Below are positions 1-33,484 of a stretch of 33,484 nucleotides of DNA, piece after piece. A model generated the notes under the pieces. It was not told the origin of the DNA, made no database searches, and saw nothing but the letters and a program-made list of their open reading frames with translations. The stretch spans positions 1 through 33,484 of the forward strand of contig CASEEV010000038.1 of the NCBI GenBank assembly GCA_949287065.1, written 5' to 3'. A program made the position numbers and the translations under genes. This stretch comes from an uncultured Collinsella sp. (GTDB lineage Bacteria; Actinomycetota; Coriobacteriia; Coriobacteriales; Coriobacteriaceae). Positions within the stretch are counted from its first letter, which is position 1. Each line of letters opens with the position of its first letter.

Positions 1-176
1 CACGCATCGATGAGCAGCACCGTCTCGGGGTCGTCGAGTGGCTGAAAATAACGGTAGCGCGCGTTGCCCGCCTCAGCGCGGATGGCATCGGCTGTGCCGC
101 TCGCCTCCATCTCCTCGGCAAACTTGCGCGCCGCTCCGTCCCTGCCCGTGTAATACAGATTCACTGTAATAGCCAT
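1..176 (-). CDS. Putative antibiotic-biosynthesis-monooxygenase-type (quinol monooxygenase) protein, C-terminally cut by the window edge
   Basis: The minus strand opens with ATG at 176, preceded by an AGAGGGGAAG ribosome binding site, and runs off the left edge after 58 codons. The N-terminus reads MAITVNLYYTGRDGAARKFA and continues with a segment ending RYFQPLDDPETVLLIDA. A beta strand, a helix, then a 'YRYFQPLDDPETVLLID' strand pair is the pattern of small dimeric alpha/beta-barrel monooxygenases (ABM fold), many annotated as quinol monooxygenases. Only about half of a normal ~100-residue domain is visible, so substrate and activity cannot be judged. It lies 57 bp downstream of the acetyltransferase stop on the same strand and may be co-transcribed with it. 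Confidence 0.6.
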   Translation of the reverse strand, partial: MAITVNLYYTGRDGAARKFAEEMEASGTADAIRAEAGNARYRYFQPLDDPETVLLIDA

Positions 177-233
177 GGCACTTCCCCTCTCTTCAAACTC
201 ACCTTGCCTAGCCGCCGATTCGCCAACAGCGCG

Positions 234-821
234 TTAGTTGTCTTCCAAGGGCTCAAGCTCGCGGATCACACGCGCCGGTACTCCGGCGACCACGCAATTG
301 CTCGGCACGTCGCGCGTAACGACCGCGCCCGCGCCCACCACAACGTTGCTGCCGATCGTCACGCCCGGCACCACGATAACGCCACCGCCGATCCATACGT
401 CGCTGCCAATGGTAATGGGCTTGGTGGTGGTCACGAGCTTGAGCTTGCCGTCTGCCTCGCGCTTCCAGCGCTCGCGAGCGTCAACGCTGTGGCTGCCGCA
501 GAACAGCTTGACATCCGGCGCGATGACCACGCGGTCGCCGATTGTCACCAGCGCGCTGTCCTGAATGGTGCAGTTGCCGTTGATAAAAACGTCGCTGCCA
601 ACACGTGTATGCTTGCCGTACAGAATGCTCGCCGGCGACTGCACGGTAACGTTCTCACCGCATGCGCCGAGCATCTCATGAAGGATATCGTCTCTGTGCG
701 CCGGCGTCTTCTCGGCGTTGTAGGCGCCGAGAAGCTCGCGCGTACGCGCGAGCATTCCTTGGATCTCCGGATCGGTGTAATCGTACTCGAGCCCAGCCAG
801 AAGCTTCTCGTGCTCGGTCAT
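234..821 (-). CDS. maa: Maltose/galactoside-type sugar O-acetyltransferase (left-handed beta-helix)
   Basis: This protein belongs to the hexapeptide-repeat acetyltransferase family (Maa/LacA/NodL), which moves an acetyl group from acetyl-CoA to the 6-hydroxyl of sugars such as maltose or glucose. The N-terminal helical part (TEHEKLLAGLEYDYTDPE) matches the mac domain of these enzymes. It is followed by imperfect hexapeptide turns (VGSDVFINGNCTIQDSALV, ITIGSDVWIGGGVIVVPGV, IGSNVVVGAGAVVTRDVP) and the family ending 'VAGVPARVIREL'. I start it at the ATG at 821 because MTEHEKLLAG aligns with the family N-terminus and has a GGGAG site 8 nt upstream. An in-frame ATG at 857 (207 residues) with a weaker site is the alternative. 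It is divergent from a TetR regulator gene. Acceptor specificity is unknown. Confidence 0.88.
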   Translation of the reverse strand: MTEHEKLLAGLEYDYTDPEIQGMLARTRELLGAYNAEKTPAHRDDILHEMLGACGENVTVQSPASILYGKHTRVGSDVFINGNCTIQDSALVTIGDRVVIAPDVKLFCGSHSVDARERWKREADGKLKLVTTTKPITIGSDVWIGGGVIVVPGVTIGSNVVVGAGAVVTRDVPSNCVVAGVPARVIRELEPLEDN

Positions 822-890
822 CGCGCACGCTCCCTGCACCTCATCGTGCGTTTTCATAAGCCCTCACTCTCCTCGCCTCTCTTTGGCTTC

Positions 891-919
891 ACTATACGCT
901 ACGATTCGTTACTTGTAAA
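891..919 (-). promoter_or_regulatory. Promoter of the sugar O-acetyltransferase gene
   Basis: On the minus strand TTTACA (914-919) and TATAGT (891-896) are separated by exactly 17 bp. This is a good sigma-70-type promoter about 35 bp upstream of the start at 857. The stretch is clearly AT-richer than its surroundings, as expected for the 146-bp gap between the divergent genes. Confidence 0.6.
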
Positions 920-926
920 CGGTTTA
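916..926. promoter_or_regulatory. Candidate operator between divergent acetyltransferase and TetR genes
   Basis: TAAAC-G-GTTTA is an 11-bp perfect inverted repeat that overlaps the -35 box of the acetyltransferase promoter. TetR-family proteins commonly bind palindromes between their own gene and a divergent target. The palindrome is shorter than most TetR operators, so this is a tentative call. Confidence 0.3.
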
Positions 927-1003
927 ATTACGCTAGTTTTCTTATTTGCCTTTTTAGCTTTTACTCGCTACTATATGCACCAACACACAAGAAGGGCGAG
1001 GCA

Positions 1004-1645
1004 ATGGCGGAATTCATCCGAGCACGGAGCGACGAGCAAAAGGAACAACGCATGGCCGAGATCAAGCAGGCCACCGACGAACTGTTTTCCGAACGTTCCT
1101 ACCATGAGATCACGCTCGCCGCTATCGCCGAGAAGCTCGGCTGGTCGCGCGCCGCGCTCTACAAGTACGTCACGACCAAGGAAGACATCTTCCTCGAGCT
1201 TTGCGCCGACAAACGCTCCGACTATGCGCGCGACCTGCTCGCCGCCTACCCCGCCGGCAGCACATACTCGCGCGCCGTGCTGACCGAGGTCTGGGTCGAG
1301 CAGCTCGCGAGCCACCGCAGCTACCTCACCTACTGCGACCTGCTCTTCACCATCATCGAAACCAACTGCACGGTCGAGCGCCTTGCCGCGTACAAAAAGA
1401 ACTATTACGACGAGCAGGACCGGCTCATAGCGCGCTTTGCCGAGAACCTCGGCTGCAACCAGGCGTGCGCGTCGCAGCTGCTCAACGCCGTGTATTACCA
1501 CGCGCTCGGCATCAACGGCTGGTGCCAGGAAAACCAACTGGTAGAGCAAGCCGTTGAGCTGGCAGGCATTGCGCGGCGCACCGTCGACTTCCGCGCCGAG
1601 ATGCGCGATTTCATAAGCATGTGCCTCGCACACTACGCGAGCTAA
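1004..1645 (+). CDS. TetR/AcrR-family transcriptional regulator
   Basis: This is a 213-residue one-component repressor-like protein. Residues ~15-62 form the N-terminal TetR helix-turn-helix domain: IKQATDELFSERSYHEITLA then IAEKLGWSRAALYKYVTTKE, where 'G.S...LY.Y...KE.I' is the recognition-helix signature. The remaining ~150 residues are helical and would bind the ligand and mediate dimerisation; their sequence (…YLTYCDLLFTIIETNC…) does not reveal a ligand. A GGGCGAGG site precedes the ATG at 1004. The gene is divergent from the sugar acetyltransferase gene over an AT-rich 146-bp spacer, so that gene and itself are the most likely targets. This is inference from arrangement only. Confidence 0.88.
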   Translation: MAEFIRARSDEQKEQRMAEIKQATDELFSERSYHEITLAAIAEKLGWSRAALYKYVTTKEDIFLELCADKRSDYARDLLAAYPAGSTYSRAVLTEVWVEQLASHRSYLTYCDLLFTIIETNCTVERLAAYKKNYYDEQDRLIARFAENLGCNQACASQLLNAVYYHALGINGWCQENQLVEQAVELAGIARRTVDFRAEMRDFISMCLAHYAS

Positions 1646-1750
1646 ACACTCCATCCTCGAGGACGCCGCCCTCGCTCCGATAACCCAACCAGCCTACCGG
1701 CGAGAACCCCAGCGGTTCCCGCACCGAGCCTCTTACCGAAAGGACGCTCC

Positions 1751-2590
1751 ATGACCGACCGCACCCCTGCCACCGACCCCCATCTGACTGTCATCACTAA
1801 CAGCAAGGGGCAAGCCGTGCCCCGCGCCGTCACGCCCGTCGGCGCCGACGCCTTTGCCCCGCACGAGAAGACCTCCGTCACCTGGCTCGGCGGCGCGGGC
1901 CTGCTCATCAACGCGCGCGGCACCCGCATTATGATCGACCCCGTACTCGAAGGCTTCGACATGCCCGTCGTCTTTGAGGCGCCCATCGCCCCGGCAGATG
2001 TGCCCGCCCTCGACGCCGTGCTTCTCACCCACATCGACAACGACCACTTCAGCCGCCCCACCTGCCACGATGTCTCCAGCGTCTGCCCCGCGTACCACGC
2101 GCCGCACTACGTAGCCGAAGTCGCATGCGAAGAGGGGCTCCCGGGCGTTGGGCACAGCATCGGCGAGACCTTCGCCGTGGGCAACGCAACCTGCCGGCTC
2201 ACCCCGGCCTGGCACAACTGGCAGAACGACTCCAAAAAGTGGGGCTACCGCACCTGGGAGCGCGAGGACTACTGCGGTTACTGGATAAACACGCCCGACG
2301 GCTCCATTTGGCTTCCCGGCGACTCGAAGCTTCTCCCTGAGCACCTCGAGATGCCCGAGCCCGACCTCATCTTGCTCGACTTCTCCGACAACGAGTGGCA
2401 TATCACGTTCGATGGCGCCGTGCGTCTGGCGAACACCTACCCCAATGCGCGCCTCCTCTGCATCCACTGGGGCACGGTTGACGCGCCAGACTGGTCGACC
2501 TTCAACGGCGACCCGCGCATGCTCGCTGCCCACGTAACGAACCCCAAGCGCGTGCTCGCGCCGGTACCGGGCGAGGCGGTTGCGCTCTAG
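1751..2590 (+). CDS. Metallo-beta-lactamase-fold hydrolase, UlaG-like
   Basis: A 279-residue MBL-fold protein. The fold signature begins with VTWLGGAGLLINARGTRIMID (residues ~43-63) and continues with LLTHIDNDHFSRPT (92-104), LPGDSKLLPEH and CIHWGT. These match the L-ascorbate-6-phosphate lactonase (UlaG)/UPF0173 branch. The metal-binding motif, normally H-x-H-x-D-H, reads H94-I-D96-N-D98-H99, so the second histidine is aspartate; later candidate ligands (AWHNW, GDS, HW) remain. A GAAAGGA site lies upstream of ATG 1751. It follows the TetR gene by 105 bp and could be under its control. The substrate is unknown and no ula genes are nearby. Confidence 0.8.
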   Translation: MTDRTPATDPHLTVITNSKGQAVPRAVTPVGADAFAPHEKTSVTWLGGAGLLINARGTRIMIDPVLEGFDMPVVFEAPIAPADVPALDAVLLTHIDNDHFSRPTCHDVSSVCPAYHAPHYVAEVACEEGLPGVGHSIGETFAVGNATCRLTPAWHNWQNDSKKWGYRTWEREDYCGYWINTPDGSIWLPGDSKLLPEHLEMPEPDLILLDFSDNEWHITFDGAVRLANTYPNARLLCIHWGTVDAPDWSTFNGDPRMLAAHVTNPKRVLAPVPGEAVAL

Positions 2591-2699
2591 AACCCCAAGC
2601 GCCCGAGATGATCCCGGCATCCTCCTCGGACGCACCCGTATTCCCCAAGCTCATCGGTGCACCGTCTCAAATGCAGCGCGCCTCAGGAGATGACCTTGC

Positions 2700-3407
2700 A
2701 TGAAGACCCTCTACCTCATGCGCCACGGAGAAACGCAGTTCAACGCGCAGCACCGTATCCAAGGCTGGTGCGACTCGCCGCTCACCGAGCGCGGCATCGA
2801 GCAGGCGCGCGCGATGGGCGCTAGGCTGCGCGATCGCGGCGTGCGCATTGACCACGCGTACTGCTCGACGGCCGAGCGCGCCGCCGACACGCTCGAGATC
2901 GCGCTCGCAGAGATTGTCGGAGGCGCCGCGTCCGCACCGTCAGCACGGCTTTTGAACGAGGCCGATCCAGACCTGGGCGCCCACCTTGCCTCGGGTCCGC
3001 TTGGCACGCCGGCGCCCCTCCCCTACGAACGTCTCAAGGGTCTGCGCGAGATGAGCTACGGCAACCTCGAGGCGCAGCAGGACTTTCTCGCCGCGAACGA
3101 CCCTGAGAAATGCCGCACGTTCTACCTGCAGTTCGGCGGCGAGTCGTCCGACACCACCCTCGAGCGCATGGTGGCTACGCTCACGGCCATCATGATGCGC
3201 CCGGGCCACGAGAGCGTGCTTGCCGTAGGCCACGGCGGAGCCAACTTCAACTTCCTGCGCGCCGTGACCGACCCCATGCCCGTCCTCAACGCCGGCTGGG
3301 GCAACTGCACCACCTGCGTGTACGCCTTCGACGAGACGCACGCCCGCGAGGCACCCGACGGCAACGGTGCCGGACCTTGGCGACTCACCGATGTCGTGCG
3401 CCTCTGA
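2700..3407 (+). CDS. Histidine phosphatase superfamily protein (phosphoglycerate-mutase-like)
   Basis: A 235-residue member of the branch-1 histidine phosphatases. The catalytic RHG motif sits at R8-H9-G10 in LYLMRHGETQFN, followed by the typical 'GWCDSPLTERGIEQA' segment, an acidic loop around 'LREMSYGNLE' and the second catalytic histidine in 'VLAVGHGGANFNFLR'. These enzymes form a phosphohistidine at the first histidine and dephosphorylate small metabolites; members include CobC- and GpmB-like phosphatases. An AGGAGAT site precedes the ATG. The sequence does not say which substrate is used. It stands between the MBL-fold gene and the RpiR regulator, all on the same strand. Confidence 0.88.
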   Translation: MKTLYLMRHGETQFNAQHRIQGWCDSPLTERGIEQARAMGARLRDRGVRIDHAYCSTAERAADTLEIALAEIVGGAASAPSARLLNEADPDLGAHLASGPLGTPAPLPYERLKGLREMSYGNLEAQQDFLAANDPEKCRTFYLQFGGESSDTTLERMVATLTAIMMRPGHESVLAVGHGGANFNFLRAVTDPMPVLNAGWGNCTTCVYAFDETHAREAPDGNGAGPWRLTDVVRL

Positions 3408-3432
3408 CCTGTTCCAAGGACCGGTGCATCGA

Positions 3433-3450
3433 GCCATGGCATACCATAGC
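3433..3450. promoter_or_regulatory. Imperfect palindrome upstream of the MurR/RpiR gene
   Basis: GCCATGG-CATA-CCATAGC is an inverted repeat with 7-bp arms and one mismatch, 35 bp before the regulator start. It could be an operator for autoregulation, but it does not resemble the GAAAC/GTTTC palindrome in the permease leader. Weak call. Confidence 0.2.
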
Positions 3451-3485
3451 AGCGAGGCCATCGTCCGCGCATCCGAGGAGCGCCC

Positions 3486-4373
3486 ATGTTTCTCACCCAC
3501 CGCATAGAAGAGCTCGCTGCCCAGGGCAACGACACGCGCAGGGCCATCGGCGCCTTTGTGCTGCAGGAACGGGCGCATCTCTCGGACTACACCATCGCCG
3601 ACATCGCGCAGGCAACCTATGCCTCAAAGGCGTCGGTCACGCGTTTTGCGCAAGCGCTCGGGTACGACGGTTGGCGCGACTTCATTCGCGACTTCATGGC
3701 CGAGGTGCGCTACGAGGCAAGCCATGCCGCGGAGATCGACCCCAACTACCCCTTTCGGGCAGGCGACCCAGACGAGAAGATCATCAACGCCGTTGCCGAC
3801 GTGGCCTACGACGCCATGGCCGACACGCTGCGCCTCATGAACCGGGGCATGGTTGCCCTCGCCGTGCGCTATCTGCAAGAAGCCGAGAACGTATGGGTGT
3901 TCGGTCTCTCGCCCAACAGCTACCTCGGATCCCTTTTCTGCCGCAAGATGCTCTCCGTCGGCAAGTCGGCGCACGTCGCGCAAAGCGGCGAGCGCGGCAT
4001 CATCGCGCGCTCGCTGGGGCCGCGCGACTGCGCTATTGTGATCTCGTACTCGGGCAACAACCCCGACTACGAGCCCATGGTGCACATTCCCGCGCTCAAA
4101 GAGCGCCGCGTCGCCCTTATCGGCATTACCGGCGAGGGCGACAACTACCTGCGCCAGAACATCCGGTGCACCCTCACCATCTCCTCGCGCGAGAACCTCT
4201 ATTCAAAGATCGCGACCTTTGGCATGGAGGCATCGATCGAGCTTATCCTCAACGCGCTCTTTGCCTGCTACTTTGCACGCGCATACGAGAAGAATCTCGC
4301 GCACAAGATCGATTCGGGCAAGTCGCTCGAGGGTGCGCGGCTGAGCGCGCCCGGAGCCGCGTTCGAACGCTAG
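3486..4373 (+). CDS. MurR/RpiR-family transcriptional regulator (HTH plus SIS domain)
   Basis: A 295-residue sugar-phosphate-responsive regulator. Residues ~1-80 form the HTH_6 domain (IADIAQATYASKASVTRFAQ, then ALGYDGWRDF), the hallmark of RpiR proteins. Residues ~115-260 form a SIS phosphosugar-binding domain with VWVFGLSPNSYLGSLFCRKM, 'ISYSGNNPDY' and 'LIGITGEGDN'. Members sense phosphorylated sugars and repress or activate catabolic genes. A GAGGAGCG site precedes ATG 3486. The next two genes on the strand are a beta-glucoside-type PTS permease and a phospho-beta-glucosidase, so the likely effector is a beta-glucoside 6-phosphate or its hydrolysis product. A GAAAC-N3-GTTTC palindrome in the permease leader is its likely site. 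Confidence 0.9.
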   Translation: MFLTHRIEELAAQGNDTRRAIGAFVLQERAHLSDYTIADIAQATYASKASVTRFAQALGYDGWRDFIRDFMAEVRYEASHAAEIDPNYPFRAGDPDEKIINAVADVAYDAMADTLRLMNRGMVALAVRYLQEAENVWVFGLSPNSYLGSLFCRKMLSVGKSAHVAQSGERGIIARSLGPRDCAIVISYSGNNPDYEPMVHIPALKERRVALIGITGEGDNYLRQNIRCTLTISSRENLYSKIATFGMEASIELILNALFACYFARAYEKNLAHKIDSGKSLEGARLSAPGAAFER

Positions 4374-4433
4374 GCGCCCGTCGCACAGCGCGTTGTTTCG
4401 CGCAGTTTCGCCTGTTGGCCGCCCCAACAACCG

Positions 4434-4453
4434 CATAATCGAAACCTTGTTTC
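4434..4453 (+). promoter_or_regulatory. Candidate promoter -10 box and RpiR-type operator in the PTS leader
   Basis: CATAAT at 4434-4439 is a plausible -10 box; no convincing -35 is seen. Directly after it, at 4441-4453, GAAAC-CTT-GTTTC is a perfect inverted repeat that would cover the transcription start. GAAA…TTTC-type palindromes are what RpiR-family regulators often bind, so this is the expected operator for the upstream regulator. The leader from here to the permease start is about 140 nt. I found no BglG/LicT-type antiterminator gene in the window. Confidence 0.45.
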
Positions 4454-4596
4454 AAGCTCCCCCGCTCGCGCGCACTTGCGCCGACGGCACCCCTAAAGTG
4501 CTTGTCAACAGCCAAGAGCACGCGCCGACGGAGAGGCTGCAGCACCTGAGACGCGCGCTCACGGCATCCCTGCCTACCTTATGGGAAGGAGCTGTT

Positions 4597-7949
<3,353 letters not shown>

Positions 7950-7983
7950 GCGGGGTTACCGTATAACAGAGAGTCCACAGCAG

Positions 7984-8019
7984 GCGCCTGTCACCCATAG
8001 AGTGGGGGCAGGCGCTTTT
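7984..8019 (+). terminator. Rho-independent terminator of the beta-glucoside operon
   Basis: GCGCCTG (7984-7990) pairs with CAGGCGC (8009-8015), with extra pairing of the inner ACCC and GGGG stretches, and is followed by TTTT. It lies 34 bp after the phospho-glucosidase stop. Confidence 0.8.
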
Positions 8020-8044
8020 GCTATAGTTGCTATTCTTGCTATTT
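8018..8044. repeat. Three tandem 9-bp TTGCTATnn repeats
   Basis: TTGCTATAG, TTGCTATTC and TTGCTATTT follow each other without gaps directly after the terminator. The first copy could double as a -35 box with TATTTA at 8040-8045 as a weak -10. Nothing else is known. Confidence 0.6.
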
Positions 8045-8070
8045 ATTGTGACGGCGGTGCTTCTTAAAGC

Positions 8071-8400
8071 GTGCTAGGCCAGGAACGACCTTCGCCTGAG
8101 GACTATGTCGTTGAAGTTTGGCGATACGATTCAGGTAACGGCACAGGAAAGCTTGAAGGCACAACGAACGCTACTGGTGGGATCAACACCTTTCTGAAAG
8201 TCAGCCTCAATGGAGCCGCACTCGCGTGCGGACTTGATGTCGACACAGATGCAGATGCGGTTGAATACAGCCTCGTGAACACGGGATCTTCTCCGGCGGA
8301 AGCCTACGCTGCTTCAAGATCGGTAAGCGGAATTGACTGTCGGTCCATGCAGCAGGCAGCGGAGTCGGTCAAGCAAACGCAGCTTGAGCTGTCTCGGTAA
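8071..8400 (+). CDS. Unrecognised 109-residue ORF, possibly a decayed gene
   Basis: An open frame with GTG start at 8071 and no visible ribosome binding site; the in-frame codon two positions upstream is a stop. The product reads LGQERPSPEDYVVEVWRYDS and onward, mixed polar and acidic, ending QTQLELSR. It has no signal peptide, membrane segment or motif that I recognise. Base composition is lower in GC than its neighbours and third-position preference is less marked, so it may be foreign, or the remnant of a larger gene. It sits alone between the beta-glucoside operon terminator and a non-coding repeat region. It may equally be non-coding. Confidence 0.3.
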   Translation: MLGQERPSPEDYVVEVWRYDSGNGTGKLEGTTNATGGINTFLKVSLNGAALACGLDVDTDADAVEYSLVNTGSSPAEAYAASRSVSGIDCRSMQQAAESVKQTQLELSR

Positions 8401-8446
8401 AGCTCGGGAGCTACGCTCTTCCGGACTGTTGTTGTACGCAGCGGAA

Positions 8447-8536
8447 ATATCATAGCCTCCGCGCAAAACGAGGCGTGATACGGATCCCTTGCGCAAAAAA
8501 GGCATCGATACGGGCAGCTTCCGGAAACTACCGCCT
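8447..8536 (+). repeat. Short array of a 30-bp repeat, forward orientation
   Basis: GATACGG recurs at 8477 and 8507, exactly 30 bp apart, each followed by TGCGCAAA-like sequence or its relic; a more degenerate unit precedes at 8447. Read in one frame the units give a 10-residue periodicity (RRDTDPLRKK, GIDTGSFRKL). The same repeat occurs in the opposite orientation at 8631-8845. Confidence 0.6.
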
Positions 8537-8630
8537 CGCTTCATGGGAATTGCCCGCAATTGGGCGGTTTTACCCTACAGACAAGCTGATTATGTAGATC
8601 ATTGCGGCAACGAACAGTAGAGGCGCACTC

Positions 8631-8845
8631 GCACCGTGCTCCTTTCTGCCCAGGCCACCCGTATCGCACGCGTTTCCGCGCAAGGCGCTCGTATCATGCC
8701 CGTATTTGCGCATCAGGTTCGTACCGCGTGCGATTTTGCGCGGCAGCTCTGTATCGTGTGCGCTTTTCCGCGGCAATTCCGTATCGCGTTCGCTTTGGCG
8801 CAGCCCGGCCGTATCGCGTTCGCTTTGGCGCACGTCACCCGTACT
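8631..8845 (-). repeat. Array of about seven 30-bp repeats, reverse orientation
   Basis: On the plus strand GTATC or GTAYC starts at 8661, 8691, 8721, 8751, 8781, 8811 and 8841, an exact 30-bp period, with a degenerate copy at 8631. The plus-strand unit is roughly CGTATCGCGTTCGCTTTGGC plus ten bases; the minus-strand reading begins GATACGG and gives the 10-residue pattern R-(Q/K)-S-E-R-D-T-E-L-P. Units are conserved but not identical, so there are no spacer blocks of CRISPR type. The stretch 8401-9033 contains no gene that I can support beyond this and the palindrome at 8963. Confidence 0.8.
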
Positions 8846-8962
8846 GACGCGACCCTCGCGCTGCGATGCGAACAGAGGAGCAACACAAAAAGCCAGCACA
8901 CCCTACGGAACGGCGATGCCGCTTGCTATGTCGGACTGGTGAGCCGACGTGCCTCAATACGA

Positions 8963-8998
8963 GCGGGAGCCGTTTGCCCTAGGGCAAACGGCTCCCGC
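8963..8998 (-). terminator. 36-bp perfect palindrome downstream of hspR
   Basis: The arms (GCGGGAGCCGTTTGCCCT and its exact complement) form a 16-bp stem with a CTAG tetraloop, 35 bp past the hspR stop on the minus strand. The position fits the end of the dnaK-grpE-dnaJ-hspR operon. There is no T-run on the minus side, so it is not a textbook intrinsic terminator; it may stabilise the transcript end. On the plus side GTGTTT follows. Confidence 0.55.
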
Positions 8999-9033
8999 GT
9001 GTTTAAGACCAATGAAGGAGTGCGATAAGCGCG

Positions 9034-9438
9034 CTACTTGCCGCCCAGAAGGCCCTTGAGGACGCTCTCGGCGTTGGTGCCGTCGTAGGGGGCGAGGGCC
9101 GTGATGCGCTTCTGCATGCGCAGCTCGTGAACCTCTTCCTCCAGGCGGCGGTTCTCCTCGCGGAGCTTGTTGAGCTCTTGCTCGCGCTGCTCGGCGCGCT
9201 CCTTCATGTCGAGGATGCGCACCACGCCCGCGAGGTTGATGCCCTCGTCGGTCAGCTGGCCGATAAGCTCAAGACGCTCGATGTCGTTCTGGGAGTACAG
9301 GCGCGTGTTGCCACCCGAGCGCTGCGGGTTCACAAGGCCCTTGGACTCGTACACGCGCAGGGTCTGGGGGTGCATGCCCGTCAGCTCCGCCGCCACGCTG
9401 ATCATGTACAGCGGCTTGTCTCTACCCTGCTTAGCCAT
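9034..9438 (-). CDS. hspR: MerR-family heat-shock repressor HspR
   Basis: A 134-residue regulator with an N-terminal MerR helix-turn-helix (YMISVAAELTGMHPQTLRVY, then ESKGLVNPQRSGGNTRLYSQ), a leucine-rich 'LIGQLTDEGINLAGVVRIL' segment and a coiled-coil tail (residues ~80-112, KERAEQREQELNKLREENRR). This matches HspR, which in actinobacteria represses the dnaK operon with DnaK as co-repressor. It is the last gene of dnaK-grpE-dnaJ-hspR, the usual actinobacterial order, 44 bp after dnaJ. GGGGGAG precedes the ATG. HspR usually binds HAIR elements (CTTGAGT-N7-ACTCAAG); I did not find a clean copy upstream of dnaK in this window. Confidence 0.94.
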   Translation of the reverse strand: MAKQGRDKPLYMISVAAELTGMHPQTLRVYESKGLVNPQRSGGNTRLYSQNDIERLELIGQLTDEGINLAGVVRILDMKERAEQREQELNKLREENRRLEEEVHELRMQKRITALAPYDGTNAESVLKGLLGGK

Positions 9439-9482
9439 GTCTCCCCCTCAAACTGCAGCCCCGTTTGCACCGGGCCTTGACG

Positions 9483-10421
9483 TTAGTTGTGCTCCACTGC
9501 GCTCCGGTACGTGCGCGTATCGGCATCGCGGAGCTCCTCGAGCGCCTTGCGCTCATCGGCGCCGAGGCGCGTAGGCACCTCGACCTTGACGGTAACGAGA
9601 AGCGCGCCCGTGCGACCGCGATGCTTGACGTCAGGCGCCCCGAGGTCCTTGAAGCGGAAGGTCTTGCCGGTCTGCGTGCCGGCTGGAACCTTGAGCCTGA
9701 CCGTCTTGCCTCCGGGCGTGGGCACCTCGATCTGCGCGCCAAGCGCTGCCTCGTACATAGAGATCGGCAGCTCCATGGTAACGTCGGCACCCTTGCGCTT
9801 GAACAGCGGATGCTCGGCCACGCGCGTAGTGACCACGAGGTCGCCGCGCTCGCCGCCGTTGATGCCGTACTCGCCGCGGCGCTTGTAGCGCAGCTTGCCG
9901 CCGTCGACCGCGCCCGCCGGCACGGCCACCGTTATGGTCTGCTGCTCGCCCGTGGAGGGGATGCGGTAGGTCACCTTGTGCGTAACGCCCGTAAAGGCGT
10001 CCTCGGCCGACACGTCAACGGTCAGCGACAGATCGCTGCCCTTGCGCGGACGGTTGCGCGCCGCGCCGCCCATGCCGCCGAAGCCCTGCGCCCAATCGGA
10101 CCCAAAGGCCCCCTCGCCGCGGAAGATGCTGTCAAAGATATCGCCCCAGCCCTGAGCGCCGCCGGCGTAGCTGTAGCCGCCGCCCGCACCGCCCGCGCCC
10201 GGCATGCCGCCGAACATGAGCATCTGGTCGTACTCTTTGCGCTTATCGGGATTCGAGAGCGTCTCGTACGCCTCGCTGATCTCTTTGAACTTCTGCTCGT
10301 CGCCGCCCGCATCGGGGTGGTACTTCTGCGCGAGCTTGTGAAACGCGGTCTTGATCTCCTTATCGGAGGCGTCGCGCTTCACGCCGAGCACGTCGTAAAA
10401 CGTCTTGTTTGTCTGCGGCAT
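9483..10421 (-). CDS. dnaJ: DnaJ/CbpA-type co-chaperone without zinc fingers
   Basis: This 312-residue J-domain protein stimulates DnaK ATPase and delivers substrates. The J domain (residues ~7-72) carries the HPD motif at 35-37 (KYHPDAGGD). A Gly-rich linker follows (FGGMPGAGGAGGGYSYAGG), then two C-terminal beta-barrel substrate domains (DLSLTVDVSAEDAFTGVTH…; VEVPTPGGKTVRLKVPAGTQ). There is no CxxCxGxG zinc-finger region, so it is a class B protein like CbpA, about 60 residues shorter than class A DnaJ. I start at ATG 10421 with a GAGAGGGGGC site and the natural J-domain N-terminus; an in-frame start at 10466 adds 15 unlikely residues. The grpE-dnaJ gap is 119 bp and contains a strong hairpin. 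Confidence 0.94.
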   Translation of the reverse strand: MPQTNKTFYDVLGVKRDASDKEIKTAFHKLAQKYHPDAGGDEQKFKEISEAYETLSNPDKRKEYDQMLMFGGMPGAGGAGGGYSYAGGAQGWGDIFDSIFRGEGAFGSDWAQGFGGMGGAARNRPRKGSDLSLTVDVSAEDAFTGVTHKVTYRIPSTGEQQTITVAVPAGAVDGGKLRYKRRGEYGINGGERGDLVVTTRVAEHPLFKRKGADVTMELPISMYEAALGAQIEVPTPGGKTVRLKVPAGTQTGKTFRFKDLGAPDVKHRGRTGALLVTVKVEVPTRLGADERKALEELRDADTRTYRSAVEHN

Positions 10422-10480
10422 AGGCTTGAGCCCCCTCTCATCTACCTGCCGCGCCGCCGTACGCAACGCGGCGTTTCACA

Positions 10481-10510
10481 CGCGCGCCCGGGGAGAAACC
10501 CGGGCGCGCG
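10481..10510 (-). other. Strong hairpin between grpE and dnaJ
   Basis: CGCGCGCCCGGG and CCCGGGCGCGCG form a perfect 12-bp GC-only stem with a 6-nt loop, after the grpE stop and before the dnaJ start. There is no T-tract, so I read it as an intra-operon stabilising, processing or pausing hairpin that could set the relative dose of DnaK/GrpE and DnaJ/HspR. Confidence 0.5.
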
Positions 10511-10540
10511 ACGTCTGTTATACGGAATGCGGAACCACCG

Positions 10541-11383
10541 CTACTCGGCATCGTCGGCAGGCGCAGCGTCCTGCTCGTCGGATGCGTCGTCCGAAGGCGC
10601 CGGACGCTTTGCGCCGCCGTAGGTCACGGTGACCATGGCGCTGCGGACCACGTGGTCGCCCATGCGGTAACCCTTCTGGTACACGTCGTTAACCGTGTCA
10701 TCGTACTGGTTCGGGTCCTCCACACGGCCGACCGCCTGATGCTCGAGCGGGTTGAACGGCTCGCCGGCGGGGTCGATAACCTCGACGCCCTCCTTCTGGA
10801 GCACGCCCACGAGCTTGGAGTGAACCGCGTCGACACCGTCGACGAAGCTCCTCAGGTCGTCGGACATCTCGCCAGCGTGAGCGTGCGCGATGGCGCGCTC
10901 CATGTCGTCGATCACCGGGAGAAGGCCCTCGACGAGCTTCTCGGTAGCGCGCTCGCGCTCGGCGATGCGCTCCTGCGCGATGCGACGACGGTAGTTCTCC
11001 CAGTCGGCCTGCAGACGCGCGGTGCGGTCGGCGGCCTCCTTGGCCTTGGTGTCGGCTGCGCTCTGGCTGCCCAGCGCCTCTTCGAGCTGCGCGCGAACCT
11101 CGCTGAGCTCCTTCTTGGCGATCTCGAGCTGGACCTTGAAGTCGTCGTCGGCCGCCTGTTCGCCGGCCTTGATGGCCGCTTCGACCATCTCCTCCTCGGT
11201 CATGCCCTCGGGCTCCGCAGCCTCAGCGCCGGCAGCGTCGTCGGTAGCCGCATCAGCGGCACCGGCCGTTTGGTCCTCGGCGGTTTCATCGACCTCGACG
11301 GGGATTCTCACATCCTGCTCCTGGCTCTGATCGGGGGCGGCCCCGGAGGCCGCCCCGTTGGTATCTACTCGTACTGCGGACAT
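10541..11383 (-). CDS. grpE: Nucleotide exchange factor GrpE
   Basis: GrpE releases ADP from DnaK. The 280-residue protein has a long acidic low-complexity N-terminus (~1-75, Ala/Glu/Asp-rich). A coiled-coil dimer helix follows (~80-150, LEIAKKELSEVRAQLEEALG … LQADWENYRRRIAQERIAER). The beta-wing domain then has the family motifs LLPVIDDMERAI and 'VEVIDPAGEPFNPLEHQAV'. The family closing signature 'VYQKGYRMGDHVVRSAMVTV' is present. It is longer than the ~200-residue E. coli protein because both ends are extended by acidic sequence. AAGGACA lies upstream of ATG 11383. It lies 27 bp after dnaK in the same operon. Confidence 0.96.
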   Translation of the reverse strand: MSAVRVDTNGAASGAAPDQSQEQDVRIPVEVDETAEDQTAGAADAATDDAAGAEAAEPEGMTEEEMVEAAIKAGEQAADDDFKVQLEIAKKELSEVRAQLEEALGSQSAADTKAKEAADRTARLQADWENYRRRIAQERIAERERATEKLVEGLLPVIDDMERAIAHAHAGEMSDDLRSFVDGVDAVHSKLVGVLQKEGVEVIDPAGEPFNPLEHQAVGRVEDPNQYDDTVNDVYQKGYRMGDHVVRSAMVTVTYGGAKRPAPSDDASDEQDAAPADDAE

Positions 11384-11410
11384 AAGCCTGTCCTTCTCGA
11401 AAATACTCTG

Positions 11411-13309
<1,899 letters not shown>

Positions 13310-13381
13310 TGCGGACCTCTTTCCCTTAGGTTCCTTGCCGCCGCACGGGTTTCCGCGGGCGTTTCGCTCTGTACGCTCCTA

Positions 13382-13438
13382 ACTATAACCGTTATGTCGC
13401 GTCCTATACAAAATCTAAGTGAATTCATATAAGATTTT
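13382..13438 (-). promoter_or_regulatory. dnaK promoter with an overlapping inverted repeat
   Basis: On the minus strand TTGTAT (13406-13411) and TATAGT (13382-13387) are 18 bp apart, about 73 bp upstream of the dnaK GTG. AAAATCT (13410-13416) and AGATTTT (13432-13438) form a perfect 7-bp inverted repeat with a 15-bp spacer that contains TGAATTCA, overlapping the -35. It may be a regulator site. It resembles the HspR HAIR consensus only loosely. Confidence 0.45.
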
Positions 13439-13558
13439 TTACCGTCTTCACAGACAACCCTGCACCCGGAAGACCGACGTCCAAACTCCGGGAATCACAT
13501 CTCGGAATGTTATACAAGGCTTACTCGGTGAACGGCGGAAATAAGCGGTTACCAAGCA

Positions 13559-13586
13559 TTGCAATGCCCGGCCGTCGTGGTATGTT
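13559..13586 (+). promoter_or_regulatory. Ferredoxin gene promoter
   Basis: TTGCAA (13559-13564) and TATGTT (13581-13586) are 16 bp apart and about 52 bp upstream of the start at 13638. A strong GAGGAGGT ribosome site lies just before the ATG. Confidence 0.5.
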
Positions 13587-13637
13587 GTTCAACGAGAACT
13601 CGACGACAGACGTCGGGTAGCACAGAGGAGGTACATT

Positions 13638-13823
13638 ATGGCTCATCCTGTTATTGATGCTGACGAGTGCATCGCTTGCGGCGTTTGCGTTGACGCTTGC
13701 CCCCAGGGCGTTATCGAGCTGGGCGACTCCGCCGCTCAGGTCACCGACGAGGATTCCTGCATCGCCTGCGGCGTTTGCATGGACCAGTGCCCGGCCGGCG
13801 CGATCACCGAGATCGCCGAGTAG
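13638..13823 (+). CDS. Small 2[4Fe-4S] ferredoxin
   Basis: A 61-residue clostridial-type ferredoxin, a soluble low-potential electron carrier. Two complete cluster motifs CxxCxxCxxxCP are present: C11, C14, C17, C21-P and C41, C44, C47, C51-P, with the pseudo-twofold symmetry IACGVCVDACP / IACGVCMDQCP. The strong GAGGAGGT site, own promoter and own terminator suggest a highly expressed monocistronic gene. Codon choice at the start (GCT, CCT, GTT) is less GC-biased than neighbours, as often in highly expressed genes. Its partners, for example pyruvate:ferredoxin oxidoreductase or a hydrogenase, are not in the window. Confidence 0.96.
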   Translation: MAHPVIDADECIACGVCVDACPQGVIELGDSAAQVTDEDSCIACGVCMDQCPAGAITEIAE

Positions 13824-13875
13824 CTTTTAGCCACTCGCCCAGCGGGCGCATGAGCGCCCCCGCACCGTACGAAAA

Positions 13876-13904
13876 GGGCCCCGCTCGCCGCGGGGCTCTT
13901 TTTT
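13876..13904 (+). terminator. Rho-independent terminator of the ferredoxin gene
   Basis: GGGCCCCGC and GCGGGGCTC form a 9-bp stem (one G-T pair) with a TCGCC loop, followed by six T. It lies 52 bp past the ferredoxin stop. Confidence 0.9.
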
Positions 13905-13939
13905 ATTATCGCTTGCTCTGCCGTGCGAACGCCACGGTA

Positions 13940-13950
13940 CCCCCCCCCCC
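13940..13950. repeat. Homopolymer of 11 C (G on the niaR strand)
   Basis: An uninterrupted run of 11 cytosines lies between the ferredoxin terminator and the niaR stop, 16 bp outside niaR. It is a site prone to slippage or to sequencing error; it does not alter a reading frame here. Confidence 0.9.
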
Positions 13951-13966
13951 GCACCGCGGGCGCCGT

Positions 13967-14521
13967 TCACGCGCCGAACTCCTCGCGCTCGTAGGGCAGC
14001 ACCTCGGCCAGGTACCCGCGGTCGCCGAGCGCACGCTCGATCTCGTCGAGTGCCTCTTCGCTCGGCGCGCTCACATGGTGAAAGTGGTACCCGCTCGTTA
14101 CCGTCATGAGCGGCGACGACTTGCCCGTCTCGATATCGTGCAGATACGCCGCCACGTCGCGCCGGCTCTCCACGCCGAGAGGGGCCGAGATCTTGCCGTA
14201 TGCGCGATGGTTCACGGCAACGTCCTCAACGCAGCCGCCCCTGTCGACGATGAGGGTGAGCTCGTCGAGCGTGTCGGCGACGCTGTGGCGCACCTTAAAG
14301 AGACGGCGCGGGCGCCCGTCCTGCGACGAGCTCTCTTTCTCGCACACGTAGCCGCGGTTGGTGGCGCTGATCCGCACGCCGGAGCTGCGCAAAAGGGCAA
14401 CATCCTGCACGATCACCTGGCGACTCACGCCGAAGCGCTTCGCCAGATCCGCGCCCGAGACGGGCTGCGCCGCGTCGCGCAGCGCGGCAAGAATCGCCGA
14501 CCTTCTCTGCTCCCCCGACAT
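13967..14521 (-). CDS. niaR: Niacin-responsive NAD-synthesis repressor NiaR (HTH_11 plus 3H domain)
   Basis: A 184-residue repressor. Residues ~5-58 form an HTH_11 winged helix (RRSAILAALRDAAQPVSGAD, LAKRFGVSRQVIVQDVALLR). Residues ~77-175 form the 3H domain, named for conserved histidines that bind metal and niacin; candidate ligands are H79, H105, H146 and H148 in 'VRHSVADTLDELTLI', 'AVNHRAYGKI' and 'SGYHFHHV'. NiaR (YrxA) represses NAD-synthesis and niacin-uptake genes when niacin is present. It is the last gene after nadA, nadB and nadC on the same strand, 61 bp downstream of nadC, so it probably controls its own operon through the palindrome at the nadA promoter. Confidence 0.92.
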   Translation of the reverse strand: MSGEQRRSAILAALRDAAQPVSGADLAKRFGVSRQVIVQDVALLRSSGVRISATNRGYVCEKESSSQDGRPRRLFKVRHSVADTLDELTLIVDRGGCVEDVAVNHRAYGKISAPLGVESRRDVAAYLHDIETGKSSPLMTVTSGYHFHHVSAPSEEALDEIERALGDRGYLAEVLPYEREEFGA

Positions 14522-14582
14522 ACACCCTCCTCCAACCGTTTTCTTGCGCGCCGGATGTTCCCGACCAAACCCCCGTGCGCGC

Positions 14583-15488
14583 CTACAACAGGCGCAGATG
14601 CTTCATGCTGAGGTCGAGAATGCCCGCCGAATGCGTGAGCGCGCCCGAAGAGACGTAGTCGACGCCCAGGTCCACGAGCGCCTGCATGTTCTCAGCCGTG
14701 ACGTTGCCCGAGCACTCCGTCTTGGCGCGCCCGTCGATAAGACGGATGGCCTCCGCCATCTCGTCATGCGTCATGTTGTCGAACATGATGATGTCGGCGC
14801 CGGCCTCAACGGCCTCGCGCACGCCCTCGAGGCTCTCGACCTCCACCTCGACCGTGCAGACAAACGGCGCGCGCTCGCGCGCGGCCGCCACGGCCTCGGC
14901 GATGCCGCCCGCCGCGTCGATATGGTTGTCTTTGAGCATCACGGCCTGGCTCAGGTTGTAGCGATGGTTGCGCGCACCGCCCGCGCGCACGGCATCCTTC
15001 TCGAACACGCGCATGTTGGGCGTGGTCTTGCGCGTGTCCACCAGCGTGGTGCGCGTGCCCTCGAGCATAGCCGCCACGCGATGCGTGTAGGTGGCGATGC
15101 CGCTCATGCGCTGCAGGTAGTTGAGCGCAACGCGCTCGCCCGAAAGCAGGGCGCGCGCATCGCCCGTCATGTGTCCGAGAAGCTCGCCCGAACGCACCTC
15201 GCAGCCGTCTGCCACGAGCGGGGCGCCCGGCGCGGCTTCCTCAGGCTCGCCCGCGCGCTGACCGCGCGGGCAGCGCACCAAGCGCGCCTCGGGGTCGAGC
15301 AGCTGAAACGTACGCTCGTACACATCGAGGCCGCTAATCACGCCGTCCTGTTTGGCAATGAGCTCGACCGTGGCGGGGTGCGCCTCGGGCATGACCGCCT
15401 CGGTCGAGAGGTCGCCCGCGTTCATGTCCTCGCGCAGGGCCGCCATGATGAGCGGCTCGGCGGCAAGCTTGAGCGTAACGGGATCCAT
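14583..15488 (-). CDS. nadC: Nicotinate-nucleotide pyrophosphorylase (carboxylating), quinolinate phosphoribosyltransferase
   Basis: NadC converts quinolinate and PRPP to nicotinate mononucleotide, CO2 and pyrophosphate, the third step of de novo NAD synthesis. The 301-residue protein shows 'LNYLQRMSGIATYTHRVAAM', the signature 'LVDTRKTTPNMRVFEKDAVR' followed by 'AGGARNHRYNLSQAVMLKDN', and the barrel motifs 'VEVEVESLEG', 'IIMFDNMTHDEMAEAI' and 'ECSGNVTAENM', which supply PRPP and quinolinate contacts. A short extra loop around residue 80 (RAGEPEEAAPGAP) is not typical. AAGGAG lies upstream of ATG 15488, and only 5 bp separate it from nadB, so the two are translationally coupled. Confidence 0.97.
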   Translation of the reverse strand: MDPVTLKLAAEPLIMAALREDMNAGDLSTEAVMPEAHPATVELIAKQDGVISGLDVYERTFQLLDPEARLVRCPRGQRAGEPEEAAPGAPLVADGCEVRSGELLGHMTGDARALLSGERVALNYLQRMSGIATYTHRVAAMLEGTRTTLVDTRKTTPNMRVFEKDAVRAGGARNHRYNLSQAVMLKDNHIDAAGGIAEAVAAARERAPFVCTVEVEVESLEGVREAVEAGADIIMFDNMTHDEMAEAIRLIDGRAKTECSGNVTAENMQALVDLGVDYVSSGALTHSAGILDLSMKHLRLL

Positions 15489-15493
15489 GTTCC

Positions 15494-17515
15494 CTACTCC
15501 TTCTTCTCGTGCGGCTCGGCGGCAGGCGCTTCGTCGGCCGGGGCGTCCTCGGAGGCTGCCTCGCCAGGGGCGTCGTCGGAGGCAGTAGCATCCTCGACAG
15601 CCTCATCTGCAATGTCCTCGTCATCGGCAGCAGCATCGGCAGCTTCGGCGCCGGCTTCTGCGGCGTCCTCCGTCTCGGCTGCCTCCACCTCGGCTGCCTT
15701 CGCCTCGGGCTCGCAATCGCCGTCGCTCTCGTCGGCAGATTGCTCCCCTGCGACGTTGGCGTCGGATTCAGCGTTCGCGGCGGCATCCGTCTCCTCGTCG
15801 GAAGCAGAATCAGCAGCCTCGCTGCTCTCCGCAGGCTCCGGATCCTCGGACACGTCGTCAGCGTCCCCTGCGGCCTCGCCCTCGCCGGCAGGCACAGCGC
15901 CCTTCTCGGCAGCCTCAACAGGTGCAGCCTCCACCTCGGGCCCATCGCCCTCGGCGGCCACGGCCGCCTCCTCTGCCACGACCTCGACCGCTCCGTCGAC
16001 CATCTCTTCTCCGTCAACCGTGACCTCGGGCAGGTCCTCGCCGGGCACCACCACCGGGGCGTCGAGCGAGGCGAGCGCGGCCGACACGGCCTCCTCGTCG
16101 GTCAGCTCGGGCGCCGGGTCGGTGCTCACAAACGTGCCCGCGGGCTTGATCGACTCCGGGTCGAGGGTCCCGAGCAGGTTCTCCGGCTCGGGCGCAGGCT
16201 TCTTCTTGGGCTGCGCCGGCGCGCTTTTGCGCACAATGCGCTCAAAGGTCGCCTGCGGCATCATCACCACCGGCAGGCTGCGGCCGGCGGCAATGCGGTA
16301 GGCGGCGCGGCGCGCAAACACGAGCGCCTCGAGCAGGCTGTTGCTCGCCAGGCGGTTCTTGCCGTGCACGCCGTTGCAGCTCGTCTCGCCTACGGCAAAG
16401 AGGTGCGGGCACGTGGTCTGCGAGTCCTTGTCTACGTGCACGCCGCCCATGAAGTAGTGCTGCGCCGGCACCACCGGAATGGGGTCGGTCGTAATGTCGT
16501 AGCCCGCCTCGAGGCAGTGCTCGTAGATGTTGCGGAAATGCGTCTTGATGATGTCGGGGTTCACGAGCTCAAACGACAGCCGCACGTAGTCGGACCCCTC
16601 CTCGGCCATCTTGTCCAAAATGGCCTGGGTCACCACGTCACGCGGGTCGAGCTCGTTGCAGAAGCGCTTGCCCTCGGCGTCGAGAAGCACGGCGCCCTCG
16701 CCGCGGCACGACTCCGAGATAAGGAAGGCGCGCCCGGGCTCGGTGGTGTAGAGGCTCGTGGGGTGAATCTGCACGTAATCCAGGTGCTCGCAGGCAATGC
16801 CGTGGTTCTGGGCGATGCGGCACGCGTCGCCGGTGAGCAGCGGGAAGTTGGTGGAGCGCTCGTAGGAGCCGCCCACGCCGCCTGTGGCCATGATGGTGTC
16901 GTGAGCGCTGATCGTAAAGACCTCGCCCTCGGCAGTGCGCGCCTCGATGCCGGCGCAGGTCACGCCGGTGAGCTTGGGAAACTCCTCCCCCGAGCGCTCG
17001 GCGGCCATCTCCTCAACCGAAAGCGGCACGGCCTCGAGCACCAGGTCGCGCATCTCGACGTGCTCAAGAATGCGCACGTTGGGCATCTTGCGCACGGCGG
17101 CGAGCAGCGCGGTGGTGATCTCCTTGCCGGTCTCGTCGGCGTGGAAGCAGATGCGCGGACGCGAGTGCGCGCCCTCGCGCGTAAAGGCGAGATGCCCCTC
17201 GTCGTCGCGCTCAAAGCGCACGCCGTAGCCGATAAGGTCCGACACCACGGCGCGGCTGCCGCGGATCATGATGTCGACGCTCTCGGCGCGGTTCTCGTTA
17301 TGACCGGCGATCATGGTGTCTTCAAAGTACGCGTCGTAGTCGTCGTCTTCGGCGAGCACGCAGATGCCGCCCTGTGCGAGCATGGAGTCGCACTCGTCTA
17401 CGGCGCCTTTGGAAAGCATGATGATATTGGTGGCGCGCGGCATCTTGAGCGCGGCGTACAGTCCCGCAACGCCGCACCCCGCGATCACCACGTCGCAGGT
17501 TAGGTTTTCGGCCAT
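15494..17515 (-). CDS. nadB: L-aspartate oxidase with a long acidic C-terminal tail in place of the normal C-terminal domain
   Basis: NadB oxidises L-aspartate to iminoaspartate for quinolinate synthesis. The FAD site is at 'DVVIAGCGVAGLYAAL' (GxGxxG at 13-18). Catalytic and substrate residues are visible as H251 (QIHPTSLY), R271 (SCRGEGAVLL), H353 (AQHYFMGGV) and R388 in 'GVHGKNRLASNSLLEALVFA'. The catalytic FAD plus capping region ends near residue 430. Most NadB and related flavoproteins (~530-540 residues) then have a helical domain of ~100 residues. Here it is absent and replaced by ~243 residues of Ala/Glu/Asp/Pro-rich low-complexity sequence ending HEKKE, giving 673 in all. The start at 17515 has a strong AAGGAGGT site that overlaps the nadA end. 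Confidence 0.93.
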   Translation of the reverse strand: MAENLTCDVVIAGCGVAGLYAALKMPRATNIIMLSKGAVDECDSMLAQGGICVLAEDDDYDAYFEDTMIAGHNENRAESVDIMIRGSRAVVSDLIGYGVRFERDDEGHLAFTREGAHSRPRICFHADETGKEITTALLAAVRKMPNVRILEHVEMRDLVLEAVPLSVEEMAAERSGEEFPKLTGVTCAGIEARTAEGEVFTISAHDTIMATGGVGGSYERSTNFPLLTGDACRIAQNHGIACEHLDYVQIHPTSLYTTEPGRAFLISESCRGEGAVLLDAEGKRFCNELDPRDVVTQAILDKMAEEGSDYVRLSFELVNPDIIKTHFRNIYEHCLEAGYDITTDPIPVVPAQHYFMGGVHVDKDSQTTCPHLFAVGETSCNGVHGKNRLASNSLLEALVFARRAAYRIAAGRSLPVVMMPQATFERIVRKSAPAQPKKKPAPEPENLLGTLDPESIKPAGTFVSTDPAPELTDEEAVSAALASLDAPVVVPGEDLPEVTVDGEEMVDGAVEVVAEEAAVAAEGDGPEVEAAPVEAAEKGAVPAGEGEAAGDADDVSEDPEPAESSEAADSASDEETDAAANAESDANVAGEQSADESDGDCEPEAKAAEVEAAETEDAAEAGAEAADAAADDEDIADEAVEDATASDDAPGEAASEDAPADEAPAAEPHEKKE

Positions 17516-17518
17516 GGG

Positions 17519-18550
17519 CTACCTCCTTGCCATCTGGAGCATGCGTTCCAGAGTACGCTTGGCAGGGGCCACGAGGGGCGCATCCACAGAGACGCCACGG
17601 ACGAATCCGCGAACGGCATCCGGTGCGTCGGCGGCACCCGGGGCCGCGTCGGGCGCTCCGGCAGCGGCGGCGTCGTTCTCGCCCGGCAGCGGGGCCTGGC
17701 GCAGGGCGGAGACGAGCTTCTCGAGCGTGATCTTGTCCATCTCGGGGCAGCGGGCCTGCTCGGGGAAGAGGAAGCGCTTGCCGGTGCCCTCGGTGCGGCG
17801 CGCGAGCTCGGCGCGCACGCCGTCCATGGTAACGACGACAAACTCGGGCGCGTCCGACTGCTCGGCGGCGGCGATGATCTCGGCCGTGGAGCCGATGACG
17901 TCGGCAAGCGCCAGTACGTCGGCGGCGCACTCGGGATGCGCGAGCACGAGCGCGTCCGGATGGGCCGCCTTGAGGCGCGCCACCTCACGTGCCGGGATGT
18001 TCGCATGGAAGGGGCAACACCCCTGGTTGAGAATCACGTGCTTCTCGGGTACCTGCTCGGCCACGTAGGCGCCCAGGTGCTCGTCGGGGATAAAGAGCAC
18101 GTGGCGCTGCGGCAGCGCACGCACAATGGCCACGGCGTTGGACGAGGTCACGCAGACGTCGGACCAGCTCTTGATCTCGGCGGTGGAGTTTACGTAGCAG
18201 GCAACGGCCAGGTCGCTGCCGTAGCGCTCGCGCGCCTGCTCAACGGTCTCTCGCAGCACCATGTGAGCCATGGGGCAGTCGGCGCCCGGCTCGGGGAGAA
18301 TGACCGTTTTGCCGGGGTTCAGAAGCTTCATGCTCTCGCCCATGAACTCGACGCCGCAGATCACGAGCGTCGTTTGGGGCAGCTCGACCGCGAGCTTGGC
18401 CAGGGCAAACGAGTCGCCCACGTGGTCGGCCGCGCGCTGAACCTCGGGGGCAACGTAGTAATGGGCAAGGACGGCCGCGTTGCGCTCGGCTTTGAGCTGC
18501 TCGATCTCGTCGAGAAGCGCACGCGTGCGGGGGCTCAGGGAATCTGCCAT
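17519..18550 (-). CDS. nadA: Quinolinate synthase NadA
   Basis: NadA condenses iminoaspartate with dihydroxyacetone phosphate to quinolinate using a [4Fe-4S] cluster. The 343-residue protein has three pseudo-repeat domains and the three cluster cysteines C92 (GADCPMAHM), C179 (NQGCCPFHANI) and C268 (ARCPEMDKI), plus 'VLAHYYVAPEVQRAADHVGD' at the start and 'VVCGVEFMGES'-type residues (VICGVEFMGESMKLLNP). An Ala/Asp-rich insert of ~30 residues near 290-318 precedes the last helix. I start at ATG 18550, with GGAGGT 6 nt upstream; a longer in-frame opening from 18667 would begin inside the promoter. It is the first gene of nadA-nadB-nadC-niaR; nadB starts 3 bp after its stop. Confidence 0.96.
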   Translation of the reverse strand: MADSLSPRTRALLDEIEQLKAERNAAVLAHYYVAPEVQRAADHVGDSFALAKLAVELPQTTLVICGVEFMGESMKLLNPGKTVILPEPGADCPMAHMVLRETVEQARERYGSDLAVACYVNSTAEIKSWSDVCVTSSNAVAIVRALPQRHVLFIPDEHLGAYVAEQVPEKHVILNQGCCPFHANIPAREVARLKAAHPDALVLAHPECAADVLALADVIGSTAEIIAAAEQSDAPEFVVVTMDGVRAELARRTEGTGKRFLFPEQARCPEMDKITLEKLVSALRQAPLPGENDAAAAGAPDAAPGAADAPDAVRGFVRGVSVDAPLVAPAKRTLERMLQMARR

Positions 18551-18633
18551 GCCGTACCTCCTCAGGGTGCTGCGCCGGCGCGCCTGCCCCGGGCGGAGCA
18601 GCGGGCGCCCATGGCGCAAAGGCATTGCGCGAA

Positions 18634-18673
18634 AGTATGGCACGGCGCCTGTCAGGTGACAAGACACCTGACA
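18634..18673 (-). promoter_or_regulatory. nadA promoter with overlapping operator (probable NiaR site)
   Basis: On the minus strand TTGTCA (18657-18662) and CATACT (18634-18639) are 17 bp apart. A perfect inverted repeat, TGTCAGGTG-N6-CACCTGACA (18650-18673), covers the -35 box. Minus-strand sequence also shows an imperfect tandem repeat TCTTGTCAGGTG / TCTTGTCACCTG. The position fits repression of nadABC-niaR by NiaR; the assignment to NiaR is inference from context. Confidence 0.65.
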
Positions 18674-18701
18674 AGACAGACATATTCGCGGGTGCGCGGG
18701 C

Positions 18702-19256
18702 CTAGTACGGGGCGCCCTCGGGCGGGAGCTGCTTAAGGTAGGCCCACATGCGCTGCTTGGCGCGCGGGTCGGTGAGCGCCGCCTCGAAGCCGTCGAGCGC
18801 GAGCATGCGACGGCCCATGACCGGCGCCACGAGCCCGGGCATGAGCGCGGCGGTGTTGAAGTCCTCGATAAGCGCGAGCTCCTCGGCGTAGGCCTCGCGC
18901 AGCTCGTCGGCGGCCGCGTTGTCGACCGCCACCACGGCCTCGGGATCGAGGGCCTCGAGCGCCTCCCTGAAGAGCGCGGGCTCGAGCGGGCCCTCGTCGC
19001 CGCACGAAGCGAGCGCGCAGAAGTCCTCCGGAGCGTAGCCCAGGCGCGCGAGCGCCGCCCTGAGCGCCACGCCGTCGGCGCCGCCCATGAGGTCGGAGCC
19101 GGCGCGCTCGGCGTCGTCGAGCTCGCCCTTCACCAGCACGATCGACGAGAACACGTTGCCGCACACCCACACCCCGCGCTCGGCGAGCGAGGCAAACTCG
19201 CGCCTGAGCGCCTCAACGTGCGCAGCCTTGATCTGCGTGTTGGGAATCTGAGCCAT
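18702..19256 (-). CDS. Unassigned 184-residue protein, probably a degenerate uracil-DNA-glycosylase-fold protein
   Basis: No confident family assignment. The order of segments resembles family 4 uracil-DNA glycosylases. 'IVLVKGELDDAERAGSDLMG' then 'ADGVALRAALARLGY' stands where those have 'VGE.PG..ED..G.PFVG.AG..LD..L...G'. 'LDPEAVVAVDNAAADELREA' stands where they have 'L.P.VIV.LG..A'. 'LDGFEAALTDPRAKQRMWAY' stands for the 'HP…L…K…W' end. The catalytic GE-PG-E and HP motifs are altered, and I see no cluster cysteine quartet, so it would be inactive as a glycosylase. I start at ATG 19256 with GGGGTGG close upstream; in-frame ATG 19286 and TTG 19295 are alternatives. It is divergent from trxA. 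Confidence 0.6.
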   Translation of the reverse strand: MAQIPNTQIKAAHVEALRREFASLAERGVWVCGNVFSSIVLVKGELDDAERAGSDLMGGADGVALRAALARLGYAPEDFCALASCGDEGPLEPALFREALEALDPEAVVAVDNAAADELREAYAEELALIEDFNTAALMPGLVAPVMGRRMLALDGFEAALTDPRAKQRMWAYLKQLPPEGAPY

Positions 19257-19397
19257 ACCCACCCCGGAGAAAACGAGATCTTGCATCGGCGTCAACGGCG
19301 GCGAGCAGCCCAGCGAGCGCGCAGGCGATCAGCGAGCAGGCAGCTGGGCGAGCGCGCAAACCGCGCGCTTCTCCCTCTCGGAGCCGCGACACCGTCA

Positions 19398-19452
19398 ATT
19401 CTACCCCGCTCGCTGGATGCGCGCGCAACTTCTCGGTGCCGGTGGGTATAAA
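19398..19452. promoter_or_regulatory. Weak divergent promoter region between the 184-residue protein and trxA
   Basis: TATAAA at 19447-19452 on the plus strand is a plausible trxA -10 with only a poor -35 (GCAACT, 19425-19430, 16 bp spacing). On the minus strand TAGAAT (19398-19403) could serve the opposite gene, with TTGCGC 19 bp upstream. The rest of the 283-bp gap 19257-19539 shows nothing that I can name. Confidence 0.3.
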
Positions 19453-19539
19453 CCTTGCGCACTGAGACGACGCGCGCCGGGGCACGAGGGGCGCGCAGCG
19501 CTGCGCCAACCCGCCCGGCGCTCATACAAGGAGGTCCCC

Positions 19540-19860
19540 ATGGGAGCAATCAAAGAAGTTTCCGTCGATACCTTCGACGAGGTCCTGACGTCGGATCTGC
19601 CCGTTCTCGTTGACTTCTGGGCACCGTGGTGCGGCCCGTGCCGTGCGCTCGCGCCCGCCGTCGAGGAGATCGCCGGCGAGATGGCCGGCAAGCTCAAGGT
19701 CTTCAAGTGCAACGTCGACGAGAACCAAGACCTGGCCATGCGCTACCACGTCATGTCGATCCCCACGCTCGTGCTCTTCAAGGGCGGCGAAGAGGCGGCC
19801 CGCACGGTCGGCGCCATGCCCAAGCCGCGCCTGGTCGAGGAGATCAGCCGCAACCTGTAG
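19540..19860 (+). CDS. trxA: Thioredoxin
   Basis: A 106-residue thioredoxin, a cytosolic disulfide reductant for ribonucleotide reductase, peroxidases and others. The active site WCGPC sits in LVDFWAPWCGPCRALAPAVE (about residues 30-34), followed by 'KLKVFKCNVDENQDLAMRYH', the cis-proline loop 'SIPTLVLFKGGE' and the C-terminal helix. Length and order are standard. I start at ATG 19540, which has a near-perfect AAGGAGGT site; an upstream in-frame ATG at 19417 would add 41 residues without family resemblance. No thioredoxin reductase gene is adjacent. It has its own terminator. Confidence 0.97.
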   Translation: MGAIKEVSVDTFDEVLTSDLPVLVDFWAPWCGPCRALAPAVEEIAGEMAGKLKVFKCNVDENQDLAMRYHVMSIPTLVLFKGGEEAARTVGAMPKPRLVEEISRNL

Positions 19861-19921
19861 CTGCGGGGCGACAACGCCAAGGCGCGTGCTTCTCGCCCGC
19901 GCTTCTCGCCCGTAGTACACT

Positions 19922-19949
19922 AAAGCCCCGAGACGCTCGGGGCTTTTTT
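19922..19949 (+). terminator. Rho-independent terminator of trxA
   Basis: AAGCCCCGAG and CTCGGGGCTT form a perfect 10-bp stem with a 3-nt ACG loop, followed by a T-run. It lies 61 bp past the trxA stop. The rest of the gap to 20040 shows no clear promoter or NikR-type box. Confidence 0.93.
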
Positions 19950-20040
19950 CTTGCCAAACCACGCTGTCCGCGGGCAGCGGCGGCCTGAGCGGTCGCACGC
20001 ACGCGCCCCGCGCCGCCTGCCGCAAACGAAAGGGTGCACC

Positions 20041-20289
20041 ATGCACGACGTCGGAATGAACATGAGCCAGCTTGCCATGACCGTCAAGCAGATCGACGAC
20101 ACGATCGAGCTTGCGCACGACTGGGCCCACGAGCTCACGCATGCGACCGAGAGCTTTGAGATGGACCGCATTGCCCACAAGCTCGAGCAGGCCATGGTGG
20201 CGCTCGGCGAGGCGCACGCCGCGCTCGAGGGCTACGAGGAGGCCATCGAGGCCGACCACAACTCCGTCGGATCGGTCAGGCTGGTGTAA
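20041..20289 (+). CDS. Unrecognised His-rich helical 82-residue protein at the head of the nikR-hyp run
   Basis: I do not recognise a family. The protein opens MHDVGMNMSQLAMTVKQIDD and appears to be two amphipathic helices (~8-36 and ~38-72) with an acidic surface, no signal peptide and no cysteine. It has seven histidines (2, 26, 30, 34, 46, 59, 73). H26, H30 and H34 in AHDWAHELTHA are spaced by four and would line one face of a helix, a geometry that can bind metal. The stop is 3 bp before the nikR ATG, and nikR is followed by hypF, so it is almost certainly co-expressed with nickel regulation and hydrogenase maturation. A role in nickel binding or delivery is inference. AAAGGGTG precedes ATG 20041. 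Confidence 0.75.
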   Translation: MHDVGMNMSQLAMTVKQIDDTIELAHDWAHELTHATESFEMDRIAHKLEQAMVALGEAHAALEGYEEAIEADHNSVGSVRLV

Positions 20290-20292
20290 CCC

Positions 20293-20724
20293 ATGCAGGA
20301 CAACGACCTCGTGCGGTTCTCGATCGCCGTTCCCGCCGGACTGCTGCGGCAGTTTGACGAGCAGATCGAGCGCACGCGCGGCGACCGCAACCGCTCCGAG
20401 GCGGTCCGCGACCTTATCCGCTCCTCCATTGTGCGCGAGAAGCTCCGGACCCCGGAGGAAGAGGTCATCGGCTCGCTCACGATGATCTACGACCACCACG
20501 CCGGCGACCTCACGCGCAGGCTCGACGACGTGCAGCACGACTACACCGACGAGATCGTCTCAACGTTGCACGTGCACCTCGACCACCACAACTGCCTCGA
20601 GATTCTGGCGCTGCGCGGCACCGGCGAGCGCGTGTACGAGCTGGCCGACCGCCTGCTCGCGCTCAAGGGCGTGAGCCACGGCGAGCTTACCTGCGCCGCC
20701 ACCGAGGGAAGCCTCGGGCTGTAG
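20293..20724 (+). CDS. nikR: Nickel-responsive transcriptional regulator NikR
   Basis: A 143-residue ribbon-helix-helix plus ACT-like regulator that binds DNA when loaded with nickel and usually represses nickel uptake. Residues ~5-48 form the RHH domain (LVRFSIAVPAGLLRQFDEQI then RTRGDRNRSEAVRDLIR). The high-affinity nickel ligands of E. coli NikR (H76, H87, H89, C95) are all present as H82 (DVQHDYTDE), H93, H95 and C101 in 'STLHVHLDHHNCLEILAL', with identical spacing. It lies between the small His-rich gene and hypF with 3-bp gaps on both sides. I found no GTATGA-N16-TCATAC operator in the window; its target may be elsewhere. Confidence 0.96.
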   Translation: MQDNDLVRFSIAVPAGLLRQFDEQIERTRGDRNRSEAVRDLIRSSIVREKLRTPEEEVIGSLTMIYDHHAGDLTRRLDDVQHDYTDEIVSTLHVHLDHHNCLEILALRGTGERVYELADRLLALKGVSHGELTCAATEGSLGL

Positions 20725-20727
20725 GGT

Positions 20728-23313
20728 ATGGCGCGGGCGCGGATACATATTTCGGGCATCGTGCAGGGCGTGGGGTTTAGGCCCTTCGTGTACCGCGAGG
20801 CGGTAGCGCGCGGACTTGCCGGCTGGGTGCTCAACGCCTCGGACGGCGTGCACGTAGAAGCTGCGGGGCCTAAGGAGGCGCTCGCGGACTTTGCGCGCGC
20901 GCTGAGCGACCGTGCGCCGGCCGCCGCACGTGTGACCGACGTGCAGGTGCGCTGGGGCGAGGAGAAGGGCAGCTCCAAAGCCGCGTGCGCCGGCTCGGCG
21001 GAGGCCTCCGGCGCGGCAGAGGCAGCAACTACGGGCGCTGTCCAAACGGGTGTCGCCGGCACGACCGCCGCCCGCTTTGAGATCCGCAGCTCGGACGACG
21101 CCGCGGCCAAAACCACGCTCGTCTCGCCCGACATAGCCACCTGCCCCGACTGTCTGCACGAGCTCTTTGACCCCGCCGACCGGCGCTACCATTACCCCTT
21201 TATCAACTGCACCAACTGCGGGCCGCGCTTCACCATCATCCGCGACCTGCCGTACGACCGCCCGCTCACCTCTATGGCGGGCTTTCCCATGTGCCCCGCC
21301 TGCGCCGCCGAGTACGCCGACCCCGCCGACCGGCGCTTTCATGCGCAGCCCGACGCCTGCTTTGCGTGCGGCCCGCACATCACCTGGCGAGAGGCTGCCG
21401 GAGGCGAACTTCTCGTAGGCAGCACGTGCGAGAAGAGCGACGCCCTTATCGCACGGTGCGCGGAGCTTCTTGCCAGCGGCGGCATTGTGGCCATCAAGGG
21501 GCTGGGCGGGTTTCACCTTGCCTGCGACGCCGCGAACGAGGCTGCCGTGGCAGAGCTCAGGCGCCGCAAGAGACGCTCCAACAAGCCGCTCGCCGTTATG
21601 GTGCGCAGCCTCGACGACGCGCGAGGTCTCTGCCGTGTGGGCAAGCTCGAAGCCGAGCTGCTCGCCGGCTCCGTGCGGCCCATCGTGCTGCTGAGGCAAA
21701 AGGCGGTCGAGAAGAACGCCGCCCTGGGTGAGGCCCGGGGCACGCGCTCGGGTCTTGCGCCGTCGGTGGCGTACGATCTGCCCGAGTTGGGCGTGATGCT
21801 CCCCTACACGCCCTTGCAGCACCTGCTGCTCGCCGCATGCGCCGAGCGCGACGTTTGCGCGCTGGTTATGACGAGCGGCAACGTATCCGAGGAGCCCATC
21901 GAGACCGACGACGACCTCGCATGGGAGCGCCTTGTAGCGAGCGGCCTGGCCGACGCGCTGCTTGGCAACGACCGCCCCATTCTCTCGCGCTACGACGACT
22001 CGGTCGTGCGCGTGGTCGAGGACGCCATCATGCCCGTGCGCCGCGCCCGCGGCTATGCGCCGCAGCCTGTGGCGCTGCCGCGCATCGAGGCTGCATGCGT
22101 GCCCGCCCTTCTCGCCTGCGGGGCCGAGCAGAAGGCAACCCTCGCCCTTACGCGCGAGGAGCAGAGCGGAGCGGCTTCGTGCTTTGTGTCGCAGCACATC
22201 GGCGATGTGGAGAACGTGTCGACCTTCGACGCGTGGCGCGAGGCGCGCCGGCGTCTGAGCGACCTCTTTGACCTTGAGCCGGAGGCACTTGCCTGCGACG
22301 CTCACCCCACCTACCTGGCGAGCCAGTGGGCCCGCGCCGAGGCAGAGAAGCGCGGGCTGCCGCTCGTGGAGGTGCAGCACCACCATGCGCACGTTGCCGC
22401 CGTGATGGCGGAGGCCGCGGCGCGCGGCGCGCTGGACCCCGGCGCGCGCACGGTGGGCATTGCATTTGACGGCACTGGCGCCGGCGCGGCCTACGCGGCC
22501 GATGCGGGCTCGGGCGCCGCCCTTGAGCTCGACGGCACCGTGTGGGGCAGCGAGGTTCTCGTAGCGGGTCTCGCGGGCTTTACGCGCGCAGCGCATCTGC
22601 TGCCCTGGCGCTTGCCAGGGGGTGCCGCTTCGGTGCGCGACGCACGACGCAATGCGCTTGCGCTCCTTATGGCCTGCAGCCTTGCCGACCTGCCCGCAGC
22701 GCAGCCCTTCCTCGGCGAGCTCGATGACCAGACTCGAGCCCTCACCGTCGCCATGGTGAAGCGCGGTCTCAACAGCCCCGTTACCACGAGCATGGGCCGG
22801 CTCTTCGACGCCGTGGCGGCGCTTCTGGGCATCTGCGGCCAGGCGACCTACGACGGCGAGCCCGCCATCGCGCTCGAAGCCGCAGCGTGGCGCGCCGAGG
22901 CCCAGGACGCAGGCGGGACCCCCGCCGCGTCCGCGCTGCCGGACTTCTCCCTCACCGAGGACGCGCAGGGCCCCGGCGCACTCGTGGCCGACCCCACGCC
23001 CGTACTCCGCGCCCTGCTCGAGCAGCACGCGGCCGGCTGCGCGCCCGAGCTACTCGCCCGCGCCTTCCACGAAGCGGTTGCCCGCATGGCGGCCGACCTT
23101 GCCGCGCGCATCGGCGAACGCGAAGGCATTGGCACGGTCGCGCTCGCCGGCGGCGTGTTTATGAACCGCTTGCTCCTTGCTCGAGTGCGCGAGCTTTTGC
23201 AGGCCCATGGCATGACCGTACTCGTGCCGCGCGACCTGCCCGTCAACGACGGTTGCATCGCCTACGGCCAGGCCGCCGTAGCCCGCGCCCGCCTCGCCGC
23301 CGGCCCCGCCTAG
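20728..23313 (+). CDS. hypF: Carbamoyltransferase HypF
   Basis: HypF makes thiocarboxamide on HypE from carbamoyl phosphate and ATP, the source of the CN ligands of [NiFe]-hydrogenase. The 861-residue protein has four domains in order. First is acylphosphatase (~1-80, ISGIVQGVGFRPFVYREAVA). Second are two zinc fingers with C139, C142, C161, C164, C189, C192, C211 and C214 in the family pattern. Third is a YrdC-like domain (~235-420, GIVAIKGLGGFHLACDAANE; LPYTPLQHLLL). Fourth is a Kae1-like domain (~450-860) with 'EVQHHHAHVAAVMAEAA' and 'ALAGGVFMNRLLLARVRELL'. It is about 110 residues longer than the E. coli protein, partly from an Ala/Gly/Thr-rich linker at ~80-118. The start is 3 bp after nikR. 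Confidence 0.97.
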   Translation: MARARIHISGIVQGVGFRPFVYREAVARGLAGWVLNASDGVHVEAAGPKEALADFARALSDRAPAAARVTDVQVRWGEEKGSSKAACAGSAEASGAAEAATTGAVQTGVAGTTAARFEIRSSDDAAAKTTLVSPDIATCPDCLHELFDPADRRYHYPFINCTNCGPRFTIIRDLPYDRPLTSMAGFPMCPACAAEYADPADRRFHAQPDACFACGPHITWREAAGGELLVGSTCEKSDALIARCAELLASGGIVAIKGLGGFHLACDAANEAAVAELRRRKRRSNKPLAVMVRSLDDARGLCRVGKLEAELLAGSVRPIVLLRQKAVEKNAALGEARGTRSGLAPSVAYDLPELGVMLPYTPLQHLLLAACAERDVCALVMTSGNVSEEPIETDDDLAWERLVASGLADALLGNDRPILSRYDDSVVRVVEDAIMPVRRARGYAPQPVALPRIEAACVPALLACGAEQKATLALTREEQSGAASCFVSQHIGDVENVSTFDAWREARRRLSDLFDLEPEALACDAHPTYLASQWARAEAEKRGLPLVEVQHHHAHVAAVMAEAAARGALDPGARTVGIAFDGTGAGAAYAADAGSGAALELDGTVWGSEVLVAGLAGFTRAAHLLPWRLPGGAASVRDARRNALALLMACSLADLPAAQPFLGELDDQTRALTVAMVKRGLNSPVTTSMGRLFDAVAALLGICGQATYDGEPAIALEAAAWRAEAQDAGGTPAASALPDFSLTEDAQGPGALVADPTPVLRALLEQHAAGCAPELLARAFHEAVARMAADLAARIGEREGIGTVALAGGVFMNRLLLARVRELLQAHGMTVLVPRDLPVNDGCIAYGQAAVARARLAAGPA

Positions 23314-23403
23314 GGATCGCCGACCGGGGAGCGGCGCACCTCCTCTAAACCGCAGCTTTTGGGTGATTGCGGCGGCTGCCGGGCGCGCGAGGCGGGCGCG
23401 CGC

Positions 23404-23409
23404 TATAGT
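23404..23409 (+). promoter_or_regulatory. Possible -10 box ahead of hypC
   Basis: TATAGT lies 31 bp upstream of the hypC start in the only sizeable gap (127 bp) inside the hyp cluster. No matching -35 is visible in the GC-rich sequence before it, so a separate hypCDE promoter is possible but weakly supported. Confidence 0.25.
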
Positions 23410-23440
23410 AGGCACGGAAACATCGTCGAAAGGCCACCGC

Positions 23441-23740
23441 ATGTGCCTCGCAGTACCCGGTAAGATCACCGCGCTCGACGCGGACGCCGCAACGGCTACC
23501 GTCAACATGCTCGGCGTGGAGCAGCGCGCCTCCACCCGTCTCATTCCCACCGCCCAAGTGGGCGACTACGTGCTCGTGCACGCCGGCTTTGGCATCCAGA
23601 TCGTCAGCGCCGAGGAGGCCGAGGAGACGCTCAAGCTCGTGGCCGACCTCACCGAGCTCGTGGAAGACGAGCTGCCCGTAGCCGACTCCGACCCCGCACC
23701 TGCAAGCGACCCCGAGCCCGCTGCGACTGGCGCGCGCTAG
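23441..23740 (+). CDS. hypC: Hydrogenase maturation chaperone HypC
   Basis: HypC forms a complex with HypD to assemble the Fe(CN)2CO unit and then docks on the hydrogenase large-subunit precursor. The protein starts MCLAVPGKI, so the essential Cys2 is exposed after removal of methionine; an OB-fold strand pattern follows with 'VGDYVLVHAGFGIQIV', which carries the conserved His. I start at ATG 23441 for this reason; an upstream in-frame start at 23363 would hide Cys2. At 99 residues it is slightly longer than usual because of a Pro/Ala/Asp-rich tail after ~80. hypD begins 1 bp after its stop. Confidence 0.95.
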   Translation: MCLAVPGKITALDADAATATVNMLGVEQRASTRLIPTAQVGDYVLVHAGFGIQIVSAEEAEETLKLVADLTELVEDELPVADSDPAPASDPEPAATGAR

Positions 23741-23741
23741 T

Positions 23742-24932
23742 ATGAACGCCCCCGCCAGCACCGCGGCAGAAGAGCCGCTTGCCCCGGGCACCGCGAGCGC
23801 CTCTGCCCCCGACCCTTCCGCTGCCCCTCACGCCGCCCCCGACCTCGCTGCCTTCCGCGACCCCGTCCGCGCACGCGAGCTCATCGCCGCCATCAACCGA
23901 ACGGTCGAAGCGGCGGGGCGCCCCATCAACCTCATGGAGGTCTGCGGCACGCACACGGTGAGCATCGGGCGTTACGGCTTCCGCTCGGTCATGCCCGACG
24001 GTCTCAAACTGCTTTCTGGACCCGGGTGCCCGGTCTGCGTGACCGCCAACGCCGACATCGACCACGCCATCGCACTCGCCCGCATGGACGGCGCGCTTAT
24101 CGCCACGTTCGGCGACATGGTGCGCGTCCCCGGCTCCACCTCGTCGCTTGCCGCCGAGAAGGCCGCCGGGCGCGACGTGCGCATCGTGTACTCGCCGCTC
24201 GACGCGCTCGACCTCGCCGCCGAGAACCCCGAGCGCCAGGTCATCTTCATGGGCGTGGGCTTTGAGACCACTACGCCCGCTATCGCGGCCTGCATTCTCG
24301 AGGCCGAGGCGCGCGGCCTGCAGAACTTCTCGGTTTTCTCGGCGCATAAGATGACGCCGCCCGCGCTCAAGGCCATTGCCGACGACCCCGAGACCCGTAT
24401 CGACGGGTTCATTCTGCCCGGACATGTGTCGACCATCACGGGGCTCGCGCCGTACCGGTTCTTGGCGGAACAGTACCGTACGCCGGGCGTGGTCACCGGC
24501 TTTGAGCCGGTGGACATTCTGGCGAGCGTGGAGTGGCTGTGCCGCATGGTCGCGCGCGGCGAGGCGCGCATTGAGAACGCCTACCAGCGCGGCGTTGCCG
24601 CAGACGGCAACCCGGTGGCGCGCGCCCTGGTAGAGCAGGTCTTTGAGCCGGTCGACGCCGTGTGGCGCGGGCTGGGAACGCTGCCGCAGTCGGGTCTTGC
24701 CATCAGGTCCGCGTTTGCGCGCTTCGACGCGCGGACGCGCTTTGAGGTGCCCGTTGAGCCCACGCGCGAGCCCGCCGGCTGCCGCTGCGGCGACGTGCTG
24801 CGCGGGGCGCTGGCCCCCAACCGCTGCCCGCTCTTTGGCCGCGCCTGCACGCCCGAGCACCCCGTGGGTCCGTGCATGGTCTCGACCGAGGGAAGCTGCG
24901 CCGCGTACTTCCGCTACCGCGAGGAGGCATAA
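23742..24932 (+). CDS. hypD: Hydrogenase maturation protein HypD
   Basis: HypD is the [4Fe-4S] scaffold on which, with HypC, iron receives CN and CO. Conserved motifs are 'INLMEVCGTHTVSIGRYGFR' (C68), 'LLSGPGCPVCVT' (C96, C99), 'GFETTTPAIAA' and 'ILPGHVSTITGLAPYRFL'. The C-terminal cluster cysteines lie in 'AGCRCGDVLRGALAPNRCPL' and 'GPCMVSTEGSCAAYFRY'. The 396-residue length is about 20-30 more than usual, from an Ala/Pro-rich N-terminal extension of ~35 residues before the conserved domain. The start is 1 bp after the hypC stop, consistent with coupled translation. Confidence 0.96.
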   Translation: MNAPASTAAEEPLAPGTASASAPDPSAAPHAAPDLAAFRDPVRARELIAAINRTVEAAGRPINLMEVCGTHTVSIGRYGFRSVMPDGLKLLSGPGCPVCVTANADIDHAIALARMDGALIATFGDMVRVPGSTSSLAAEKAAGRDVRIVYSPLDALDLAAENPERQVIFMGVGFETTTPAIAACILEAEARGLQNFSVFSAHKMTPPALKAIADDPETRIDGFILPGHVSTITGLAPYRFLAEQYRTPGVVTGFEPVDILASVEWLCRMVARGEARIENAYQRGVAADGNPVARALVEQVFEPVDAVWRGLGTLPQSGLAIRSAFARFDARTRFEVPVEPTREPAGCRCGDVLRGALAPNRCPLFGRACTPEHPVGPCMVSTEGSCAAYFRYREEA

Positions 24933-24935
24933 CGT

Positions 24936-25985
24936 ATGGCAGACACCACCGTTCTGCTCGGCCATGGGTCGGGCGGGCAGATGATGAAGCGCCTTATTGA
25001 CGAGATGTTCTTGGAGGCCTTCGGCAACCCGGCGCTCAACGAGGGCAACGACGCCGGCGTGGCGCCGCTCGGCGCGAGCGAGAATGGCGAGGCCGGGAGC
25101 GCCCCGGTTCGCATTGCCATGTCGACCGACAGCTTCGTGGTGACCCCGCAGTTCTTTCCGGGCGGCAACATCGGGCGGCTCGCCGTGTGCGGCACCGTAA
25201 ACGACGTGGCCACCTCGGGCGCACGCGTGCGCTATCTCTCGTGCGGGTTCATCCTCGAAGAGGGCTACCCCATGGACAAGCTGCGCGCCATCTGCCAGAG
25301 CATGGCCGACACCGCGCGCGAGGCGGGCGTGGCCATTATCACCGGCGACACCAAGGTCGTGGAGCGCGGCGGTGCCGACGGCGTGTACATCAACACGGCC
25401 GGCGTGGGCGAGCTGCCTGCGGGCGCGGAGCTCTCGGGCGCTAACTGCCGCCCCGGCGACAAGGTGCTCGTCTCGGGCACCCTTGGCGACCACGGCATCG
25501 CGATCATGAGCCAGCGCGAGGGGCTTGCGTTTGCGGCCCCCATCGAGTCCGACGCCGCACCGCTCAACCACCTTATTGCCGCCGTTATGGAGGCGGCGCC
25601 GAGCGCACGTTGCTTCCGCGACCCCACGCGCGGCGGCCTGGCGAGCACCCTGAACGAGTTTGCCGCCGCGAGCAACGTTGAGATCGAGATCAGCGAGGAA
25701 GCCGTGCCCGTGCGCGATGCCGTGCGCGGCGCCTGCGAGATGCTCGGCTACGACGTGCTGCAGGTGGCCAACGAGGGCAAGATGGTCGCCGTGGTGCCGC
25801 CCGAAGAGGCCGACGCTGCGCTCGCCGCCATGCGCGCCAGCCGCTACGGCGAGAACGCCGCTGTTATCGGCGAGATCCTGCCGCTCACAGAAGGTGCTTC
25901 TCCGCGCGTTCGCGTGCGTACGCCTTGGGGCTCGGCCCGCGTGCTCGACATGCTGGTGGGCGAACAGCTCCCCCGCATCTGCTAA
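24936..25985 (+). CDS. hypE: Hydrogenase maturation protein HypE
   Basis: HypE dehydrates the thiocarboxamide made by HypF to thiocyanate on its own C-terminal cysteine and passes CN to HypC/HypD. The 349-residue PurM-like protein has the N-terminal 'LLGHGSGGQMMKRLIDEMF', the ATP-site motifs 'MSTDSFVVTPQFFPGGNIGR' and 'AVCGTVNDVATSGA', and 'FRDPTRGGLASTLNEFA'. It ends in the diagnostic PRIC with the terminal cysteine intact. GAGGAGG lies upstream and the start is 3 bp after the hypD stop. It is the last hyp gene here; hypA and hypB are not in the window. Confidence 0.97.
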   Translation: MADTTVLLGHGSGGQMMKRLIDEMFLEAFGNPALNEGNDAGVAPLGASENGEAGSAPVRIAMSTDSFVVTPQFFPGGNIGRLAVCGTVNDVATSGARVRYLSCGFILEEGYPMDKLRAICQSMADTAREAGVAIITGDTKVVERGGADGVYINTAGVGELPAGAELSGANCRPGDKVLVSGTLGDHGIAIMSQREGLAFAAPIESDAAPLNHLIAAVMEAAPSARCFRDPTRGGLASTLNEFAAASNVEIEISEEAVPVRDAVRGACEMLGYDVLQVANEGKMVAVVPPEEADAALAAMRASRYGENAAVIGEILPLTEGASPRVRVRTPWGSARVLDMLVGEQLPRIC

Positions 25986-25998
25986 GCGAATGCCACCT

Positions 25999-26031
25999 AC
26001 GGGCTGGGGCAGCAAGACGCCTCCAGCCCGT
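25999..26031 (+). terminator. Hairpin after hypE, possible operon end
   Basis: ACGGGCTGG (25999-26007) and CCAGCCCGT (26023-26031) form a perfect 9-bp stem, 13 bp past the hypE stop, with further weak pairing towards the loop. There is no T-run, so termination efficiency is uncertain. Confidence 0.45.
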
Positions 26032-26079
26032 TCGAAGGGCACACGGCCCGCATTTTGCCCGATGCCGGGAACGTTTTGA

Positions 26080-26204
26080 CGGTTATTCGAATACTTTTCG
26101 GAACACCGCGAGTAGACGAGGGTTCTCGGCCAACAAACCCGCAGGTAGAAGCGTTGGGCACAAGCGGGCTACTCGGCATCTTCTAAAAAGTATTCGAATA
26201 TCCG
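26080..26204. repeat. Structured intergenic element, copy A
   Basis: Outer arms 26080-26098 and 26186-26204 are 19-bp inverted repeats with one mismatch (centre TATTCGAATA). Inside lie a second stem, CGAGTAG (26109-26115) with CTACTCG (26169-26175), and a conserved AAACCCGCAGGTA at 26135-26147. GCCAAC/GTTGG can form an inner stem around it. The layout is that of a folded RNA or DNA hairpin of ~125 nt. Copy B shares the core but not the arm sequence. Confidence 0.75.
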
Positions 26205-26238
26205 AAAAAAACTCTTCGCACGGCCCTTCCGACAGCCC

Positions 26239-26377
26239 GTTTTTACGGGAAATGGAGGTTCTTTTGAAGCTCCGCGAGTAGACCGCACGCCCCGGGCATC
26301 AAACCCGCAGGTACAGGGCGTGCTGCACAATCGGCTACTCGAGCATCGTCCGAAGAACCTCCATTTTCCGTAAAAAC
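26239..26377. repeat. Structured intergenic element, copy B
   Basis: Outer arms 26240-26263 and 26353-26376 are 24-bp inverted repeats with one mismatch, extendable by one pair at 26239/26377, and of different sequence from copy A. The shared core is CGAGTAG (26275-26281), AAACCCGCAGGTA (26301-26313), GCACAA, then CTACTCG (26335-26341). GCACGCCC (26285-26292) and GGGCGTGC (26316-26323) form a perfect inner stem around the conserved loop. Copies A and B are tandem, same orientation, 166 nt apart core to core. No other gene is visible in 25986-26466. Confidence 0.75.
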
Positions 26378-26466
26378 CGCCGTCCAAACCCCGTCCAAAT
26401 CGTCATAATCGCTCATCAGAGCAGGCTGCCGCACAAGACAGCGCGCCGCAAGCAGGAAGGAATCCC

Positions 26467-27129
26467 ATGCGTTTTAGCCACGTGATCTTCGACATGGACG
26501 GAACGCTGCTCAACACGCTCGACGACCTCGCGCTCGCCGCCAACCTCGTGTGCGCTGCGCACGGCTGGCCCGAGCACAGCCTTGCCGAGTACAAGCACAT
26601 GGTCGGCAACGGCGTCGAGAAGCTCGTGGAGCGCTACATGCCTGAAGGGCTCGCCGCCGCGGACCCGGAACTCTTTGAGCAGACCGTTGCCGAGCAGCGT
26701 GCCACCTACGCCGCGCACCGCCGCGATCACACCGAGCCCTACCCCGGCATCACCGCCATGCTCGACGAACTGCGAGCGCACGACGCGGTTCTCGCCGTGC
26801 TGAGCAACAAGGACCACAGCGCCGTGGAGCCCTTGGCGCGCGAGTACTTTGGCAGCCGGTTTGTCGCCGCGCAGGGGCGCGAGGAACGCTTTGCGCCAAA
26901 GCCCGACCCCGTGATCACCCGCGCGCTGCTCAAGCGCCTCGGCGCCGACCCTGCGCGCGTGCTGTACGTGGGCGACTCCGACGTAGACGTGGCAACCGGC
27001 CACAACGTGGGCGTGCCCGTCTGCGGCGTGGCCTGGGGCTTCCGCGGCCGCGCCGAGCTCGAGGCGGCCGGAGCCGACTACCTGGCCAACGAGCCCGCCG
27101 ACATCGTGCGCATTGCCACCGGCCAGTAG
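26467..27129 (+). CDS. HAD-superfamily hydrolase, phosphoglycolate-phosphatase-like
   Basis: A 220-residue HAD subfamily IA phosphatase. Motif I is D9-M-D11-G in HVIFDMDGTLLNT. A helical cap follows (~17-85, with YKHMVGNGVEKLVERY). Motif II is in 'VLAVLSNKDHSAVE' (Ser), motif III Lys in 'RFAPKPDPVITRALL', and motif IV 'VLYVGDSDVDVATGHNVGV'. The overall match is to the Gph/PGP group, which removes phosphate from 2-phosphoglycolate or other small phosphates; specificity is not settled by sequence. An AGGAAGG site precedes ATG 26467. The RNA methyltransferase gene follows after 46 bp, possibly co-transcribed. Confidence 0.9.
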   Translation: MRFSHVIFDMDGTLLNTLDDLALAANLVCAAHGWPEHSLAEYKHMVGNGVEKLVERYMPEGLAAADPELFEQTVAEQRATYAAHRRDHTEPYPGITAMLDELRAHDAVLAVLSNKDHSAVEPLAREYFGSRFVAAQGREERFAPKPDPVITRALLKRLGADPARVLYVGDSDVDVATGHNVGVPVCGVAWGFRGRAELEAAGADYLANEPADIVRIATGQ

Positions 27130-27175
27130 CCCCCTCCCGCATCGCCCGCCTGCCGCACCCACCGAAAGGAACCCC

Positions 27176-28471
27176 ATGCGCCCGGTACCCGCCTACCTGC
27201 ACGCCAAGCTCGAAGAACAGTACGGTCCCAGCCTGGCCGCGCGCATCGAGGCCGGCTTTAAGCACGAGCGCGCCACCACGCTGCGCGTCAACACCCTCAA
27301 GGCCAGCCGCGACCAGGTGCAAGAGCAGCTCGCCGAAGCGGGACTGCGCACGCAGACGGTCGCCTGGTACGCCGACGCGCTCGTAGTTGCAGGCGTAGAC
27401 GAGCAGCGTGCCGAGCGGTGGCTTGCCGCGCACGCCGATGGTGCCGGGGCGGCCGCCGCTGGCCCGCGCGGCGCAGAGAAGAAGGGCGACCGCGCCCATA
27501 CCGGCAGCGCCGACCCCGCCGCAAGCGCGCCCGACCCCGTCGAGGCGCACGTAGGGCGCACGGCACGACTCACGCCCCTCGGTGTGCTCCGTGCGCACCC
27601 GCTCTACACAGACGGCGCCCTCTACCTGCAGAGCCTCTCTGCCATGGTGCCGGCGCTGCTCGTGGCGCCGCGCGCCGGCCAATCGGTGCTCGACATGTGC
27701 GCCGCCCCGGGCGGCAAAACCTGCCAGCTGGCTGCGCTCTCAAACAACCAGGCACTCATCACCGCCTGCGAGAAGAACCCCCTGCGCGCCGAGCGCCTGC
27801 GCTACAACCTCGCAGCGCAGGATGCCCGCGTCAACGTCATGGTCGAGGACGCCCGCCGGCTCGACCCCTATTTCAGCTTCGACGCCGCGCTGCTCGACGC
27901 GCCCTGCTCGGGCAGCGGTACCGTTCAGCTCATGGACGCCCGGCAGGCCAAGCGCCAGCGCTTTGAGGCCGACCTTCTCGCACGCACTGTGCGCACGCAA
28001 CAGGCGCTCTTGGCCCGCGCACTCGAGCTCGTGCCGGCGGGCGGCGTGGTAACGTACTCCACCTGCTCGATCTTGGCCGACGAGAACGAGGAGGTCGTGC
28101 GCGCGGCGCTTGAGCAGCGTCTGGCAGCAGGCGGCACCGAGGGCGAGAAGCGCGGCGGCGGGCGCGATGGGCGGCACAGTCGCAAGCGCGGACGCGGAGG
28201 GCGCCAGCGCCGCGGCAGCAACCGCAGCGGCAGCCAGGGAGCCTTTGCCGACAACGACGTCTGGGGTGCCGCGAGCTTCTCGGGTGGTGCCGCCGGCGGC
28301 GATCAAGGCGCGCGCGGCACGCGGCGCTCCTCCGCTGTGGAGCTCGTGCCCGTTGACCCCGAGCGTTTTAGCGGGATGCCGCTCTTGCCCACAAGCCTCG
28401 AGGGCACCCTCTGCGTGCGCCCCACCGACCTTTACGAGGGCTTCTTCGTAGCCCAGCTCAAGAAGCTGTAG
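27176..28471 (+). CDS. NOL1/NOP2/sun-family RNA (cytosine-5) methyltransferase
   Basis: A 431-residue SAM-dependent rRNA/tRNA m5C methyltransferase of the RsmB/RsmF group. An N-terminal segment (ERATTLRVNTLKASRDQVQE) precedes the Rossmann core: SAM motif 'VLDMCAAPGGKTCQLAAL' (AAPGGK at 176-181), 'DAALLDAPCSGSGTVQL' (C244, release Cys) and 'VVTYSTCSILADENEEVV' (C297, nucleophile). Two inserts are unusual: Ala/Gly-rich at ~85-125 and a basic Arg/Gly/Ser-rich stretch at ~319-385. No NusB domain is present. GAAAGGA precedes ATG 27176; an upstream in-frame start at 27113 would overlap the HAD gene. Target base is unknown. Confidence 0.92.
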   Translation: MRPVPAYLHAKLEEQYGPSLAARIEAGFKHERATTLRVNTLKASRDQVQEQLAEAGLRTQTVAWYADALVVAGVDEQRAERWLAAHADGAGAAAAGPRGAEKKGDRAHTGSADPAASAPDPVEAHVGRTARLTPLGVLRAHPLYTDGALYLQSLSAMVPALLVAPRAGQSVLDMCAAPGGKTCQLAALSNNQALITACEKNPLRAERLRYNLAAQDARVNVMVEDARRLDPYFSFDAALLDAPCSGSGTVQLMDARQAKRQRFEADLLARTVRTQQALLARALELVPAGGVVTYSTCSILADENEEVVRAALEQRLAAGGTEGEKRGGGRDGRHSRKRGRGGRQRRGSNRSGSQGAFADNDVWGAASFSGGAAGGDQGARGTRRSSAVELVPVDPERFSGMPLLPTSLEGTLCVRPTDLYEGFFVAQLKKL

Positions 28472-28601
28472 TAGGACAGACAGGCAGGTACCGCGCCGAC
28501 CGGAGGCAGCGTAGGGCGAGCGGAGGCAGCGCGAGACGGGCGCAGAGCGGGCGAAATCGCCCCGGCACGACCCGGAACAGGCTTTGGGCCCCGACCGCAA
28601 T

Positions 28602-28646
28602 CCCCGCGCCCCGGCCTTCGCGACCCCCGCGCCCTGGCCTTCGCAA
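28602..28646. repeat. Two tandem 22-bp GC-rich repeats
   Basis: Two copies, each beginning CCCCGCGCCC and ending GGCCTTCGC plus two bases, lie at 28602-28623 and 28625-28646 with two differences. They sit in the otherwise featureless gap between the methyltransferase and the convergent lipoprotein gene. Confidence 0.6.
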
Positions 28647-28660
28647 GCAGCCCCAAACAC

Positions 28661-28699
28661 AAAAACGCCGCCGACAGGAGTCCTTCTCCGCCGGCGGCG
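28661..28699 (-). terminator. Rho-independent terminator of the first lipoprotein gene
   Basis: On the minus strand CGCCGCCG and CGGCGGCG (plus-strand 28692-28699 and 28666-28673) form an 8-bp stem followed by TTTTTGTGTTT. It is 42 bp past the lipoprotein stop at 28741. Confidence 0.85.
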
Positions 28700-28740
28700 C
28701 CGCTCGTCTCTAGCGCGTCACATCGTGCGAGCGCCAACTC

Positions 28741-29313
28741 TTATCCAAACATCGCCTCGCTCAGCTGATCGTCAAAGAAATCCTCGTCGATCACCCACGT
28801 GTCGCCATCCTTGCTGCACTCGATCTCAACGTCGGTGTCGCCGGTCGGAGCGTCTTCGATAAGGCCCATCACCAGGTCGACGCCCTCCTTCTGGAGCTCC
28901 TCTTCGGACATAGACATCAGGTCGGGGTTAGAGAGGACCTCGGCAAAGGCCGCCTGAACGTCCTCATCGCTCACCGAGCTCAGCTGCTTGGACGTTAGCG
29001 TCACGTCCACCGTCGCCGTGTCGTCGTCAACGGTAGTCCCGTTGATTTCGTAGTCGAACCCGTCGAGAAGCGTGTCGAGAACCTCCTCGGGGTCAACGCC
29101 CAGCGCGATCAGGTCGGCTGCCGACTCCTGAGACTCGGCGTCCGCCAAGAACTTCTCCCACGCCTCGCCCTCGCGGTTCTTAAAGGTGTCCAGCGTCTCG
29201 GTCACCGCGGCCGTCGCAGCCTCCTCGGGCGAAGGCCCGCCGCACGCAGTCAGCGCCACGGCGCAGGCAACCGTAAGCAGCGCCGCCGGAATGGTCTTGA
29301 ACATCCGCTTCAT
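28741..29313 (-). CDS. Small predicted lipoprotein, paralogue 1
   Basis: A 190-residue secreted lipoprotein of unknown function. The N-terminus MKRMFKTIPAALLTVACAVA is a signal peptide ending in the lipobox L-T-A-C with Cys24 as the lipidated residue. The mature part is strongly acidic, helical at first (PEEAATAAVTETLDTFKNRE, GEAWEKFLADAESQ), then strand-like (YEINGTTVDDDTATVDVTLT) and ends WVIDEDFFDDQLSEAMFG. The next gene on the strand encodes a protein with the same layout (E-GEAW--F, FDYEI, TATV-V, a terminal W), so the pair arose by duplication. AAGGGGAAG lies upstream of ATG 29313. Partners and ligand are unknown. Confidence 0.85.
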   Translation of the reverse strand: MKRMFKTIPAALLTVACAVALTACGGPSPEEAATAAVTETLDTFKNREGEAWEKFLADAESQESAADLIALGVDPEEVLDTLLDGFDYEINGTTVDDDTATVDVTLTSKQLSSVSDEDVQAAFAEVLSNPDLMSMSEEELQKEGVDLVMGLIEDAPTGDTDVEIECSKDGDTWVIDEDFFDDQLSEAMFG

Positions 29314-29455
29314 GTGCTTCCCCTTCTCTCAGCGGGCTTGCCCAAGCTGGATCATGCCCGCAATTACTACAGTCTCTGCGTGCCGCACGCCTTGATGCAG
29401 TCGCCTCACGCTCGGACAGTCTCGCCGCGCCCGCCAGCCAAAGCGTCCCTCAGCA

Positions 29456-29490
29456 CCGCGGGGCGCGTCCTTCTCGCGTCCGCCCCGCGG
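29456..29490 (-). terminator. Hairpin downstream of the second lipoprotein gene
   Basis: CCGCGGGGCG and CGCCCCGCGG form a perfect 10-bp stem with a 15-nt loop, 12 bp past the stop of the gene ending at 29503. There is no T-run; it may stabilise the transcript end or act as a weak terminator between the two lipoprotein genes. The rest of 29314-29502 shows nothing more. Confidence 0.45.
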
Positions 29491-29502
29491 CGCCCCAAGT
29501 CC

Positions 29503-30084
29503 TTACCAGAGCGCGTAATGCAGGTTGAACTCCGTCATGCTCAGCTCGCTGAAGCTCCAATCGCCGTCAGCGTCCTGGTAGTAGTCAAAGTCGTACTCGT
29601 TCGTCTCAACGGGCGCATCGTCAAGAATGTCGAGCAGCATCTCGCCCGACTTTTGGTAGACGGCGTCCTCGGTAAGCGTGGTGGGGTCCTGCGCCGACGC
29701 CCACTCGTTCAGCTGGTTCTGCAGCTCCAGGCTCGTGCCCGCCACCTTTTTCTGGTCGCACGAGACCGTTACCGTAGCCTTGCCGTTGTCCTCGTCAACG
29801 TCAATGTCCTCGATCTCGTAGTCAAAGTCGCCCATCACCGCCTCCGAGAACTCCTCGGGCGTGATCCCCAGCTTCTCGTAGTCCTCCGCCGAAGCGCCCT
29901 CCGAAGCGCCCTCAACAAAGTTGTCCCACGCCTCGCCCTCGTGGTTCTCGATCGAGTCGAAGGTCTCCTCAACGTCGTTGCGGATCATGTCCTCGACCGT
30001 CGGGCCGCTGTTGCAGCCGGTGAGCGTTACCGCAAACGTTGCCGCCAGAGCCATCGTAGCCAGAGTCCTGAACATCTTCATCAT
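29503..30084 (-). CDS. Small predicted lipoprotein, paralogue 2
   Basis: A 193-residue secreted lipoprotein of unknown function. The signal peptide is MMKMFRTLATMALAATFAVT, with lipobox L-T-G-C and Cys24. The mature protein starts with an acidic helical part (PTVEDMIRNDVEETFDSIEN, HEGEAWDNFVEGAS) and continues 'FDYEIEDIDVDEDNGKATVT' and a C-terminal 'DADGDWSFSELSMTEF'. It shares the layout and several short motifs with the neighbouring lipoprotein, but the sequences have diverged. A strong AAGGAGG site is 8 nt before ATG 30084. Confidence 0.85.
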   Translation of the reverse strand: MMKMFRTLATMALAATFAVTLTGCNSGPTVEDMIRNDVEETFDSIENHEGEAWDNFVEGASEGASAEDYEKLGITPEEFSEAVMGDFDYEIEDIDVDEDNGKATVTVSCDQKKVAGTSLELQNQLNEWASAQDPTTLTEDAVYQKSGEMLLDILDDAPVETNEYDFDYYQDADGDWSFSELSMTEFNLHYALW

Positions 30085-30159
30085 CTTGAGTTCCTCCTTG
30101 CGTTGCCGTATGCGCCGTGCGCCTTTCGTTGGCTACAAGATACCGGCACCCGCGTCGGC

Positions 30160-30173
30160 GCATTGCGCAATGC
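30160..30173. promoter_or_regulatory. 14-bp perfect palindrome upstream of the second lipoprotein gene
   Basis: GCATTGCGCAATGC is a perfect palindrome 76 bp upstream of the lipoprotein start. It could be an operator or a small hairpin; no promoter boxes can be placed with confidence. Confidence 0.3.
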
Positions 30174-30248
30174 AACCTGAGCGTAGCAGATACGCTTCAG
30201 CAAGTTTTAAGCCTTTCGGCGAGCGGGGCAGGGCGGGATGGGGCGGAC

Positions 30249-30940
30249 CCCAAGCGCAGCCCGCATAGCGGCGCGGCTTGGGACAAGTGCCCGCACCCGA
30301 CAACGGCGCTTCTCGCAGGCACGGCAGGCCCGCTTCTCCCAAGGCGGAGCAATGGTCGGATTCGAGCGCACAACGCCCCGCGTTGGGAGAAACACCCGCA
30401 TGCAGCGGGCCCGCCCCTCCCAAGGCGGGACGATGGTCCGCCGCAAGCTGCGCAACGTCCTTGCTCGGGAGAACCACCGGCCCCTGTCGGGGCCTATCTC
30501 TCCCAAGGAGGGACGATGGTCGAGCGCGAGCGCGCAACGTCTCGGCTTGGGAGAAACTCCAGCCTTTCAGACAGAAATTTGGGTGATCGCGGCGCAACGT
30601 CCTTGCTTGGGAGAGATCGGGCCGCGCAAGATCCCGCCTTGGGAGAATCGGCGAGAAGGACCGGCGCTCCTACCTGCAGAAACGCCGCGGCCCTTTCCAG
30701 CCCGAACCAGCCAATCTCTCCCAAGCCGAGACGTTGTGCAGAAATGCGGCCAATTCCCCGCTCCAACAGCAGGAGGTCTCCCAAGGCGGGACGATGTTCA
30801 ACCACAGACCGCGCAACATCCTTGCTTAGGAGAAATCGTGCTGTACAAGATCCCGAGTGGGAGTCAGCGCGAAGAAGAGCCAGCGGACACGGCGTAGATC
30901 CACCGCTTCCATACGATTCAACCTCCCTGCTTGGGAGGGG
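30249..30940. repeat. Array of 58-nt imperfect palindromic (REP-like) repeats
   Basis: Full units lie at 30334-30391, 30415-30473, 30498-30555 and 30777-30834. Each begins TCTCCCAAGGCGGGACGATG or close to it and ends in the near-complement ACGTCCTTGCTTGGGAGAA. Half units or degenerate copies occur at 30249-30282, 30596-30647, 30716-30773 and about 30922-30940. Spacing between full units in the first block is 81-83 bp. Neither strand has a reading frame that I would call a gene. Confidence 0.8.
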
Positions 30941-31212
30941 GTTTGCATTTAGACGTGGAAGACGAGCCCGAGGGATGTGGCGAACCACAAGCAGGTGGTG
31001 AGACAGATAACTGAAGAAGAACGTGAGGCAGAAAGCCGGGGCAGGGTGGCGAATCAGGAGCCAAGAGACAGAAACAGGGGGCAGCGTCAAGAAGATGAGA
31101 CAGACGAGCCGAACGCCGTCACAGCGCAGAACGGAAGTGGGGACAACAAACTGAACGAGAAACGTAGAACGGAAGGCGAAGCGCGACAGGAAACCAGGAC
31201 AAGAAGACGAAA
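30941..31212. other. Purine-rich non-coding stretch
   Basis: The plus strand is visibly rich in A and G through this interval (for example GAAGAAGAACGTGAGGCAGA), unlike flanking DNA. A 95-codon plus-strand frame from 30977 runs into the sortase terminator hairpin, has no ribosome site and gives a highly charged product with no features, so I do not call it. It may be decayed or leader/trailer sequence of the sortase gene. Confidence 0.4.
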
Positions 31213-31249
31213 CCCCTGCTGCCGGACCTATTTGGGCCGGCAGCAGGGG
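31213..31249 (-). terminator. Terminator of the sortase gene
   Basis: CCCCTGCTGCCGG and CCGGCAGCAGGGG form a perfect 13-bp stem with an 11-nt loop, 7 bp past the sortase stop. On the minus strand it is followed by TTTCGTCTTCTTG, a broken T-rich tract. Confidence 0.8.
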
Positions 31250-31256
31250 CTGAGCG

Positions 31257-32825
31257 TTACTTGAAGTGATGGCCGCGCGGGTTGGACGAGTCTTGGTTGG
31301 AGCGCTTACCGTGATTGCCGGTCGCGGGCTGAGAAGAACCCGCCGACGCACCGGCAGAACCGTTCGCCGACTTGAAGCGCTTGCCAGCGGGTCTACCAGG
31401 GGTCGCAGCGGCGCCGGCAACATGAACTGCGTGCGGAGCAGAAGCGCGAGAAGCACCGCTTGCAGCAGACCCATTCGAAGCAGCCCCGTCGTCTGCGGCA
31501 GCGGCTCCGCTAACCGCGGAGTCGGCAGCGCCGCCGCGCCGGTCGCGCCCGGTCGGAATCGCCGGCGCACCTGCCCTGGCAGCACTGTCGGCAAGTCCGG
31601 CGTCAGCCCCTGCCGAGCGTCCGTAGGGGTTGCCCGGCAGCGGACCGGCAAGCGGCTTGAGGTTTCCCGCAGCGGCCGCGCCGCCCACAGCTCCACCGCG
31701 CAGCGCTGCCTCTTCGGCGGCGCGAGCCTCGGCGCGACGGGCACGCAGCTTGGAGATGCCCGTGTACCCGCCGATCACGATAAACGCCAGCAGCAAACCC
31801 AGCAGCACGCTCGGCAGCAGCGCCTTGTCCGGCGGCTCGGAGTAGCCCGCGGGGAAGTCGGCGTCGCCCTTGTCGAGCCACTCCTCCGGCACCTCGCAGC
31901 GCTCGGCGTGCACCAGCAGTCGGTGCGTGTTCACGCCGTATGGCGTGCACGTCACGAGCGTGCAGAGGTCCCTGCCCTCCTCGATAACGAGCGAGTCGGT
32001 CTCGTCGGGGAGCACCGTCTCGATCGAGGTGACCTCGTAGGCGTGGTCCTCGCCGAGGACGGAGAGCACGAAGTAGTCGCCCTCCTCGAGCCGGTCCAGG
32101 TTGTCGAAGATCTTCATGGAGGGCAGGCCCGTGTGCCCCGAGAGCACGCAGTGCGTCGACTCCCCTCCGATGGGCACGCTCGTGCCCTCCAGGTGCCCCA
32201 CGCCGTGCTCGAGCACGTCGTCGTCGACGGTGTGGTAGACGGGGAGCTGCACGTGGATGGCGGGGATGCTGATGGTGCCCATGACCCCGTCGCCGGCGAG
32301 GTTCATCACGCTGTCGTAGTCCTCGTCGGTGGGCCGCTCCGCGTCCGGGTCGAACGGGTCCGTGACCACCGCCCGCCCGTCGAGCAGCTGCCGGTTGTAC
32401 TCGACCGCGCGCTCGCGCTCCTTCTTGAGGGTGGCCTCGTCGGTTTCGGACGTTTTCTCCGCGGTAGCTCTGACGATGTTCTGCTCACGTGCCTGATTGA
32501 GCGCGTTGCTCACGAACGGGTAAGCTATGAATGCGGCTCCAACGAGCAACGCGAGGACCGCAAAGACAATCTGTCGACTGCCGCGCTTCCTCGCAGACTC
32601 CCTAGAGCCCGGACCGGTGAAAAATGGCTTGGGCGCGGGCGAGAAACCCGATGACTTCCCTGGATCAACATCGGAGCGTACAGAAGAAACATCAAACTCG
32701 TCTCCTCTGGTATACGAATTACCGCGCCGAGACCCTCCCCACGCTATGCGACGAGCGCCACCTAAGAGACCCATATCCTTCCGAGGCTGCCCCGCGGCAC
32801 CTCGGTTTCTATGCTTTGCCGACAT
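31257..32825 (-). CDS. Class C (pilus) sortase with a long C-terminal tail
   Basis: A 522-residue membrane transpeptidase that joins pilin subunits. An N-terminal cytoplasmic stretch (~1-84) precedes a membrane helix at ~85-104 (IVFAVLALLVGAAFIAYPFV). The class C lid motif DPF is at 156-158. The catalytic domain (~175-310) holds His231 (VLSGHTGLPSMKIF), Cys293 in TLVTCTPYG and Arg302 (NTHRLLVHAER). A second membrane helix lies at ~336-354. The remaining ~165 residues are Ala/Gly/Ser-rich and end basic (PRGHHFK); such a tail is unusual. I start at ATG 32825 with a GGGGGG site 8 nt upstream; an in-frame frame opens further upstream to 32984. The neighbouring pilin gene is the expected substrate. 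Confidence 0.92.
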   Translation of the reverse strand: MSAKHRNRGAAGQPRKDMGLLGGARRIAWGGSRRGNSYTRGDEFDVSSVRSDVDPGKSSGFSPAPKPFFTGPGSRESARKRGSRQIVFAVLALLVGAAFIAYPFVSNALNQAREQNIVRATAEKTSETDEATLKKERERAVEYNRQLLDGRAVVTDPFDPDAERPTDEDYDSVMNLAGDGVMGTISIPAIHVQLPVYHTVDDDVLEHGVGHLEGTSVPIGGESTHCVLSGHTGLPSMKIFDNLDRLEEGDYFVLSVLGEDHAYEVTSIETVLPDETDSLVIEEGRDLCTLVTCTPYGVNTHRLLVHAERCEVPEEWLDKGDADFPAGYSEPPDKALLPSVLLGLLLAFIVIGGYTGISKLRARRAEARAAEEAALRGGAVGGAAAAGNLKPLAGPLPGNPYGRSAGADAGLADSAARAGAPAIPTGRDRRGGAADSAVSGAAAADDGAASNGSAASGASRASAPHAVHVAGAAATPGRPAGKRFKSANGSAGASAGSSQPATGNHGKRSNQDSSNPRGHHFK

Positions 32826-32951
32826 ACTTAGAACCCCCCAAAAAAAGATCATGCCCTGAGAAACAGGCTGCGTGCGCGCAGCGAATGCACGATGCCCGCG
32901 CACAGCATCTTTCTCGTTGCAGAGAAGGGCGAGCTGGCGCCCGAGATGGAA

Positions 32952-32981
32952 ACAGCCCGGCCCCAAAAGGGACCGGGCTGT
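32952..32981 (-). terminator. Hairpin between pilin and sortase genes (terminator or attenuator)
   Basis: ACAGCCCGG and CCGGGCTGT form a 9-bp stem extended by CCC/GGG pairing, 29 bp past the pilin stop, followed on the minus strand by TTTCC. Partial read-through would give more pilin than sortase message. Confidence 0.6.
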
Positions 32982-33010
32982 CAAAGCATCAGGGCTAGAA
33001 CCTCATGACG

Positions 33011-33484
33011 TTAGTTCTGCTTGCGAGAACGAACGATGAAGGCAGCAGCACCGGCGACGAGCACGACGCCCGCAGCGGTCAGCGCCACAGTGCCTGCACC
33101 GCCGGTGACGGGCAGATCAACGCCCTCGCCGTCCTCGGAGTGCGTGTTCTCAACGTCGAGAACGAGGGTCTGATTAGCCACAAGCTCGTTATCTTCCTCG
33201 CTAGCATTCGCGCCGATGATCGCGACGAGACCGCCATTGTCGGGGAGCATGTACTCGGCCGGAGCCTTGGTCTCGACGACGTAGTACGTCTCGTCCGGGT
33301 CGAGGAAGTACGCGCCGTTGGCGTTGACGTTCAGCCCATCAGAACCGGTCTGAGCAAGAGTGGTAAGAACAAGCTCGGTACCCTCGCCAACCAGCACAGG
33401 GTCGCCGAAGGTCGGGGCAGCGTCTCCAACCTGACTCATCGTGCGGTAGATCTTGAACTCAGCACCGGCGAGCTGCGGATTACC
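33011..33484 (-). CDS. LPXTG-anchored pilin, SpaA-like; C-terminal part, 5' end outside the window
   Basis: The visible 157 codons are the C-terminus of a surface pilin. The frame enters with NPQLAGAEFKIYRT, the start of a Cna-B/SpaA-type prealbumin domain. It contains the E-box YYVVETKAPAEY, whose Glu helps form the Lys-Asn isopeptide bond, and ends with the sorting signal LPVTG, a hydrophobic helix (TVALTAAGVVLVAGAAAFIV) and the basic tail RSRKQN. The ATG at 33439 is internal, since in-frame codons with good domain similarity continue to the window edge. It would be polymerised and anchored by the class C sortase downstream. A lysine pilin motif, if any, lies outside the window. Confidence 0.92.
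   Translation of the reverse strand, partial: GNPQLAGAEFKIYRTMSQVGDAAPTFGDPVLVGEGTELVLTTLAQTGSDGLNVNANGAYFLDPDETYYVVETKAPAEYMLPDNGGLVAIIGANASEEDNELVANQTLVLDVENTHSEDGEGVDLPVTGGAGTVALTAAGVVLVAGAAAFIVRSRKQN

Follow-up and report, generated by a model that had tools for sequence, protein, structure and literature searches.

A small helical protein encoded beside nikR and hyp genes in Coriobacteriia: an undescribed family with a probable role in nickel handling

Introduction

The described proteins that come closest to the one reported here bind nickel near their N-terminus or are small nickel proteins of accessory function. HypA (PF01155), the nickel metallochaperone of hydrogenase and urease, binds nickel by its N-terminal amine and the His2 of a Met-His-Glu (MHE) start, and the nickel ligands of Escherichia coli HypB are Cys2, Cys5, Cys7 and the N-terminal amine (both according to the available part of PMC7055735). 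CooT (PF10133), a small protein of CO dehydrogenase operons, uses Cys2 for nickel and is all beta, and the gene next to cooT encodes CooJ, a nickel protein with a histidine tail (PMC6006190, available part). SCO4226 of Streptomyces coelicolor is an 82-residue protein that is reported to bind nickel and to have a ferredoxin-like fold (PMC4186839, likewise in part).

In this study, we analyzed ORF82, an 82-residue protein encoded in a stretch of 33,484 nucleotides from an uncultured Collinsella sp., which is called the window throughout. The original prediction, made from the letters of the window, had proposed a metal-binding helical hairpin that could act as a nickel chaperone or as a partner of NikR. 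The linkage of ORF82 to nikR and hyp genes supports a nickel role, and ORF82 very probably belongs to the nickel pathway and likely binds nickel directly.

The ORF82 gene and its surroundings

The features of the window that matter here are the following.
19540 to 19860, forward strand: trxA, thioredoxin, upstream of ORF82 (PF00085, 105.4 bits); adjoins ORF82 in many relatives
19922 to 19946, forward strand: terminator-like stem-loop between trxA and ORF82
20029 to 20034, forward strand: AAAGGG, probable ribosome-binding site of ORF82, read from the sequence
20041 to 20289, forward strand: ORF82, 82 amino acids, ATG start, with His2, W28, H30, H34 and H73; conserved family without a name
20293 to 20724, forward strand: nikR, nickel-responsive regulator (NF003381, 170.5 bits, cut-off 105; PF08753, 110.6 bits)
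20728 to 23313, forward strand: hypF, carbamoyltransferase of hydrogenase maturation (TIGR00143, 690 bits)
23435 to 23740, forward strand: hypC (TIGR00074, 74.6 bits, cut-off 48); the start is that of the scan and the true one may be a few codons off
23742 to 24932, forward strand: hypD (TIGR00075, 462.1 bits)
24936 to 25985, forward strand: hypE (TIGR02124, 441.3 bits)

The probable ribosome-binding site ends 6 bases ahead of the start codon, and the TAA stop is followed by three bases (CCC) and the ATG of nikR at 20293. The run that had been read from ORF82 through nikR into hypF was thus confirmed in its coordinates, as were the identities of NikR, HypF, HypC, HypD and HypE. Since the terminator-like stem parts trxA from ORF82, the latter probably opens the transcription unit with nikR. 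A simple pattern search upstream of ORF82 returned no NikR-like operator. At Collinsella loci such as L005, L016 and L038, nikR seems to have a His-rich N-terminal extension, the frame after ORF82 starting with VAEHEHGCGYEH or similar.

ORF82 is a real gene under purifying selection, with a median dN/dS of 0.195 (24 genes, 266 usable of 276 pairs). Its length is exactly 82 amino acids in all 30 distinct sequences obtained from 76 loci, which come from overlapping sets with some genomes counted twice. The protein has a net charge of -12 and no membrane segment (maximal Kyte-Doolittle value of 0.61 over 19 residues). As predicted, it contains seven histidines (residues 2, 26, 30, 34, 46, 59 and 73), of which H26, H30 and H34 are spaced i, i+4 and i+8, and no cysteine. 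Compared with a histidine content of 2.2% in seven neighbouring proteins, the binomial probability of seven histidines in 82 residues is 0.002; taken alone, this enrichment is modest.

Structure model and family searches

An AlphaFold2 model based on 70 relatives agrees with the predicted helical hairpin (helices 8-38, 42-61 and 65-76; mean pLDDT 89.6). Residues 1-7 form a conserved N-terminal arm outside the helices, and residues 1-3 are of low confidence. Because the model places residue 2 at one end of helix 1 and residue 34 at the other, they would not form a single site within a monomer. The core of CooJ is a helical coiled coil.

Foldseek returned no match below an E-value of 0.5 for the first model or below 1.3 for the second, and VIA-align retrieved many helical hairpins, such as the arms of seryl-tRNA synthetases (Z up to 9.4), which indicates no more than a common arrangement. 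HypA, CooT and CooJ are absent from both match lists, an absence that excludes nothing, and the same holds for CooJ among the PDB profile matches of ORF82, which yielded nothing useful. Searches of Pfam and NCBIfam with the 70 members gave no convincing match, only scattered weak ones to unrelated families in at most four members (best E-value 1e-4); those with five outgroup members gave no convincing match, and PHROGs contained none for the ORF82 of the window. The family of ORF82 is therefore one that these libraries do not cover with a model. A literature search, with most subscription journals outside its reach, found no description of the family.

HypA, HypB and hydrogenase in the same genome

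It had been noted that hypA and hypB, the usual nickel-delivery pair, are absent from the window. This is correct, but both genes are present together on another contig of the same genome (contig C81, locus L240, 4352-5409, reverse strand). HypB scores 242.7 bits with TIGR00073 (cut-off 121.2), and HypA scores 85 bits, slightly below the TIGR00100 cut-off of 88.1 and above the Pfam cut-off; its sequence starts V/M-H-E. ORF82 as a replacement for HypA and HypB was thus rejected; since both are encoded elsewhere in the genome, ORF82 adds to them. The HypB starts with MAEKTVSL and is rich in neither Cys nor His at its N-terminus, so that a separate store of nickel would still have a place. A further cluster (contig C27, locus L241, 1540-7319, forward strand) encodes subunits of complex-I-like and antiporter-like type together with a large subunit resembling that of nickel hydrogenases, which has a short PF00374 match; we take the cluster to be a probable group 4 membrane-bound hydrogenase.

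Distribution in Coriobacteriaceae, the class and the phylum

ORF82 is present in 57 of 65 Coriobacteriaceae genomes. The NikR_C domain occurs in exactly the same 57 genomes, the same eight lacking both, and in all 57 carriers a NikR domain is located 181-378 bases downstream of ORF82, on the same strand of the same contig. The hydrogenase large subunit domain PF00374, which also matches complex-I-like subunits, is likewise found in 57 of 65 genomes, but the set is a different one: G053 (81% complete) has ORF82 and no PF00374 match, while G039 (87% complete) has the match and no ORF82.

A profile built from the 70 relatives was then used to search 396 genomes of the class, in which ORF82 was found in 260, NikR_C in 254 and HypD in 291. 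ORF82 coincides with NikR in 228 genomes, with 32 carriers lacking NikR and 26 NikR genomes lacking ORF82; with HypD it coincides in 252, leaving eight carriers without HypD and 39 HypD genomes without ORF82. The corresponding Fisher P values for NikR or HypD are tiny, but they ignore the kinship of the genomes; for the same reason none of the co-occurrence and adjacency counts are independent. Among the eight carriers without HypD, one (G251) has hypE near ORF82 (L147) and several are incomplete. The expectation that homologues always accompany nikR and hyp thus proved exact for nikR within the family and nearly so for HypD in the class, but not for NikR in the class. Occurrence in genomes without nickel enzymes, which would have spoken against a nickel role, concerns at most eight of 260 carriers when judged by HypD. 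The 39 HypD genomes without ORF82 indicate that the protein is not needed everywhere for hydrogenase maturation.

These counts bear on the possibility that ORF82 is a NikR accessory protein, which would adjust the repression of nickel genes by binding to NikR or by supplying it with nickel, with delivery to hydrogenase being secondary. The invariable position of nikR directly downstream in the 57 family carriers and the presence of ORF82 in 228 of the 254 NikR genomes fit this explanation, but a NikR_C match is missing from 32 of the 260 carriers, and in several of these ORF82 lies between cooT and nikM (L193, L196, L201, L209 and L211). Moreover, 21 of the 26 NikR genomes without ORF82 belong to a single family (f2, at a guess Atopobiaceae); at nine nikR loci of this family (L227-L235) a hyp match is found nearby in none and a nikM match in six. 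We consider an accessory function for NikR unlikely, and the idea of an obligate NikR partner was rejected on the counts in both directions.

In a phylum sample of 110 genomes, 14 matched ORF82, six from the order of the window and eight marked as sharing the phylum only; of these eight, one (L225) was discarded as a false match, since it lies within a longer coiled-coil protein. Judged by these profile matches, the family extends beyond Coriobacteriaceae, into much of the class and to weaker relatives outside it.

Gene neighbourhoods

Neighbourhoods were surveyed by tblastn at 29 chosen Coriobacteriaceae loci (of 46) and at 49 distant loci, which were chosen and not random (20 from the matches of one search and 29 from a set of 30 genomes). 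For NikR and Hyp, the identity of the queries was verified with NCBIfam, and for CooT, DUF3842, CbiM, ABC ATPase, thioredoxin and the PIN-TPR protein that of one query each with Pfam, while the labels nikQ and trxB are our own presumptive assignments. Within 5 kb of ORF82, nikR was found at all 29 family loci and at 29 of the 49 distant ones, and any nickel gene (nikR, hyp, nikMQO or cooT) at 29 of 29 and 46 of 49, respectively, the exceptions being L143, L150 and L155. ORF82-nikR-hypE is a common arrangement within the order, and trxB-trxA-ORF82 followed by nikR and nikMQO or hypF is common in the outer class.

At five loci from genomes without NikR (L193, L196, L201, L209 and L211), the order is trxA-DUF3842-cooT-ORF82-nikM-nikQ-nikO-hypF. 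The seven outgroup relatives (L218-L224) resemble this: cooT lies directly upstream of ORF82 in all seven, preceded by DUF3842, trxA and trxB, and nikMQO matches occur in the stretch. A search for CooT in 14 chosen genomes found it in three (G067, G432 and G497) and not in G000. Transporters of the CbiM type may carry cobalt; nickel is preferred for those linked to ORF82 because nikR and hyp genes are nearby.

That ORF82 forms part of the nickel/cobalt transporter NikMQO as a subunit, or regulates it, would be consistent with nikM being located 3' of ORF82 at many outer-class and outgroup loci (on the same strand in six of the seven outgroup loci). We regard it as highly improbable, since none of the 29 family loci has a nikM match near ORF82 and the protein lacks a membrane segment.

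Two side observations concern the genes around trxA. DUF3842 (PF12953), a domain of unknown function, and CooT (PF10133) adjoin between trxA and ORF82 at the five class and seven outgroup loci named above, beside the nickel/cobalt transporter, and from this position DUF3842 may belong to nickel handling as well. A PIN-TPR protein is encoded within 5 kb of ORF82 at 24 of the 49 distant loci (L191, L207 and 22 others) and accompanies trxA and ORF82, together with thioredoxin reductase, at outer-class and outgroup loci.

Conserved residues

Within the family, residue 2 is histidine in all 30 variants, and H30, H34 and H73 are invariant. H46 varies, and H26 and H59 are replaced by arginine in 19 of the 30. 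The triad of H26, H30 and H34, which had been proposed as the metal site, was therefore rejected. At 44 of the 49 other class loci, residue 2, counted from the nearest ATG, GTG or TTG, is cysteine; at the remaining five, ATT or ATC immediately precedes the conserved cysteine. The latter (L197, L202, L203, L206 and L213) all belong to family f16, and their ORF82 homologues seem to start at this codon. An in-frame TAG is located two codons upstream of the ATT at L197 and L203, which makes ATT the likeliest start codon there.

In an alignment (A2) from which L149 was left out because it extends beyond the usual end, and in which the five ATT/ATC loci were trimmed to that codon, all 48 non-family rows, these five included, have cysteine at position 2. 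H34 is retained in 46 of these rows and H30 in 24 of 24 within the order but in 2 of 24 beyond it; H73 is not conserved class-wide, and the outgroup members have neither H30 nor H34. Homologues without the histidines, which were to count against a nickel role, thus exist for most of the seven, but H34 persists outside the family and H30 within the order. The replacement of His2 by cysteine points to a different, N-terminal site. Six of the seven outgroup members also start with MC, while the start of L224 is ambiguous, with M-H-W in frame. An alternating histidine tail closes five of the seven, and a sixth (L223) ends in an HHH stretch. In the columns for residues 79-82, which lie outside the helices with low model confidence, nearly all class members show a Val-x-x-Val/Leu/Ile pattern, with V79 in 69 of 70 rows.

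Cys2 is usually the sole cysteine of the relatives that carry it, as would suit a thiol switch with the neighbouring thioredoxin as its partner, and trxA is found within 5 kb at 23 of 29 family and 29 of 49 distant loci. Such a redox function is very unlikely, because every family variant has His2 although trxA is still nearby and a terminator-like stem separates the two genes in the window. An assembly factor that acts on hydrogenase or the Hyp complex by binding protein and no metal would agree with a plain helical hairpin suited to protein-protein contacts and with the tight hyp linkage (HypD in 252 of 260 carriers). This is quite unlikely as well, since the interchange of cysteine and histidine at residue 2 and the histidine tails of the outgroup are hard to explain without metal. 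Given that residue 2 is either cysteine or histidine and that the neighbours serve nickel transport, sensing and hydrogenase maturation, a metal ligand is the best explanation for this residue.

Comparison with known nickel proteins

ORF82 shares with HypA the nickel context and a His2 followed by an acidic residue, MHD compared with MHE (PMC7055735, available part). The Met-His-Glu motif itself does not occur: the 30 family variants read MHD and other class members MC, so that His2 alone is common to both. In addition, ORF82 has no match to PF01155 or TIGR00100 at E-values up to 1, nor has any of the 70 members; a separate, true HypA is encoded in the same genome; and, as the ORF82 of the window has no cysteine, it has no CXXC zinc site, unlike HypA with its two. 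E. coli HypB resembles the relatives with Cys2 in using Cys2 and the N-terminal amine as ligands (PMC7055735, same part), but is a GTPase, a domain which ORF82 lacks.

The similarity to CooT lies in the small size, the Cys2 of most ORF82 relatives and the adjoining genes in the outgroups and at five class loci. In contrast, ORF82 members have no PF10133 match while their true CooT neighbours do, the window protein has His2 instead of Cys2, and it is modelled as helical, whereas CooT is all beta (PMC6006190, available part). Like CooJ as described in that part, ORF82 can be encoded next to cooT and has a His-rich C-terminus in outgroup members, but the window protein has no His tail or His-rich C-terminal domain, and the tail of the outgroup members is short. 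SCO4226 is likewise an actinobacterial protein of 82 residues, reported to bind nickel, but has a ferredoxin-like fold according to PMC4186839, and nothing suggests homology with ORF82.

Proposed role and significance

We see a somewhat better than even chance that ORF82 belongs to a new family of small soluble accessory proteins that bind nickel, and that it takes up or buffers cytosolic nickel and hands it on toward [NiFe]-hydrogenase maturation. The N-terminal amine together with His2 or Cys2 would ligate nickel, in a manner comparable to HypA, E. coli HypB and CooT; H34, with H30 in the order, may provide a second set of ligands, possibly across a dimer; and HypA/HypB or the hydrogenase would receive the metal. 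ORF82 is linked to genes of nickel transport, regulation or enzyme maturation, the mark of the functional kind considered here, and if the nickel assignment holds, the family is of a known functional kind.

More tentatively, and with somewhat less than an even chance, the family may be an undescribed nickel metallochaperone with an N-terminal metal site that was ancestral in deep Actinomycetota within a trxB-trxA-DUF3842-cooT-ORF82-nikMQO module. Residue 2 would have changed from cysteine to histidine in Coriobacteriaceae, and the protein would have outlived CooT and become fixed beside nikR and hyp.

Nickel hydrogenases operate in Coriobacteriia from gut and environmental habitats. Should ORF82 carry nickel, it would be an unrecognised player in a pathway that is usually drawn with HypA, HypB and SlyD, and it would provide for comparison a single metal site with a natural exchange between Cys and His. 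A function would also be given to a protein that roughly two thirds of the sampled class genomes encode (260 of 396).

Follow-up and report, generated by a model that had tools for sequence, protein, structure and literature searches.

A dispersed family of 139-bp palindromes in gut Coriobacteria associated with a putative nuclease gene

Introduction

REPIN-RAYT systems are made of dispersed intergenic inverted doublets, of which a genome can carry several types, each with its own single-copy gene beside a cluster of the same type, and in some clusters unrelated types sit side by side (Bertels and Rainey 2011, PMC3116915). A different kind of long DNA site is that of the EDxHD homing endonuclease I-Bth0305I, an unusually long target of nearly 60 bp bound as a dimer (PMC3943268). 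MITEs, ERIC/RU and Correia-like repeats are non-coding, intergenic sequences of 100-170 bp with inverted ends. And in IscB/TnpB, a nuclease gene adjoins a conserved non-coding element (the omegaRNA).

Here we describe a pair of elements, A and B, in a window of 33,484 nucleotides (the whole stretch of DNA analysed) from an uncultured Collinsella sp., and the family to which they appear to belong. The family resembles REPIN-RAYT in its inverted doublets, in having several types per genome and in placing each type beside its own gene, with a nuclease gene in the role of the RAYT. It differs in that the partner has a predicted Vsr/EDxHD fold and is not a Y1 tyrosine transposase, and in the large conserved core of fixed length. 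With I-Bth0305I (PDB 3r3p), the modelled partner shares the fold of the catalytic domain, but it shows no sign of an intron host, it is associated with many dispersed non-coding palindromes, and the present analysis assigned no fold to its first 200 residues. In size, non-coding nature, inverted ends and intergenic location the elements look like MITEs, ERIC/RU or Correia-like repeats, except that here the ends vary and the interior is conserved, and neither transposase-type ends nor target duplications were seen. The likeness to IscB/TnpB is that of a nuclease gene beside a conserved non-coding element; the differences are the lack of an RNA signature, another nuclease fold, and arms that match the gene by type.

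Two palindromes with one core

Copies A and B are each 139 bp long, an 87-bp core inside inverted arms of about 25 bp (Table 1). The preliminary description of this DNA had reported two tandem elements with a common core in the same order and spacing, and that is what we find: counting from the first G of GTTTT as base 1, both have CGAGTAG at 37-43, CGCAGGT at 68-74 and CTACTCG at 97-103, and the dyad centre is base 70 of 139. A repeat search pairs 26074-26115 with 26169-26210 in copy A (79% complementary) and 26239-26281 with 26335-26377 in copy B (84%), with 53 nt between the two halves in both cases, and finds a 21-nt core common to A and B. The arms had been called entirely different between the copies. 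There are indeed two arm types, but the tips GTTTT..CGG and a T-run beside the core are common to both.

Table 1. Features of the two elements and their neighbours (positions in the window)
Feature	Position	Strand	Basis
Copy A, arm type A, whole 139-bp element starting GTTTT	26073..26211	+	sequence, repeat search, alignment
Copy A, left arm, TTTTGACGGTTATTCGAATACTTTT	26074..26098	+	repeat search, alignment
Copy A, 87-bp core	26099..26185	+	core model R2 match, E 2e-17
Copy A, inner box CGAGTAG	26109..26115	+	read from sequence
Copy A, CGCAGGT at dyad centre	26140..26146	+	sequence, alignment
Copy A, inner box CTACTCG	26169..26175	+	read from sequence
Copy A, right arm	26186..26210	+	repeat search, alignment
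Copy B, arm type B, whole 139-bp element	26239..26377	+	sequence, repeat search, alignment
Copy B, left arm, TTTTTACGGGAAATGGAGGTTCTTT	26240..26264	+	repeat search, alignment
Copy B, 87-bp core	26265..26351	+	core model R2 match, E 3e-14
Copy B, inner box CGAGTAG	26275..26281	+	read from sequence
Copy B, CGCAGGT at dyad centre	26306..26312	+	sequence, alignment
Copy B, inner box CTACTCG	26335..26341	+	read from sequence
Copy B, right arm	26352..26376	+	repeat search, alignment
hypE, upstream neighbour, outside the system	24936..25985	+	NCBIfam TIGR02124 1.8e-132
HAD-family phosphatase, downstream neighbour, outside the system	26467..27129	+	NCBIfam best 6.5e-38, HAD-IA family

Could such an architecture arise by chance? 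It recurs at about 20 places in the window's own genome (G000) and about 25 in the genome of a sister species (G001), which puts it far beyond chance (a DNA search returns 39 and 43 matching stretches, respectively). Because the same arms recur genome-wide, A and B stand for a pair of arm types and not for unrelated sequences. Among the matching stretches of the two genomes, type A is GTTTTGACGGTTATTCGARTACTTTT and type B is GTTTTTACGGGAAATGGAGGTTCTTT.

A family dispersed in Coriobacteriaceae

The preliminary description had proposed a covariance-model search of relatives. We used a model, R2, built from the 87-bp core alone with the arms left out, and it recovers the element in 61 of the 67 genomes of the bacterial family, several close genomes being among those without a detected element. 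A single genome can have as many as 62 matches, of which some are one element read on both strands. Outside Coriobacteriaceae, the model matches only in one related family of the same order. Across 84,980 species genomes, an exact core pattern occurs in 31 stretches, each of them from Coriobacteriaceae (Collinsella, Enorma or Olsenella). It is absent from 2.9 million viral contigs, on which ground we rejected viral carriage. A and B appear to be members of a large, apparently undescribed family of 139-bp DNA palindromes in gut Coriobacteria; we found no description of it in the open-access literature searched, which leaves most subscription journals outside its coverage.

On contigs C135, C100, C125 and C30 of genome G012, elements lie at or near the contig ends. 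Short-read assemblies probably break at elements, and therefore the copies are probably undercounted. We also considered whether insertion positions are conserved across genera. There are 29 coincident neighbours where roughly 11 or more would be expected, which is not convincing, and we set the idea aside.

The core is constrained and the arms are diverse

When 37 distinct A and B copies are aligned they span 139 columns with zero gaps, even though their cores are often only 50-75% identical, which indicates that the length of the element is under constraint. One further B copy carries one extra base. Across the family, core lengths range from 85 to 89 bp, with 87 bp in 179 of 219 copies and 86 bp in 26, the 86-bp cores being concentrated mostly in particular arm types. 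The weak matches in other genera show the same core and spacing within quite different inverted arms, and each genome has one to six arm types, which differ between species. Judged from this comparison, the core is old and the arms are not. A short REP has a GTAG-type tag beside a local hairpin; here a GAGTAG box is conserved, with GAGCAC instead in some groups, and it belongs to the core, some 12 bp inward of the arms. The outermost arm bases vary between types across the family, unlike transposon ends.

Among the earlier proposals, the one that came closest was a hairpin-based mobile element whose arms depend on where it inserts. The part about the insertion site had to be dropped, because the same arms recur at many unrelated sites per genome.

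The two ends of A-type copies (e.g. L001:1514-1652 and L038:3349-3487) tend to differ, one being GACGG and the other TTCGG, as if left and right were distinguished. One subfamily (L003:1510-1648, L043:2909-3047, L047:3181-3319, L034:2737-2875) has a central terminator-like hairpin, AAACCCGCAGG..CCTGCGGGTTT, with a compensated variant in L034/L043, and several of its copies also have ATAAGGTACCTTAT.

In the cases examined, pairs of elements less than about 500 bp apart with no partner gene (see below) between them, as in the window, have different arm types or subtypes. All four B copies in the window's genome adjoin an A (chance about 0.004). Since some pairs may be copies of one composite, this unlike-arm pairing is only suggestive; it would fit the exclusion of like by like, or an instability of same-arm pairs. 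At L355, one copy of a close pair is a hybrid of two subtypes: the copy (527-613 with arms, G010:C1) is CGGTT-like in its left arm and GGGGA in its right, and it adjoins a CGGTT copy. It is a possible recombinant or conversion intermediate.

A recurrent partner gene

Comparing the genes that adjoin elements across genomes, we find a recurrent protein of about 350 aa, and no recurrent transposase. A profile search with this protein separates close members from distant paralogues. Fourteen of the 16 close members lie beside core-model elements (12 of 14 loci in one search, plus two further genes), one more adjoins a palindrome whose arms are perfect and whose core has diverged, and the last sits near a contig end. 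The element lies close to the ends of the gene, and it is present on both sides for 7 close members among the 14 loci searched and for 1 further gene. At the 17 distant-paralogue loci, no complete core-model element was found. Restricting the comparison to close members that were not chosen by adjacency, the element is beside 9 of 11 versus 0 of 17 distant paralogues (p=8e-6).

Two elements that flank one partner gene have the same arms, and these arms are mostly shared with the dispersed copies of their genome, as in G004, G012, G013, G069 and G116. Copy-rich genomes in which the profile search finds no close member do exist (G010, with 36 copies), and some genomes without elements have members of the partner family. 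As far as sequence comparison goes, the palindrome family is tied to a gene with a predicted nuclease fold, and arm type is tightly linked with that gene. The gene context had been considered uninformative, and within the window it is; elsewhere in the genome and in the family, the nuclease gene is the decisive context.

At L265 (G013:C28), the match to the partner gene has an in-frame TGA and elements of one arm type on both sides; this gene is possibly decayed.

An AlphaFold2 model of the partner protein made from 13 sequences has pLDDT 89.5 and pTM 0.90. Residues ~203-323 of the model superimpose on the catalytic domain of I-Bth0305I (Z 9.9, rmsd 2.3, 96 of 97 residues); other matches are 3hrl (Z 8.6), Vsr (Z 6.7) and, more weakly, TnsA (Z 5.8). 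Residues D252, E267 and H274 are invariant in 13 members. In this model, the C-terminal domain clearly has a Vsr/EDxHD-type endonuclease fold (PD-(D/E)XK), an assignment made by VIA-align re-ranking; Foldseek alone gave no match under 1e-3. PADLOC and NCBIfam provide no name for the protein, its Pfam matches, REase_MTES_1575 and DUF559 among them, stay below the cut-off, and it falls within no curated family.

Joint exchange of gene and element

The partner gene of the window's genome (G000:C23) and that of the sister species (G001:C1) are counterparts at one locus. The proteins are 65% identical, and the G000 protein comes with an A element, the G001 protein with a B element. The DNA of the two genomes is about 92% identical outside, falls to mostly 45-75% from around codon 35 through the element, and then returns to about 95%. 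By this comparison, protein and element have been exchanged together, A with A and B with B. Two further loci have A in G000 and B in G001, matching the resident gene of each genome, and at one of them the identity of the flanks extends right to the element's first base. This makes three arm switches in total; no reverse switch (B in G000, A in G001) was found among the orthologous loci compared. At switched loci, A and B cores have a similarity of 0.59-0.60 versus a background of about 0.5, an increase that is only suggestive.

The orthologous loci of G000 and G001 that we compared mostly have the element in both genomes, with one possible loss (the L004 locus), and no insertion event was seen. 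There was no clean empty site at the loci compared, and no target-site duplication visible by eye in the flanks of the elements. Since no insertion was caught, mobility in real time is inferred.

A proposed mechanism, and sites that only bind

The comparison thus describes a family with a fixed geometry, diverse arms, an associated gene, and joint exchange of the two. The reading we consider probable, with some reservation, is that of selfish, REPIN-like palindromes which cognate nucleases recognise: the arms would be the recognition sequence of one protein, and the elements would spread, or be converted, by repair. Each arm type would be the recognition sequence of one cognate nuclease-fold protein of about 350 aa, whose gene sits between or beside elements of its own arm type. 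The protein would bind both arms together with the core, in a complex whose geometry is fixed, and cut the DNA there; repair of the break would copy elements, or convert a resident element of another arm type, so that the resident nuclease would come to fill the genome with its own arm type. The window's A and B would then be the arm types of two nuclease alleles, the A-type gene being C23 in the window's genome and the B-type gene that of the sister species. More tentatively, at somewhat less than an even chance, these would be selfish DNA of a new class: palindromes, non-coding and transposase-free, which multiply and overwrite one another through a trans-acting Vsr/EDxHD-type nuclease, with arms imposed by the allele, the class extending to distant paralogues with palindromes of their own.

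The protein could instead only bind the elements, as operators by which it regulates itself or as sites by which it organises DNA, the copies being spread by duplication, recombination and horizontal exchange and never mobilised. The stable orthologous positions between G000 and G001, the closeness of the element to the gene ends, and the exchange of gene and element as one block, as by homologous recombination, are what this would predict. It has to contend with up to 62 matches per genome at unrelated loci, with arm types that are few in each genome and yet different between species, and with arm switches at sites far from the gene, and we regard it as unlikely.

Duplex DNA or RNA fold

Across arm types, most arm positions show all four Watson-Crick pairs, which looks like covariation, and the preliminary description took it for the mark of a selected fold and put forward a small non-coding RNA family. 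The elements would then be transcribed into a structured RNA with a long stem and a conserved apical CCGCAGGTAGA loop, regulatory or acting as a guide, perhaps with the nuclease as partner (omega-RNA-like). The covariation between arm types is real; core and length are strictly conserved, the asymmetric centre gives a direction, and some copies contain the terminator-like hairpin.

Selection acting on an RNA strand would favour G.U mismatches. The arms have 97 G.T versus 82 A.C mismatches in 215 copies (p=0.3), and the core stem has 67 versus 80, so that G.T is no commoner than A.C in either. Within arm type A, variants are unmatched across the dyad: pairing of variants between the two arms is 0.64 when 0.72 is expected, and a copy's two arms resemble each other less (0.83) than arms taken from different copies do (0.87). 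Where a cluster mixes subtypes, variants are matched across the dyad, because both arms change type together, and the covariation between arm types has the same origin. An Rfam search, suggested in the preliminary description, has no match at the gathering threshold (the best E-value, 0.41, is below the cut-off), and a known RNA family was rejected accordingly. With Rfam empty, no wobble bias, and arms that vary independently within type A, the small RNA family finds no support, and we consider it improbable. The absence of a wobble bias and the independent variation of type A arms favour recognition of duplex DNA over an RNA fold, with arms that seem to behave as two copies of one duplex recognition sequence.

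Transposase-moved and host-beneficial repeats

An ordinary MITE, REP or REPIN, mobilised in trans by a DDE or Y1 transposase whose gene lies elsewhere, would fit the size, the inverted ends, the intergenic dispersal and the non-coding nature of the elements. We think this very unlikely. The Y1 (IS200-like) transposase PF01797 is absent from G000 and G001, and no core-model match is found near the Y1 genes of relatives, for which reasons a RAYT in cis was rejected. The system described here would work like REPIN-RAYT, but it falls outside that group, because it lacks the Y1 transposase by which the group is defined. Nor does any transposase recur as a neighbour. The conserved interior and variable ends are the reverse of a MITE, and the terminal inverted repeats differ between species, unlike those of a MITE of a DDE transposon. 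No longer parent copy with the arms of the element was found in G000, where complete elements account for the arm DNA matches.

That the elements are of benefit to the host chromosome (BIME or gyrase-site like), have no selfish partner and are accompanied by a hitch-hiking nuclease is hardly credible: 139 bp with fixed phasing, retained in 61 of 67 genomes, would suit it, but the arm types vary by genome and match the adjacent nuclease gene, and several close genomes have no detected element.

If cognate nucleases do maintain these palindromes, bacteria would have a second solution to the REPIN problem, in which a repeat persists with a nuclease rather than a transposase, and in which recognition sequence and enzyme change together. 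It would give a function to a nuclease-like protein family matched weakly by DUF559 and REase_MTES_1575, and amount to a natural collection of long DNA sites with matching cutters. And it would explain much of the repetitive intergenic DNA in Collinsella and relatives, which are common gut bacteria.

Palindromes near distant paralogues

Palindromes of 110-175 bp without an R2 core are found near paralogues at 12 of 18 loci versus 2 of 24 control loci (10 of 16 with orthologues removed, p=4e-4). As an example, the paralogue at C12 of the window's genome has a palindrome with arms TGCTCAAATAATCAAATAAT, and a palindrome close to another element has arms similar to these. The palindromes that adjoin the distant paralogues at L252, L257, L259, L263, L266, L269, L272 and L273 (110-175 bp) are unrelated, and the centres of some paralogue palindromes contain TCTACCTGC or CCGCAGGTAA, as in the main family.

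Many copies of the main family are themselves surrounded by other dispersed palindromic repeats (L008 at G000:C50, L007, L005, L021, L022), of one kind with CGACGCCACG.TTCCGACA../..TGTCGGAA.CGTGGCGTCG and of another with CTTCYGCAAACCG../..CGGTTTGCGGAAGG. These repeats may belong to paralogous nucleases. At L268 (G069:C9), GGACTCAGTACTGACA-like units of both orientations form a tandem array on either side of a paralogue gene.
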